From Gammaproteobacteria bacterium (GTDB lineage: Bacteria > Pseudomonadota > Gammaproteobacteria > Chromatiales > Chromatiaceae): a DNA stretch of 46,307 bases. The stretch spans positions 1 to 46,307 of the forward strand of contig JASJCU010000025.1 in assembly GCA_030065815.1 (NCBI GenBank), read 5' to 3'. Within the stretch, counting starts at the first letter, position 1; the number at the start of each line of letters is the position of its first letter. Of this stretch, positions 1 through 46,307 are shown in pieces. The notes below the pieces were generated by a model. The model saw only the letters and a list, made by a program, of their open reading frames with translations, had not been told where the DNA came from and did not search any database. The position numbers were made by a program, and so were the translations under genes.

Positions 1-275
1 GCACCGGCGCCGGACAGGGTGCCGAGGCGCTGGTCGATGTCGAGGTAGATGTCGCGCTGCTTGCGCTTCAGGCGCTCGATCTCGTAGCCGAGGTTCTCGA
101 TCTCGCCGCGCAGCTCGCGGTTCTCGCTGCGCACCTGGTCGAGCTGCAACGTCAGGTCGGTGATCCGGCCGACGCGGCGTTCGAGCAGTTCGAGGCGCTG
201 CGCGGTCGACGGCGTCGCCGCCGTCGCGAACGCCGGCAGCACGGCGAGCAGCAGCGTGGCAGCGCGCCGCGTCAT
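1..275 (-). CDS. cpoB: CpoB/YbgF, Tol-Pal accessory protein (N-terminal part only)
   Basis: The first 91 codons of a minus-strand gene run off the left edge of the window. It starts MTRRAATLLLAVLPAFA, a typical Sec signal peptide with likely cleavage around residue 20. This is followed by a heptad-rich helix (ERRVGRITDLTLQLDQ, then ENRELRGEIENLGYEIERL), matching the N-terminal trimeric coiled coil of CpoB/YbgF. The ATG lies 5 bp after the pal stop, the usual place for cpoB at the end of tolQRAB-pal. CpoB is periplasmic and known to link Tol energy use to PBP1B peptidoglycan synthesis during division. The TPR part is outside the window, so the call rests on signal peptide, coiled coil and position. 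Confidence 0.88.
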   Translation of the reverse strand, partial: MTRRAATLLLAVLPAFATAATPSTAQRLELLERRVGRITDLTLQLDQVRSENRELRGEIENLGYEIERLKRKQRDIYLDIDQRLGTLSGAG

Positions 276-280
276 CGCCG

Positions 281-796
281 TCAGTACACCAGCACCGCGC
301 GGCGGTTCTCGGCCCACGAGATCTCGTCGTTGCCCAGCGCCGCCGGGCGTTCCTCGCCGTACGAGATCGTGCTGATCTGCGCCGCCGAGACACCCTCGGC
401 CTCGAGGTAGCGGCGCACCGCGTTGGCGCGACGCTCACCGAGGCCGATGTTGTACTCGCGCGATCCGCGCTCGTCGGCATGTCCCTCGATGCGCACGGTC
501 GCCGACCGGTTGGTGTTCAGGTAGCCGGCGTGCGCGCGCAGCACGTCGACGAACTCGCTGCGGATCGTGCTCTGGTCGAACTCGAAGTAGATGGTCTTGG
601 TCGAGAGCAGGCTGTTCGGGTCGTCCAGCGGGTTGCCGGTCCACGCGCCGCCGCGGCTCGCGCCCGAGGTGGCGGCACCGGTGCCGCCCTCTTCGACCGA
701 CGCGCCACCTTCCTGCTTGGTGCCGGTGGATGTACACCCCACGAACAACAGTGACGATGCGACGATGGCCATTGCGGCCAAACGGATAGGGTTCAT
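281..796 (-). CDS. pal: Pal, peptidoglycan-associated outer-membrane lipoprotein
   Basis: The 171-residue product has a lipoprotein signal with lipobox LLFVG-C (Cys21), then a Gly/Ser/Thr-rich linker. An OmpA-like peptidoglycan-binding domain covers about residues 65-171. Within it, YFEFDQSTIR, the motif IEGHADERGSREYN and the NxxLGxRRAxAVxxYL helix are clear. Pal anchors the outer membrane to peptidoglycan and is the partner of TolB. Its ATG directly abuts the tolB stop codon and it is followed by cpoB, the standard order. Length is normal for the family. Confidence 0.97.
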   Translation of the reverse strand: MNPIRLAAMAIVASSLLFVGCTSTGTKQEGGASVEEGGTGAATSGASRGGAWTGNPLDDPNSLLSTKTIYFEFDQSTIRSEFVDVLRAHAGYLNTNRSATVRIEGHADERGSREYNIGLGERRANAVRRYLEAEGVSAAQISTISYGEERPAALGNDEISWAENRRAVLVY

Positions 797-2119
797 TTAG
801 CGGTTCCTCTGTTGTTGATGATGGGGCGACCACACCGGCTCGCGCACGTCGCCTTCCTGCAGGCGCAGGCGTTGCTGCACGCGACCATCGGTCGACACGG
901 CGGCGAGCACGCCCTTGCCGCCGACCCGCGTGGCGTAAATTATCATGCTGCCATTTGGCGCGAAACTGGGCGATTCGTCCAGTCGACCAGTACTCATAAC
1001 GCGATAGTCGCCGCGGTCGAGGTCCAGCGTCGCGATCCGGTAGGCACCGCTGACCCGGGTGACCATGGTCAGCATGCGTCCGTCCGGCGAGTACGACGCC
1101 CGCGCGTTGTAGTCGCCCTCGAAGGTCACGCGCTGCGCCTCGCCGCCGTTGACCGAGACCCGGTAGATCTGCGGCTTGCCGCCGCGATCCGACGTGAACA
1201 CCAGCGACTTGCCGTCGGGCGACCACGACGGCTCGGTGTCGATCGACCAGTGCCGCGTGATCGCGCGCAGGCTGCGGCGCGCGATGTCCATGATGAAGAT
1301 GTCCGGGTTGCCGTCCTTCGACAGGGTCAGTGCCAGGTAGCGGCCGTCCGGCGAGAACGCCGGCGCGCCGTTGATGCCCTTGAACGACGTCATGCGCTCG
1401 CGCTTGCCGGTGAACACCTCCTGGATCCACACCGACGGCTGCGCGTTCTCGAACGACACGTAGGCGAGCCGGCGGCCGTCCGGCGACCAGGCCGGCGACA
1501 TGATCGGCTCGTCGGACGACACGATGGCCTGCGGTGCGTAGCCGTCGGCGTCGGCGATGCGCAGCTCGACGCGTTCCTTGGCCTGCTCGCCGGCACCGCT
1601 GCGGATCGACGTGACATAGGCGATGCGCGTCGCGAACGCACCGGGTTCACCGGTCAGCGTCTCGTAGATGATGTCGGCGATGTGATGCGCGGTGGCGCGC
1701 AGATCGCTCGCCGTCGTCGGCATGCTGTAGCCGGTGATCTGCTCACCGCGGAACACGTCGTAGAGGTAGAACCTGACCAGGTAACCGCCGGGCCCGTTCG
1801 GGCTGACGTCGCCGATCACGAGGTTGTCGACACCGAGCGCGCGCCAGTCGCGGAAGTCGACGTCTTCGCCGCGCGACGGCCGCGCCAGCATCTCGTTGGT
1901 CGGCAGCGGTTTGAAGCGGCCGCTGCGCTGCAGGTCGGCGGCGACGATACCACCGACCTCGTGCGGCGGCGGGCTGCCGGCATCGCCGCGCCACGCGAAC
2001 GGCACGACCGCGATCGGCAGCGCGCCCTCGGCGCCCTGGGTGATCTCGATGGTCAACGTCGACGCACGCGCCTGCACCACCACACCGAGGACGAAAAACA
2101 ACAACAGGATTCGTTTCAT
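797..2119 (-). CDS. tolB: TolB, periplasmic beta-propeller of the Tol-Pal system
   Basis: The product is about 440 residues, with a Sec signal (MKRILLLFFVLGVVVQARA), an N-terminal TolB domain (VPFAW..., GGIVAADLQRSGRF) and a C-terminal six-bladed propeller. Blades carry WSPDGRRLAYVS, FSPDGRYLALTL, WSPDGKSLVFTS and YSPDGRMLTMVT. I chose the ATG at 2119 because it gives a clean signal peptide. A GTG at 2128, three codons earlier and in frame, is also possible. The tolA stop is only about 10 bp upstream, so translation is probably coupled. TolB shuttles between TolA/TolQR and Pal during envelope constriction. Confidence 0.97.
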   Translation of the reverse strand: MKRILLLFFVLGVVVQARASTLTIEITQGAEGALPIAVVPFAWRGDAGSPPPHEVGGIVAADLQRSGRFKPLPTNEMLARPSRGEDVDFRDWRALGVDNLVIGDVSPNGPGGYLVRFYLYDVFRGEQITGYSMPTTASDLRATAHHIADIIYETLTGEPGAFATRIAYVTSIRSGAGEQAKERVELRIADADGYAPQAIVSSDEPIMSPAWSPDGRRLAYVSFENAQPSVWIQEVFTGKRERMTSFKGINGAPAFSPDGRYLALTLSKDGNPDIFIMDIARRSLRAITRHWSIDTEPSWSPDGKSLVFTSDRGGKPQIYRVSVNGGEAQRVTFEGDYNARASYSPDGRMLTMVTRVSGAYRIATLDLDRGDYRVMSTGRLDESPSFAPNGSMIIYATRVGGKGVLAAVSTDGRVQQRLRLQEGDVREPVWSPHHQQQRNR

Positions 2120-2129
2120 GACAGTCACG

Positions 2130-3152
2130 TCAGCTACTTGGGTCGAAGATGAATTTAAGGCCCTTGCGGAACTCGGCCAGCAGGCGCTCGGACTTGGGCA
2201 TCGGCAGCGGATCGGCCTTGCGCACCGCGGCCTCGACCGATCGGTCGAACGCGATATTGCCGCTGGACTCTACCACGTTGACGAGCAGCACCGAGCCGCT
2301 CGCACCGAGGCGTACCGAGACCGTGCACTTGAGCCCCTCGGTGCCGACCGGGCGCGTCCAGTTGCGCTCGACCTTTTCCTTGATCAGGCCGGCGACACGC
2401 GCCAACTCGGACGCGTCCTGTTCGGCCTCGAGCTGCGCGGCCAGCTCGGCCTCGCGCGCCGCGCGGTCGGCGCGCGCCTTGGCCTCGGCGGCCTCACGCG
2501 CCTTGCGCTCCTTCTCGGCCTTCTCGCGCGCCAGGCGCTCCTTGCGCTCGCGCTCGGCCTTGGCCTTCGCCTCGGCTTCGGCCTTGCGTTTGGCCTCGGC
2601 TTCGGCCTCGGCTTTGCGTTTCGCCTCGCGCTCGGCCTCCTCGCGCTTGCGCTTCTGTTCGGCGAGCCGCGCCTCCTCGGCCTTGCGTTCCTGCTCGGCC
2701 TTGCGCCTGGCCTCGAGCTCGGCCTGGCGTTTTCTTTCCGCCTCCTGCTCGATACGCAACGCCTCCTGGCGCTTGATCTCGGCCTGGCGGGCCTCCTCTG
2801 CCTTTTTCTTCTCCTCTGCGGCCTGGCGTTCGGCCTCCTGCTTCTCGCGCTGTTTGCGCGCCTCGATCTCGGCCAGCTTGCGCTGCTCCTCGGCGCGGCG
2901 TTGCTGCAGCGCCTGCTGCTTCGCGTCCTCCTCGGCCTTGTTGCGCGCCTGCTCGGCGGCCTGCTTGTCGTCCTCGGCCTGCTGCAGCGCCGCAGCGTCG
3001 ACCAGTTCGGCCTGCACGACCTGGACGTCACCGCCGATCGGCTTGACCTTGTCGCCCCAGTCGAACTCGAACACCAGGAACACGGCGAGGCCGATGTGCA
3101 GCAGGATGGCCAGGACCAGCGCGACCGGGTTGCGTTTGAAGACCGCTAACAT
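2130..3152 (-). CDS. tolA: TolA, membrane-spanning energy transducer
   Basis: The product is 340 residues. A single N-terminal membrane helix (about residues 10-30, NPVALVLAILLHIGLAVFLV) is followed by a long Ala/Glu/Lys/Arg-rich helix (about residues 50-235) with repeats such as AEAEAKRKAE. The TolA C-terminal domain holds NWTRPVGTEGLKCTVSVRL and SGNIAFDRSVEAAVRKADPL. The start at 3152 lies 14 bp after the tolR stop and places the membrane helix correctly. TolA links TolQR in the inner membrane to TolB/Pal. The repetitive helix DNA is codon-level low complexity, not a mobile repeat. Confidence 0.97.
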   Translation of the reverse strand: MLAVFKRNPVALVLAILLHIGLAVFLVFEFDWGDKVKPIGGDVQVVQAELVDAAALQQAEDDKQAAEQARNKAEEDAKQQALQQRRAEEQRKLAEIEARKQREKQEAERQAAEEKKKAEEARQAEIKRQEALRIEQEAERKRQAELEARRKAEQERKAEEARLAEQKRKREEAEREAKRKAEAEAEAKRKAEAEAKAKAERERKERLAREKAEKERKAREAAEAKARADRAAREAELAAQLEAEQDASELARVAGLIKEKVERNWTRPVGTEGLKCTVSVRLGASGSVLLVNVVESSGNIAFDRSVEAAVRKADPLPMPKSERLLAEFRKGLKFIFDPSS

Positions 3153-3166
3153 CGCCCGTTGCGCCG

Positions 3167-3601
3167 CTAGCGACTCGCTTCCGGTGGCTGCGTGATCAGC
3201 CCGACGCTCGGCGCGCCGGCGTTCTGCAGCACGACCATGGCCTGGATCACGCGGTCGTAGACGACGTTCTTGTCGCCCTTGATCAGCACCGGGATGCCGG
3301 GATTGTTCTTGATGATCGCGGCGCTCTTCTGCAACAGGCCGTCGGCATCGACGACCTGGGTGCGGTCGTCGTCGTAGGTGATCGACCAGGTGCCGTCGAC
3401 CTCGACGCTGACCACCAGCGGGCGCTTGGCCTCGTCCTCGATCGGCTTGGCGTCGGCCTCGGCGAGCTCGACCTTGACGCCCTGGGTCAGCAGCGGCGCG
3501 GTGATCATGAAGATCACAAGCAGCACGAGCATCACGTCGATGTACGGCACGACGTTGATCTCGGCCATCGGGCGGCGGGTTTTCTGTCGATGGTGGGCCA
3601 T
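3167..3601 (-). CDS. tolR: TolR, ExbD-like stator subunit
   Basis: The product is 144 residues. The N-terminal cytoplasmic part ends in MAEINVVPYIDVMLVLLVIF, with the conserved membrane Asp in YIDVMLVLLVIFMI at about residue 22 that forms the proton pathway with TolQ. The periplasmic ExbD-like domain follows (LTQGVKVELAEADAK, then VSVEVDGTWSI). Length and order before tolA are standard. The odd point is the spacing to tolQ upstream: 191 bp instead of a few bases, because an inverted-repeat element lies in the gap. Confidence 0.97.
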   Translation of the reverse strand: MAHHRQKTRRPMAEINVVPYIDVMLVLLVIFMITAPLLTQGVKVELAEADAKPIEDEAKRPLVVSVEVDGTWSITYDDDRTQVVDADGLLQKSAAIIKNNPGIPVLIKGDKNVVYDRVIQAMVVLQNAGAPSVGLITQPPEASR

Positions 3602-3616
3602 GGGTCAGTGGATACC

Positions 3617-3775
3617 GGAACGCTGAGGACGCAGAGTTCCGCAATGGACGCGGAGACTTGGTGTTTCCTGGTCGTGGATGATTCCGGGATCCCGAGTATC
3701 CGCGATGTTTCGACAAGCCCGCTCAGCAGAAGACCACTCCGCGCCCTCTGCGATTCTCCGCGTCCTCTGCGTTCC
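3617..3775. repeat. Inverted CTCTGCG/CGCAGAG element separating tolR from tolQ
   Basis: The left arm (3617-3656, beginning GGAACGCTGAGGACGCAGAG) and right arm (3736-3775, ending CCGCGTCCTCTGCGTTCC) are imperfect reverse complements over about 40 bp, roughly 33 matches by eye. They flank about 79 bp of unrelated sequence. The arms are built from CGCAGAG/CGCGGAG-like heptamers. A related inverted pair occurs at 40499-40603. The transcript would form a long hairpin inside the tolQRAB message. No gene is seen in it. Confidence 0.8.
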
Positions 3776-3792
3776 AGCGCCCATGCCGGAAA

Positions 3793-4485
<693 letters not shown>

Positions 4486-4744
4486 CGCTACAGGCCCGTC
4501 CGCAGTAGTTCATGCGCAACGGCATTGCCGGCAGACGCGGCGGCCGGGGCGTGCCGTGCGCGACCCAGCGCCGACAAACGCGTGTCCGGTCGTCGCATGG
4601 AACAGGTTCCCCGGTTGCGCCCGACGGGTCGCCGGGGCCGCTTGCGGGATCGCGTCATCGGTCGTTCGTACGGCGTCAATGCACCTCTCTCCTTGCGCCG
4701 GGTCGGCCCGATCGTGGTCGCCGGCAGCGTCAATACCAACCGTG

Positions 4745-5149
4745 TCAAGCCACCTCCATCGCGTGTCGGATGTCCGGCGGTATCGCGGTCGGGCGGAACT
4801 GGTCCCGGTCGAGACAGACGACCTTGACGGTCGCCGTGCACAGCACCGTATCGGGCGGGCGCACGATGCGCTGCGCAAAGGTCAGGCTGACCTTGCTGAG
4901 CTGCGCGATATCGGCCTCGACGCGCAGTTCGTCATCGAACCGCGCGGGCTGAAGATAATCGATCGCGACGTGGCGAACCGCGAACAGGATCCCGGCGTCA
5001 CGCATCAACGCTTCCTGGCCAAAACCCAGTGCACGCAGCCATTCGGTGCGCGCGCGCTCGAGGTAGCGCAGATAGTTCGCGTAATAGACGACCCCGCCGG
5101 CATCCGTGTCCTCGTAATAGATGCGAACCGGCCATTGAAAAGCGCTCAA
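4745..5149 (-). CDS. ybgC: YbgC-type acyl-CoA thioesterase
   Basis: The product is 134 residues with a hot-dog fold of the 4-hydroxybenzoyl-CoA thioesterase type. The diagnostic segment is YYEDTDAGGVVYYANYLRYL at about residues 11-30, with catalytic Asp in DTDAGG. In the common gammaproteobacterial order it lies just upstream of tolQ and may act on short-chain or phospholipid-related acyl-CoA at the membrane. The 259-bp gap to tolQ holds no gene that I can support. The start is set by the family N-terminus (MSAFQWPVRIYYEDTD). Confidence 0.95.
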   Translation of the reverse strand: MSAFQWPVRIYYEDTDAGGVVYYANYLRYLERARTEWLRALGFGQEALMRDAGILFAVRHVAIDYLQPARFDDELRVEADIAQLSKVSLTFAQRIVRPPDTVLCTATVKVVCLDRDQFRPTAIPPDIRHAMEVA

Positions 5150-5188
5150 AGCAAATACCCTGCTGTCATTAGGGCCGACTGGAAAAGT

Positions 5189-6235
<1,047 letters not shown>

Positions 6236-6421
6236 CGCGCAATTATGGAGGAACCCCGGCGCCGATTCGAGGGGCGAAAAGCGGCAATCTGCGGGCAATC
6301 GCGGCGCTGTCACGGCGACCACCGGCCGGCGCCCGCACGCCGGCGGAACACGCCCGGGTCCGGTCGCTGCGCCCGCCGCCGGGTGCCGATCGATCCCTCG
6401 GCCCGACGCCGCGCGGCGGCG

Positions 6422-6844
6422 TCAACGCACCGCATACAGCGTGCCGTCGACGCGGAACGGCGCCTCGCCGTTGTTGGTGATCTGGATGAACACGTTCTTC
6501 GGCCCGAAGACGTCGAAGCGCGCCCGGTAGTTGAGGATGCCGTCCGGCCCGATCTGGCCACTGCCGATCTCGAACTTGACCTGGTCGACGCTGCCGGCCG
6601 GGCCGAACAACTCCTGGATCGTAAACGGCGTGCCCTTGTCGCCGGCGAAGCGCAGCGTCAGGCGGTACTCGCCGTAGCCGGTCAGGTCGAGCCCGCCGAG
6701 CGGTCCCAGCGCGCGGCCATGGGCCGGAATCTCGCGCGCCTCGAACAGCGTCATCAGCACCGGTTTGGCCACCATGCCGACATCGAGCGGCTCGTTGGCG
6801 ATGCGTACCGCGAGGGTCTTTTTCAGCAACTTCTTGAGTTTCAT
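6422..6844 (-). CDS. Small conserved-looking hypothetical protein, 140 aa
   Basis: I do not recognise this family. The start at 6844 (MKLKKLLKKTLAVRIANEPL) is favoured by a GGAGG sequence just upstream. There is no signal peptide or clear membrane helix. The C-terminal half looks beta-rich (GGLDLTGYGEYRLTLRF, then NVFIQITNNGEAPFRVDGTL), suggesting a small beta-sandwich. It is the first of the genes separating ruvB from ruvA and has the same strand as ruvB. Codon use is typical for the window, which supports a real gene. Confidence 0.7.
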   Translation of the reverse strand: MKLKKLLKKTLAVRIANEPLDVGMVAKPVLMTLFEAREIPAHGRALGPLGGLDLTGYGEYRLTLRFAGDKGTPFTIQELFGPAGSVDQVKFEIGSGQIGPDGILNYRARFDVFGPKNVFIQITNNGEAPFRVDGTLYAVR

Positions 6845-7001
6845 GTCGATTCCTCCGCCGTTCGTTGCTCGTTTTCGGGGCAGCCGCGGGTTCGTGCACC
6901 ACAACGAGGCGCGAACCGGGTCCGGCGACGCACGATCCGCCGCCGCAGCTCGACTCCGCAAGATCGGGGCCAGTTCCGCGCCACAGCCGCGCCGCGGCCG
7001 C

Positions 7002-7676
7002 TCACGACGCGCCCGTGGCCGGCGCCGTGCGTCCGAGCAGGTAGCGCGCGACCGCGGCGGCGATCGCCGCCAGCGGCGCCAGCGTGCCGAGCGGCATCGC
7101 CATCGCCAGGTAGCTCAGGCCGCTGAACAGGCACCAGGCCAGCGGTACCAGCGCCAGCAGCGCGGCCGGCAGGCCGCGCAGCGTCAGCAGCACGCCGAGG
7201 GTCGCCAGCGCGGTCGGATCGGGCGCCAGGCCGAACCACTCCAGCGCCGCGGCGTCGCGACCGGCCGGCAGGCCGAGCAACGGGTGGACCAGCAGCGCAT
7301 AGCCGATCAGCAGCATGCCGGGCAGCCGCGTCCGCGGCGTCACGAGTCGCAGCGCCGGCCGCGCCGCGACCGCGGCGAGCAGCAGCGCCTGCAGCGCGAA
7401 CAGGCCGGTCCACGGGTCGCCGGCCAGGCTGATCGGCGCGTAGCGCTGGTGCAGGAACCACCACGCGCACGCCGCCCAGGCCGGGACCAGCAGCCACAGC
7501 ACGGCCGCGTCTTGCGACACCGCCGGGCGCAGCCGCCAGGCCGCGGCGCCGGCGAGCAGGTATAGCACGACGTGCAGCGGCCACAGCGCCGCGTTGAGCA
7601 GCGCGAACTGGCGCACGTAGGTATCCGGCGCAAACATCAGGAAATCGGCCAGCGCGTAGCCCGCCCAGTCGGTCAT
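7002..7676 (-). CDS. Multi-pass membrane protein, DUF6064-like
   Basis: The product is 224 residues and almost entirely hydrophobic, with about six membrane helices (for example WPLHVVLYLLAGAAAW, AAVLWLLVPAWAACAWWFL and LFALQALLLAAVAA). The opening pattern of an Asn/Ala-rich helix followed by WPLHVVLYLL resembles DUF6064 proteins; that assignment is from memory and moderate. The function is unknown. The ATG overlaps the stop codon of the upstream aldo/keto reductase gene by one base (TGATG), so the two are probably translationally coupled. Confidence 0.75.
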   Translation of the reverse strand: MTDWAGYALADFLMFAPDTYVRQFALLNAALWPLHVVLYLLAGAAAWRLRPAVSQDAAVLWLLVPAWAACAWWFLHQRYAPISLAGDPWTGLFALQALLLAAVAARPALRLVTPRTRLPGMLLIGYALLVHPLLGLPAGRDAAALEWFGLAPDPTALATLGVLLTLRGLPAALLALVPLAWCLFSGLSYLAMAMPLGTLAPLAAIAAAVARYLLGRTAPATGAS

Positions 7677-8584
7677 CACAGCGAGCGGACATGCTCCACC
7701 AGGCGCCGGCGCAGCGCCGGATCGGGCTGCCGGCCGTGCATCGCCCGCATGTTCTCGACCATGTGCTCGACCCGGCTGGTCGCCGGAATCGCGCAGGTCA
7801 CGGCCGGGTGCGAGACGATGAACTTGAGCAACAGCCCGGCCCAGTCGGCGCAGTCGCAGTCGGCCGCCCAGGCCGGCAGCGGCTCGCGCTGCACGCGGTC
7901 GATCAGCGCGCCGCGCCGAAACGGGCGGTTGGCGATGAACGCAATGCCGCGCTCGGCGGCGAGCGGCAAGATGCGCTGCTCGACGTCGCGGTCGACGACG
8001 TTGTAGGTCGCCTGGACGAAATCGATCGGCCAGTCGCGCATGACCTGTTCGAGGTCGCCGTGGCGGCGGCCGTGCGATGTCGTGATGCCGACGTAGCGCA
8101 GCCGTCCGCTGTCCTTCATCGCCAACAGGGTCTCGAGGTGCGGCCGCCACGCGAGCAGGTTGTGCACCTGCAGCAGATCGAAGCGCTCGACGCCCCACAG
8201 CCGGCGTGACTGCTCGATCTCGCCCGGCCCGTCGTCGCCGGACGAGGTCCAGACCTTGGTCGCCGAGAACAGACCCTGCGGGTAGTCGAGGCGGCCGAGC
8301 AGGTCGCCGACCACGGCCTCGGCCGAGCCGTACATCGGCGACGAGTCGATCATGCCGCCGCCGTGCGCGAAGAAGGTCCGCAGCACATCGGCGCGCTGCG
8401 CGCGGGTCTGTGCGTCGCTGCCGATGTTGAACGTGATCCAGGTGCCCATGCCGATCGCCGGGATGCGCTCGCCGCTCGACGGGATCGGTTTGCGCAGCGG
8501 ACCGGACGGCGCCGCGGCGCCCGGGCCGGCCGCCAGCGACGCCAGGGTCGCGCCGCCGATGGCCAGGAACTGTCGTCGGTTCAT
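7676..8584 (-). CDS. Tat-exported aldo/keto reductase
   Basis: The product is 302 residues. The N-terminus MNRRQFLAIGGATLASLAAG is a twin-arginine signal, so the enzyme is probably folded with its cofactor and exported to the periplasm. The AKR barrel shows IGMGTWITFN, the catalytic Asp/Tyr segment MIDSSPMYGSAEAVVG, Lys in FSATKVW and His in LLQVHN. The C-terminal NADPH-binding segment includes AIPATSRVEHMVENM. The substrate is unknown. It is coupled to the downstream membrane-protein gene. A periplasmic AKR needs a bound cofactor or may have another role. Confidence 0.9.
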   Translation of the reverse strand: MNRRQFLAIGGATLASLAAGPGAAAPSGPLRKPIPSSGERIPAIGMGTWITFNIGSDAQTRAQRADVLRTFFAHGGGMIDSSPMYGSAEAVVGDLLGRLDYPQGLFSATKVWTSSGDDGPGEIEQSRRLWGVERFDLLQVHNLLAWRPHLETLLAMKDSGRLRYVGITTSHGRRHGDLEQVMRDWPIDFVQATYNVVDRDVEQRILPLAAERGIAFIANRPFRRGALIDRVQREPLPAWAADCDCADWAGLLLKFIVSHPAVTCAIPATSRVEHMVENMRAMHGRQPDPALRRRLVEHVRSL

Positions 8585-8759
8585 CGTCGCCTCCGGGTGT
8601 CGTCAGGTGTTGGATGCGGATCGGCGCCGCCGGTTCCCCGGCGCGCCGCGACGGAGGTCCGCGCAGCCATCGGCCGGGACCGCTGGCAAGGACAGGGCGC
8701 CTCGCACTCGGGGCCGGCTCGCGGTAGCGTTGCACGCAGCCCCCGAGGAGTCGACGCCG

Positions 8760-9461
8760 ATGCGGCCTGCCGCGCTGTCCTGCCTGCTGTTGCTCGCCGC
8801 GATCGGCGCGGTCGCGGGTCCGCTGCGCGCGGCCGACGCCGACTGCCCGGCGATCGCGATCGACGACGACGCCGGCGTCGCCGCGGATACGCGCCGGCTG
8901 GTCTGTCAGGGTGCCGGCGCGGCGCTGACCTTCCTCGCCGGCCACGGCGTGCAGCCACAGCGCCGCATACGGGTCGCCCTGCGACCGACGCTGCGCAGCG
9001 GCGACACCCACCTGATCGGCCGTTACGACCGGCGCAGCGACCGCATCGAGCTGTTGACGTTCGACGCCGCCGCCGAGCTGTCCGTGACCGACGCGTTGTT
9101 CGGTGAGGCGATGGACGCGGCGCTTTACCGCAGCGTCGTCGCCCACGAGGTCGCGCACGCGATCGTCGAACAGAACCGCTCGCCGGCCCAGCGCTCGCGC
9201 GTCCCGCACGAGTACGTCGCCTACGTCGTGCAGCTGTCGGTATTACCGGCGACGACCCGCGCACGCATCCTCGCGCGCGACGACGCCCCGGCCTATGCCA
9301 GCGTCGACGAGATGTCGTGGATCTACTACCTGCTGGATCCGGGCAGCTTCGGCGTCAAGGCCTACCGCCACTTCGTCGGCCTGGCCGACCCGCGGCGCTT
9401 CCTCGACGAACTGCTGAGCGGCGCGATCCGTGCGGAGTCCGATCCGATGGACCGCTGGTGA
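8760..9461 (+). CDS. Exported protein with HExxH-like motif, DUF6639-like
   Basis: The product is 233 residues with a Sec signal (MRPAALSCLLLLAAIGAVAG). A GAGGAG ribosome site precedes the ATG at 8760. The segment YRSVVAHEVAHAIVEQNR, about residues 123-140, contains HEVAH, an HExxH zinc-protease-like motif. The N-terminal half is beta-rich (RIRVALRPTLRSGDTH). The layout resembles DUF6639 family proteins. It is the only plus-strand gene in the ruvA-ruvB interruption. A metallopeptidase activity is plausible but not shown. Confidence 0.8.
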   Translation: MRPAALSCLLLLAAIGAVAGPLRAADADCPAIAIDDDAGVAADTRRLVCQGAGAALTFLAGHGVQPQRRIRVALRPTLRSGDTHLIGRYDRRSDRIELLTFDAAAELSVTDALFGEAMDAALYRSVVAHEVAHAIVEQNRSPAQRSRVPHEYVAYVVQLSVLPATTRARILARDDAPAYASVDEMSWIYYLLDPGSFGVKAYRHFVGLADPRRFLDELLSGAIRAESDPMDRW

Positions 9462-9743
9462 CCGGCGCCGCCGCGCGCAGAGCGCCTTGCGGTATACCGC
9501 AATGGCCGCGACGACCGCGTCCGCGATGCCGAGGACACCGCAGTCGCACAGCACCCGGCAGGGCCCGGCACGCGGCGTACTGCCAGCGCCGAACAGCCTG
9601 CCCACGACCGCCGCCGGGCAGCGCGCGCAACACTGCGCGACCAAAGACCGGGAAACCGATCACCGCGATCGGCTTGCCGCGCGGTCGACGATCGCTGTGG
9701 GGTTGGCCGCGGGGTTGGCGGCCGTGGCGTGCCGCTATCGACG

Positions 9744-10343
9744 TCAGCCGACGCTGCCCTTGAGCGCCGCGCGGATCACCGACTCGGTATCCATGCCGGC
9801 CTCGAACACCTTGCTGACCATGCGACTCGCCTCGGGCGGCTTGTAGCCGAGCGCGATCAACGCGCTGACGGCATCCTGGTCGGCGCCCTTGTGCGGCTCG
9901 CTGCCGGCCACCGGCGGCGCGCTGCCGGGCAGCTCGGCGACCGCGTCGAGCTTGTCGCGCATCTCGACGACGAGGCGCTCGGCGGTCTTCTTGCCGACGC
10001 CCGGCAGGCGCGTCAACGCGGCGATGTCGCCGGCCTGCACGGCGCGGCCGAATTCCTCGGCGGTCATACCGGACAGCACGCCGAGCGCCATCTTGCCGCC
10101 GACCCCGCTGACCTTGAGCAGCGCGCGAAACAACGTGCGGTCGGCCTCGCGGGCGAAGCCGTAGAGGATGTGGGCGTCCTCGCGGACCGCGAGATGGGTG
10201 TGCAGCACGATCTCGTCGTCACCGGCGGGCAGCACGTAGAAGGTCGACATCGGCGCCTCGACCTCGTAGCCGACGCCGTTGACGTCGAGCAGCAGGAACG
10301 GCGGCTGCTTGGCGAGGATGCGTCCGCGCAGCCGGCCGATCAC
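9744..10343 (-). CDS. ruvA: RuvA, Holliday junction-binding subunit
   Basis: The product is 199 residues. The start is a GTG at 10343 ([15 protein letters not shown]), overlapping the ruvC stop as GTGA. The three domains are visible: the N-terminal OB fold (LLLDVNGVGYEVEAPMSTF), tandem helix-hairpin-helix motifs (SGVGGKMALGVLSGM and LPGVGKKTAERLVVEM), and the C-terminal RuvB-contact domain (DAVSALIALGYKPPEASRMV). RuvA tetramers bind the four-way junction and load RuvB. The following 282 bp contain no supported gene, then the interruption begins. Confidence 0.97.
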   Translation of the reverse strand: MIGRLRGRILAKQPPFLLLDVNGVGYEVEAPMSTFYVLPAGDDEIVLHTHLAVREDAHILYGFAREADRTLFRALLKVSGVGGKMALGVLSGMTAEEFGRAVQAGDIAALTRLPGVGKKTAERLVVEMRDKLDAVAELPGSAPPVAGSEPHKGADQDAVSALIALGYKPPEASRMVSKVFEAGMDTESVIRAALKGSVG

Positions 10344-10843
10344 TGCGCGGCCTCGATCTTGCGCCGCGTCGCCTGGCTGTGGGCGTGGCACAGCGCGATC
10401 GCGAGCGCGTCGGACTGGTCGAGCGCGAGGCTGCCCTGCATGCCGAGGATCACGCGGATCATGTGCTGCACCTGCTCCTTCTCGGCACGGCCGTTGCCGA
10501 CCAGTCCCTGCTTGACCGCGGCCGGCGTGTACTCGTAGACCGGCAGCTCATGGATCACGACGGCGCTGATCGCCGCACCGCGTGCCTGGCCGAGCTTGAT
10601 CGCGGTGGCCGCATTGCGCGCGACGAACACCTGTTCGACGGCCACCTCCTGCGGTCGCCAGTCGGCCAACAGTTCGCTGATGCCGCGGTAGATCTCGCCG
10701 AGCCGGCGCGGGAACGCGTCCGCCGTGGTGCGGATACAGCCCGAGTGCAGGTGCCTGCTGCGTACGCCGTCGGACTCGATCAGGCCGAATCCGGTGACCC
10801 GCGAGCCCGGGTCGATCCCCAGCACCCGGGTCACGCCGCTCAA
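10340..10843 (-). CDS. ruvC: RuvC, Holliday junction resolvase
   Basis: The product is 167 residues. The acidic catalytic residues of the RNase H-like fold are visible: Asp in [14 protein letters not shown], Glu in [12 protein letters not shown] and the Asp pair in [15 protein letters not shown]. It overlaps yebC upstream by 4 bp and ruvA downstream by 4 bp, the classic yebC-ruvC-ruvA coupling. RuvC is an endonuclease that cuts junctions prepared by RuvAB. Confidence 0.98.
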
Positions 10844-11589
10844 GCCTCGAGTTGCTCCATGATCTCGGCCGCGATGTCGGCGTTGCTGTAGACCTCCTGC
10901 ACGTCGTCCAGGTCCTCGAGGAAGTCGACCAGGCGCATCAGCTTTTCGGCGCCGTCCTTGTCGAGCGGCGAGCTGGTGTCGGCCTCGAACGTCACCTCGG
11001 CGTTGTCCGGTTCGTGACCGGCGTCGCGCATCGCTGCGAGCACATCGGAGAAATCGTCCGGGTTGGTATAGACGTCGACCGAGCCATCATCGTTGTCGAC
11101 GACGTCGTCGGCACCGGCCTCGAGCGCGGCCTCCATGATCGCGTCCTCGTCGGCACCGGGGCCGTAGCTGATGATGCCCTTCTTGTTGAACATGTACGCG
11201 ACGGAGCCATCGGTGCCGAGGTTGCCGCCGTGCTTGGTGAACGCATGGCGCACCTCGGAAGCGGTGCGGTTACGGTTGTCGGTCATGCAATCGACGATGA
11301 TCGCGACACCGCCCGGACCGTAGCCCTCGTAGCGGATCTCGTCGTAGTTGTCGCCGTCCTCGCCGCCGGCGCCGCGCTTGATCGCGCGATCGACGGTGTC
11401 GTTGGGCATGTTGGCCGCGCGCGCCTTGTCGACGGCCAGGCGCAGCCGCGGGTTGGCGTCGATATCGCCACCGCCTTCCTTGGCCGCGACGGTGACCTCG
11501 CGGATCAGCTTCGACCACAGCTTGCCGCGCTTTTTGTCGTTGGCCGCCTTCTTGTGCTTGATGTTGGCCCACTTGCTGTGACCTGCCAT
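10840..11589 (-). CDS. yebC: YebC/PmpR family regulator
   Basis: The product is 249 residues, beginning [20 protein letters not shown], the invariant family N-terminus. It also contains [19 protein letters not shown] and an acidic C-terminal domain. The family includes DNA-binding regulators and ribosome-associated proteins that help translate proline-rich stretches. It overlaps ruvC by 4 bp. Normally nudB or aspS lies just upstream, but here a MITE-like element begins 116 bp away and nudB is about 5 kb distant. Confidence 0.97.
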
Positions 11590-11705
11590 GCCTTACCTCG
11601 TCGCCAGTTACGGAATCGCCTGCCACAGCGGCGTCGCTGCGCCGATTTTATCACCGCGGCAGCCGCGCGGCAGGGTTCAAGGATCGACGTCGCCGGCCGT
11701 CTTGT

Positions 11706-11955
11706 CTAGCCTGCATAGTGCATGAGCTGCGTAGAGCCTGCGGCCTTCGCAGCCGGCGTGGAGCGGGGGTCATAGCCGTCGCCATGGCTTGGGTGACGGC
11801 CAAGCCACAGCGAGCGAGCAAACGCAGGAATCCGAATGCGACGACACCGGGCACAGACGACGATTTCCGGACTTGCAGAAAAACTGACGGAGACCACGTT
11901 CGTATCCGATGCCTGTAGAGTCGGCGTCGTTCGGCTCATGCAGCAGGCAGGCTAG
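11706..11955. mobile_element. MITE-like element, copy 1 (250 bp)
   Basis: Terminal inverted repeats CTAGCCTGCATAGTGCATG at 11706 and the reverse complement of CTAGCCTGCCTGCTGCATG at 11955 match at 19 of 22 outer positions. The interior shares blocks with the element at 43142-43399: GCCTGCGGC-ttcgcagcc, GCCATGGCTTG with GGCCAAGCCAC (a hairpin), and GTCGTTCGGCTCATGCA. No transposase is encoded. A minus-strand frame runs from an ATG in one terminal repeat (11939) to a TAG in the other (11706) and encodes 77 residues starting MSRTTPTLQASD. It sits at the boundary where the yebC-nudB pair is broken and ends 25 bp before the next gene. Confidence 0.82.
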
Positions 11956-11980
11956 CGACCTCGGGACCGCCACGACGGGC

Positions 11981-13354
11981 ATGCAGGGCTTCAACCACAG
12001 ACTGCTCGACACGACGCTGCCGATCATGCCGCGCACCGGCCGCGAACTGCGCCGACTGATGGATCTGGCGTCGACGCGCATTCCGCATTTCCAGCAGGTG
12101 CTGCTCAGCGATCCGGCGGCAGCGGTCGCGGTGTTCCGTGCGCTTGAGGTCACGCGCCCCGGCTCTTTCGAACAGGTCGGCGACGCCGCGCACGCGGTGT
12201 CGCTGCTCGGTGTCGAGTCGTTTCGGCGGCTGATCGACGCGCTGCCGGAGGTCCGCGTCGGCGACCGCTGCCAGGAATCGGCACAGGCGCGTGCGTACAG
12301 CGAGGCCGCGCATGCCGCGTACTTCGCCGCGTCACTCGCGCAACGCAGCGGCCTGCCGCGTCGCGACGAACTGTCCACGGCGGCGCTGCTGCAACACCCG
12401 GCGGTACTGGCGCTGGCGGCGTTCGACGGCGAGTCGGTACAGCGCGCGATCTATGCGGTGCGCGACGGCGTCCCGGTCGACGTCGCGTTCGGCGCGGAAC
12501 TCGGCGAGCCGCTGCAACAGGCCAACCGCCGCTGCGCCGACGCCTGGGCCCTGCCGTCGCTGGCGCGGCAGGCGATCGGCGACTGGGACGACCTCAACCC
12601 GCGACCGCAGCTGGTCAAGCTCGCCGACGAGATCTCGCAGGCCGCGGCGAACGGCTGGCAGCATGCGCACATTGCGACGCTGAACACGATCCTCGCCGAC
12701 TTCCTTGCCATCGACGTCGACGAGGCCGCGGCGTGGCTGCACGCCCAGACCGCGGCCGCGGCCCGCCACTTCGGCGACTGCGACTACCCACTGCCCGGTT
12801 TCGAACTGTTGCTGCTGCCGGGCGACGACGACAGCGACGACGACGACATCCCCGAACTCGGCGCCTGGCGGCGTCGCCAGGCCGCGGTTGCCCGACCGGA
12901 CCTGCATGCGACGATGGGCGCGCTGATGAAACGCATCCGCGACGAGGCCGGCACGACGCGCGTCGTGTTCGCGATGTTGAGCAAGGACCGCAGCCGCCTG
13001 CGTACCCGTCTCGCACTCGGCGGCGATACCGCCGACGGCATCCGCCGTCTCGATCTCGGGCTCGACGAGCGCAACCTGTTCAGCGCGCTGATGGGCAAGC
13101 CGCAGAGCCTGTGGCTGAACCGCGACAATGCGGCAAAATACCGGGACTACCTGCCGGATTCGCTGGATCGCGCGATCGGCCCCGGGGGCGCCTACATGAT
13201 GTCGCTGTTCGTCGGCGACCGGCCGCTCGGGCTGATGTACGGCGACGGCAGCGACCTCAGCGAACACGGCTATCGACGGTTCCGCGAACTGTGCAGCCAG
13301 TCGACATCGACACTGGTCGCCGGCAGCCGCGTGGCGACGCCGGCCGACAGCTGA
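11981..13354 (+). CDS. HDOD-domain signalling protein
   Basis: The product is 457 residues. The N-terminal half (about residues 10-235) is an HDOD domain with LASTRIPHFQQVLLSDPAAA, a short helix AHAVSLLGVESFRRLIDALP and later SLARQAIGDWDDL. After an acidic linker (DDDSDDDDIPE) the C-terminal half (about 300-450) resembles a GAF-type sensor (TTRVVFAMLSKDRSRLRTRL, then MMSLFVGDRPLGLMYGD). HDOD proteins are linked to stress and signalling, without enzymatic residues. The ATG lies 25 bp from the right end of MITE copy 1; an in-frame ATG inside the element (11909) would add 24 residues, so the element may provide the leader. Confidence 0.85.
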   Translation: MQGFNHRLLDTTLPIMPRTGRELRRLMDLASTRIPHFQQVLLSDPAAAVAVFRALEVTRPGSFEQVGDAAHAVSLLGVESFRRLIDALPEVRVGDRCQESAQARAYSEAAHAAYFAASLAQRSGLPRRDELSTAALLQHPAVLALAAFDGESVQRAIYAVRDGVPVDVAFGAELGEPLQQANRRCADAWALPSLARQAIGDWDDLNPRPQLVKLADEISQAAANGWQHAHIATLNTILADFLAIDVDEAAAWLHAQTAAAARHFGDCDYPLPGFELLLLPGDDDSDDDDIPELGAWRRRQAAVARPDLHATMGALMKRIRDEAGTTRVVFAMLSKDRSRLRTRLALGGDTADGIRRLDLGLDERNLFSALMGKPQSLWLNRDNAAKYRDYLPDSLDRAIGPGGAYMMSLFVGDRPLGLMYGDGSDLSEHGYRRFRELCSQSTSTLVAGSRVATPADS

Positions 13355-13429
13355 ATACCCCGCTGCCGCGCAGGTGAATGGTCGCTGGCGGCATGAAACG
13401 ATGCGCGCTGCGCAAACGGAGAGAGCGGC

Positions 13430-14113
13430 GTGAGCGACGAATCCAAGGGACCGATCCCGACCGAGATCAACCTGCACCGGAAGTCCCGGCTGCTGAACAT
13501 CAGCTTTTCCGACGGCCAGTCGTTCGCGCTGCCGTGTGAGTACCTGCGCGTGCACTCGCACGCTGCCGAGGTCACCAGCCGCCGCACCCCCGAGACCGGC
13601 AAGGAACAGGTCAACATCGACCGCCTCGAACCGCAGGGAACCTACGCGATCCGCATCGCGTTCGACGACGGCCACGATACCGGCATCTACTCGTGGGAGA
13701 CCCTGTACGACCTCGGCGTCAACCAGCAGGCCTACTGGCAGGCCTACCTCGACCGCCTGGCCGCGGCCGGCTACGACCGCAGCGGCGCGCGCCTCGCCGG
13801 CGCACCCGATGCCGAGCGCAAGGTCACGGTGCTGTACTTCAACTACCTGGCCGACAAGATGTGCAAGGCGTCCGAGGAGCTGTCGCCGCCGGACACCGTC
13901 GACACGGTCGAACAGCTGCTGGCGTGGCTGCGCAGGGTCAAGGGCGAGCGCGGCTACCTGCTGGTCGACGACAGCGTGCGGGTCACGGTCAACAAGCAGT
14001 TCGCCGAGCCGTTCACGAAGCTCGACCCAGGCGACGAGGTCGCGATCGTGCCCAACTCGCCGAACCCGCCGCCGGCGCCGGCCCAAGCCAGGGCGCGCGG
14101 CGACGACCGGTAG
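13430..14113 (+). CDS. DUF971 (GBBH-like N) domain fused to a MoaD/ThiS-like domain
   Basis: The product is 227 residues, with a GTG start preceded by a GGAGAGAG ribosome site. Residues about 8-105 match DUF971, the N-terminal module of gamma-butyrobetaine hydroxylase, often found alone (INLHRKSRLLNISFSDGQSF, LPCEYLRVHSHAAEV, then DDGHDTGIYSWETLYDLG). Residues about 130-212 resemble the ubiquitin-like MoaD fold (KVTVLYFNYLADKMCKASEE, then LVDDSVRVTVNKQF and DPGDEVAIVPNSPN). The C-terminal Gly-Gly needed for sulfur transfer is absent, replaced by a Pro/Ala/Arg tail, so classical sulfur-carrier activity is unlikely. The precise role is unknown. Confidence 0.8.
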   Translation: MSDESKGPIPTEINLHRKSRLLNISFSDGQSFALPCEYLRVHSHAAEVTSRRTPETGKEQVNIDRLEPQGTYAIRIAFDDGHDTGIYSWETLYDLGVNQQAYWQAYLDRLAAAGYDRSGARLAGAPDAERKVTVLYFNYLADKMCKASEELSPPDTVDTVEQLLAWLRRVKGERGYLLVDDSVRVTVNKQFAEPFTKLDPGDEVAIVPNSPNPPPAPAQARARGDDR

Positions 14114-14122
14114 GCGTCGGCG

Positions 14123-15001
14123 TCAGCAGCAGCCGGCCGCGGCCGGCTTGACCGCCGTGATCGCGGCCGACACCAGGTAGTCGGTGACGTTGTGCCCGGG
14201 CGCCCAGTCGCGGATGAAGGTCTTCGACTCGTCCTTCGGCTCGATGCGGACCTGTTCGAAACCGGCTGCCTGCAGCATGCCCTCGATGTCGTCGATCAGC
14301 GACGCATTGCCCATGCAGCCGGCGACCAGCTCAGGCGACGTGCGCATCGCCTGCGGCAGCTCGGCGGTCGCGACGATATCGGACACCGCGAGGCGGCCAC
14401 CGGGCTTGAGCACACGGTAGGCATCGCGGAACACCTGCGCCTTGTCTGGCGACAGGTTGATCACGCAGTTCGAGATGATCACGTCGGCGGTGGCGTCGGC
14501 GACCGGCAGGTACTCGATCTCGCCGAGGCGGAATTCGACGTTGCCGAAGCGGCCGCGCTCGGCGTTCGATCGCGCCTTGCTGAGCATGTCCGGCGTCATG
14601 TCGACACCGATCACGCGGCCGGACCCGCCGACCTCGGCCGCGGCGAGGAAGCAGTCGAGACCGCCGCCGGCACCGAGATCGACGACGACGTCGCCCGGCT
14701 GCAGCGCCGCGATCGCGGTCGGGTTGCCGCATCCCAGGCCCATGTCGGCGCCGTCCGGGACCAGTTCCAGGTCGGCCTCGCTGTAGCCGAGCCGGGTCGA
14801 CACGATGGCGTTGATCGCCGCGTCGTCGCCGACACCGCAGCAGCTGCTGCCGTTGCCGCAGGCCTCGCCGGCAGTGTCGGCCCGGGCGACCTGGGCATAG
14901 GCATCGCGGACGTCGCTGCGGTGGCGGTCGTTGATCGAGTCGACGCTGAGGCCCACGGACGGCGGGCAGCAGGCATCGGCGGTCTTGTCTTCGTCGGTCA
15001 T
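14123..15001 (-). CDS. arsM: ArsM-type arsenite methyltransferase
   Basis: The product is 292 residues with an S-adenosylmethionine-binding core VVVDLGAGGGLDCFLAAAEV (about residues 105-124), GVDMTPDMLSKAR and the post-core motif. Arsenic-binding cysteines match the family: CC at 54-55, Cys179 in IISNCVINL and Cys229 in VAGCMGN, with extra CC pairs at residues 11-12 and the C-terminus. ArsM converts As(III) to methylated species. It is convergent with the DUF971 fusion gene (9 bp apart). No arsR or arsB is visible nearby. Confidence 0.9.
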   Translation of the reverse strand: MTDEDKTADACCPPSVGLSVDSINDRHRSDVRDAYAQVARADTAGEACGNGSSCCGVGDDAAINAIVSTRLGYSEADLELVPDGADMGLGCGNPTAIAALQPGDVVVDLGAGGGLDCFLAAAEVGGSGRVIGVDMTPDMLSKARSNAERGRFGNVEFRLGEIEYLPVADATADVIISNCVINLSPDKAQVFRDAYRVLKPGGRLAVSDIVATAELPQAMRTSPELVAGCMGNASLIDDIEGMLQAAGFEQVRIEPKDESKTFIRDWAPGHNVTDYLVSAAITAVKPAAAGCC

Positions 15002-15032
15002 CGCATCACACCTCGTACAGACGGCATCGGGA

Positions 15033-16154
15033 TCAGCGCCGGCGGCGCGCGGCGCGCAGCGCCATCAGCAGGCCCAGCGGCAGCAGCAGCAGCGGCGACG
15101 GCGCATCGATCCGCGCCAGCACGGCGTCGGCGATCCGCGTATGCGTCGCGCTGGTCGGGTGGACCGCATCCCAGAATACCCGATCGTTGGGATCGAGTCC
15201 GAACGGCGCGCAGAACTCGTCCAGCCGGGTGGTCTCGTTGACGCAGAACGACAGGCCGCCCGGCAACAGGCTGTTGGCATCCGGGAAGCCGGCCGCGACC
15301 GGGTCCGCGGCGACCGCGTCGAGCAGGTCGTCGAAAAGCGATTCGATGTCGACGATGTCGACGGCGACGCCGAGCAGGCCCGTCACGTCGGCGGCCATCG
15401 CCGCGAGCGCGCCGTTGAACAGCTGCACGCCGGCACTCAGCTCGGCGGCGCGACCGGACAGCAGGCCGAAAGGCGTCCTGCCGATGTCGGGCAGGTTCAT
15501 GAGCAGGAAGTCATCGGCGCCGATCGCGGCCAGGCCCTCGATCAGCAGGCGCAGGTTGGCCACGGCCGGGAGCGCGACATCGCTCGCCGTCGGCGCAGGG
15601 CCGACGCTGAAGAAGTCATCGGCGAAGATCAGGTCGTTGGCGCCGCCCCAGATCACGTACAGCGCATCGCTGGGGGCGACGCCGCCGGTCTGCACCGTGA
15701 ACAGCTCGAACTGCGACGGCGCGACGACCGCCGGCGGCGGCAGCGACAGCGCCGGACCGAGCAGCGACGGGAACACCGGCGCGCCGGCGAAGCGGTCGTT
15801 CGAGTTGCGGCTCGGCAGCACGCCGAGCAGTCCGCCGAAGTCGACCGCCTGTGGCCCGGTGTAGGCGCCGCCGACCGCATAGTTGGTGATCGCCGGCCCG
15901 GGTCCGCTGACGTAGGCGTTGTTGACCCCGGGCAGACCCAGCTCGGCGGCCACCTGGTCTACCCAGACCGGTCCGTTGGAAAACACACCGGCGTAGCTCG
16001 GCGGCGGTATCAGGCCGCCGCTCAGCGCAGACATGTTGCCGGTGTCGGACAGGCTGTCACCGAAGATGAAGACGTCGAGCGTCGTGGCCCAACTGCTGGT
16101 CGATCCGCAGACGATGCACAGCGGCAGCAGAAAACGCGCGAGTGTCGAGCGCAT
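15033..16154 (-). CDS. Exported GDSL/SGNH esterase with C-terminal membrane anchor
   Basis: The product is 373 residues. It has an AGGGGG ribosome site and a Sec signal (MRSTLARFLLPLCIVCGSTS). SGNH blocks are present: block I VFIFGDSLSDTGN, block III VIWGGANDLIF and block V FWDAVHPTSATH. The C-terminus ends in a hydrophobic stretch followed by Arg (LLLLPLGLLMALRAARRRR), which resembles the tripartite tails used by PEP-CTERM-type sorting, but no PEP motif is seen. It is probably a surface lipase or esterase. Substrate is unknown. Confidence 0.88.
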   Translation of the reverse strand: MRSTLARFLLPLCIVCGSTSSWATTLDVFIFGDSLSDTGNMSALSGGLIPPPSYAGVFSNGPVWVDQVAAELGLPGVNNAYVSGPGPAITNYAVGGAYTGPQAVDFGGLLGVLPSRNSNDRFAGAPVFPSLLGPALSLPPPAVVAPSQFELFTVQTGGVAPSDALYVIWGGANDLIFADDFFSVGPAPTASDVALPAVANLRLLIEGLAAIGADDFLLMNLPDIGRTPFGLLSGRAAELSAGVQLFNGALAAMAADVTGLLGVAVDIVDIESLFDDLLDAVAADPVAAGFPDANSLLPGGLSFCVNETTRLDEFCAPFGLDPNDRVFWDAVHPTSATHTRIADAVLARIDAPSPLLLLPLGLLMALRAARRRR

Positions 16155-16549
16155 GATGACCCCCTGGCGACCGACCCGCCGCGCCGCGGTGTGCGGCGCG
16201 GATTCCCGACACACGGGCCGGCGGTGCTGTTGCTTGTTGTAGCCGACGCCGGCCAATCGGGCAGCGCCGCGTCGGTCGCCCGATCTTCGCCGATCCGTCA
16301 CTGCGAGGCCAGCACCGACCGCTGCGACGCCACGCTGCGCGTTCGCCGCCTTGGCGGCCACCGACCGTTCGACCGGCCGGCGGGGCCGCGCGGGCGCGTT
16401 GTGCGCGTCTGTGGCATGTCCGCCCGTCGACAGCACGAGCGCCGCACCCGCCGATCAAGAATAGCGTTCCCGGGAAGCGCGATCCTGTCAGCGGCCGTGC
16501 AACCGCGTCGGTTCACAGCGGGCCGGGCCGGCTACACCGCACACCCGGA
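16155..16549. other. Intergenic region between the GDSL gene and nudB
   Basis: No supported gene. A perfect 9-bp inverted repeat with 5-nt loop (CCGCGCCGC / GCGGCGCGG, 16179-16201) lies 25 bp upstream of the GDSL start on the leader side and could be a leader hairpin or simply GC-rich chance. The rest shows no repeat, RNA gene or clear promoter that I can support. Confidence 0.5.
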
Positions 16550-16999
16550 CTATGGCCGGCGTTCCAACCAGTGACGGATCAGCTTGCGGTTGGTCCACGA
16601 ACTGGCGCGGCGCAGCGCCGCCGCGGCGGGCAGCCAGCGGCACTGGCGGTGTTCGTGGCGGTTGACGCGCACGCTGCGGCGCGCCGGCAGTTCGAGCACG
16701 AACCAGTGCTCACGGTTGAAATGGGCATCGGGGGCGTAGCGGGCGCGCCACGGCGGCACGATCGGGAAGCGCGCGCCACGCCGCAGGTCGCGCAGCTGGC
16801 CGGCAGCGCGCAGGCCGGTCTCCTCGGCCAGCTCACGCTGCGCGGCGTGGGTCGCCGATTCGCCCCATTCGAGCGATCCGGTCACCGACTGCCAGAAGCC
16901 GCGCGGCCGGGTGCGTTCCAGCAACAGCACGTCGCCGGCGCGCGTGCACACCAGCACGAGGACCGACTCGGGTCGCTTGAAACGCTGCGGGTCGGTCAC
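16550..16999 (-). CDS. nudB: NudB, dihydroneopterin triphosphate pyrophosphatase (Nudix)
   Basis: The product is 149 residues, starting at a GTG (16999, fMet-TDPQRFKRPESVLVLVC), 25 bp after the aspS stop; the length matches NudB. The Nudix box is GSLEWGESATHAAQRELAEE followed by TG, with all acidic residues intact. The typical FWQSVTGSLEWGE substrate-binding segment supports the folate-pathway role (removal of pyrophosphate from dihydroneopterin triphosphate). aspS-nudB adjacency is common in gammaproteobacteria, but the usual next gene yebC is displaced by about 5 kb. Confidence 0.95.
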   Translation of the reverse strand: MTDPQRFKRPESVLVLVCTRAGDVLLLERTRPRGFWQSVTGSLEWGESATHAAQRELAEETGLRAAGQLRDLRRGARFPIVPPWRARYAPDAHFNREHWFVLELPARRSVRVNRHEHRQCRWLPAAAALRRASSWTNRKLIRHWLERRP

Positions 17000-17024
17000 G
17001 CCACGGCGCGCCGCGCGGGCGGGA

Positions 17025-18824
17025 TCAGCCCTCGCCGGCCGCGGCCTTTTCCGCGGTCGGCGGTTTGCGCACGCGCAGGTGCAGCTCGCGCAGCTGGCCC
17101 TGCGAGACATCCGAAGGCGCGTGGGTCAGCAGGCAGCTCGCGCTCTGGGTCTTCGGGAACGCCATGACGTCGCGGATCGAACTCGCGCCGCTCATCAGCA
17201 TGATCAGGCGATCGAGGCCGAATGCCAGGCCGCCGTGCGGTGGACAGCCGTAGCGGAGCGCGGTCAGCAGGAAGCCGAACTTCTCGTCGGCCTCCCGCTC
17301 GTCGATCCCGAGCAGCTGGAAGACCCGGTTCTGCACCGCCTCTTGGTGGATACGCACCGAACCGCCGCCGACCTCGGTGCCGTTGATGACCATGTCGTAG
17401 GCGCGCGACAGCGCGTCGCCGGGTTGCCGGTCGAGCAGCTCGACGTGCTCGGCCTTCGGCGCCGTGAACGGGTGGTGCAGCGCTTGCCAGCGGTTCTCGC
17501 CATCGTCCCACTCGAACATCGGGAAGTCGACGACCCACAGCGGCTGCCAGCCGTCGGCCATCAGGTCGAGGTCGTGGCCGAGCTTGACGCGCAGCGCGCC
17601 GAGCGCCTCGTTGACGATGCCGGCCTTGTCGGCACCGAAGAAGATCAGGTCGCCGTCCTGCGCGCCGGTGCGGGCCAGGATACCGCCGACCGCGTCGTCC
17701 GGAAGGAACTTCAGGATCGGCGACTGCAGGCCGTCGCGGCCGTCGGCCAGCGCGTTGACCTTGACGTAGGCCAGCCCCTTGGCGCCGTAGATACCGACGA
17801 ACTTGGTGTACTCATCGATGTCCTTGCGGCTCAGCTCGCCGCCCTTGGGCACGCGCAGCGCGGCGACGCGGCCGTTCGGGTCGCTGGCCGGGCCGGCGAA
17901 CACCTTGAACTCGACATCGGCCATCAGGTCGGCGACGTCGACCAGCTCGAGCGGGCAACGCAGGTCCGGGCGGTCGGAACCGAAGCGCCGCATCGCCTCG
18001 GCGAAGCTCATGCGTGGGAACGGGTCCGGCAGCGTGACGCCGAGCGTGTTGTCGAACAGGTCGCGGATCATGCCCTCCATCAACCCCATGATCGCGTCTT
18101 CGTCCATGAACGACATCTCGAGGTCGAGCTGGGTGAACTCGGGCTGGCGGTCGGCGCGCAGGTCCTCGTCGCGGAAGCAGCGCACGATCTGGTAGTAGCG
18201 GTCCATGCCGGACATCATCAGCAGCTGCTTGAACAGCTGCGGCGACTGCGGCAGCGCGAAGAACCTGCCGGCGTGCACGCGGCTCGGCACCAGGTAGTCG
18301 CGCGCGCCCTCCGGCGTGGCCTTGGTCAGCATCGGGGTCTCGATGTCGAGGAAACCGTGGTCGTCGAGGTAGCGGCGCAGCGTGCGCGTCGCCAACGCGC
18401 GCAGCATGATGCGCTGCTGCATGACCGGGCGGCGCAGGTCGACGTAGCGGTAGCGCAGGCGCAGTTCCTCGGAGGTATCGTCGTCGTCGAGCTGGAACGG
18501 CGGTGTCTCGGCGCGGTTCAGAATCTCCAGCTCCTGACCCAGCACCTCGACCTCGCCGGTCGGCAGGTCCGGGTTGATCGTGCCCTCCGGGCGGTGCCGC
18601 ACCCGCCCCTTGACGCGCACGACGTACTCGTTGCGCACCTGCTCGGCGGTCGCGAACACGTCGGGCAGGTCGGGATCGTAGACCACCTGCACGAGGCCGC
18701 TGCGGTCGCGCAGGTCGATGAAGATCACGCCACCGTGATCGCGGCGACGGTTGACCCAGCCGCTGAACTCGACGGTCTGATCGATGTGGGCGGTGTTGAC
18801 GTCACCGCAGTAATGGCTGCGCAT
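17025..18824 (-). CDS. aspS: Aspartyl-tRNA synthetase
   Basis: The product is 599 residues. It begins [20 protein letters not shown], the N-terminal OB anticodon domain. Class II motifs are visible: motif 2 [20 protein letters not shown] and motif 3 [20 protein letters not shown]. The GAD insertion domain lies between (about residues 280-420). The segment [12 protein letters not shown] is typical. It may be discriminating or non-discriminating; this cannot be decided here because gatCAB or asnS are not in view. It is followed closely by nudB. Confidence 0.98.
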
Positions 18825-18838
18825 GGTTCATCCCGGCT

Positions 18839-18871
18839 GAAAAAACAAAGCGCCCCGTCCCGCGGGGCGCC
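18839..18871 (-). terminator. Rho-independent terminator after fmdB
   Basis: Read on the minus strand, an 8-bp perfect stem GCGCCCCG / CGGGGCGC with loop CGGGA is followed by TTTGTTTTTT. It lies between the fmdB stop and the aspS start, so aspS probably has its own promoter or depends on readthrough. This is the clearest intrinsic terminator in the window. Confidence 0.85.
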
Positions 18872-18919
18872 CCGGTTGGCAGGTGGTGGTCGGCTACGGG
18901 GCCCGGATCGGTGCCCGGT

Positions 18920-19189
18920 TCAGCTGCAGGCCGGGCAGCTGCCGGTACCGCAGCTGTGACCGCCGGACGCGTCCTTGGCGGGCGACTCGGCGCCGTCCTT
19001 CTTCGCCCCACCCTTGAAATCGGTCTCGTACCAACCGCCGCCCTTGAGGCGGAAGCCGACCGCCGACACGAGCTTCGTGAGTTCCGGTTTTTCGCATTCC
19101 GGACAATCGCTTAGCGGCGCATCACTGATCTTCTGCAGCGCCTCCAGCTGGTGCCCGCAGGCGTCGCATCGGTATTCGTAAAAAGGCAT
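18920..19189 (-). CDS. FmdB-family zinc-ribbon protein
   Basis: The product is 89 residues: MPFYEYRCDACGHQLEALQK, then SDCPECEKPELTKLVS. The two CxxC pairs (Cys8/Cys11 and Cys29/Cys32) form a zinc ribbon. The C-terminus has further cysteines (GHSCGTGSCPACS). Small FmdB-type proteins are very often placed upstream of aspS in proteobacteria, as here. The function is not established. A rho-independent terminator follows. Confidence 0.92.
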   Translation of the reverse strand: MPFYEYRCDACGHQLEALQKISDAPLSDCPECEKPELTKLVSAVGFRLKGGGWYETDFKGGAKKDGAESPAKDASGGHSCGTGSCPACS

Positions 19190-19348
19190 ACCCACACCCT
19201 CGCTAAGTCTCAGCCGCGGAATGCTACCACAGCGCCGGATTCGGCGAGAAGGCCGGCCACCGCGGCGCGGCCGGCGCTGCTGCCGCATCGCCGGCAGACA
19301 TGGGGGCGACGGCGGTCTTTGCAGGATCCGCGGCCGCGCGGCCGCGCG

Positions 19349-19633
19349 CTACAGCGGCAGCGTGCTGTCGACCTCGTCGCTGTGGTCGGCGGCGAGGTCG
19401 TGCTCGCGCAGGTGCTCGACGAGCACGCGCATCTCGGTCAACTCGTGCTCCGGCATGCCGAAGCGCAGGTAGCGATCGACGACCAGCAGCAGGGATTCGA
19501 GCGCCTCGCAGCGGCCGTGCTGGCGCAGCAGCCACTCGGCGACGCCGTCGGGATCGGCGTCGCCCTCGCGCTGCGCCTGCGCGGCGGCCAGCGCGGCCTT
19601 CAGCGCGGCCGGCATCGCGGCGTGCGTCGTCAT
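19349..19633 (-). CDS. Small acidic hypothetical protein downstream of PilZ gene
   Basis: The product is 94 residues (MTTHAAMPAALKAALAAAQA start) with no signal or membrane helix. It appears all-helical and acidic (WLLRQHGRCEALESLLLVVD, then RVLVEHLREHDLAADHSDEV). I do not recognise the family. Its ATG overlaps the PilZ gene stop by 4 bp, so it belongs to the pomA-pomB-PilZ operon and may work with the PilZ protein or the stator. Confidence 0.75.
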   Translation of the reverse strand: MTTHAAMPAALKAALAAAQAQREGDADPDGVAEWLLRQHGRCEALESLLLVVDRYLRFGMPEHELTEMRVLVEHLREHDLAADHSDEVDSTLPL

Positions 19634-20250
19634 GCCGAGTCCTCGTCGAACTGCGTGCGCAGCTGCTGACTCTGGCGGCGCAACAGGTGACGGATCAGCA
19701 GTTCGCGGTCGGACTCGCGGATATGCGTGAACTCGATGCGCGACTGGTACTTGAAACGATGCGGATCGCCGTCCTGCGGCGTCGCGACGGTCTCGACGAC
19801 GGTGCCGTAGATCATCAGGCCGGTGAACGACGGGAACAGCAGCATGCGGATCTCCAGCGGCGTGCCCGCCGCGTAGTTCTCGTCGACACCGACGCACATG
19901 CCGCCGGCACTGAGGTTGGCGGGCACCGCGTGTTCGGCATGGAACTCCGGCTCCTGGGTGATGAACGCGCGACCGATGACCTCGATCTTCTGATCGATGG
20001 CGCGCAGGTACGCGGCCAGGTCCGGGTCGCGGTTCTCGATACGGCGCAGACCGATCGTCATCTGCCCGGTGATCGCCGCGAGGCTGGACATGACCGTGAA
20101 ATTGCCGGCGAGGTCATGGTCGAGCTGCTCGAAGCGGCTGTCGAGTTCGTCCGGCGGTACCCGGCGCACGCTCAGGCGCACCGTGTCGTCGATGCGGAAG
20201 TAGCTGCGCCGGTCTTCGGCCTGTTGCGAATGCGGGTCGTTGCCGCTCAT
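19630..20250 (-). CDS. PilZ-domain protein, probable c-di-GMP effector of the stator operon
   Basis: The product is 206 residues. The c-di-GMP motifs are visible although widely spaced: EDRRSYFRIDD near the N-terminus (about residues 12-22, RRxxxR-like) and NLSAGGMCVGV (about 111-121, N/DxSxxG). A helical segment separates them (about 30-90). The C-terminal beta part includes RFKYQSRIEFTHI. It overlaps pomB by 4 bp. PilZ proteins such as YcgR brake or redirect flagellar stators, which fits the operon. No enzymatic role is expected. Confidence 0.9.
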   Translation of the reverse strand: MSGNDPHSQQAEDRRSYFRIDDTVRLSVRRVPPDELDSRFEQLDHDLAGNFTVMSSLAAITGQMTIGLRRIENRDPDLAAYLRAIDQKIEVIGRAFITQEPEFHAEHAVPANLSAGGMCVGVDENYAAGTPLEIRMLLFPSFTGLMIYGTVVETVATPQDGDPHRFKYQSRIEFTHIRESDRELLIRHLLRRQSQQLRTQFDEDSA

Positions 20251-21191
20251 TGTTCACCCCCGGGTCGTTCCGTCTCGAGGTCTTCGAGGTCGTCAAGGTT
20301 CTCGTCGATGGCGCGGGTCAGGATCATCTCGACGCGCCGGTTCTTGGCCCGGTTCTGCGGCGAATCGTTGTCGACCACCGGCTTGGTGTCGGCGAGGCCC
20401 TGGACCACGACGCGGTCTTCGGCGATCTCCGGGTTGCGCAGCAGCGAGTGCAGCACGGTCACGGCGCGCGCCGACGACAGCTCCCAGTTGGAGCGGAAGC
20501 GGCCGGTGTTGATCGGGATGTTGTCGGTGTGGCCGGCGACCGTGATCTTGCCGGGTTTCTTCGCCAACACGCTGCTGATCCGGTCCATGACCTCGTGGAA
20601 GGCCGGATCGAGACGTGCACTCCCGGAGCCGAACGAACCCTTCTCCTGGACGCGGACGATGATGCTCCCCTCTTCGCGCTCGAGCACGACCAGGCCTTCG
20701 TCGACCTCGAGGTCGAGCGCCTCCTGCAGATCGGCGAACTGTTCGGCGAGGTCCTTCTCGATCGCGGCCTTGGCCGCGTCGATGGCCTGCTGGCGTTCGA
20801 TCTCGCGAAGCTGCTCCGGTGACGGCGGCGCCGGCTCCTGCGGTTCCTGCTGCTTTTCGGCGTCGCCGTCGCCGTCCTGCATCTTCAGGTTCTCGTGCTG
20901 CTCCGGGCTGGTCTCCTGGCGGATCTCGGTGATCGCGGCCTGCTCGGAGACGCTCGGGCTCCATTCCTGCTTGATGACGCTGACCCCCATGACGATCTCC
21001 GCCGCCGGCACCTCGCGCTGCACGCCGAACGCGTCCTTCATCGACTCGGCCATCTTCTTGAAGCGCACCGCGTCGACGGTCGCGAACGACAGCAGCAGGA
21101 CGAAGAAGCACATCAACAGCGACATCAGGTCGGCGAAGGTCGCCAGCCACGGCGGCAGGCCTGCCTCGCACGGCGGACACTTGTCGGGCAT
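20247..21191 (-). CDS. pomB: PomB/MotB-type stator protein
   Basis: The product is 314 residues. A single membrane helix (about residues 15-38) with ATFADLMSLLMCFFVLLLSF carries the ion-binding Asp21. The DLMSLLMCFFVLLLSF sequence, and the plug-linker segment containing FGVQREVPAAEIVMGVSVIK, are closer to the sodium-driven PomB than to enteric MotB. A coiled linker follows, then an OmpA-like peptidoglycan-binding domain (ITVAGHTDNIPINTGRFRSN, about residues 220-300). pomA lies 7 bp upstream. No other flagellar gene is in the window. Confidence 0.93.
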   Translation of the reverse strand: MPDKCPPCEAGLPPWLATFADLMSLLMCFFVLLLSFATVDAVRFKKMAESMKDAFGVQREVPAAEIVMGVSVIKQEWSPSVSEQAAITEIRQETSPEQHENLKMQDGDGDAEKQQEPQEPAPPSPEQLREIERQQAIDAAKAAIEKDLAEQFADLQEALDLEVDEGLVVLEREEGSIIVRVQEKGSFGSGSARLDPAFHEVMDRISSVLAKKPGKITVAGHTDNIPINTGRFRSNWELSSARAVTVLHSLLRNPEIAEDRVVVQGLADTKPVVDNDSPQNRAKNRRVEMILTRAIDENLDDLEDLETERPGGEQ

Positions 21192-21198
21192 CGCGGCG

Positions 21199-21954
21199 TC
21201 AGCCCTGGTCCGGCCGCTTCTTCGGCGGCAGGTAGGTGCCGAGCATCTGTTCCAGCACTTTCGGGTTCATGCCCTCCTGGATGCCGCCGATGGTCTCGAG
21301 GATCAGCGACTTGTTGACCTGCTCGAGTTCGCTGGCACGGCCGAGCTTGTCGGCCATCGGCTGGGCGAAGGCGTTGGCGATGATCGCGCCGTACAGCGTG
21401 GTCAGCAGCGCGACCGCCATGGCCGGGCCGATCGCCGCCGGGTCGGACATGTTGGCGAGCATCTGCACCAGGCCGACCAGCGTGCCGATCATGCCCATCG
21501 CCGGGGCCATCGTGGCCATGTTCTTGAACATTCGCTGGCCGACGTCGTGACGCTGGATCGTCAGGTCGATGTCCTTGGTCAGCATCTTCTGCACCAGCGC
21601 CGGGTCGTGGCCGTCGACGCACAGGCCGATGCCACGCTGCATGAACTCGTTGCTGATCTCCTGGCCCTCGAGCGCCAGCAGACCGTTCTTGCGTGCGATA
21701 TCGGCCAATGCCACGGCCTCCTCGATCAGCTTCTTCGGATCGTCGACCTTGTACAGGAACGCCTTCAGCCCGATCGCGAACGAGCCGAGAAAATCGGCCA
21801 GCGAGACCTGCATCAGCGTCACCATGAAGGTGCCGCCAACCACGATCAGGACCGACGGCATGTTGACGAACAGCATGACGTCGCCACCGGTGGCGATTGC
21901 GCCGATAATGATGCCGAAGCCGCCGAGCAGGCCGACGAGCGTCGCGATATCCAC
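21199..21954 (-). CDS. pomA: PomA/MotA-type stator protein
   Basis: The product is 251 residues with four membrane helices. The start is the GTG at 21954 (fMet-DIATLVGLLGGFGIIIGAI), matching the PomA N-terminus and preceded by AGGAGG with a 7-nt spacer. Helices 3 and 4 hold MFKNMATMAPAMGMIGTLVG and AVALLTTLYGAIIANAFAQP. The cytoplasmic loop carries charged residues for rotor contact. With PomB it forms an ion-driven torque generator, likely sodium-driven by sequence type. It is divergent from the SDR gene across about 120 bp. Confidence 0.94.
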   Translation of the reverse strand: MDIATLVGLLGGFGIIIGAIATGGDVMLFVNMPSVLIVVGGTFMVTLMQVSLADFLGSFAIGLKAFLYKVDDPKKLIEEAVALADIARKNGLLALEGQEISNEFMQRGIGLCVDGHDPALVQKMLTKDIDLTIQRHDVGQRMFKNMATMAPAMGMIGTLVGLVQMLANMSDPAAIGPAMAVALLTTLYGAIIANAFAQPMADKLGRASELEQVNKSLILETIGGIQEGMNPKVLEQMLGTYLPPKKRPDQG

Positions 21955-21961
21955 GAATAAA

Positions 21962-21967
21962 CCTCCT
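21962..21967 (-). promoter_or_regulatory. Ribosome binding site of pomA
   Basis: AGGAGG on the minus strand, 7 nt before the GTG at 21954. It decides the start in favour of the GTG over an in-frame ATG at 21975, which lies upstream of this site. Confidence 0.85.
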
Positions 21968-22073
21968 AGCGTCACCAGTCGCCGGCAGCGCGGCGACCGG
22001 GGACGATGATGTGTTCGATAGCGGATGCGGCGGCGAGAACTTTAGTTCGCCTTCATGACGTCGACGGGGACAG

Positions 22074-22919
22074 ATGGCAGCAAAACCGGTACTGGTAACG
22101 GGCGCGTCGAGCGGCATCGGCCGCTGTGTCGCCGAGGGCCTGCAGGCGCGCGGCTACCGCGTGTTCGCGACCGCGCGACGCGACGTCGACCTGGCCGAAC
22201 TCGGCGCCCTCGGCCTCGACGCCGTCGAGCTGCACCTCGACGACCCAGACTCGGTCGCCGCGTGCGCCGAGCGGGTGCTCGCGGCCACCGGCGGACGCCT
22301 CTACGGCCTGTTCAACAACGGCGCCTACGGCCAGCCCGGCGCCGTCGAGGACCTCAGCTGGGGCGTGCTCGAGGCGCAGCTGCGCACCAATCTGCTCGGC
22401 TGGCACGAACTGACGCGGCGTTTGATCCCGGCGATGCGCGCCGCCGGCGAGGGCCGCATCATCCACAACAGCTCGGTCCTCGGCCTGGTCGCGATGCCGT
22501 ACCGCGGCGCCTACAACTGCTCCAAGTTCGCGCTCGAGGGCCTGACCGATACGCTGCGGCTGGAACTGCACGGCAGCGGCGTCCATGTCAGCCTGATCGA
22601 ACCCGGCCCGATCGTCAGCCGCTTCCGCGACAACGCGTTGATCAAGTTCCGCGAGAACATCGACGCGCACAACAGCGTGCACCGCGACAACTATGCCGCG
22701 CTGCTCGAGCGCCTGACCCGGGACGGCCCGACGACGCCGTTCACGCTGCCGCCCGAGGCGGTGCTGGACAAGGTCGTGCACGCGCTCGAGAGCCGTCGCC
22801 CGCGGCCGCGCTACGCGGTGACGACACCGACCGTGGTGTTCGGCATGCTGCGCCGGCTGCTCGGCACCCGGCAGCTCGACTGGCTGCTGCGCAAGGCCTC
22901 GGGCGGCGGCGGCCGCTGA
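22074..22919 (+). CDS. Short-chain dehydrogenase/reductase
   Basis: The product is 281 residues of the classical SDR type: cofactor motif TGASSGIG (residues 9-16), LFNNGAYGQPG, catalytic Ser134 (IIHNSSVLG), Tyr147 and Lys151 (AYNCSKFAL), and EPGPIVSRF. An Arg in ATARRDVD after the second strand suggests NADP(H). The C-terminal extension (LRRLLGTRQLDWLLRKASGG) may attach to the membrane. Substrate is unknown. It ends 2 bp before the convergent gshA stop. Confidence 0.9.
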   Translation: MAAKPVLVTGASSGIGRCVAEGLQARGYRVFATARRDVDLAELGALGLDAVELHLDDPDSVAACAERVLAATGGRLYGLFNNGAYGQPGAVEDLSWGVLEAQLRTNLLGWHELTRRLIPAMRAAGEGRIIHNSSVLGLVAMPYRGAYNCSKFALEGLTDTLRLELHGSGVHVSLIEPGPIVSRFRDNALIKFRENIDAHNSVHRDNYAALLERLTRDGPTTPFTLPPEAVLDKVVHALESRRPRPRYAVTTPTVVFGMLRRLLGTRQLDWLLRKASGGGGR

Positions 22920-22921
22920 AC

Positions 22922-24508
22922 TCAGGTCTGGGCGAAGTAGTCGGCGAGGAAGCGGTCGAAGCCGACCTCGGGCTCGGCCTCGAGGCGGCGTTGCTCGGCC
23001 AGCGACGCCACCGCCCGGGCGTCGAGTTCGGCGACCGTCGCCGGCGACAGCTCGCGTTCGACGAAATAGCGGTGGTGCTGGTGCGACAGGCGGCGGGCGA
23101 ACTGGTAGAAGCCCTCGCCGAGATCGCGCATCTCTTCGAGCATCTTCGCCGATGGCGTCAGATGCGGCGCACGCACCTTGTTGAGCTGGTCGTCGATCGC
23201 GTCCTCGAACCAGGCGCCGCCCTCGATGCCATCGAGCACCTCGCACACCGGCAACATCGATTCGAGGATCTCCAGCGCCCACGCGCGCAATGGCAGGCGC
23301 ACGCCGCGATGCTGCAGCATCAGTCTGGGCTCGCGCCCCCGGTGCGCGACGTCGAGCAGGTTGCGGTCGATCTCGCGACGCTCGCTGGCGTCGATCATCG
23401 GGCTGTCGGCGAGCAGGCAGAACAGCGCGAACACCTCGAGAAAACGCCCCTGGGTCTCGTCGAGCCCGAGCGGATGGTAGGCATTGACGTCCAGCGAGCG
23501 CAGCTCGATGTAACGGATGCCGCGCTCCTTCAGCGCCAGGCTGGGTTTCTCCAGGCCGTTCAGCAGCTGCTTGGGCCGCACGGTGCTGTAGTACTCGTTC
23601 TCGATCTGCAGCACATTGGCGTTCAGCTGCCGGTAGTCGTCGCCGACGCGCACGCCGATCTGCTGCCAGCTCTCTGCCGGGGTCATCGTGGCGCGCAACA
23701 GGCTGTCGGCGTAGCAGCGGACGTCGTCGTAACAGGCCTTGATCCCGAGACCTTCCTCGCGGCTGTTCTGATAGCCGATGTCGCCCATTCGCAGCGACGT
23801 CGCGTGCGGCGCATAGTAGGTCGAGTCGTCGAACGACGGCAGGTTGGTCGCGGTGCCGACGAAGAACGACTTGCAGACCGCGGGCGATGCGCCGAACAGG
23901 TACGGAATCAGCCAGCCGTAGCGCTGCAGGTTGCGGATCTGCGCCATGTACAGGTCGTCGCGGTAGTCGCGCAGGCTGCACACGCGCCGATCGACGCGCC
24001 GCAACGCCGGCCACAGCAGTTCGCTGAGCGACCAGTTGAAGTGCACGCCGGCGATCACCTGCATGACGTGGCCGTAACGATGGCCGAGGCCGACGCGGTA
24101 CACGTGTTTCATGCGCCCGGCATTGGACGTCCCGTAGCGCGCGATCGGTATGTTGTCCTCGCCGGCGAGCACGCACGGCATGCTGGTCGCCCACAGGATC
24201 TCGTCGTCGAGGCGATCGTAGACATAGGCCTGCAGGTCGGCGAGGTAGTCGAGTGCGGCGCCGACGCGCGTTAGCGGCGGCGTGATGAACTCGATCAGTG
24301 CCTCGGAGTAGTCGGTCGTGATATCGGGATGGGTCAGCGCCGAACCGAGGACCTGCGGATGCGGCGTCATCGCGATGCCACCCTGTCGGGATACGCGTAG
24401 ACTCTCCTTCTCCAGGCCGAACAGGCCGTCGTGCAACAGCTGTATATCGGCCTCGCCGGCGAGTCGGGCGAGCCGGGCCTGGACGGATTCGAGCAACAGA
24501 TTCCCCAC
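22922..24508 (-). CDS. gshA: Glutamate-cysteine ligase (GshA)
   Basis: The product is about 528 residues, close to the E. coli GshA length (518). Motifs of the proteobacterial type are visible: GLFGLEKESLRVSRQGGIAM, LGSALTHPDITTDYSEALIE, then GDIGYQNSREEGLGIKACYD and RYIELRSLDVNAYHPLGL. It catalyses the first step of glutathione synthesis. The start is uncertain: GTG at 24508 (used here) or TTG at 24496, the latter with a GGGGA sequence just upstream. A perfect TATAAT lies at 24533-24528, which would leave a very short leader for the GTG and favours the TTG. Confidence 0.95.
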   Translation of the reverse strand: MGNLLLESVQARLARLAGEADIQLLHDGLFGLEKESLRVSRQGGIAMTPHPQVLGSALTHPDITTDYSEALIEFITPPLTRVGAALDYLADLQAYVYDRLDDEILWATSMPCVLAGEDNIPIARYGTSNAGRMKHVYRVGLGHRYGHVMQVIAGVHFNWSLSELLWPALRRVDRRVCSLRDYRDDLYMAQIRNLQRYGWLIPYLFGASPAVCKSFFVGTATNLPSFDDSTYYAPHATSLRMGDIGYQNSREEGLGIKACYDDVRCYADSLLRATMTPAESWQQIGVRVGDDYRQLNANVLQIENEYYSTVRPKQLLNGLEKPSLALKERGIRYIELRSLDVNAYHPLGLDETQGRFLEVFALFCLLADSPMIDASERREIDRNLLDVAHRGREPRLMLQHRGVRLPLRAWALEILESMLPVCEVLDGIEGGAWFEDAIDDQLNKVRAPHLTPSAKMLEEMRDLGEGFYQFARRLSHQHHRYFVERELSPATVAELDARAVASLAEQRRLEAEPEVGFDRFLADYFAQT

Positions 24509-24527
24509 ACTGAGACGTGACGCGCGG

Positions 24528-24533
24528 ATTATA
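24528..24533 (-). promoter_or_regulatory. Candidate -10 hexamer for gshA
   Basis: TATAAT on the minus strand in an otherwise GC-rich 88-bp divergent gap between gshA and the PBP7-like gene. No convincing -35 was found at 16-18 bp, so the promoter is only a candidate. Confidence 0.45.
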
Positions 24534-24596
24534 CCTTGGCGGATGCGCGCCCCGTGCCGATTGCGATCGCCGGTGCGCTGGGCGATCATTTGTGCC

Positions 24597-25523
24597 ATGC
24601 CAAACCTTCGTCTTATCGTCTGCTGGCTGATCGCCTGCGCTGTCCTGGTCGGCGGGCTGCCCGCACTCGCCAACGCCAACGATTCGGCGCGCGCACTGCG
24701 CCTCTGGGAGCAGCTCGATACGCGCAAGCTGAAACTGCGGTCGAAGGCGGCACTGGTCGTCGATCGCTTCGGTAACACGCTGTTCAAGCGGCATTCCGAC
24801 CAGCCGATGCCGATCGCGTCGCTGACCAAGCTGATGACCGCGATGGTCATTCTCGATCGCCGGCTGTCGTTGAGCGAAGAGATCACGATCGCCCGGGAAG
24901 ACCGCGACCTGCGACGACTGACCGGGTCGCGGCTCAAGGTGGGCGCCCGGCTGAGTCGCGGCGACCTGCTGACCCTGGCGCTGATGTCGTCCGAGAACCG
25001 TGCCGCCGCGGCACTCGCCCGCACCTTCCCCGGCGGCACACGCGAGTTCGTGCGCATCATGAACGGCAAGGCCGAGACGATGGGCATGCACGACACGCGC
25101 TTCACCGATCCCGCCGGTCTCGACGCCGGCAACATCTCGACCGCCCACGACCTCGCCCGGCTCGTGTTCGCCGCGATGCGCTACCCGACCATCCGCGAAG
25201 CGACGACCCGCGCCAGCCTCGACGTGCGGCCGTGGAAGCGGCGCGGCGCACTGCGCTACGTCAACACCAACCGGCTGCTGCGCAGCAAACACTGGGACAT
25301 CCAGATCAGCAAGACCGGCTACATCAACGAGGCCGGGCGCTGCCTGGTCATGCATACCGAGTTCAACGGCACGCCGACGGTGCTCGTATTGCTCAACTCA
25401 TTCGGCAAGCTGACGCCGTTCGGCGATGCCAACCGCGTGCGCAAGTGGATCGAGAAGGGCGTCGACCGCCACCGCCGCAAGGCCGCGACGCGCGACGGTT
25501 CGGCGCTGTCCGGCACCGGCTGA
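24597..25523 (+). CDS. pbpG: PBP7/PbpG-type D-alanyl-D-alanine endopeptidase
   Basis: The product is 308 residues, with a Sec signal (MPNLRLIVCWLIACAVLVGG) cut near residue 26. The penicillin-binding motifs are intact: SxxK as Ser75-Leu-Thr-Lys78, SxN as Ser132-Glu-Asn134, and KTG at 239-241. The length and lack of the PBP5 C-terminal anchor domain match PBP7/8 endopeptidases acting on peptidoglycan cross-links. The start gives the signal peptide. It is divergent from gshA. Confidence 0.93.
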   Translation: MPNLRLIVCWLIACAVLVGGLPALANANDSARALRLWEQLDTRKLKLRSKAALVVDRFGNTLFKRHSDQPMPIASLTKLMTAMVILDRRLSLSEEITIAREDRDLRRLTGSRLKVGARLSRGDLLTLALMSSENRAAAALARTFPGGTREFVRIMNGKAETMGMHDTRFTDPAGLDAGNISTAHDLARLVFAAMRYPTIREATTRASLDVRPWKRRGALRYVNTNRLLRSKHWDIQISKTGYINEAGRCLVMHTEFNGTPTVLVLLNSFGKLTPFGDANRVRKWIEKGVDRHRRKAATRDGSALSGTG

Positions 25524-25639
25524 TCACGTCCCCGCCCTGCCCCAAGCGGCCTGCCCCGGCGTTCAGTCGCGGTTCAGCTGATCCTGCGTAGATTTGCAGT
25601 CAAGGCCAATACCGGCCATTGCTGCAGGAGGATCACGTC

Positions 25640-26107
25640 ATGCAAGTCAGACACACGTTGTGGGCTATCCCGCTACTCGGCATGCTCGCCTTTCCCGCGG
25701 TCGCCGACCGCTACGACAGCGACTTCGGCCACCGTCTCGAACAACGCCTCGATCGCCAGCACTACCGCATCAAGCAGGGCGTGCGCAGTGGCGAACTGAC
25801 GCGCAAGGAAGCCAAGCGGCTGCGTCGGCAGCAGCGCCACATCGCCAAGCTCGAACGCCGCTTCTACCGTGACGGTTACCTCGACCACCACGAACGGCGC
25901 GCCCTGCGGCGCAAGCTGAACGCCGCCAGCGACCGCATCTACCGCCTGAAACACAACGACCGCGTGCGCTATTACGACGTGGCGCCACGCTACGACCGCA
26001 AAGGCTATGGCCACAAACACTACGACCACAAGCACCACGACTACAAAGGCTACGACCGCCACGACGGCGGTTGGTCACTCGGTCTGACGCTGTGGGACCG
26101 TTTGTGA
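25640..26107 (+). CDS. Small exported helical protein with His/Lys/Tyr-rich tail
   Basis: The product is 155 residues, preceded by GGAGG. The Sec signal is MQVRHTLWAIPLLGMLAFPA, cut before DRYDSDF. The middle (about residues 35-105) is a charged helix pair with a loosely repeated pattern (RIKQGVRSGELTRKEAKRLR, then RRFYRDGYLDHHERRALRRK), like periplasmic proteins with two EF-hand-like helix turns. The tail has HKHYDHKHHDYKGYDRHD, suggesting metal or polyanion binding. I cannot name the family. Confidence 0.78.
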   Translation: MQVRHTLWAIPLLGMLAFPAVADRYDSDFGHRLEQRLDRQHYRIKQGVRSGELTRKEAKRLRRQQRHIAKLERRFYRDGYLDHHERRALRRKLNAASDRIYRLKHNDRVRYYDVAPRYDRKGYGHKHYDHKHHDYKGYDRHDGGWSLGLTLWDRL

Positions 26108-26116
26108 GCGTGCGTT

Positions 26117-26139
26117 GCCGGGCGCACGCTGCGCCCGGC
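26117..26139. terminator. Convergent hairpin between the His-rich gene and prc
   Basis: A perfect 10-bp stem GCCGGGCGCA / TGCGCCCGGC with a CGC loop, located in the 45-bp gap between two convergent genes. There is no T-tract on either side, so it may be a processing or pausing hairpin rather than a full intrinsic terminator. Confidence 0.5.
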
Positions 26140-26152
26140 TGCACGGAGCTGC

Positions 26153-28240
26153 TCAGTTGACCTGCGCGGTGAGCGGACGCTCTGCGGTGATCAGGTCGGC
26201 GAGGATGTTGGCCGATTCCTCGAGCATGATGCGCTGGATGCCTTCCTCGTCTTCGTCGGCGTCCGCCAGGTGGGCGTCGTCGTCATCGTCGTTGAGGCTG
26301 TCGAGCCGGCCCAGGCCTCGGAACTCGCGCAGCCGGTTGCGACGCTCGAGCCGCGCCTGCTCGCGTTCCTTCCACTCGGTGCGACGTACCGACTCGCGCA
26401 GCGATATCGACTTGCGCGCCTCGAGCGCGATCAGGTCCTCCTCTTCCTCGACCAGGAAGCGGAAACCGGGACTGCTGGCGACGCGCCGCGCCGAGGCCTC
26501 GCGCAGCCCGCTGACCGCGGTCCGGGCGTGCCGGGTGTGGCGCGCCGGCTTGATCGACGCCCATGGCAACGCGTTCTCCAACGAGCGCTCGCCGTGGTCC
26601 TCGGCGCCCTTCGACGTCGGGAACACGATGTCGGGCGTCACGCCGCGGTGCTGCGTGCTGCCGCCCTCGACGCGGAAGAACTGCGCCATCGTCAGGCGCA
26701 GACGGCCGATGTCCTCGCGCGACCGCAGGAAGCGTCCGAGGTCGACGAGCGTCTGCACGGTGCCCTTGCCGAACGTCGGCTCGCCGACGATGAGCCCGCG
26801 CCCGTAGTCCTGGATGGCGCCGGCGAAGATCTCCGACGCCGATGCGCTGTTGCGGTCGACCAGCACGGCCAGCGGACCGGCATAGACCTGCTCGGGGTCG
26901 GGGTCGCGCTCGACCTCGACCTTGCCGCTGGCGTCGCGCACCTGCACGACCGGTCCGCGCTCGATGAACAGGCCGGTCAACTCGGTGGCCTCGGACAGCG
27001 AGCCGCCGCCGTTGCGTCGCAGGTCGATGACGATGCCGTCGACGCGGCTGGTCTCGAGATCGTCGATCAGTTTGCGCACGTCGCGCGTCGTGCTGCGGAA
27101 GTCATCGTCACCGGCGGCCTGGCCGGCGAAGTCGCGGTAGAAGGCCGGTATCTCGATGACGCCGATGCGCATGCCCTGCACGGTCTCGATGACCTCGCTC
27201 TTGGCCGCCTTGTCTTCGAGCTTGATCTCGTCGCGCACCAGCACGACCTCGCGCGTGCGCCCGGCCACGCCCTGGCTCTTCGGCAGGATGTTCAGACGCA
27301 CGACGCTGTCTTTCGGCCCGCGGATCAGGTCGACGACGTCCTGCAGGCGCCAGCCGATCACGTCTTCCATGTCGCCGTCGTCGCCCTGGGCGACGCCGAC
27401 GATGCGGTCACCGCCCTTGAGTTCGCCGCTGCGCGCGGCCGGACCGCCGGGCACGGTGCTCTGGATCTCGGTGAACTCGTTGTCGCTGCGCAACACCGCG
27501 CCGATCCCCTGCAGCGACAGGCGCATACCGATGTCGAAATTCTCCGACAGCCGCGGCGACATGTAGCTGGTATGCGGTTCGACGCTCAGCGTGAACGCGT
27601 TGATGAAGGCCTGGAACACATCCGTCGGTTCCATCTGTGCGACGCGCCGGGCGATGCTCTCGTAGCGCTTGCGCAGGGTCTCGACGATCTCGTCCTCGGC
27701 CTTGCCGGCGAGGCGCAGCGACAAAATGTCGTTCTTGATGCGCTGCCGCCACAGGTCGTCGAGGGCCGCCTGGTCGGCCAGCCATGCGGCATCGCTGCGG
27801 TCGAAGCGGTAGTCCTCGTCGCGGTCGAAATCGAAGCTGTTGGTCTCCAGGCGCTGCAACGCAAACGCGACCCGTTCCTCGACGCGGCCGCGGAAATGGC
27901 GGAATATCTCGAACGCTGGGCCGAGCCTGCCGGTGCGCAGGCTGTCGTCGAGCGACAGCCGGTACTTCTCGAAAGCGGCGATGTCGCGTCCACTGAAGAA
28001 GCTGCGGTTGGCATCGAGCGATTCCAGGTAGCGATCGAACACCGCCGATGACATGTCGTCGTCGACGCGCGGTTTGCGGTAGTGAAACTTCTCCATGACC
28101 TGAGTGATGATCAGAGCGGTCTGGCGTTGTTTTTCGTCGGCGCGCAGTGCGTCTACCGAGACGACCGTCGGCTTGGCCGACACCGCCGTGCCCAGCAGGG
28201 CGAGCAGCAGTGCCAACCCGGTCGATTGCATTTTTTTCAT
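26153..28240 (-). CDS. prc: Prc/Tsp, tail-specific periplasmic protease
   Basis: The product is 695 residues (E. coli Prc 682). The signal peptide is MKKMQSTGLALLLALLGTAV. An N-terminal helical domain is followed by a PDZ domain (about residues 235-320, LQGIGAVLRSDNEFTEIQ and GGPAARSGELKGGDRIVGV). The protease core has NSASASEIFAGAIQDYGRGL, with catalytic Ser467, Asp478 and Lys492 (PTFGKGTV). The C-terminal domain follows. Prc degrades periplasmic proteins by C-terminal recognition and trims PBP3 and cell-wall hydrolases. Confidence 0.96.
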   Translation of the reverse strand: MKKMQSTGLALLLALLGTAVSAKPTVVSVDALRADEKQRQTALIITQVMEKFHYRKPRVDDDMSSAVFDRYLESLDANRSFFSGRDIAAFEKYRLSLDDSLRTGRLGPAFEIFRHFRGRVEERVAFALQRLETNSFDFDRDEDYRFDRSDAAWLADQAALDDLWRQRIKNDILSLRLAGKAEDEIVETLRKRYESIARRVAQMEPTDVFQAFINAFTLSVEPHTSYMSPRLSENFDIGMRLSLQGIGAVLRSDNEFTEIQSTVPGGPAARSGELKGGDRIVGVAQGDDGDMEDVIGWRLQDVVDLIRGPKDSVVRLNILPKSQGVAGRTREVVLVRDEIKLEDKAAKSEVIETVQGMRIGVIEIPAFYRDFAGQAAGDDDFRSTTRDVRKLIDDLETSRVDGIVIDLRRNGGGSLSEATELTGLFIERGPVVQVRDASGKVEVERDPDPEQVYAGPLAVLVDRNSASASEIFAGAIQDYGRGLIVGEPTFGKGTVQTLVDLGRFLRSREDIGRLRLTMAQFFRVEGGSTQHRGVTPDIVFPTSKGAEDHGERSLENALPWASIKPARHTRHARTAVSGLREASARRVASSPGFRFLVEEEEDLIALEARKSISLRESVRRTEWKEREQARLERRNRLREFRGLGRLDSLNDDDDDAHLADADEDEEGIQRIMLEESANILADLITAERPLTAQVN

Positions 28241-28332
28241 AGAACCGTACCTCTTCGCGACCCGTGCGCGATCTCGGGGTGGTGCCCGGGTGTGTCCCGA
28301 CAATGCCGTATAAAGGGTTTCACAGCAAGCAC

Positions 28333-29220
28333 TTAGCTTCCTGAAGCGATCCGCGTGTCGGCGCCGTGAAGGGGCTGTCGCAGGCCCAGAACGAGATCGA
28401 GATAACCCGGCTCGGCGGGATCGAGAATGCCATGCCGAACCAGGAAGTCGATGACAACGAGGTTGCAATTGAGCTTGAACTCGTCGGTATCTCTCACGAT
28501 CTCGGCGACTTCCTCGATGGGCATCAGCACGAACGAATCGACTTCGCCGTCCGTGTTGCAAGGCACAAAATCGTCCGGCAACTCCAGGTCATAACAGTAA
28601 AGCACGTCACGCCGCAGTCCGCGCTCGGCAACGCGGTTGTACGAGACAACGCCGACCGGCACGGCCTGCGTGGCCAGGTTTTGTGGCACCCCGGCCTCCT
28701 CCGCGCACTCCTTGACCAGGTTTTCACCGAGCCCGAGCGCGTGCGGCAGGCCGCCGGCGACCATGTTGTCCAGGGCGCCCGGGAACAGCAGTCGATCGCG
28801 GGCGCGCCGACCCAGCCACATGTGGATGCCATCGGCCCGCCGCACGAAGCCGTTCAGGTGCTGGCCGAACGAGCGCACGCCGAAATAGGCCGCGGCGGCG
28901 CGATCGACGACGCACAGCGCGGCATCGCGACCGGCCGGCGTGACGGCGTACGGCTCGTCCATGTACGGCGCGGTCACGCCGCGCGCCGCCAGCTCGCGCG
29001 CGACGTCGCGCAGCGCCGAGCTGCGGGCGTCGAAGCCCTGCAGTCGCGACGCCAGCGCGACGTCATGCTCGGCGACGTCGAAAACGCCGTCGAAGGCCCG
29101 CAGGTGCTCGACGAACCGCGGCCGCAGCCAGCCGACCGTGCGGCTGTCGACGCGCCAGGGCAGGAACGGCTCGTCGATCGGCGTGTTGCATGCCGCGATG
29201 TGGCGGTAATAGGCGTGCAT
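28333..29220 (-). CDS. DUF4743-Nudix hydrolase (thiamine-type pyrophosphatase family)
   Basis: The product is 295 residues. The N-terminal DUF4743 region (about residues 1-120: PFLPWRVDSRTVGWLRPRFV) is followed by a Nudix domain. The Nudix box is GGLPHALGLGENLVKECAEE followed by AGV, with Lys in place of the usual Arg but all catalytic Glu residues present. This architecture matches the family related to yeast YJR142W and plant Nudix proteins that dephosphorylate damaged thiamine diphosphate. The role here is inferred from family. Confidence 0.88.
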   Translation of the reverse strand: MHAYYRHIAACNTPIDEPFLPWRVDSRTVGWLRPRFVEHLRAFDGVFDVAEHDVALASRLQGFDARSSALRDVARELAARGVTAPYMDEPYAVTPAGRDAALCVVDRAAAAYFGVRSFGQHLNGFVRRADGIHMWLGRRARDRLLFPGALDNMVAGGLPHALGLGENLVKECAEEAGVPQNLATQAVPVGVVSYNRVAERGLRRDVLYCYDLELPDDFVPCNTDGEVDSFVLMPIEEVAEIVRDTDEFKLNCNLVVIDFLVRHGILDPAEPGYLDLVLGLRQPLHGADTRIASGS

Positions 29221-29247
29221 GTGCGCGATCGTCAGGCGTTCAATCCG

Positions 29248-30807
29248 TTATCTGTCGATCAGGCGCGCCGCCGTGACCACGGCGCCGTAGCGGCGCGCGG
29301 TCGCGGCGTTCATCGGACCGAGATCGGTACGCAGCTGCGCGACCCGGCCGGCCGGCAGGTTGCGGCGCAGGCGGTAGCTGGCCTGTTCACGGATGCCGTT
29401 GCCGACCTTCTGCCCGACCACGACCCGCACGTCGGCGACCGGCAGCTGGGTCTTGTTGCTGACCTTGACGACCAGGTAGCCGTCCTGCGTGAGTCCGAGA
29501 CCGGCCGACAGGTAACGCGCCGGGTTGGCCTCGAGGTCGAGGCGCGCCAGCTGCAGGCCCGCCTGCTTGCCGGCACGCGAGTCGGACGTGGCCGCCTTGC
29601 GGAAATAGTTGACCGCCTGGTCGCGCCGGCCCTGCACGGCAGCGACCCGACCGAGCCCGTAATAGCCCTCGGCGGTCGGCAGCAGGTCGACGCTGCGCTG
29701 CAGGTCGCGTGCCGCACCGCTGGCGTCGCCGGCGCTGCGCCGCACGATGCCGCGCAGCAGCAGCGGGCGGAAGTAGTCCGGATTGAGCGCGACCGCCCTG
29801 TCGAGGTCGGCGCGCGCCGCGCGTTCGTCGTCCTGCGCGGCGCGGATCTCGCCGCGCAGGCTGTAGAACGCGGCCTCGCGCGGCTCGATGCGGATCGCCT
29901 CGTTGACCTTGTTGAGCGCCTGCGGCAGCTTGTTGGCCTTGACCAGTTTCTGCGCCTCGTCGAACGCCTCGTAGGCCGGCTTGCTGCGTTTGGCGCGCGC
30001 GATCGCGCGCTGGTAACGCTCCCTGCCGATCTCACCGCCCGGGTTGCCCATCGCCGCGACCTGCGCGCGGTTGGCGATGACGCGCGCCCGTGACGGCGGG
30101 TGGCTGGCGAACAGCCCGGCCAGCCAGTTCGGTTCCTTGCTCTCGGCGAGGCGTACGAAGGTCTCCTGCAGGGCCACCGCGGCGGCCGGATCGTAGCCGG
30201 CGCGCACCATGTAGCGGATGCCGTACAGGTCGGCCTCGGTCTCGTCGTCGCGACCGAACTTCTGGTTGGTCAGCTGCGCACCGACGTTGGCACCGAGCAT
30301 GCCGATGTCCTGGTAGCGGCTGTCGCCGAGGGCGACGCCGGCAGCGACCAGCGCGCCCTGCAGGAATACGCCGCGCTCCATCGATTGGGCGCTGTGGCGC
30401 GCCGCCGCGTGCACGATCTCGTGCGCCAGCACCGCGGCCAGTTCCGCCTCGTTGTCGAGTTCGACCAGCAGGCCGCGGTTGATCGCGATCTTGCCACCGG
30501 GCAACGCCCACGCGTTCGGCGTCGAGTCGTTGAGCACCTGGAACTCGTACGGCAGCCTGCGATCGCTGACCCGCGCGATGCGATCGCCGACCGACTGCAC
30601 GTAGCGCGTCAGCTCACGGTCGACGACGTAGTCGCCGCCCTGGGCCTGGCGGTAGGGCCCGTAGTTCTTCTTGCCGATCGCCAGTTCCTGCGATTCGGAG
30701 ACGAATGCGATCTCGTTCTTGCCGGTGACCGGGTTCACGGCGCAACCGGCAAACAGCAGCGGCAGCACGAGCAACAGCCCGGCGAGACGGTGGATTCGGC
30801 TTGTCAT
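29248..30807 (-). CDS. BepA-like M48 metalloprotease with TPR repeats, lipoprotein
   Basis: The product is 519 residues. The start at 30807 is preceded by AGGGGG. The lipobox is LLFAG-C (Cys22). The M48 zinc site is HEIVH at 129-133, followed by distal EADLYGIRYMVRAGYDP. The C-terminal half (about 275-420) has TPR-like helices (PQALNKVNEAIRIEPREA, then RAVALNPDYFRPLLLRG). BepA assists assembly of outer-membrane proteins including LptD and degrades stalled ones. A C-terminal part (about 430-519) beyond the TPRs is extra relative to E. coli BepA. Confidence 0.9.
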   Translation of the reverse strand: MTSRIHRLAGLLLVLPLLFAGCAVNPVTGKNEIAFVSESQELAIGKKNYGPYRQAQGGDYVVDRELTRYVQSVGDRIARVSDRRLPYEFQVLNDSTPNAWALPGGKIAINRGLLVELDNEAELAAVLAHEIVHAAARHSAQSMERGVFLQGALVAAGVALGDSRYQDIGMLGANVGAQLTNQKFGRDDETEADLYGIRYMVRAGYDPAAAVALQETFVRLAESKEPNWLAGLFASHPPSRARVIANRAQVAAMGNPGGEIGRERYQRAIARAKRSKPAYEAFDEAQKLVKANKLPQALNKVNEAIRIEPREAAFYSLRGEIRAAQDDERAARADLDRAVALNPDYFRPLLLRGIVRRSAGDASGAARDLQRSVDLLPTAEGYYGLGRVAAVQGRRDQAVNYFRKAATSDSRAGKQAGLQLARLDLEANPARYLSAGLGLTQDGYLVVKVSNKTQLPVADVRVVVGQKVGNGIREQASYRLRRNLPAGRVAQLRTDLGPMNAATARRYGAVVTAARLIDR

Positions 30808-30872
30808 CGCGACCCCCTGGGTGGCTTGGCGAAGGCGTGTGACCGGCCTGTCTGGGACCTGCGCGGGCGCCT

Positions 30873-31670
30873 TCAGGTTCCTTTCTCTTGTGCCTTGACA
30901 CGATCCCATGCGGCGTCGAGTTCGTCGAGCGACAGCGTCGCCAGGTCGTCGCGGCCCTGCGACGCCAGCAGCGTCTCCAGCGCACGGAAACGGCGTTCGA
31001 ACTTCTCGTTGGCGCGGCTCAGGGCCTGTTCGGCGTCGTGGCCGAGCAGGCGCACGACGTTGACCATCGCGAACAGCAGGTCACCGAGTTCGTCCTGCAC
31101 GCGGTCCGGATCGGCGGCGTCGAGCTCGGCCTCGACCTCGGCGAACTCCTCGCGCGTCTTGGCCAGCGCACCGCGCGCGTCCGGCCAGTCGAAACCGACC
31201 CGCGCCGCGCGTTTCTGCAGCTTCTCGGCACGGATCAACGCCGGCAGCGCGCGCGCCACGCCGTCCATCTGGCTGCTGCGGGCCTTGTCGTCGCGGGCCG
31301 CGCGTTCGTCGGCCTTGGCGCGCTCCCAGGCCTCGCGCAGCTGCGCGTCGTCGCGGTAGCCGGCATCGGCGAACACGTGCGGATGGCGGCGGATCATCTT
31401 GTCGCCGATCCCGGCGGCGACGTCGGCGAAGCCGAACTGCCCCTGCTCGTGCGCGATCTGGCTGTAGAACACGATCTGGAACAGCAGGTCGCCGAGCTCG
31501 TCGCGCAGCTCGTCCATGTCACCGCGCTGGATCGCATCGGCGACCTCGTAGGCCTCCTCGAGGGTGTACGGCACGATTGTCGCGTAGGTCTGCCGCTGGT
31601 CCCACGGGCAGCCGCCGTCGGGATCGCGCAGCCGCGCCATGATGTCGAGCAGGCGCTGCATCGCGTCCAT
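30873..31670 (-). CDS. mazG: MazG, nucleoside triphosphate pyrophosphohydrolase
   Basis: The product is 265 residues (E. coli MazG 263). Two tandem MazG helical domains are visible: LRDPDGGCPWDQRQTYATIV with the EEAYEVADAI and DELRDELGDLLFQIVFYSQI motifs, and a second ExxE copy TREEFAEVEAELDAAD with DELGDLLFAMVNVVRLLG. The start codon overlaps the stop of the upstream SRAP gene by one base (TGATG). It hydrolyses NTPs and non-canonical nucleotides, sanitising the pool, which fits the neighbouring DNA-repair-related genes. Confidence 0.96.
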   Translation of the reverse strand: MDAMQRLLDIMARLRDPDGGCPWDQRQTYATIVPYTLEEAYEVADAIQRGDMDELRDELGDLLFQIVFYSQIAHEQGQFGFADVAAGIGDKMIRRHPHVFADAGYRDDAQLREAWERAKADERAARDDKARSSQMDGVARALPALIRAEKLQKRAARVGFDWPDARGALAKTREEFAEVEAELDAADPDRVQDELGDLLFAMVNVVRLLGHDAEQALSRANEKFERRFRALETLLASQGRDDLATLSLDELDAAWDRVKAQEKGT

Positions 31671-32347
31671 CACTCGCCCTCGGCGACCGGTTCGAGCAGT
31701 GCCGGCGTGTCGTTGCGCGGGCTGTTCACGGCGCGGCCGACCGGATAGATCTCGAGCGGCGGTGGTTGCTGCGCGGCGAGCAGGGTCTCGAGCGGCTGCG
31801 GTTTCTGCGCGCGGATGTCCAGCCACAGGTCGAACGCCGCCGGCGTGATCACGACCGGCATGCGGTCGTGCACGACCCGCACCTCGGCATTGGCGTCGCG
31901 GACCAGGATCGTGCATGACTCGAGTTCGTTGCCGTCGCCGTCCTGCCAGTGCTCCCACAGCCCGGCGAAGGCCAGCGGCCTGGCATCGCCCGGGCGCAAC
32001 ACGAACGGCTGCTTGGCCTTGCCGGCGGCGCGCCACTCGTAGAAGCCGTCCGCCGGGATCAGGCAGCGCCGGTAGCGGAACGCGTTGCGGTAGGCGGGCT
32101 TGTGCGCGACCGTCTCGGCACGCGCGTTGATCATGCTGTAGCGCGCATCCGGACCCTTCGACCAGCCCGGCACCAGGCCCCAGCGCACCAGCACCATCTC
32201 GCGTCGTCCCTGCGCGTCCTGGCGCACGATCGGCACCGGTTGGGTCGGCGCGATGTTGTAGCGCGCTTCGAGCAGCGGCATCGGCATCTCGCCGAACAGC
32301 GCGGTCAGCTTGTCCGCGGTCGAGTGCAGGAAGTAGCGGCCGCACAT
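31670..32347 (-). CDS. HMCES/YedK, SRAP-domain abasic-site protein
   Basis: The product is 225 residues. It begins MCGRYFLHSTADKLTALFGE; after removal of Met, Cys2 is the nucleophile that forms a thiazolidine cross-link with abasic sites in single-stranded DNA. Conserved YNIAPTQPVPIV, MINARAET, FYEW and VVHDRMPVV (active-site His) are present. It shields abasic sites at forks from cleavage. It is coupled to mazG downstream and lies 22 bp after dgt. Confidence 0.94.
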   Translation of the reverse strand: MCGRYFLHSTADKLTALFGEMPMPLLEARYNIAPTQPVPIVRQDAQGRREMVLVRWGLVPGWSKGPDARYSMINARAETVAHKPAYRNAFRYRRCLIPADGFYEWRAAGKAKQPFVLRPGDARPLAFAGLWEHWQDGDGNELESCTILVRDANAEVRVVHDRMPVVITPAAFDLWLDIRAQKPQPLETLLAAQQPPPLEIYPVGRAVNSPRNDTPALLEPVAEGE

Positions 32348-32369
32348 ATCGGCACGTCCCGGGCCGCGC

Positions 32370-33728
32370 TCAGCCGCCCGGCAGCGAGATGCCGGTGACC
32401 TTCTTGTACAGGCTGACCGCGTACGAGTCGGTCATGCCGGCGACGAAGTCGGTCAGCAACAGCAGCCGCAGGTAGGGATCCCGGACCGGCTGCCGCGCCG
32501 GCCCGATGAACTGCTCGGGCACCAGCTGGATCAGCATGCGGCTGCGCGAGGTCGCCCGCTCGCCCCGTTCGGCGACATCGTCGACGACCTGGCTGAAGCG
32601 CTCGAGCAGGTCGCTGATGACCTGGAACCCGGCCGCCTGGATGCTGACCACCTCGGGCGCACAGTAGATGCGCGCCGCGGCGTTGTCGATCAGCGCGTCG
32701 AGCGGGCCGCGCAGCGGCAGCAGTGCGAGCAGCGGCACGTCGAAGCGCCCGGCGAGGATCTCCGCCTCGTTGTCCAGGAACGCATCGACGACCTGGCGGA
32801 TCACCTCGTTGATGACCTTGGCGCGCAGGAACTCGACGCGGTCCTTGCGGTCGCGAATGTGCTCCAGGCGCGGGCGCTGCCGGTCAGGGTCGCCGATCAG
32901 CGGCCAGAACAGCTCCAGGACCTCGGCGTAGCTGAAATGCCCGAGCCGGTAGCCGTCCTCGATATCGATGACGCGATAGCTGATGTCGTCGGCGGCCTCG
33001 ACCAGGAAGGCCAGCGGATGCCGGCACCACATGGCGTGATGGTTGTCACGCGCGATCAGACCGACGCTCTGGGCGACGGTCTCGAACGACGCCCGGTCGG
33101 CGGCCGTGAAGCCCTGTTTCTTGACGCTGACACCGTCGTACTGGCTGCCGCCGAGCCAGGACTCGCGCGGGTACTTGGTGAACGCGGCCAGCGTCGCGCA
33201 AGTCAACTGCAGGCCGCCGCTGTTGTCCGGGTTCTGCAGCCGCGTGACGATGCGGAAACCCTGCGCATTGCCCTCGAACGACAGGAAGTCCTCGGCCTCG
33301 CTGCCGGTGAGCATCGCGACACGCCGGGCGCCGTAGTCGCCGTCGTGCGCCCAGTGGCGGATCGCGTCTTCGCCGGAGTGGCCGAACGGCGGGTTGCCGA
33401 TGTCGTGTGCCAGGCACGCGGCGGCGACGATGGCGCCGAAATCGGCGGCCTCGAAATCGGCGAGGCCGTGGCGCGCGATCACCCGCTCGCCGACCAGCGT
33501 GCCCAGCGAGCGGCCGATACTCGACGCCTCGAGGCTGTGGGTCAGCCGGGTGCGCACGTAGTCGACCTTCGACAGCGGAAACACCTGCGTCTTGTCCTGC
33601 ATCCGGCGGAACGCCGACGAGAACACGATACGGTCGAAATCGCGCTGGAAATCGGTGCGCGCCGACGACGCGAGCGGCGCCTCCTGCGAACCGAGCCGGG
33701 CCCTCGACAGCAGCTGCTGCCACTGCAT
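32370..33728 (-). CDS. dgt: Deoxyguanosinetriphosphate triphosphohydrolase-like protein (dGTPase)
   Basis: The product is about 452 residues. I chose MQWQQLLSRARLG as the start because it matches the family; an in-frame ATG at 33767 would add 13 unconserved residues. HD-domain metal ligands are seen in VRTRLTHSLEASSIGR and CLAHDIGNPPFGHSGEDAI, with later DDISYRVIDIEDGYRLG. The family removes triphosphate from dGTP and related dNTPs. Its position with mazG and YedK forms a nucleotide/DNA-maintenance trio. Confidence 0.93.
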   Translation of the reverse strand: MQWQQLLSRARLGSQEAPLASSARTDFQRDFDRIVFSSAFRRMQDKTQVFPLSKVDYVRTRLTHSLEASSIGRSLGTLVGERVIARHGLADFEAADFGAIVAAACLAHDIGNPPFGHSGEDAIRHWAHDGDYGARRVAMLTGSEAEDFLSFEGNAQGFRIVTRLQNPDNSGGLQLTCATLAAFTKYPRESWLGGSQYDGVSVKKQGFTAADRASFETVAQSVGLIARDNHHAMWCRHPLAFLVEAADDISYRVIDIEDGYRLGHFSYAEVLELFWPLIGDPDRQRPRLEHIRDRKDRVEFLRAKVINEVIRQVVDAFLDNEAEILAGRFDVPLLALLPLRGPLDALIDNAAARIYCAPEVVSIQAAGFQVISDLLERFSQVVDDVAERGERATSRSRMLIQLVPEQFIGPARQPVRDPYLRLLLLTDFVAGMTDSYAVSLYKKVTGISLPGG

Positions 33729-34045
33729 CGGACGGTCTACGTCGCGGCCTGTGGATGGGCTAAGCATAGGTCGCCGCCGACTCTACCATCGCCGCGACCG
33801 TCGCTACCACCCCGCCCCGCGGTCGCTCGGCAGCGCGCCGACCCCGCAACCGGGTAACGACTCGCACCGCGCTCGCGAGACCGGTTGGTGCCGGTGTGGC
33901 ATGGTGGCCGGATCGGCCGGTTTCGGTGTTGGCCGATGGCGCCGTCGCCAGCGGTCGGCGCGGCGGCGGACCGGTCATGGGCAAGGCACGGCCGGAACGC
34001 GTATCGTGGCGCCACACACTGCGTGGACAGACGCCGAAGCCGCCA

Positions 34046-34690
34046 ATGATCGACCAGTACTGCGAACGTATCGCGCCGGGCTTCTGGGCCGAACCGCTCA
34101 ATGCGCTGACCAACGTTGCGTTCCTCGCCGCGGCGTTCGCCGCGTGGCGCCTGGCCGCGCGCCGCGACGCGCTGGACCGCGTCGTCTGGCTGCTGCTGAC
34201 ACTGATCGCCGCGATCGGCATCGGCAGCTTCCTGTTCCACACGCTGGCGACCTACTGGGCGATGGCGAGCGACGTGACGCCGATCGTGTTGTTCCAGATC
34301 GTCTATGTCTGGGCCTATGTCGGCGGCGTCATGCGGCGAGACCGTGCGGCGCAATGGGCGGCCGGACTCGCGCTGGTCGCGTTGCTGATCGCGGCGACGC
34401 CGTTCACGCGTTTCGCCAACGGCTCGCCGGCCTATCTGCCGGCGTTGCTGGTATTGACCGGTCTCGGTGTCTACCAGCTGCGCCACGCCGCCGGCGGGCG
34501 GCGCGTGCTGCTGGCTGCGGCCGCGCTGCTGGCGGTTTCGCTGCTGCTGCGCACCGTCGACCTCGAGCTGTGCCGCACGATCCCGATCGGCACCCATTTC
34601 CTCTGGCACCTGATCAACGGCGGCGTGCTGTACCTGGCGATGCGTGGCCTGCTGCTGGCGAGGGCCCCGGACCGCGCTGCGCCGCGCTGA
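34046..34690 (+). CDS. Ceramidase-family membrane protein
   Basis: The product is 214 residues with about seven membrane helices. The N-terminus IDQYCERIAPGFWAEPLNAL and the following TNVAFLAAAFAAW are characteristic of bacterial alkaline-ceramidase (CREST superfamily) proteins. Conserved His/Asp positions appear in SFLFHTLATYWAMASDVTP and GTHFLWHLINGG, matching the zinc site pattern. The start at 34046 was chosen by the family N-terminus; the frame is open further upstream. The true substrate in bacteria is unknown. It ends 6 bp before the convergent DUF6279 gene. Confidence 0.85.
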   Translation: MIDQYCERIAPGFWAEPLNALTNVAFLAAAFAAWRLAARRDALDRVVWLLLTLIAAIGIGSFLFHTLATYWAMASDVTPIVLFQIVYVWAYVGGVMRRDRAAQWAAGLALVALLIAATPFTRFANGSPAYLPALLVLTGLGVYQLRHAAGGRRVLLAAAALLAVSLLLRTVDLELCRTIPIGTHFLWHLINGGVLYLAMRGLLLARAPDRAAPR

Positions 34691-34696
34691 GCGCGC

Positions 34697-35593
34697 TCAC
34701 AGTGCGCGCGCGCACTCGGCATCGAGGTTGGGCAGCGCGGCGCGTTCCCAACCGCGTCCGAGTTCGCCGGCGAGGTCGTCGCGCAGGTCATCGATGCGGC
34801 CCTTGAACTCGGCGCGCTGCTGCCTGCTCAGCGTGGCGTCCAGGTCCACGATCAGACCCAGCCAGGCGTTGCGCAGGCGGATCCCGTCCTCGACCAGTCG
34901 CGCATCGCGGTCACGGCGTTCGACCCACCAGTCGCTGAGGAAGCCGGCGATGGTCTCGGCATCGGTCGCCGCCGACAGCATCGCCACCAGGCGCTGCTGC
35001 TGGCGCTCGCGGTAGTCGAGCCAGTCGTCGGCGACATCGGGCATCTGCCGTACGGCGGCCTCGACCAGGCGTGCCTGTGCCGTCGTCAGCTCGCCGGTCC
35101 AGCGCTCGATGCGCTCGGTGTAGCGCGCGACGCGGGCGGTCTGGCGGCGTTGCGGGTCGGCATCGAGGTAATCGTCGCGATACTCGGCGTTGCGTTCGGC
35201 CAGGGCATCGCGCAGGTGCGCGACCTGCTGCGCCGACACACCGCCCAGCACCTCGACGGCTGCCGGCACGAGCAGGCGCGCATGGGCGTCGATCAGGCGG
35301 TCGGTCGAGCGCCACAGGCACTCGACCCGGGTCGCCGTGAAGCCGCGGTCGGCCTGCCGTGACACGCTGTCGAGCAGCGCGACGACATCCGGCAGCAGTT
35401 CGCGACGGTGGGTGATCAGCAGGCGCTCGAACACCGCCGCCCATTGCCGCTCCTGGTCGGACCCGGCATCGAGCATCGCGTCGACCCAGCGGTAGGCGAG
35501 CCAGTCGGCGTTGCGGTAGAACAACTCGGTACGACTGCAGGCGACCAGCAGCACGGCTGACGCGACGACGATGGCGACTCGAGGGATCCGCAT
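34697..35593 (-). CDS. DUF6279 lipoprotein
   Basis: The product is 298 residues. The lipobox is VLLVA-C with Cys19, followed by SRTELFYRNADWLAYRWVDA. The rest is helical, with charged residues and Trp motifs such as ADDWLDYRERQQQ and FLSDWWVERRDRDARL. This matches DUF6279, a family of envelope lipoproteins with no assigned function. The gene is monocistronic and divergent from the DsrE-like gene. Confidence 0.85.
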   Translation of the reverse strand: MRIPRVAIVVASAVLLVACSRTELFYRNADWLAYRWVDAMLDAGSDQERQWAAVFERLLITHRRELLPDVVALLDSVSRQADRGFTATRVECLWRSTDRLIDAHARLLVPAAVEVLGGVSAQQVAHLRDALAERNAEYRDDYLDADPQRRQTARVARYTERIERWTGELTTAQARLVEAAVRQMPDVADDWLDYRERQQQRLVAMLSAATDAETIAGFLSDWWVERRDRDARLVEDGIRLRNAWLGLIVDLDATLSRQQRAEFKGRIDDLRDDLAGELGRGWERAALPNLDAECARAL

Positions 35594-35806
35594 GGCACTG
35601 ACCGGTTGACGGGTGGCGGGAATGTTACCGGTAGACAGCCGCCGACGCGCGACGTTCGCACGGCACGGCCGGCGCTGCCCGGCGCGCGGGCATCACGCGG
35701 CGGCGACACGTCTGCCAGTCAGGGGAGCCAGCGTCCGGCCAACCGCGATAGACTGGCCAAAACAACACCCGAATCGCCAACGCCAACCCGATAGAGAGGC
35801 CAAATC

Positions 35807-36283
35807 ATGCAACCGATCGATACCGCGCGTCGCCGCCTGCTGCAGCTGCTCGGGGCCGTCGGCGGCGTGTTCGCCGCAAAGCAGGCCCACGCACACCACA
35901 CCGATACGCACTTCGACGACAAGTCCGAGCACCAGATTGTCTACCAGTGCAACAAGGCCGACGACAGCTACCTGTCGAGCGTGCTGTTTTCGGTCGGCGA
36001 GATGATCCGCAAGTACGGCGACAACGTCGAGGTCGTCGTCGCCTGTTTCGGCCCCGGCATCCAGCTGCTCGGCGACCCGCCCGAGCGCCCGATTCGCCAG
36101 GAGCTGCAGCAACGGGCGTCGTCGCTGTCGGCATACGGTGTGCGCTTCCACGCCTGCGGCAACACGATCGACAGCCTTGGCTGGACCGAACAGAACCTGG
36201 TCGATTACGCGGTCGTCGTACCGATCGGCGTCGACGACATCATGCAGCTGCAGGAGCGCGGATTCAGCTACTTCAGCTGGTGA
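35807..36283 (+). CDS. Tat-exported DsrE/DsrF-like protein
   Basis: The product is 158 residues. The N-terminus has a twin-arginine-like motif (TARRRLLQLLGAVGG) with a cut site after QAHA. The mature part has a DsrE-like fold (HQIVYQCNKADDSYLSSVLF, VEVVVACFGPGIQLL, then VRFHACGNTIDSLGW). Cys residues in YQCN, VACFG and HACGN may matter for sulfur handling, as in related cytoplasmic proteins, but export makes a different role likely. A GAGAGG ribosome site precedes the ATG. Confidence 0.85.
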   Translation: MQPIDTARRRLLQLLGAVGGVFAAKQAHAHHTDTHFDDKSEHQIVYQCNKADDSYLSSVLFSVGEMIRKYGDNVEVVVACFGPGIQLLGDPPERPIRQELQQRASSLSAYGVRFHACGNTIDSLGWTEQNLVDYAVVVPIGVDDIMQLQERGFSYFSW

Positions 36284-36488
36284 CCGGGCGCGACGCCCGG
36301 CGCGCCCCTCCCGGGCCGCCGCGCGCGTGGCGCGGCGTTGGGCCCGGTCGACGACGCCGTGGCCGCGTCGCCGCGCAGCCGTGCGCACGCCGCGTGAGCG
36401 GCCGGCGCGTGACTTCGGCGGCGGCATGCCGTGGCAGGCTCGGCGGCGCCGGCCCGGTCGGCACCGCGTTCGGCGGCGGTCGCGACGC

Positions 36489-37004
36489 TCAGCCGGGATT
36501 GCCGTCGCCTGCGCTGTTGCGCGCGATGTAGGCCTCGATCGACGCGATCGGCACGGCGCCGGCCTGCGCCGCCCGCAGCGTGCCGTCGGGGTCGTAGAGC
36601 AGGATGCTCGGCGTGCCGCGGAACTGCGCGCCGGTCAGCATCATGTATTTCAACATCACGCTCTGCGGCTCGCCGATCAGGTTCGGAAACGGCAGGTCGT
36701 GGCGCTCGATGTACGCCGCGGCGGCAGCCTGGTCCGCGGCACCGTCGAGACTCACGCCGAGCACGGTCGCGTCGCTGTCCTTGTGCGCCTCGTGGAACTG
36801 CGCATAGTTCTCGGCCTCCTGGTTGCAGACGTGGCAGTTGTGCGCCCAGACCTTGACCACCAGCCACTTGCCGTTGCCGGTGAACGACTCGATCGACCGG
36901 AGCTCGCCGGCAAAATCGGTGAACAAGGTGTTGTCGTCGGCGACGGCCGGCGCGGCGAGGCCGCCGATCAGCAGCGCGAAGGCAGCGGCGAATGGGATTC
37001 TCAT
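36489..37004 (-). CDS. TlpA-like periplasmic thioredoxin-fold protein
   Basis: The product is 171 residues with a Sec signal (MRIPFAAAFALLIGGLAAPA) cut near VADD. The thioredoxin active site is CHVC (Cys57 and Cys60) in KVWAHNCHVCNQEAENY, followed by the typical VLGVSLDG and cis-Pro in FRGTPSILLYDPDG. It is probably a thiol-disulfide reductase or a cytochrome-maturation or sulfur-related reductase. It is convergent with the DsrE-like gene across a 205-bp gap with no supported gene. Confidence 0.9.
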   Translation of the reverse strand: MRIPFAAAFALLIGGLAAPAVADDNTLFTDFAGELRSIESFTGNGKWLVVKVWAHNCHVCNQEAENYAQFHEAHKDSDATVLGVSLDGAADQAAAAAYIERHDLPFPNLIGEPQSVMLKYMMLTGAQFRGTPSILLYDPDGTLRAAQAGAVPIASIEAYIARNSAGDGNPG

Positions 37005-37098
37005 GGCGACTCCTGGAAACGGGGGCGGGCCTGATAGCGGGACCGGCCCGGAGGATGGAATGTTGCAGCGTCACGCCGCCGTTGCATCCCTGCTGTTG

Positions 37099-40000
37099 TC
37101 AATGAAAATCACGCGACTCGACGTTCAACCCGTCGAGCAGGTCGCTGTGATCCTCGAGGCGGCGACAGAGCAGGTGCTGCACGCCCTCGGAACGCTGGAT
37201 CTCGGCGACCACGCCGAGCAGCTGCGCGCCGAGCAACACGCGGCGCTGGCGCTCGGCCAGGTCGGCCCAGATCAGCAGGTTAAGGCCGCCGTACTCGTCC
37301 TCGAGCGTGACGAAGATCGCGCGGCCGTTGCCGGGGCGCTGGCGGATCAGCACGATGCCGGCCGCGCGCACGATCTCGCCCGGCGCGCGTGCGGCGACCT
37401 CGGCCGACGACAGCAGCTCGCGCTCGCGCAGGCGCGCACGGATCAGCGCCAGCGGGTGTTCGTGCAGGGTCAGGCCGAGCTGCGCATAGTCGGCCAGCAC
37501 AGTCTGCCCCGCTGTCGGCGCCCGCAGGCGCGGCCGCCGCTCGCTGAAGCGGTCGAGGCGGGCCAGCGCCGGCGCCTCCTCGACCCCGGCGACATCCCAG
37601 GCCGCGAGGTGGCGATGACCGGCCAGCTCGCGCAAGGCATCGGCCGCGGCCAGCGCCTTGAGGTCGGCACGGTTGAGCTGTGCACGGCATGCCAGGTCCT
37701 GCACCGTTGAAAATCCGCCTGCACCACGTACCGTGGCGATTCGTGATGCTGCGGACTCAGACAGGCCCCGAATCATGCACAGACCAAGGCGCATGGCAGG
37801 CGGATTTTCAGGGCCGAGGGCCGAGGGCCGAGGGCCGAGGGGTGCACTGAACTGCGCTCCACGCTCCCCGGCCCGCGGCCCCTGGCCCGCGGCCCGCCCC
37901 CCTCTGCCCTTTGCCCTCTGCCCTCCGCCCTTCTTTGCCCTCTGCCCTCCGCCCTCCAAGGTGCAATCCCAGTCGCTGTGATTGACATCGGCCGGGCGCA
38001 CCGCGACGCCGTGCTCGCGCGCATCGCGCACCAGCTGTGCCGGCGCGTAGAAGCCCATCGGCTGGCTGTTGATCAGCGCCGCGCAGAATGCCGCCGGGTG
38101 GTAATGCTTGAGCCAGGCCGAGACGTAGACCAGCAGTGCGAAGCTGGCGGAATGCGACTCGGGAAAACCGTAATCGCCGAAACCGAGGATCTGCCGGTAG
38201 ACCCGCTCGGCGAACTCGCGCTGGTAGCCGCGCGCCTGCATGCCGTCCATCAGCTTCTTCTCGTACGGCTCGAGCCCGCCGCGCCGCTTCCACGCGGCCA
38301 TCGCACGCCGCAGCTGGTCGGCCTCGCCGGGCGTGAACCCGGCCGCGACCATCGCCAGCTTGATCACCTGCTCCTGGAAGATCGGCACGCCGAGCGTGCG
38401 TTCGAGCACGCCGCGCACCTCCTCCGACGGGTAGTCGACTGCCTCCTTGCCCTGCCGCCGGCGCAGGTAGGGGTGCACCATGTCGCCCTGGATCGGTCCC
38501 GGTCGCACGATCGCGACCTCGATCACGAGGTCGTAGAAACACTCGGGCCGCAGGCGCGGCAGCATCGACATCTGCGCGCGCGACTCGATCTGGAACACGC
38601 CGATCGTGTCGGCCTGCTGGATCATCGCGTAGACCTCGGGATCTTCGGGCGGGATGTTCGCAAGCGTTAACGCTTGCTCAGGGCCGAGGGCCAAGGGCCG
38701 AGGGCCGAGGTATCCATTTCCTTTGCCCTGCGCCCTCCGCCCTCTGCCCTGGAAGCCATTGACGAGCGCCAGCGCCCGCCGTATCGCCGACAACATGCCG
38801 AGCGCCAACACGTCGACCTTGAGCAATCCCAAGGCTTCCAGATCGTCCTTCTCCCACTGGATCACGGTGCGCTCGGGCATCGACGCGTTCTCGATCGGCA
38901 CCAGCTCGTCGAGACGGCCGGCGGCGATCACGAAGCCACCGACATGCTGCGACAGGTGGCGCGGGAAACCGCGCAGCGTGTTGACCAGCACGCGCAGGCG
39001 CCGCAGGGTCGGGTTGTGCGGATCGAAACCGGCCTCGGCGAGGTGCTGCGGCGTGATCTCGCGGTAGCGGCGCCAGGCCGCGACCGCGGCGACCAGCGCC
39101 TCGATCTGTTCCAGGCCCAAGCCCAACGCCTTACCGACGTCGCGCACCGCGCTGCGCGTGCGGTAGGTGATCACGGTCGCGGCCAGCGCGGCGCGCTCGC
39201 GACCGTACTTGCGGTAGACGTACTGGATCACCTCCTCGCGCCGCTGGTGCTCGAAGTCGACGTCGATGTCCGGCGGCTCGTTGCGCTCGCGCGAGATGAA
39301 GCGCTCGAACAGCAGGTTCATGCGCGACGGGTCGACCTCGGTGATGCCGAGGCAATAGCACACCGCCGAGTTGGCCGCCGAGCCGCGCCCCTGGCACAGG
39401 ATGTCGCGCTCGCGGGCGAAGCGGACCATGTCCCAGACGGTCAGGAAATAGGCCGCGTAGTCGAGCTCGGCGATCAGCGCCAGCTCGTGCTCGACCTGTG
39501 CCCGCACCTTGTCCGGGCAGCCGTCCGGCCAGCGCCGCGCCATGCCCTGCGCGGTCAGCCGGCGCAGCCAGGCCTGCGGCGTCAGGCCGGCCGGCGTGAC
39601 GTCGTCCGGGTACTGGTAGCGCAGCTCGTCGAGCGAGAAGCTGCAGCGTCGTGCGACGCGCACGCTCTCGGCGAGCAGCGCCGCCGGGTACAGGGCCGCC
39701 AGGTCGTCGCGCGGACGCAGGTGGCGCTCGCCGTTCGACAGCCGCGCATGGCCGAGCTCGGCGACCGGCGTGTTCAAGCGGATCGCGCTCAGCAGGTCCT
39801 GCAGCGCACGTCGGCCGCGCACGTGCATGTGCACGTCGCCGGTGGCCACGCAGCGCAGACCGGTACGCGCCGCCAGGCGTCCGGCACGTTGCAGGCAGGC
39901 AGCGTCGCGCCCGTCGCGCAGCAGTTCGACCGCCAGCCAGGCACGCCCGGCGAAGTGTGCGGCCAGCCAGTCGGCATCCGCGGCGTCACCGTCGGGACCG

Positions 40001-40812
40001 ACCGGCAGCAGTACCAGGCAGTCCGCGAGTGCACCCTCCAGGTCGCGCCGCTGCAGCCGGTAGCTGCCTTTGTCGGCATGCCGCCGGGCATGCGTGATCA
40101 GCCGGCACAGCTGGCCGTAACCGGCCCGGTTGGCCGCCAGCAGCACCAGGCGCGGGCCGTCGTCCAGGCACACCTCGCTGCCGACGATCAGCGCCAGGCC
40201 GATCGCCTTGGCCTTCTGGTGCGCACGCACGACACCCGAGACCGAGCACTCGTCGGTGATCGCCAGCGCCGCGTAGCCGAGCGCGTGCGCGCGCTCGACC
40301 AGTTCCTCCGGGTGCGACGCGCCGCGCAGGAAGGTGTAGTTACTCAGGCAGTGCAGCTCGGCGTAGGCCGAGCTGCGCGGGCCGCGAGCCAGGGGCCGGG
40401 GGCCGGGATCAGGGCCGAGGGCCGAGGGCCGAGGGACGAGGGGGTGCGTAGTCTGCTCGCCGACGGTGGTTGGCGATGGCGCCGGTGGATGTTTCTTTTG
40501 CGACGCGGAGGGCGCAGAGAAGCACAGAGAGCGCAGAGTTTCTGATGGCCGTTTGCAAAGGTTTTCTCTGCGACCTCTGCGCTTCTCTGCGCACTCTGCG
40601 TCCCCCTGGTACGGACCGCGGGCCGCGGGCCGCGGGCCGGGATCAGGGACGAGGGCCGAGGGCCGAGGGACGAGGGGGTGCGTAGTCTGCTCGCCGACGG
40701 TGGCTGACGGAGACGACATCCCTGCAGGCCTGCTGGCCCGCGGCCCGTGGCCCCCGGCCCGGCACCCTCTGCCCTCTGCCCTCTGCCCTCGACCCCTAAA
40801 CGAACAGTCCAT
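37099..40812 (-). CDS. dnaE2: DnaE2/ImuC, error-prone polymerase III alpha subunit, with repeat-encoded insertions
   Basis: The frame is 1237 residues. The DnaE2 core begins AYAELHCLSNYTFLRGASHP at about residue 149 (40368) with a PHP domain. Polymerase acidic motifs are PPDIDVDFEHQRREE (about 515) and KVDVLALGMLSAIRRAL (about 666). The C-terminal OB fold holds RAAGIVLIRQRPGNG. Two repeat-derived peptides interrupt the core: about residues 687-712, after the third catalytic Asp, and about 951-1001, before AMRLGLCMIRGLSE. No ATG, GTG or TTG start lies next to the core, so I use the ATG at 40812, overlapping the imuB stop by 17 bp; that adds about 147 repeat-encoded residues. Frame stays open throughout. 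Confidence 0.85.
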   Translation of the reverse strand: MDCSFRGRGQRAEGRGCRAGGHGPRASRPAGMSSPSATVGEQTTHPLVPRPSALVPDPGPRPAARGPYQGDAECAEKRRGRRENLCKRPSETLRSLCFSAPSASQKKHPPAPSPTTVGEQTTHPLVPRPSALGPDPGPRPLARGPRSSAYAELHCLSNYTFLRGASHPEELVERAHALGYAALAITDECSVSGVVRAHQKAKAIGLALIVGSEVCLDDGPRLVLLAANRAGYGQLCRLITHARRHADKGSYRLQRRDLEGALADCLVLLPVGPDGDAADADWLAAHFAGRAWLAVELLRDGRDAACLQRAGRLAARTGLRCVATGDVHMHVRGRRALQDLLSAIRLNTPVAELGHARLSNGERHLRPRDDLAALYPAALLAESVRVARRCSFSLDELRYQYPDDVTPAGLTPQAWLRRLTAQGMARRWPDGCPDKVRAQVEHELALIAELDYAAYFLTVWDMVRFARERDILCQGRGSAANSAVCYCLGITEVDPSRMNLLFERFISRERNEPPDIDVDFEHQRREEVIQYVYRKYGRERAALAATVITYRTRSAVRDVGKALGLGLEQIEALVAAVAAWRRYREITPQHLAEAGFDPHNPTLRRLRVLVNTLRGFPRHLSQHVGGFVIAAGRLDELVPIENASMPERTVIQWEKDDLEALGLLKVDVLALGMLSAIRRALALVNGFQGRGRRAQGKGNGYLGPRPLALGPEQALTLANIPPEDPEVYAMIQQADTIGVFQIESRAQMSMLPRLRPECFYDLVIEVAIVRPGPIQGDMVHPYLRRRQGKEAVDYPSEEVRGVLERTLGVPIFQEQVIKLAMVAAGFTPGEADQLRRAMAAWKRRGGLEPYEKKLMDGMQARGYQREFAERVYRQILGFGDYGFPESHSASFALLVYVSAWLKHYHPAAFCAALINSQPMGFYAPAQLVRDAREHGVAVRPADVNHSDWDCTLEGGGQRAKKGGGQRAKGRGGRAAGQGPRAGERGAQFSAPLGPRPSALGPENPPAMRLGLCMIRGLSESAASRIATVRGAGGFSTVQDLACRAQLNRADLKALAAADALRELAGHRHLAAWDVAGVEEAPALARLDRFSERRPRLRAPTAGQTVLADYAQLGLTLHEHPLALIRARLRERELLSSAEVAARAPGEIVRAAGIVLIRQRPGNGRAIFVTLEDEYGGLNLLIWADLAERQRRVLLGAQLLGVVAEIQRSEGVQHLLCRRLEDHSDLLDGLNVESRDFH
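37811..37961. repeat. Heptamer element HE1 inside dnaE2
   Basis: The left arm (37811-37841) is tandem GGGCCGA units. A middle part has GGCCCGCGGCCC-type sequence, and the right arm (about 37901-37961) has CTGCCCT-like units. Read as protein it encodes about 50 residues of the GQRAKGR / LGPRPSA type inside DnaE2. Its left edge abuts the arm GCAGGCGGATTTTCA (37796-37810), a perfect inverted copy of TGAAAATCCGCCTGC at 37708-37722. Confidence 0.85.
38660..38677. repeat. Perfect 18-bp palindrome abutting HE2
   Basis: GCAAGCGTTAACGCTTGC, within dnaE2 coding for A-L-T-L-A. It lies 3 bp from the left edge of the heptamer element HE2. TTA is a rare Leu codon in this GC-rich window, consistent with one half being a new inverted copy of the other. 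Confidence 0.85.
38681..38752. repeat. Heptamer element HE2 inside dnaE2 (compact)
   Basis: About 72 bp: left arm of four GGGCCGA-like units, a short AT-richer centre (TATCCATTTCCTTT) and right arm of CTGCCCT-like units. It encodes about 25 residues in frame between ALALVNGFQ and ALTLANIPPEDP of DnaE2, a position where homologues have only a short loop. This is the shortest complete copy and best defines the unit. Confidence 0.85.
40353..40376. repeat. Perfect stem-loop at the dnaE2 core start
   Basis: Arms GCAGCTCGGC and GCCGAGCTGC with loop GTAG. On the minus strand one arm is the native dnaE2 codons for A-E-L and part of H; the other encodes R-S-S-A where the ancestral start codon is expected. 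It marks the left edge of composite element HE3. Confidence 0.82.
40377..40795. repeat. Composite heptamer element HE3 at the imuB-dnaE2 junction
   Basis: It contains two AGGGCCG arms lying in a 72-bp direct repeat (40401-40472 and 40635-40706, 70 of 72 identical, spacing 234 bp), a nested CTCTGCG inverted pair (40499-40543 and 40558-40603), GGCCGCGGGCC-type tracts and a terminal CTGCCCT arm (40761-40795). It lies between the imuB stop and the dnaE2 core and has no in-frame stop in the dnaE2 frame. Confidence 0.82.
40499..40603. repeat. CTCTGCG inverted element nested in HE3
   Basis: The left arm GGCGCAGAGAAGCACAGAGA and right arm TCTCTGCGACCTCTGCGC are imperfect reverse complements separated by about 15 bp. 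It belongs to the same family as the element between tolR and tolQ, 37 kb away. Confidence 0.78.
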
Positions 40813-42238
40813 GCAGATACCACCCGCCACCGCGGCGGTCACGGAACACCCACAGCCGCTCGCCGGCCGGGCTGTGGGCGATGAAGTAGTCACGGGTGAT
40901 GTCGCCGCCGTCCCACCAGCCGGCCTCGATGCGCTCCGGCAGGTTCTCCAGGCGCAGTGCCCCGCCGTAGTCCGGCACGCCGCCGCAATCGCGCAGCGGG
41001 CGCGGGCTGGCCAGCAGCCACGGCGGCTGCGACAGACCCTGGCGGTGCGCACCGTCGGGCAGCGCGTCGCCGTCGCCCGGCCGGCACAGCTGCCAGGCAC
41101 GCTCGGGGCGGTGATCGGGCAGGCAGCGCAGGCCGCGCACCCGCTGCTCGCCAAGGCGGTTGCTGAGGCGTTCGAGCAGCGCGTGGTCGCGCGGTCCGGG
41201 ATTGTCGTCGAGCAGCGCCAGGCTGTGCTCGGCGAAGGCCTGCCAGTCGTCGACGCGCAGGCCGATCGCGACGACCGGCGCCGGCAATACCAGGCGCTCG
41301 ATACGCTCGCGGAACACCTCGAGCATATGATCGGCATCGCGGCTCGGGTCGAGCAGGCCCTGGTCGAACGCCGTCGGCGGTCGGCCGTCGCGGTGCTGCA
41401 GCGTCCACTGCAGGCGCTGCGCGCCGCCGCCGAGGCCGCGCAGGAAACCGCACAGCGCGACCATCAAACGGCGCGCCGGGAACACCAGCGCCGTGCTCTG
41501 GCCGATCTCGCCGAGCAGCTCGACGGTCTGTGCGAAGTGCCGCGGCGGTGACCACTCGTCACGCGGGTCCGCGGCATGGCCGAGCAGGCGATCGAGCAGC
41601 GCCGGCAGCGCCGGGCCGCTGCGCCGCGCCAGCTCGACACGCGGCAGCCCGAGCACGTCGCCGATGGTGTGCAGGCCGACATGCCGGACCAGCTCGCGCA
41701 CCGCGCGTTCGCGGGTCAGGCTGGCCAGTGGTAGCGGCGCGACCGCGCTGCGCAGCGCCTGTGCATCGCTCACCTCGCAGCCCGGACGGCTGCGCGCCAG
41801 CAGGCCGGCCGCGGTCGGCGTCGGCGCCAGCGCATGCCGGGCGCTGTAGCCGACCTGCTGCAGCTCGTGTTGCACGCGCTGCAGCAGCCCCGGCAGGCCC
41901 CCGAACAGGCGCCGGCTGGCGCCGACCTCGAGCAGCAACAGCGATGGCTCGAACGCGATCCGCGCGCTGAACTGGTAGGCCCAGGCCGCCAGCTCGTCGA
42001 GTGCCTGCCGCTCACGCCCGGGGTCACGGCGCTGCACGACCAGGTCGGCACACAGCGTCAGCGCCGCCGGCAGCGCCAGGCCCGGCCGTACACCGTAGGC
42101 CTGCGCCGCGCTGTTGCAGCGGCTGACCTGCTCACGCCCGGCCTGTGATTCGACGACCACCAGCGCGCCGGCCTGCTGGCGGACACGCGTGAACACCTCG
42201 AGCGGCAGCTGCGGGAAATACAGGGCGAGCCAGAGCAT
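40796..42238 (-). CDS. imuB: ImuB, catalytically inactive Y-family polymerase homologue
   Basis: The product is 480 residues. It begins MLWLALYFPQLPLEVFTRVR, in which the catalytic acidic residue of active Y-family polymerases is missing. The palm and finger segments follow (AGALVVVESQAGREQVSRCN, then SLLLLEVGASRRLFGGLPG), with the thumb HhH and little-finger regions and a C-terminal extension ending WYLHGLFV, typical of ImuB. ImuB is the hub that connects the beta clamp, ImuA and DnaE2 in damage-induced mutagenesis. The start codon overlaps a perfect 20-bp palindrome. Confidence 0.93.
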   Translation of the reverse strand: MLWLALYFPQLPLEVFTRVRQQAGALVVVESQAGREQVSRCNSAAQAYGVRPGLALPAALTLCADLVVQRRDPGRERQALDELAAWAYQFSARIAFEPSLLLLEVGASRRLFGGLPGLLQRVQHELQQVGYSARHALAPTPTAAGLLARSRPGCEVSDAQALRSAVAPLPLASLTRERAVRELVRHVGLHTIGDVLGLPRVELARRSGPALPALLDRLLGHAADPRDEWSPPRHFAQTVELLGEIGQSTALVFPARRLMVALCGFLRGLGGGAQRLQWTLQHRDGRPPTAFDQGLLDPSRDADHMLEVFRERIERLVLPAPVVAIGLRVDDWQAFAEHSLALLDDNPGPRDHALLERLSNRLGEQRVRGLRCLPDHRPERAWQLCRPGDGDALPDGAHRQGLSQPPWLLASPRPLRDCGGVPDYGGALRLENLPERIEAGWWDGGDITRDYFIAHSPAGERLWVFRDRRGGGWYLHGLFV

Positions 42239-42257
42239 GCCGGGTCATGACCCGGCA
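42238..42257. repeat. Perfect 20-bp palindrome at the imuB start
   Basis: TGCCGGGTCATGACCCGGCA. It overlaps the first base of the imuB ATG and abuts the left arm of heptamer element HE4. A hairpin here would cover the ribosome-binding region of imuB. Confidence 0.85.
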
Positions 42258-42505
42258 GGGCCGAGGGCCGAGGGCCGAGGGCCGAGGGTGTGGCCCAGCG
42301 GGCCGCGGGCCATGGGTCGCGGGTCAACGTAGCAGGCGACCGCTAAGCCTTCACCCCTTGCAGACCGGCAAATGCCGTACGCCCGTCGAGAAACAGCCAT
42401 CCGGACCCGACACTCACCGCCACCGCTACGCATCGGCCCCGCCCTCGCTCCTCGCTCCCCGATCCTCGGCCCTCCGCCCTCTGCCCTCGGCCCTCAACCC
42501 TGTGC
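42258..42505. repeat. Heptamer element HE4 spanning the imuA-imuB junction
   Basis: The left arm (42258-42295) is GGGCCGA units, followed by GGGCCGCGGGCCATGGG. About 130 bp of unrelated sequence containing the imuA stop comes next, then the right arm (about 42462-42505) with CGGCCCT/CTGCCCT units. It replaces the close imuA-imuB junction by a 187-bp gap and supplies the ImuA C-terminal residues. No other gene lies in the gap. Confidence 0.8.
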
Positions 42506-43127
42506 CGACAGGCACGATGCACGACCCACCCGCCCAGCCACCGCGCCGCTTCAGCACCTCGACCTCGAGCCCCAGCGGCGCCGGGCGCACGCGCAGGCGC
42601 AGCGCGGCCGACGAGCCCTGGCCGGCGGTACGCAGCGGGCGGAACAACAGCGCGCTGCAGTCGCCCTGCTCGGCGGCCAGCTGCAGGCGGCGCAGCTGGG
42701 CGGTCTGTGGGCCTTTGCCGCCGGCCTCGCCCGGCCACGCCAGCAGCAGGCTGCTGGCACCGGACTTGAGCACCTGCTCGGCCGCCCACAGCGCCTGCTC
42801 GTCGGACACCTCGCGGATCAGCAGCAGCCGCCCGACGCGCACGCCGCGCGCGGCCAGTGCCGGGGCATAGGGCACGTGCGGCGGCGCGACCCAGGTGATC
42901 CAGCGCGCCTCGGCACTGAGCCGCGCGATCAATGGCAGCAGCAACGACAGGCCCTGGTGGGAATCGCTGAGCAGCTCGCTGAGCGCCGCGCGCGGCCAGC
43001 CGCCGGCGAGCAGCTCGTCGAGCACCGGCCAACCGCTGGACAGCACCCGTCCGGCCGGCACCACGGCACGCCGTCCCTGCCAGAGGTCGCCGTTGCGTTT
43101 CAGATCGTCGAGACTGATTACCTGCAT
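42426..43127 (-). CDS. imuA: ImuA, mutasome accessory protein, with repeat-encoded tail
   Basis: The product is 233 residues. The RecA/SulA-like family pattern is visible: RVLSSGWPVLDELLAGGWPR, ALSELLSDSHQGLSLLLPLI and the closing LEVEVLKRRGGWAGGSCIVP. After that point the sequence becomes GLRAEGRGRRAEDRGARSEG, encoded by the right arm of heptamer element HE4, so the C-terminus has been replaced or extended. ImuA binds ImuB and RecA in related systems. The upstream 14 bp before MITE copy 2 contain only a weak ribosome site, AGG, partly supplied by the element end. Confidence 0.9.
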   Translation of the reverse strand: MQVISLDDLKRNGDLWQGRRAVVPAGRVLSSGWPVLDELLAGGWPRAALSELLSDSHQGLSLLLPLIARLSAEARWITWVAPPHVPYAPALAARGVRVGRLLLIREVSDEQALWAAEQVLKSGASSLLLAWPGEAGGKGPQTAQLRRLQLAAEQGDCSALLFRPLRTAGQGSSAALRLRVRPAPLGLEVEVLKRRGGWAGGSCIVPVGTGLRAEGRGRRAEDRGARSEGGADA

Positions 43128-43141
43128 CGCCGCGCATACCT

Positions 43142-43399
43142 AGCCTGCATGTTGCATGGGCACCCGGAGGGCCTGCGGCTTTCGCAGCCGTGGTGGCGCC
43201 GGCGTGGGGTTAAAGGCACAGCCGTGGCCATGGCTTGAGTGAAGGCCAAGCCACGGCGGGCGAGAAACCGCAGGGATCCGAACAGGACAGCGCCGGACAC
43301 CGACCGCATTTTCCGGATGTTCACGAAGATTGATAAAAATCACTTTCATATCAGATGCTTGCAGGGTCGGCGTTGTTCGGCTCATGCAACATGCAGGCT
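43142..43399. mobile_element. MITE-like element, copy 2 (258 bp)
   Basis: Perfect 17-bp terminal inverted repeats AGCCTGCATGTTGCATG (43142-43158 and 43383-43399). The interior shares several blocks with copy 1 at 11706-11955, including GCCTGCGGCTTTCGCAGCC and a GCCATGGCTTG / GGCCAAGCCAC hairpin. No transposase. As in copy 1 a minus-strand frame starts in one terminal repeat (ATG, 43385) and ends in the other (TAG, 43140): 81 residues beginning MSRTTPTLQASD. The element lies between imuA and its likely operator. Confidence 0.85.
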
Positions 43400-43445
43400 G
43401 GCCCCGCCCGGCCGGACCGGGCAGCGGCGATTCACCAGGGATGGA

Positions 43446-43463
43446 GAACAAATATAGAACAAA
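43446..43463 (-). promoter_or_regulatory. Candidate LexA-type operator of imuABC
   Basis: GAACAAATATAGAACAAA: a perfect direct repeat GAACAAA separated by TATA. On the minus strand it contains GTTC-N7-GTTC, the form of LexA box known from alphaproteobacteria. It is the most AT-rich spot in the area and lies 319 bp from the imuA start, of which 258 bp is MITE copy 2. imuABC operons are normally LexA-controlled. The repressor's identity in this organism is not known. Confidence 0.55.
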
Positions 43464-43814
43464 TTGGCCGGGCAGGCGACCCCTCGGCGATGCGTCGACC
43501 GCCGTTTGCCCATGTCGCCTGTGCGGACCCCCGCATGCGCTGCGACCCCTCTGCCGGGTGCCGGCCGGGCACCGCAGGCCGCAGGCAGCGCCGAGAGGCG
43601 TGGCGCGACCCGTTCGCCGACAGCGGCCGGCAGCGGTACCGGTGGTCGTCGCTGCCTGGGCGCCGAGATCCGCCGCAGGCGCGGACACGATCGCCGCCAG
43701 GCGGGCCCCCGGGTGTCGAGGAAACCGATGCACTGCCGTCTTCGCCGACATCCGCGGTCGTTACGCCAACAGGCACTCGGCGCACCCTGCGCTGCATGCC
43801 CTGCGTCGCCGCTG

Positions 43815-43879
43815 CCCGGGCCGGGGGCCGGGGGCCACGCGCCAAAGGCAGGTCGAGGGCCGAGGGTCGAAGGGACGGG
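43815..43879. repeat. One-armed heptamer/GC tract HE5
   Basis: CCGGGGGCCGGGGGCC followed 20 bp later by GAGGGCCGAGGGTCGAAGGG. It resembles the left side of the heptamer elements, but no CTGCCCT arm is found next to it. Probably a decayed or partial copy. Confidence 0.55.
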
Positions 43880-44098
43880 CGGCGCGTTGGCCTGCAGCCA
43901 CGGGCGGGGAAGGCGCGGGACTTTTCGTCGTCGACGCCGCGCACGCGGCGTCGTTGATTACGCTTCGCAGACGCGGCGTCCACGGCCGCTGCGTTGCGCC
44001 GAGCGCCCGGCGTCCCGGGTTCCCGAATCCGCGGCCGCCGCGGACGGCACGGGTTAAGCTCGGCCCACCGCCGGCACGCCGAGGGCCCGAACCACGCC

Positions 44099-44575
44099 AT
44101 GCGCTTCGTCTGCGACGAGATGCTCAAACGCCTCGGCCAGTGGCTGCGCGTCGCCGGTCACGACGTGCTGATCCTGCCCGACGGCAGCGACGACCGCGAA
44201 CTGCTCGAACGCGCCCGCGTCGAGCAGCGTCTGCTGCTGAGCAGCGACCGGCGGCTGGCCGAGCACCGCCACGCGCGCGACCTCCTCGTCCTGCTCGACT
44301 GCCAGGGGCTCGACGACTGCGTCGCCGCGCTCGCCCGCCATCTCGACGTCGACTGGTTGTTGCGGCCATTCAGCCGCTGCATGGCGTGCAATACGCCGCT
44401 GCGCGACGCGACTGCCGACGAACGCGGCCGGGTGCCCGACGCGGCCCGCGCGCTGGCCTCGACGGTCCGTTACTGCCCGCATTGCGAGCGGCTGTACTGG
44501 GACGGCAGCCATGTCGCACGGATGCGTGAGCGCCTCGCCCACTGGCAGCAGCTGCACACGCCGCGCCGCCGCTGA
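44099..44575 (+). CDS. Mut7-C RNase-domain protein with zinc ribbon
   Basis: The product is 158 residues. It begins MRFVCDEMLKRLGQWLRVAG, the PIN-like Mut7-C start with conserved Asp6. The motif DRELLERARVEQRLLLSSDR follows, with acidic residues. A C-terminal zinc ribbon has CxxC pairs at Cys94/Cys97 and Cys126/Cys129 (SRCMACN, YCPHCERLYWDGSH). The family is predicted to be an RNase. The target is unknown. It is a single gene on the plus strand. Confidence 0.9.
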   Translation: MRFVCDEMLKRLGQWLRVAGHDVLILPDGSDDRELLERARVEQRLLLSSDRRLAEHRHARDLLVLLDCQGLDDCVAALARHLDVDWLLRPFSRCMACNTPLRDATADERGRVPDAARALASTVRYCPHCERLYWDGSHVARMRERLAHWQQLHTPRRR

Positions 44576-44711
44576 CGACGCTGCGCGCCGCGCCAGTCAG
44601 GACACCGGCTGCAGGCCGCTGGGCACGACACCAGGATTGCGCCGGACGCCGCCGACGCGGTCCACAGACCGGTCGGTCGCAGGCGCGACCGCCCCCGGCC
44701 GCGCGCCGTGT

Positions 44712-45347
44712 CTATCCCCGGGCCACGCCGAGCACGATGTCCCAGCTCGCCTGCAGCGGGCCGGCGGCCCCTTCGCCAGGGACGAACGCCGCGGTCACGA
44801 GCGGCCGCTGCTCGACCGGGATGCGTCGGAACAGGAAGTCATCGGCGTTGCGTGGGTCGCCGGCGACGTAGAGCTGGGTCACGAACGGCTCGACACCGGG
44901 CGGGCGCACAGCGACATGGATGTGCGGCGTGCGCCCCGGGTAGGGCATCGGGCGGATCGTGCGGAAGCGATAACGGCCGTCGGCATCGGTCCGCGTATGG
45001 CCGAACCCCTGGAATGCTGGATCGATGGCGGCGCGCCCGGTGTCGCGCGGGTGACGGTAGCGGCCGTTCGCATCGCACTGCCAGATCTCGATCCGGATAC
45101 CGTCGAGCGCGTTGCCGCTGGCGTCGAGCAGCCGCCCGGTCAGATCGCTGACCGTGCCGCGCGCCGTGTCGGTCCGCCCCTGCACGCGGGTCAGGTCGTT
45201 GTCGTCGTCGAGCGGTAGCTCGGCGGGATAGAAGGGTCCCGCAGGTTGGCGCGGCGTCAGCGTCGCCGCTGCCGCCAGCGGTGCTGCGGCGACACCGGCG
45301 ACGACCGCCGCGGTGCGCTGCAGGAACTTGCGTCGTGAATTGGACAT
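44712..45347 (-). CDS. Tat-exported intradiol ring-cleavage dioxygenase-like protein
   Basis: The product is 211 residues. The twin-arginine signal is MSNSRRKFLQRTAAVVAGVA. The core resembles protocatechuate 3,4-dioxygenase beta: GRLLDASGNALDGIRIEIWQ, then CDANGRYRHPRD (Tyr ligand), RPMPYPGRTPHIHVAV (Tyr and His ligands) and TQLYVAGDP. The non-haem Fe(III) ligands appear complete. Periplasmic members are common, but the substrate is not known. No ring-degradation genes are seen nearby. Confidence 0.88.
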   Translation of the reverse strand: MSNSRRKFLQRTAAVVAGVAAAPLAAAATLTPRQPAGPFYPAELPLDDDNDLTRVQGRTDTARGTVSDLTGRLLDASGNALDGIRIEIWQCDANGRYRHPRDTGRAAIDPAFQGFGHTRTDADGRYRFRTIRPMPYPGRTPHIHVAVRPPGVEPFVTQLYVAGDPRNADDFLFRRIPVEQRPLVTAAFVPGEGAAGPLQASWDIVLGVARG

Positions 45348-45501
45348 CGCTTGTCTCCTCGCCGGCCGCGCCGTCGCCGCCGTGTTGCGTCATCGTATAC
45401 CCGACAGCTTACCCGCAGCGCTGCCGCCATCGCCGACCGCCAAACCGTGACGCATTGCTGGTCATGTCCTGGTTTTCCGTCGCCCTGTCCGGCTTGTGTT
45501 C

Positions 45502-45545
45502 GCGATTTTGTCGGCCATCATTGTCATTGATGCGGACAAAATCGC
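45502..45545. promoter_or_regulatory. Imperfect 44-bp palindrome in the dioxygenase/fasciclin divergent gap
   Basis: Outer arms GCGATTTTGTC and GACAAAATCGC are perfect 11-bp inverted repeats. Inside them CATCA and TGATG also pair. It is AT-rich in a GC-rich gap of 373 bp between divergent genes and has no T-tract typical of a terminator, so an operator for a dimeric regulator is likelier. No gene is supported in the rest of the gap. Confidence 0.6.
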
Positions 45546-45720
45546 AACATGACCGGAGGCAGGTGTGAACAAAATGCAGACAGCCGGGTGCAATCTCGCC
45601 GTTTCGCGCGCTCGCCCGGCCCGCCTCCCCGACGCGTCCATGCCGCTGCCGATTCTGACCCCGGCCGCTCTCGCGTAGCCAGCGCGGCCGACCCTTACCA
45701 CAGCAACACAGGTAGATCCG

Positions 45721-46272
45721 ATGAACAAAACGCTCACTGCCTCGATCGCCGCCGCCGCCATCCTAACCGCCGGGACGGCCTGGGGCGCTGGCTGCACCTT
45801 CCAAAAGGGCGGCATGACCGCGTATGCGTCCGCCGGCGCCCCGCAATTCATCCGCGTCGGCGGCTACGGCCACTCCAAGGCCAAGCCGGCCAAGCCGGAC
45901 ATCGTCGACACCGCCGTATCGGCCGGCTCATTCAACACCTTGGTCGAGGCCGTCAAGGCGGCCGGCCTGGTCGAGACGCTGAAGAGCGATGGCCCGTTCA
46001 CGGTCTTCGCGCCGACCGACGAGGCCTTTGCCAAGCTGCCGAAAGGCACGCTCGAGAGCCTGCTCGCCGACCCTGACAAACTGGCGCAGGTGTTGAAATA
46101 CCACGTCGTCCCCGGCAAGCTCGACGCCAAGGCGGTGACCAGCGTCAGCCAGCTGTCGACGGTCCAGGGCAGCGCGCTCAGCGTCGGTGACATCGCGATC
46201 GCGCAGACCGACATCATGACGTCGAACGGCATTATCCATGTCATCGACGAAGTCCTGATCCCGCAGAGCTGA
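45721..46272 (+). CDS. Exported fasciclin (FAS1) domain protein
   Basis: The product is 183 residues with a Sec signal ([20 protein letters not shown]) cut after WGA. A linker contains [10 protein letters not shown]. One FAS1 domain covers about residues 60-183, with [20 protein letters not shown], the H1 motif [26 protein letters not shown] and the H2 end [11 protein letters not shown]. Bacterial FAS1 proteins act in adhesion or as secreted matrix proteins. It is complete within the window. Confidence 0.95.
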
Positions 46273-46307
46273 CGTCGACGGCAGCGACCGGCCGCGACAC
46301 CGCGGCC

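Follow-up and report, generated by a model that had tools for sequence, protein, structure and literature searches.

Hairpins at the borders of G-rich heptamer arrays

The short hairpins that lie between host genes and G-rich heptamer arrays are best read as products of template-switch (fold-back) synthesis at the array boundaries, with a probability that we put at roughly two in three. This reading is supported by the adjacency of hairpins to arrays, their enrichment there, the recency of the arm distal to the host gene, the presence of species-specific hairpins at the same edge, and recurrence in an unrelated lineage.

The window, which is the whole analysed stretch of 46,307 nucleotides, is contig 147 of a 3.89-Mb gammaproteobacterial assembly that is 98.9% complete. 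By dnaE2, most of its nearest relatives are MAGs carrying the label Chromatiaceae or Chromatiales. Elements in this genome are convergent pairs of heptamer arrays, with the G-rich strand running inward from each host side and a unit of AGGGNNN (mainly GGGCCGA, GGGCAGA and GGGCCAA), and occupy intergenic positions or tolerant dnaE2 loops. Counting edges that have four or more GGG tracts, this genome has 40, the congener G005 has 8 and every other congener 0-2; edges were defined by pattern, most assemblies are drafts with arrays often at contig ends, and very long arrays may be truncated. Contigs C34, C70, C78, C82, C100 and C149 terminate within long heptamer arrays, indicating that the assembly breaks at arrays.

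Paired arrays enclose filler DNA that is unique at nearly all sites, so the element is no bodied transposon; a conserved body is ruled out apart from a few exceptions, namely a weak common motif (L045a, L045b, L048a and L051), an array similarity at L050 and an internal duplication in HE3. The motif common to four fillers (L045:6500-6593 and 11770-11811, L048:101-184, L051:8286-8348) resembles TTGACA-N17-ACAATC and is possibly promoter-like. The arrays carry the motif GGGN4 x4 of a predicted quadruplex. We further note that in many arrays AGGG is kept every 7 bases with the other three positions varying from unit to unit (L048, L049, L057, the right array of HE2 and loci L242-L246 of genome G008), which is unlike the product of simple slippage. 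Arrays in G008 are of GGNNCGA and CTTAGGG types.

The four elements of the window

The initial annotation had described a perfect inverted repeat at the left edge of each of four elements, HE1 to HE4, and all four repeats are present. They lie in and beside two minus-strand reading frames, one (37099-41337) containing dnaE2, an error-prone DNA polymerase that matches NF004225 from about residue 323 and carries HE1 and HE2 as in-frame insertions, and the other (40796-42238) encoding imuB, identified by its IMS/Y-family domain.

The HE1 repeat has 15-bp arms and a 73-nt loop. Its array-distant arm (37708-37722) falls on dnaE2 codons A-G-G-F-S, with homologous codons in L072, and the arm abutting the array (37796-37810) on codons N-P-P-A. 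This repeat is of a different class, long-looped and with both arms within dnaE2. It is followed by a plus-strand (GGGCCGA)n array (37811-37841) and by right-hand arrays of the GGGCAGA type on the minus strand (37872-37954). At HE2 lies the 18-bp perfect palindrome GCAAGCGTTAACGCTTGC (38660-38677), formed by dnaE2 codons Q-A-L-T-L-A. Its left (38681-38704, plus) and right (38726-38749, minus) arrays are predicted to pair into a single long stem (DNA fold z=-5.1), the base of which touches the small hairpin in the predicted fold. The dnaE2 frame stays open through the HE1 and HE2 arrays (37811-37954 and 38681-38749), and the G005 orthologue of HE1 (L233:537-655) also reads open by eye; HE1 sits inside the HHH_6 domain and HE2 just ahead of the finger domain. 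Across species the same dnaE2 loops hold different inserts (38658-38768; L072 7598-7750; L084 8167-8328 and 9030-9290, with CCTTTGTG-type repeats in L084), which suggests that such loops are hot spots for insertion or tolerate it.

In HE3, the hairpin GCAGCTCGGC-GTAG-GCCGAGCTGC (40353-40376) has 10-bp arms (40353-40362 and 40367-40376) around a 4-nt loop, where the first arm is formed by conserved N-terminal codons of dnaE2 and the second is a lineage-specific inverted copy. The left array (40398-40442, plus) has a degenerate start from about 40379, and a second forward array (40620-40676, plus) partly duplicates the left part of HE3; a piece of the left end of HE3 is also duplicated at 40677-40709. 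The right array (40737-40795, minus) abuts the imuB stop codon without a hairpin. Nested in HE3 is an unrelated octamer-type palindrome (40502-40602; 37-nt arms, 86% paired) built of CTCTGCG-type repeats. HE4 carries the 20-bp palindrome TGCCGGGTCATGACCCGGCA (42238-42257; arms 42238-42247 and 42248-42257) at the imuB start edge; its reported overlap with the start codon exists, at one base only. The left arrays of HE4 (42258-42323, plus) and its right array (42470-42500, minus) are followed by the short hairpin GTGCC-TGTC-GGCAC (42502-42515, minus strand, 5-bp arms).

Hairpins are concentrated at array edges

Hairpins with perfect arms of at least 9 bp, a loop of at most 12 and an end at most 8 bp from the array edge are found at 7 of 51 array edges, compared with 0.28% of random positions. 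At gene termini without arrays, arms of at least 9 bp occur at 0.37% of positions (binomial p=9e-10 against the 7 of 51), and this matched control rules out chance occurrence at gene ends. A 15-bp inverted repeat of the HE1 kind was met at none of 40,000 random window positions. The judgement of the initial annotation that the repeats are unlikely by chance is borne out. Hairpin frequency is highest 0-3 bp from the first GGG and returns to background at greater distances: arms of at least 7 bp ending 0-3 bp from the edge occur at 0.028 per bp in this genome versus about 0.002 further out, and at 0.0625 per bp in the congeners. These edge-based tests are preferred to a stop-codon-only test, which was too weak because its strict array definition missed degenerate arrays (L047:2502 and the ftsY site of G005) and short or overlapping genes.

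The claim that every element abuts a repeat at the same, left edge does not extend to the rest of the genome. Within 3 bp of the edge, arms of at least 6 bp are present at 11 of 62 edges of this genome and arms of at least 7 bp at 7 of 62; overall, a short-loop hairpin adjoins roughly 15-20% of the array edges in the genome, on either side of the element. Right edges have hairpins too (11 bp at L041, 5 bp at HE4), and some elements have them at both edges (at ftsE/ftsY in two species and at HE4 in three). With convergent arrays and no polarity to the element, a "left edge" cannot be meaningfully defined. Three edges (L045 right at 11836, L047 left at 2614 and L048 right at 216) adjoin near-identical terminator hairpins AACCCCGCTCGAA..TTCGAGCGGGGTT, separated from the arrays by a T tract ending in TTTCA.

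Comparison with array-free orthologues

The initial annotation had left open whether insertion targets hairpins or makes an inverted copy of host DNA, and had proposed an alignment with element-free orthologues. We compared the ftsE start, the ftsY stop, the gene end at L050, the dnaE2 start (HE3) and the imuB start (HE4) with array-free orthologues, the orthologous-edge sequences being entered by hand. At all five edges, those for which such orthologues were available, the distal arm is without a match in the array-free orthologues, and the longest inverted repeat there is 5 bp, with usually none. Array-bearing edges have inverted repeats of 4-11 bp at 14 of 16 (Mann-Whitney p=1e-5, among congeners that are phylogenetically non-independent). 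In most array-bearing orthologues a hairpin occupies that edge too, yet it differs, having been copied from the same gene end.

At the ftsE start this genome has TGATCACGG-cttca-CCGTGATCA, and at the ftsY stop CGAATAGCGCC-ttt-GGCGCTATTCG. The G005 hairpin CGAGTAGC-gtt-GCTACTCG shows a compensated GAA to GAG change, in that the synonymous GAA/GAG difference at ftsY in the proximal arm is accompanied by a matching change in the distal arm. The ftsE and ftsY hairpins are not present in the array-free G003, G004, G006, G007 and G008, and G002 has arrays at these positions and no hairpins. At the dnaE2 start this genome has copied GCAGCTCGGC (with the loop gtag); G005 has GGCGTAG-tccacag-CTACGCC, drawn from these codons but in a different register, and no hairpin is found in L071-L074 and L084. 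Similarly, the imuB start bears three different hairpins in this genome, G002 and L070, and none in the array-free L071, L073 and L084. The hairpins of G002 and L070 at the right edge of HE4 also differ from that of this genome, and at the imuA-side end the fold-back lies at different bases of CATCGTGCC in this genome and G002. For the site at L045:11704 no orthologue was found among the congeners.

Two sites in dnaE2 show a related pattern. The Q-A-L-T-L-A stretch at HE2 is common to L070, whose version is a quasi-palindrome broken by three mismatches; with 3 synonymous differences from L070, this genome has the perfect palindrome. At HE1, L072/G002 has inverted-repeat arms ATCCGCCCACC/GGTGGGCGGAT of 11 bp with a loop of 71, and this genome differs from L072 by two compensatory changes.

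Since, at the five edges compared, the distal arm is absent without an array and the hairpins mostly differ between species, that arm appears from these alignments to be a self-templated inverted copy and the host-side arm old gene sequence, and hairpin targeting is rejected. The fold-back copying that the initial annotation had envisaged is thus supported for HE3 and the ftsE, ftsY and L050 edges, and HE4 is consistent with it; HE2 instead points to the perfecting of an existing quasi-palindrome and HE1 to the homogenisation of a longer-range inverted repeat. The sites show the marks of template switching: an adjacent short-loop reverse-complement copy, its absence from ancestral-state orthologues, and perfected palindromes or multi-base compensatory changes (HE2 against L070, HE1 against L072, ftsY of this genome against G005).

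Recurrence in an unrelated genome

A class-wide pattern search for GGGAATC arrays led to one genome, the unrelated gammaproteobacterium G387, whose arrays are of this Xanthomonas type. Here a hairpin score of at least 9 is found 0-1 bp from 4 of 16 edges, compared with 0.27% of random positions (p=9e-8; 1.57 Mb). In two of the four edge hairpins the arms are formed by gene-end codons, and the loop contains or adjoins the stop codon: in one, GGCTTCGGCGGCT-gaga-AGCCGCCGAAGCC leads directly into GGGAATC, and the second lies at the end of a guaB-like gene (NYRLD*).

Proposed mechanism and alternatives

It is established in E. coli that a stalled polymerase can switch template to the strand it is making (PMC7202029), and template switching is known both to generate hairpins and to make imperfect ones perfect (PMC8794818). 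At the array boundary, a nascent 3' end would repeatedly leave its template, fold back via a few complementary bases, copy about 5-15 nt of adjacent host sequence and then re-enter the array. The outcome would be a hairpin exactly between host and array with a new inverted copy as its array-side arm, and the same process could perfect quasi-palindromes, as at HE2, and homogenise longer-range inverted repeats, as at HE1. The process would be polymerase fold-back, probably caused by stalling at the base of arrays folded into a long stem or a G-quadruplex; the HE2 stem base touching the hairpin, together with the quadruplex motifs, makes a stall exactly at the edge plausible. Against fold-back synthesis stands the roughly 80% of array edges without a hairpin. 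The initial annotation had regarded other copies lacking an adjacent repeat as contrary to its proposal, and most edges are of this kind. It had also assigned the copying to insertion itself; hairpin-less arrays and differing hairpins fit a fold-back after the array at least equally, and on our preferred reading the array would have come first and the hairpin second.

An alternative in which array and hairpin arise together is improbable, though it accounts for several features. A broken 3' end would fold back, copy the host terminus and reopen, followed by G-rich heptamer extension from both sides and joining of the ends with filler DNA. The inward G-rich strands on both host sides are as 3' additions would be, the fillers are unique sequence, the fold-back copies stop exactly at the array, and the hairpins at both edges of several elements could mean one event at both ends. 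However, hairpin-less arrays are the majority, elements at the same position in related species bear different hairpins, no repeat-writing reverse transcriptase was found in the genome, and a closed hairpin end has no evident route to receive an array. The fuller version, in which both broken 3' ends would have folded back and telomere-like AGGGNNN been added by a process independent of reverse transcriptase, and this in more than one unrelated bacterial lineage, is a little less probable still.

It is very unlikely that selection has kept the hairpins as RNA or DNA features, such as terminators or insulators, and that they adjoin arrays by coincidence. Their gene-end location and the covariation at ftsE and ftsY between this genome and G005 would suit such a role, but they are found at start-codon and stop edges alike, T tracts are missing from most of them, their register at a given gene varies with the species, and they are not seen without an array. 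A known RNA family was rejected, as Rfam gave only two weak matches, to plant miRNA precursors, far below cut-offs and in the nested HE3 palindrome.

Scarcely credible is a mobile element of the IS200/IS605, RAYT-driven REP or group IIC intron type inserting beside pre-existing hairpins: three edges do adjoin terminator-like hairpins with T tracts (L045 right, L047 left, L048 right) and the HE2 quasi-palindrome existed beforehand, but array-free orthologues are hairpin-less at the five comparable edges, the elements have no common body, and neither Y1 transposase (PF01797) nor reverse transcriptase (PF00078) is found in this 98.9% complete genome, with control genomes positive, which makes the known hairpin-seeking systems unlikely and rules out such a transposase or intron.

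Comparison with known systems

Rehm et al. (2015) described quadruplex-forming heptamers, GGGAATC and GGGGA(C/T)T, in Xanthomonas and Nostoc, in convergent pairs with the G strand directed away from the gene (PMC4692102). The portion of that work considered here agrees with our arrays in the period of 7, the GGG tracts, the tandem arrangement in convergent intergenic pairs, the G strand leading away from a gene at most 50 bp distant, and positions mostly common to related species; the unit sequences differ. Edge hairpins or inverted gene-end copies are not described in that portion, nor is an origin tested. G-rich heptamer arrays are reported from several bacterial groups, and we found no account of their origin; heptamer arrays and template switching are each known, and we found no report of their coupling. 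Self-templated gene-end copies at array borders, made independently by different species and across two unrelated lineages, provide a physical clue to that origin and a one-step route for perfect hairpins at gene ends and within genes such as dnaE2. As the arrays appear to border polymerase fold-back sites, their origin and mutagenic effect become testable through strain comparison and E. coli quasipalindrome reporters.

REP/REPIN sequences with RAYT (PMC8266576, PMC3733652) are likewise small, intergenic, palindromic and high-copy. The hairpins here, in contrast, are host-derived and mutually unrelated, differing in sequence from site to site, with no conserved palindrome family bearing a tetranucleotide tag and no Y1 transposase in the genome. 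Close parallels are also found in quasipalindrome and template-switch mutations, in which short self-templated inverted copies make or perfect hairpins and compensatory changes arise in one event (Klaric et al., 2020, PMC7202029; Monttinen and Loytynoja, 2022, PMC8794818). Mutations of this kind occur at replication and become more frequent when replication is blocked or exonucleases are lost. The difference here is that the events are concentrated at the borders of G-rich heptamer arrays.

Follow-up and report, generated by a model that had tools for sequence, protein, structure and literature searches.

Heptamer hairpin repeats in frame within the error-prone DNA polymerase gene dnaE2 of a gammaproteobacterium

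In a draft genome of a bacterium of the Chromatiaceae, the reading frame of the gene for the error-prone DNA polymerase DnaE2 runs straight through an array of 7-nt repeats. The question that this locus raises is whether the encoded protein loop is a tolerated passenger, serves the polymerase or the dosage of its operon, or does not belong to a working gene at all. The locus lies on contig JASJCU010000025.1, in a stretch of 46,307 nucleotides that we analysed as a whole (hereafter the window).

A repeat-laden mutasome operon

The original prediction, made from the sequence alone, was of a dnaE2 frame uninterrupted by the repeat. On the minus strand, the frame at 37099-41337 is indeed open over 1412 codons. 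From frame residue 323 onwards its product matches the NCBIfam profile PRK05672 'error-prone DNA polymerase' with 1426 bits (cut-off 939), and it contains the Pfam domains PHP, DNA_pol3_alpha, DNA_pol3_finger and HHH_6. Both the score above the cut-off of this curated profile and the gene order imuA-imuB-dnaE2 in the window identify the product as DnaE2. The features of the operon are collected in Table 1; an Rfam scan of positions 36500-44500 returned zero known RNA families.

Table 1. Genes, repeat elements and a candidate regulatory site of the imuA-imuB-dnaE2 operon (window coordinates).
Feature	Positions	Strand	Basis or remark
GTTCTATATTTGTTC box, candidate SOS/promoter site of operon	43446..43460	-	at -333 from imuA
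imuA	42426..43127	-	NCBIfam ImuA_translesion, 182.5 bits, cut-off 150
Heptamer arm encoding ImuA C-terminal tail	42434..42507	-	repeat comparison, open frame
Heptamer arm immediately upstream of imuB	42256..42323	-	repeat comparison
imuB, Y-family-like with IMS domain	40796..42238	-	Pfam IMS, 1.9e-11
Heptamer element between imuB stop and dnaE2	40612..40795	-	7-nt repeat arrays
Second inverted-repeat type, CGCAGAG-like arms 40502-40538 and 40566-40602	40502..40602	.	86% complementary
Heptamer element, 5' side of dnaE2	40378..40475	-	92% identity to 40612-40709 (98-nt copies)
dnaE2 (error-prone DNA polymerase), AYAELHC to stop	37099..40368	-	carries E2 and E1 as in-frame inserts
E2, second in-frame heptamer hairpin in dnaE2	38680..38755	-	between ALALVNG and LTLANIPPED (28 residues)
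E1, compound heptamer hairpin element	37808..37962	-	encodes loop between DWDCTLE and MRLGLCMIRGLSE
Perfect 24-nt (8-codon) tandem duplication in E1	37909..37955	-	Tandem Repeats Finder, 100% match

The element in question, E1, has the coding-strand layout (GGGCAGA-like)n-(GGGCCGC)n-spacer-(CCCTCGG)4, with 7-nt arrays at 37810-37841 and 37855-37957. A chance origin of the repeat is ruled out by (GGGCCGA) x4.6, which Tandem Repeats Finder reports at 100% match, by the 24-nt duplication and by the DNA hairpin of the coding strand, which has a z score of -5.65 (for the opposite strand, cut slightly differently, it is only -1.25). Folded as RNA, E1 reaches -96.2 kcal/mol (z -3.67), and 0 of 200 shuffles were equally stable. 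Other frames through E1 than that of dnaE2 stop at 37810 and 37775. About 50 repeat-encoded residues had been predicted for positions 37811-37961; the span from CTLE to MRLGL has 53 residues (10 K/R and 2 D/E), mostly encoded by E1, and the extent of the element proved slightly wider. Measured against the core alignment columns, 45 of the residues are extra.

A 15-nt exact inverted repeat, TGAAAATCCGCCTGC, occurs at 37703-37720 and 37796-37810, on either side of the first conserved segment past E1. We considered the inverted copies of native flanking sequence beside E1 (TGAAAATCCGCCTGC) and E2 (GCAAGCGTTAACGCTTGC) as an insertion signature and rejected them as proof, because heptamer-free relatives have much the same coding sequence there.

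Where the original prediction fell short was in treating E1 alone. The gene holds a second internal insert, E2, whose DNA fold also stands out (z -4.15 and -4.11), and its 5' region is filled with repeats. Heptamer copies further occupy the imuB-dnaE2 junction (40378-40795) and the imuA-imuB junction (42256-42507). G3+N1-7 motifs are found on both strands in all four element regions tested. On the coding strand, E1, E2 and the array of the imuB-dnaE2 junction each lead with the G-rich arm. The inverted-repeat unit of the other type found at this junction (CGCAGAG-like / CTCCGCGCCCTCTGCGTT) recurs near the start of the window, at 3737-3782.

In the dnaE2 frame, the ATG at 40719 is followed by no further ATG, GTG or TTG up to the conserved YAELHC motif (40365). 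The start of the protein is therefore uncertain, and DnaE2 would have a leader of about 118 residues encoded by repeats or, alternatively, a non-standard start. The segment between imuB and dnaE2, flanks included, measures 67-173 nt in relatives (12 loci with both ends found, some from shared genomes), far below its length in the window. The openness of this junction in the dnaE2 frame was examined as a sign of selection and rejected, because other frames are open there as well.

Upstream of imuA, a promoter-like box has been kept. A box of the same kind as GTTCTATATTTGTTC, with the sequence GTTCTATATTKGTTC, lies at -60 to -78 from imuA in 6 of 8 relatives, and the window retains it at a greater distance. 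The position at -333 is accounted for by a repeat of about 200 nt (43198-43402) that lies between the box and imuA; a second copy, at about 11752-11956, matches this repeat with 77% identity over 183 nt. Within the window, no E. coli-type LexA box (CTG-N10-CAG) was found upstream of imuA; the box found instead has the pattern GTTC-N7-GTTC, from which we take it to be a putative LexA site.

A genome-wide heptamer family and two recurrent sites in DnaE2

E1 belongs to a hairpin-forming family of G3N4 heptamers (GGGCAGA, GGGCCGC, GGGCCGA and variants) with copies throughout the genome. Used as a query, it gave 51 matches in its own genome; sorted by eye, these make up four groups within the operon and 25 loci outside it. 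The elements are strongly clustered in the 6-kb imuA-imuB-dnaE2 operon: the chance of at least four repeat groups in 6 kb is about 1e-7, given a uniform rate and the by-eye groups. Among 26 stretches fetched from the same genome the arrays are mostly intergenic where this could be judged (arrays at contig ends excepted), in-gene status being called with a codon model trained on that genome. Besides dnaE2, one array is clearly within a gene, namely a heptamer element in frame in a YgiQ-family radical SAM gene (L106:3989-4058, contig C64), and this element folds no better than shuffles (z -0.48/-0.75). The number of heptamer matches differs sharply between relatives: 25 of the 93 genomes searched, the window's own included, have any, and G057 has 201; across 15 stretches of G057 no array was flagged as in-gene, a weak result in that the codon model came from the window's genome.

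To place E1 in the protein, we turn to an AlphaFold2 model of DnaE2 (71 sequences; mean pLDDT 84.9, pTM 0.85), whose fold matches Pol III alpha (2hpi, 7pu7 and the E. coli structure 2hnh). Three segments have a pLDDT below 50: 549-561 (E2), 625-630 and 809-851 (E1). The predicted low-complexity loop is borne out here as an unstructured one, with pLDDT values of 26-37 over most of 809-851. In the model the loop lies between strands 803-805 and 858-860, shortly before a helix at 871; E1 is thus predicted to sit at a beta-hairpin turn that leads into the helix-hairpin-helix motif, and its loop would be solvent-exposed. The helix-hairpin-helix motif of Pol III alpha contacts DNA.

The original prediction had homologues joining the segments on either side of E1 directly. 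Many do, but the site is variable in length and can hold other repeats. We compared 89 DnaE2 rows, consisting of 81 (window included) and 8 added ones; L107, L108, L109 and L111 were left out as duplicates of the same protein, and some rows are incomplete (e.g. L038, L041, L062, L114, L117 and L118). At least 10 extra residues are present at the E1 site in 20 of the 89 rows and at the E2 site in 11 (8 at one alignment position and 3 at the one next to it). Together the two sites hold 31 of the 45 DnaE2 insertions of at least 10 residues, which fall at 10 sites overall.

The inserts of relatives are unrelated in sequence. Of six relatives tested, four have an insert composed of other dispersed repeats, whose pieces recur elsewhere in the same genome (at 37 other places for L028, 22 for L006, 27 for L018 and 18 for L014). 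The last of these is the complete genome of Methylomonas sp. LW13, where the insert is built from non-heptamer dispersed repeats. For the other two relatives, L024 and L003, a second copy was sought in their own genomes and not found. A genome of the same genus as the window's, G005, carries a heptamer element of its own at the E1 site, with units that differ from those of the window, and has one more immediately after imuB. A phylogeny of the genus, built to time the insertion, did not resolve the branching.

Two inserts in relatives were noted in passing. In a related metagenome-assembled genome (L028:6365-6830), several dispersed repeats totalling 466 nt fill the corresponding DnaE2 loop and add about 152 residues in frame. 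In the same-genus genome G004 (L117:563 onward) a 47-residue Ala/Ser-rich insert occupies the E1 site; it lacks obvious heptamers and is possibly a decayed element.

The essential, replicative paralogue DnaE1 serves as a control. Over the whole protein, insertions of at least 10 residues were found in 0 of 12 genomes (the window's included), and the two corresponding loops are near-constant in length. In a table compiled by hand from the insert counts of genomes that have both genes, 7 of 10 DnaE2 proteins carry an insert vs 0 of 10 DnaE1 proteins (Fisher p 0.003, in related genomes). The ImuB rows show a single insertion, not repeat-like, in L002 and L111, which, going by their DnaE2, represent one and the same protein. 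Finally, pairwise comparison of the window with four relatives gave dN/dS values of 0.13-0.27 for the segment after E1, 0.07-0.10 for the middle one and 0.14-0.26 for the one before E2, and two pairs without the window gave 0.16-0.17, 0.08-0.12 and 0.14-0.20 for the same three segments. These values point to purifying selection on dnaE2 on both sides of E1; dN/dS is a long-term average, and as such is compatible with recent loss.

Passenger or function

We consider it probable that E1 is a tolerated in-frame passenger, a copy of a dispersed repeat lodged in a permissive loop of DnaE2. E1 occupies one of two spots at which unrelated repeats have repeatedly landed in relatives, and for the most part it has the look of a passenger. 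Sequence inspection finds no stop codon in any frame of the heptamer units, so all that an insertion requires is a length in multiples of three and a loop that can accommodate it. Repeats active in a given lineage would insert again and again, and with tolerance acting as the filter they would persist in two loops of a dispensable polymerase. Translation of E1 would give an unstructured, basic loop, with about 45 residues more than the core, that the polymerase tolerates; DnaE2, dispensable and conditionally used, would survive repeat insertions, whereas the essential DnaE1 would not. Such filtering accounts for the recurrence of the sites, the diversity of the inserts and their absence from DnaE1. 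We infer that the DnaE2 protein is made and active and that the E1 loop is close to neutral. What neutrality alone leaves unexplained is the clustering of four element groups in one operon.

One alternative is that the element acts mainly as a nucleic-acid structure, with hairpins or G-quadruplexes at the two gene junctions and within dnaE2 slowing transcription or translation and thereby setting the dose of the mutasome, and with the peptide as a by-product. The folds of E1 RNA and E2 DNA, the G3+N1-7 motifs in every element region tested, the leading G-rich arm and the G-quadruplex formation reported for related heptamers in the available text of PMC4692102 all speak for such a role. However, the ygiQ element folds no better than shuffles and the inserts at the same site in relatives are structurally different, and we regard this role as unlikely. 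The inserts could instead be kept for an altered activity of DnaE2, in that a basic loop beside the DNA-binding helix-hairpin-helix would change processivity or mutagenesis. The excess of K/R over D/E, the site directly before this motif and the recurrence across DnaE2 would fit, and an effect of this sort was speculated on for repeats in repair genes in the part of PMC3733652 available. Yet the relatives' inserts are unrelated in sequence, many relatives have none, and variable, dispensable loops are expected to collect inserts anyway, so that we find this explanation rather improbable.

The tandem 7-mers also raise the idea of a phase-variation switch, in which a single 7-nt unit more or less would shift the frame and drop the C-terminal part of DnaE2, turning mutagenesis on or off. 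Both alternative frames end at or just past E1, and the tandem units together with the perfect 24-nt duplication amount to copy-number change; but there are just 4.6 perfect GGGCCGA units, and the single clear recent change, of 24 nt, is a multiple of 3. Such a switch is very improbable. A broader version holds that the two DnaE2 loops and the mutasome junctions form a platform onto which hairpin repeats are loaded time and again, and that these repeats adjust error-prone synthesis or switch it; slippage by 7 nt with loss of the DnaE2 C-terminus would be one such mechanism. If this were true, mutability itself would be a contingency trait, and we give the idea only a slim chance. The prospect that the repeat was mis-assembled, or that dnaE2 is a dead gene, has to be weighed because the window comes from a 172-contig draft in which several contigs terminate in heptamer arrays. 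Against this, inserts at the same sites appear in separate assemblies (heptamers in G005, other repeats in the complete Methylomonas sp. LW13 genome), and selection appears to be purifying on both sides of E1, which leaves an artefact or pseudogene hardly credible. In the passenger reading, noncoding repeats are seen turning into new disordered protein segments, and the passenger sits in a gene that controls mutation.

Relation to known repeat systems

Translated repeats in genes of this kind have a precedent. The available text of PMC3733652 (2013) describes palindromic repeats in DnaE2 and other repair genes, which it speculates to foster hypermutability and suspects not to be fortuitous. 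These GTAG/CGTC REPs are likewise dispersed palindromes translated in frame in replication and repair genes. They are single stem-loops of 20-40 bp with GTAG/CGTC tags, whereas E1 has about 155 nt and consists of 7-nt arrays; moreover, genes of the same category are, as far as that text goes, mostly hit at different sites (recB excepted), whereas two DnaE2 loops recur here. The Rickettsia palindromic elements (RPE), in the portion of PMC10969869 at hand, are palindromes of about 150 bp in frame within genes that add tens of residues, and E1 too is palindromic and in frame within an ORF. RPEs are defined Rickettsia families with a conserved peptide, from which E1 differs, by description, in its heptamer composition and host.

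Another comparison is with the G3N4 heptamers of Xanthomonas and Nostoc, which according to the accessible text of PMC4692102 are genome-scattered GGGNNNN arrays, mostly intergenic and commonly of four units. The present family likewise consists of tandem GGGNNNN units, 4.6 perfect ones in E1, and its arrays are mostly intergenic. The published units differ (GGGAATC etc.), and the intragenic ones (11% and 7% in two Xanthomonas) are not described in that text as in-frame loops. Heptamer direct repeats are also known from sulfur-oxidizing Gammaproteobacteria, namely the TAACTGA repeats of Beggiatoaceae and Thiocystis; as presented in the available part of PMC4679880, these differ in being A-T rich and close to start codons, with few in ORFs.

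Among the titles and abstract openings that our searches of open-access literature listed, we found neither heptamer hairpins in frame in DnaE2 nor two recurrent DnaE2 sites. Palindromic repeats in DnaE2 have thus been known since 2013; the heptamer-hairpin class is new here, as is the recurrence at two sites. With two recurrent loops, unrelated repeat families and an empty essential paralogue, the suspicion voiced in 2013 becomes a testable contrast between tolerance and selection.

Follow-up and report, generated by a model that had tools for sequence, protein, structure and literature searches.

Correia/NEMIS, ERIC and IS630-derived elements are TA-duplicating MITEs of bacteria and are often transcribed into neighbouring mRNAs. 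The imuA-imuB-dnaE2 cassette for SOS mutagenesis is described as persistently regulated by LexA (PMC3323433). Most beta- and gammaproteobacteria would be expected to use the LexA box CTGT-N8-ACAG (PMC3323433), while the alphaproteobacterial box, found in Caulobacter crescentus and others, is the direct repeat GTTC-N7-GTTC (PMC9578287, PMC3323433, PMC8565304). Dual-LexA systems of Pseudomonas putida and Xanthomonas are cited in PMC9578287, and a proposal cited in PMC8565304 holds that, once the primary LexA has been lost, the SOS network is taken back by a diverged duplicate. The locus analyzed here lies in a stretch of 46,307 nucleotides (the window; contig JASJCU010000025.1) from a gammaproteobacterium of the family Chromatiaceae. 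It resembles the known mutagenesis cassette in gene order and in the LexA-type site upstream, but differs in that a 256-bp mobile element separates the operator from the genes.

The element in the imuA leader and the empty site in congeners

A non-autonomous, TA-targeting, MITE-like element is inserted between the operator/promoter and the ribosome-binding site of imuA, 15 bp upstream of this gene (Table 1). Its ends, GCCTGCATGTTGCATG, are perfect inverted repeats (16/16 bp). On the imuA side the element is flanked by TA and on the operator side by TG, one transition from TA, which means that one of the two copies of the target duplication has decayed. The element is short and carries no transposase gene, and 42 matches to it were detected in its own genome (E<=0.001), the full-length ones being approximately 67-80% identical to the imuA-leader copy. 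A genome-wide search with the end sequence yielded 41 matches with <=2 mismatches and none for the reversed control. Most copies are flanked by CT and AG, which points to TA duplications within CTAG. A MITE-like element between imuA and its likely operator had been claimed in a sequence-only reading of this DNA, and the inverted ends, the matches and the empty site described below verified this claim; the size of 258 bp given there holds if one TA is counted. A partner transposase of the IS630 type was rejected, as no match to DDE_3 (PF13358) was obtained in the 98.9% complete genome, and the element was not assigned to the IS630/Tc1-type MITEs. An IHF site was likewise rejected as a feature of the element since it occurs in a single copy only. 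The imuA-leader copy shows 83% identity to the family consensus and 79% to its nearest copy; the age of the insertion judged from this divergence is ambiguous, and the perfect ends suggest that the copy may represent a diverged subfamily. A second copy in the window (11708-11953) is 74% identical to it. Related elements that share a core and possess their own end sequences are present in five congeners (G001, G002, G003, G006 and G007). The inner core common to the congener elements (L153-L157, L161-L175) spans approximately positions 30-155, and the genome-specific ends look as though the two ends had changed together in each lineage.

In all eight other genomes of the genus the element is absent, and GTTCTATATTKGTTC is found 45-63 bp upstream of imuA. 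Removal of 258 bp (the element and one TA) from the window leader yields a sequence that aligns to the eight congener leaders without a gap where the flanks meet. Over GGGCGGGGCCAGGTATG, the joined sequence matches G008 letter for letter, and G001 reads CTAGG at the junction place. The joined flanks thus reproduce the congener leaders as predicted for an insertion, which also speaks against an assembly error. The operator, approximately 320 bp from the imuA ATG in the window, is brought to approximately 62 bp by this removal and therefore to the normal promoter distance that had been anticipated. Ahead of the ribosome site, most congeners have a short stem, GYCC..GGGC (window 43405-43425 and the corresponding congener positions), and G003 may contain a compensating change.

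The genes imuA, imuB and dnaE2 are all open and follow each other in this order. The true start of dnaE2/imuC lies downstream of the first ATG of the ORF, after imuB. The SulA-like Pfam call on the imuA product is the usual one for ImuA, and imuA orthologues were detected in 8/8 congeners (67-75% identity). In-frame low-complexity repeats of the GPRPSALGPRP type occur at several places in the dnaE2 ORF and at the ImuA C-terminus (window 37099-42500), and the end of the G002 imuA contains similar repeat text.

Table 1. Coordinates of the cassette, the element and the operator; positions refer to the window except for lexA.
Feature	Position	Strand	Remarks
dnaE2/imuC ORF	37099..41337	-	DNA polymerase III alpha, PHP and finger domains
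imuB	40796..42238	-	480 aa; IMS family
imuA	42426..43127	-	233 aa; first cassette gene; ATG at 43127; Pfam SulA/ImuA-like
Remainder of native imuA leader	43128..43142	-	AGG before start; includes imuA-side TA (43141-43142); congener alignment
MITE-like element	43143..43398	.	256 bp; multi-copy family; missing at same place in congeners
Terminal inverted repeat, imuA side	43143..43158	+	GCCTGCATGTTGCATG
Terminal inverted repeat, operator side	43383..43398	-	perfect match to imuA-side end
Decayed TA target duplication	43399..43400	.	reads TG
LexA-type operator	43446..43460	-	GTTCTATATTTGTTC; conserved; 24.8 bits; predicted from sequence
Likely -10 hexamer	43451..43456	-	TATATT, inside operator; putative
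lexA of this genome	L061 1081-1701

Initiation control and the structured leader

We consider it likely that the element resides in a leader whose SOS-controlled initiation has been kept, and that the longer, folded leader probably lowers or delays ImuA translation. The operator overlaps the likely -10 hexamer and, judging from homology and the common motif, LexA would repress by blocking RNA polymerase, a repression that RecA-stimulated self-cleavage of LexA would lift upon DNA damage. Both the operator and the -10 hexamer are located upstream of the element and are unchanged compared with relatives, from which we infer that initiation control is intact; damage-dependent initiation should stay as it was before the insertion. 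Since LexA would block the polymerase upstream of the element, the spacing between operator and gene would be irrelevant to repression.

Leader lengths and folding were calculated under the assumption of a transcription start near 43449. The leader then measures approximately 322 nt with the element and approximately 64 nt without it, compared to 49-67 nt in the congeners that were folded. The prediction of about 260 additional structured bases was supported, as approximately 258 bases are gained and the leader with the element folds more stably than its shuffled versions (z = -4.8). No known RNA family was found in this leader. A conserved RNA structure of the element was rejected, as the element is foldable but the covariation term is unfavourable (+1.43). 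The AGG before the imuA start was kept and the bases upstream of it are now element-derived, so the ribosome-binding region abuts the element end, in line with the earlier proposal that this end partly forms the ribosome site. Opening of the region from -18 to +12 is predicted to cost 23.1 kcal/mol with the element versus 13.7 kcal/mol without it and 11.4-18.9 kcal/mol in the congeners, which makes the element leader the costliest of all leaders folded, in calculations that take neither co-transcriptional folding nor ribosomes into account. Pairing of the element ends and the core would produce a hairpin extending to approximately 15 nt before the start codon, and this hairpin would probably reduce or delay ImuA translation per transcript while the SOS link is kept. 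The post-transcriptional effect of the longer leader and the harder-to-open ribosome site is thus a prediction from folding. No in-frame start is present between the element-edge TAG and the imuA ATG. A minus-strand ORF (window 43118-43324) starts with a GTG inside the element and ends with a TAA just inside imuA; translation begun there could couple to imuA, or the ORF may be due to chance in GC-rich DNA, and no good ribosome site was seen for its GTG.

The sequence-only reading had further suggested that the insertion altered or rewired the SOS control of mutagenesis. This part did not hold, given the position and preservation of the operator and the -10 hexamer, the failure to find a convincing promoter in the element and the rate of imuA evolution, which is not raised over that of relatives. 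The locus is better read as having a leader that has become longer and structured and in which the ribosome site is probably dampened. Partial rewiring of SOS mutagenesis would follow if an outward promoter in the element provided imuA with a LexA-independent supply. A weak element-internal pair directed toward imuA, TTATCA-17-GAAAAT, does match 8/12 positions and equals the best pair of the native promoter. However, none of the promoter-like pairs in the element reaches 9/12, and the AT-rich stretch is peculiar to the imuA-leader copy and departs from the family consensus more than any other part of it, which makes this explanation unlikely.

The high opening cost of the ribosome site could also be taken to mean that, by concealing this site, the insertion has largely shut off the cassette, a possibility to which we assign a low probability. 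All three cassette genes are open, and a comparison with relatives revealed no relaxed selection on imuA: unique ImuA changes relative to G002 number 15 vs 12 and 17 vs 17, hence not faster than in G002, and dN/dS is 0.2-0.4. With no excess of changes over G002, the cassette is unlikely to be dead, except in the case of a very recent insertion. The selection argument fails to reach such a very recent insertion, and the intact genes and operator may only reflect recent insertion.

The operator and the LexA proteins of the family

The exact core GAAC-N7-GAAC is located at 43446-43460 (plus strand). The operator is conserved at 19-21 of 21 positions in comparison with each congener, while identity in the 40 bp upstream of it does not exceed about half of the positions. 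The lexA and recA promoters used to build a matrix all came from other species, with no imuA promoter included and nothing taken from this genome. This matrix assigned 24.8 bits to the imuA site and 11.8 bits to the next best place in the window; the maxima of simulated windows (n=60) were 10.4 +/- 2.1, the largest being 16.1. The significance of the imuA site follows from its conservation in eight congeners and from this independently trained matrix, and the claim of a LexA-type operator behind the element was thereby substantiated. The direct repeat is a LexA-type operator by sequence, to which LexA is expected to bind.

The same site had been proposed as something to look for at lexA and recA of this genome, and it was found at both. 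As a third argument for the imuA site, a search of the 3.89 Mb genome for the strict pattern GTTCTNNNNNKGTTYT gave six occurrences (reversed control, one): at recA, lexA and imuA, before a 55-codon ORF, and within the coding regions of leuS and coaBC, two genes that we take to be such from their translations. The recA box GTTCTCTTTTTGTTTT, whose second half is GTTT in this genus, is invariant in this genome and in the seven congeners for which the full recA promoter was read, and the congener lexA promoters contain two facing boxes. The direct repeat GTTC-N7-GTTC at lexA, recA and imuA is the operator sequence of the alphaproteobacterial type. CTG-N10-CAG (the canonical CTGT-N8-ACAG box) is absent from these three promoters in this genome and, near the start, also in the congeners, with one distant chance match at the G006 imuA. 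This box class is unexpected in a gammaproteobacterial host, a point that the earlier reading did not contain. The strong GTTC-type box before the 55-codon ORF (G000 contig C160:6595-6610; L215 around 1500) precedes a gene for a small one-helix membrane protein (MPHTRYVMRDL...WVDLAVFVAVVLVYVGALALTA), which could be SOS-induced, for example as a division inhibitor.

One LexA above the family cut-off was detected in this genome. It contains the DNA-binding (PF01726) and S24 peptidase (PF00717) domains and can be aligned with E. coli LexA through the Ala-Gly cleavage region as well as the regions of the catalytic Ser and Lys, so that RecA-stimulated self-cleavage would be expected. Its recognition helix is SSRGSLHKQIQAL, unlike the RSxNAAEEHLxAL of canonical gammaproteobacterial LexA. 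In a LexA tree of gammaproteobacterial genomes only, the family holds two clades that differ in recognition helices and operators (L113-L134, L182-L210, L077-L091). The canonical lexA genes of the family adjoin imuA and mostly have CTGTATATAATTACAG-like boxes (CTG-N10-CAG), whereas in most genomes with the other clade GTTC-N7-GTTC is found at the lexA of this clade and at recA. A GTTC box is present at the recA promoter in 8/11 genomes with the GTTC-type LexA clade and in 1/9 without it (p = 0.009, an optimistic value because the genomes are related). Both LexA proteins are present in G010 and G019, and in G010 the CTG box is located at lexA-imuA and the GTTC box at recA and the second lexA. 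In the genus of the window, the GTTC-type LexA is the only one found and imuA has a GTTC box; this LexA seems to have acquired the mutagenesis cassette there.

These data also bear on the idea that the direct repeat at imuA is a chance or unrelated motif and not a LexA operator. It is not the CTGT-N8-ACAG box of most beta- and gammaproteobacteria (PMC3323433), and as a stand-alone motif the bare GAAC-N7-GAAC was rejected for being near chance (two in the window against 1.2 expected; 87 in the genome). Its presence in the lexA promoter itself as well as at recA and imuA, its tracking of the LexA clade across the family and the CTG-N10-CAG boxes of most canonical lexA genes in the same family nevertheless make a coincidence very improbable. 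Although the element occurs in multiple copies in a fragmented draft assembly of 172 contigs, a repeat misjoined into the imuA leader is scarcely credible, as this copy is at most approximately 80% identical to any other and can be placed by short reads, and both flanks continue one conserved leader.

Comparison with described systems

The nine species constitute a clean natural experiment on one shared SOS-mutagenesis promoter, which in one of them is separated from the gene by a structured insert of 256 bp, and a comparison among them would allow a direct measurement of how far the leader contributes to mutagenesis output. Family members with the CTG type, with both types and with the GTTC type only give the appearance of a stage-by-stage replacement of the LexA operator, which bears on the proposed duplicate-LexA takeover cited in PMC8565304. 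A wider history is conceivable but doubtful: a second LexA with an alpha-type operator would have coexisted with the canonical one, replaced it in this genus and captured imuA-imuB-dnaE2, with a mobile-element leader now setting the mutagenesis per SOS signal. In the open-access papers searched, neither a gammaproteobacterial LexA with a GTTC direct repeat nor a MITE located in an SOS leader is described.

With Correia/NEMIS, ERIC and IS630-derived MITEs, the imuA-leader element has in common that it is short and non-coding with inverted ends and TA flanks. It differs from them by its own end sequence and core and by the lack of a conserved IHF site and of a DDE_3 transposase in the genome. 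The operator shares with the alphaproteobacterial LexA box the half site, its spacing and the direct orientation of the repeat, as well as the location at lexA, recA and imuA, but it occurs in a gammaproteobacterium, and the canonical CTG-N10-CAG LexA is also present in the family of this host; this likeness concerns the operator, the LexA proteins having been compared among gammaproteobacterial genomes only. As in the dual-LexA systems of Pseudomonas putida and Xanthomonas, two LexA proteins with separate operators occur in one lineage. In contrast to those systems, the second LexA here appears to use an alpha-type direct repeat and to control recA, and in this genus, where it is the only LexA found, it would also control imuABC.
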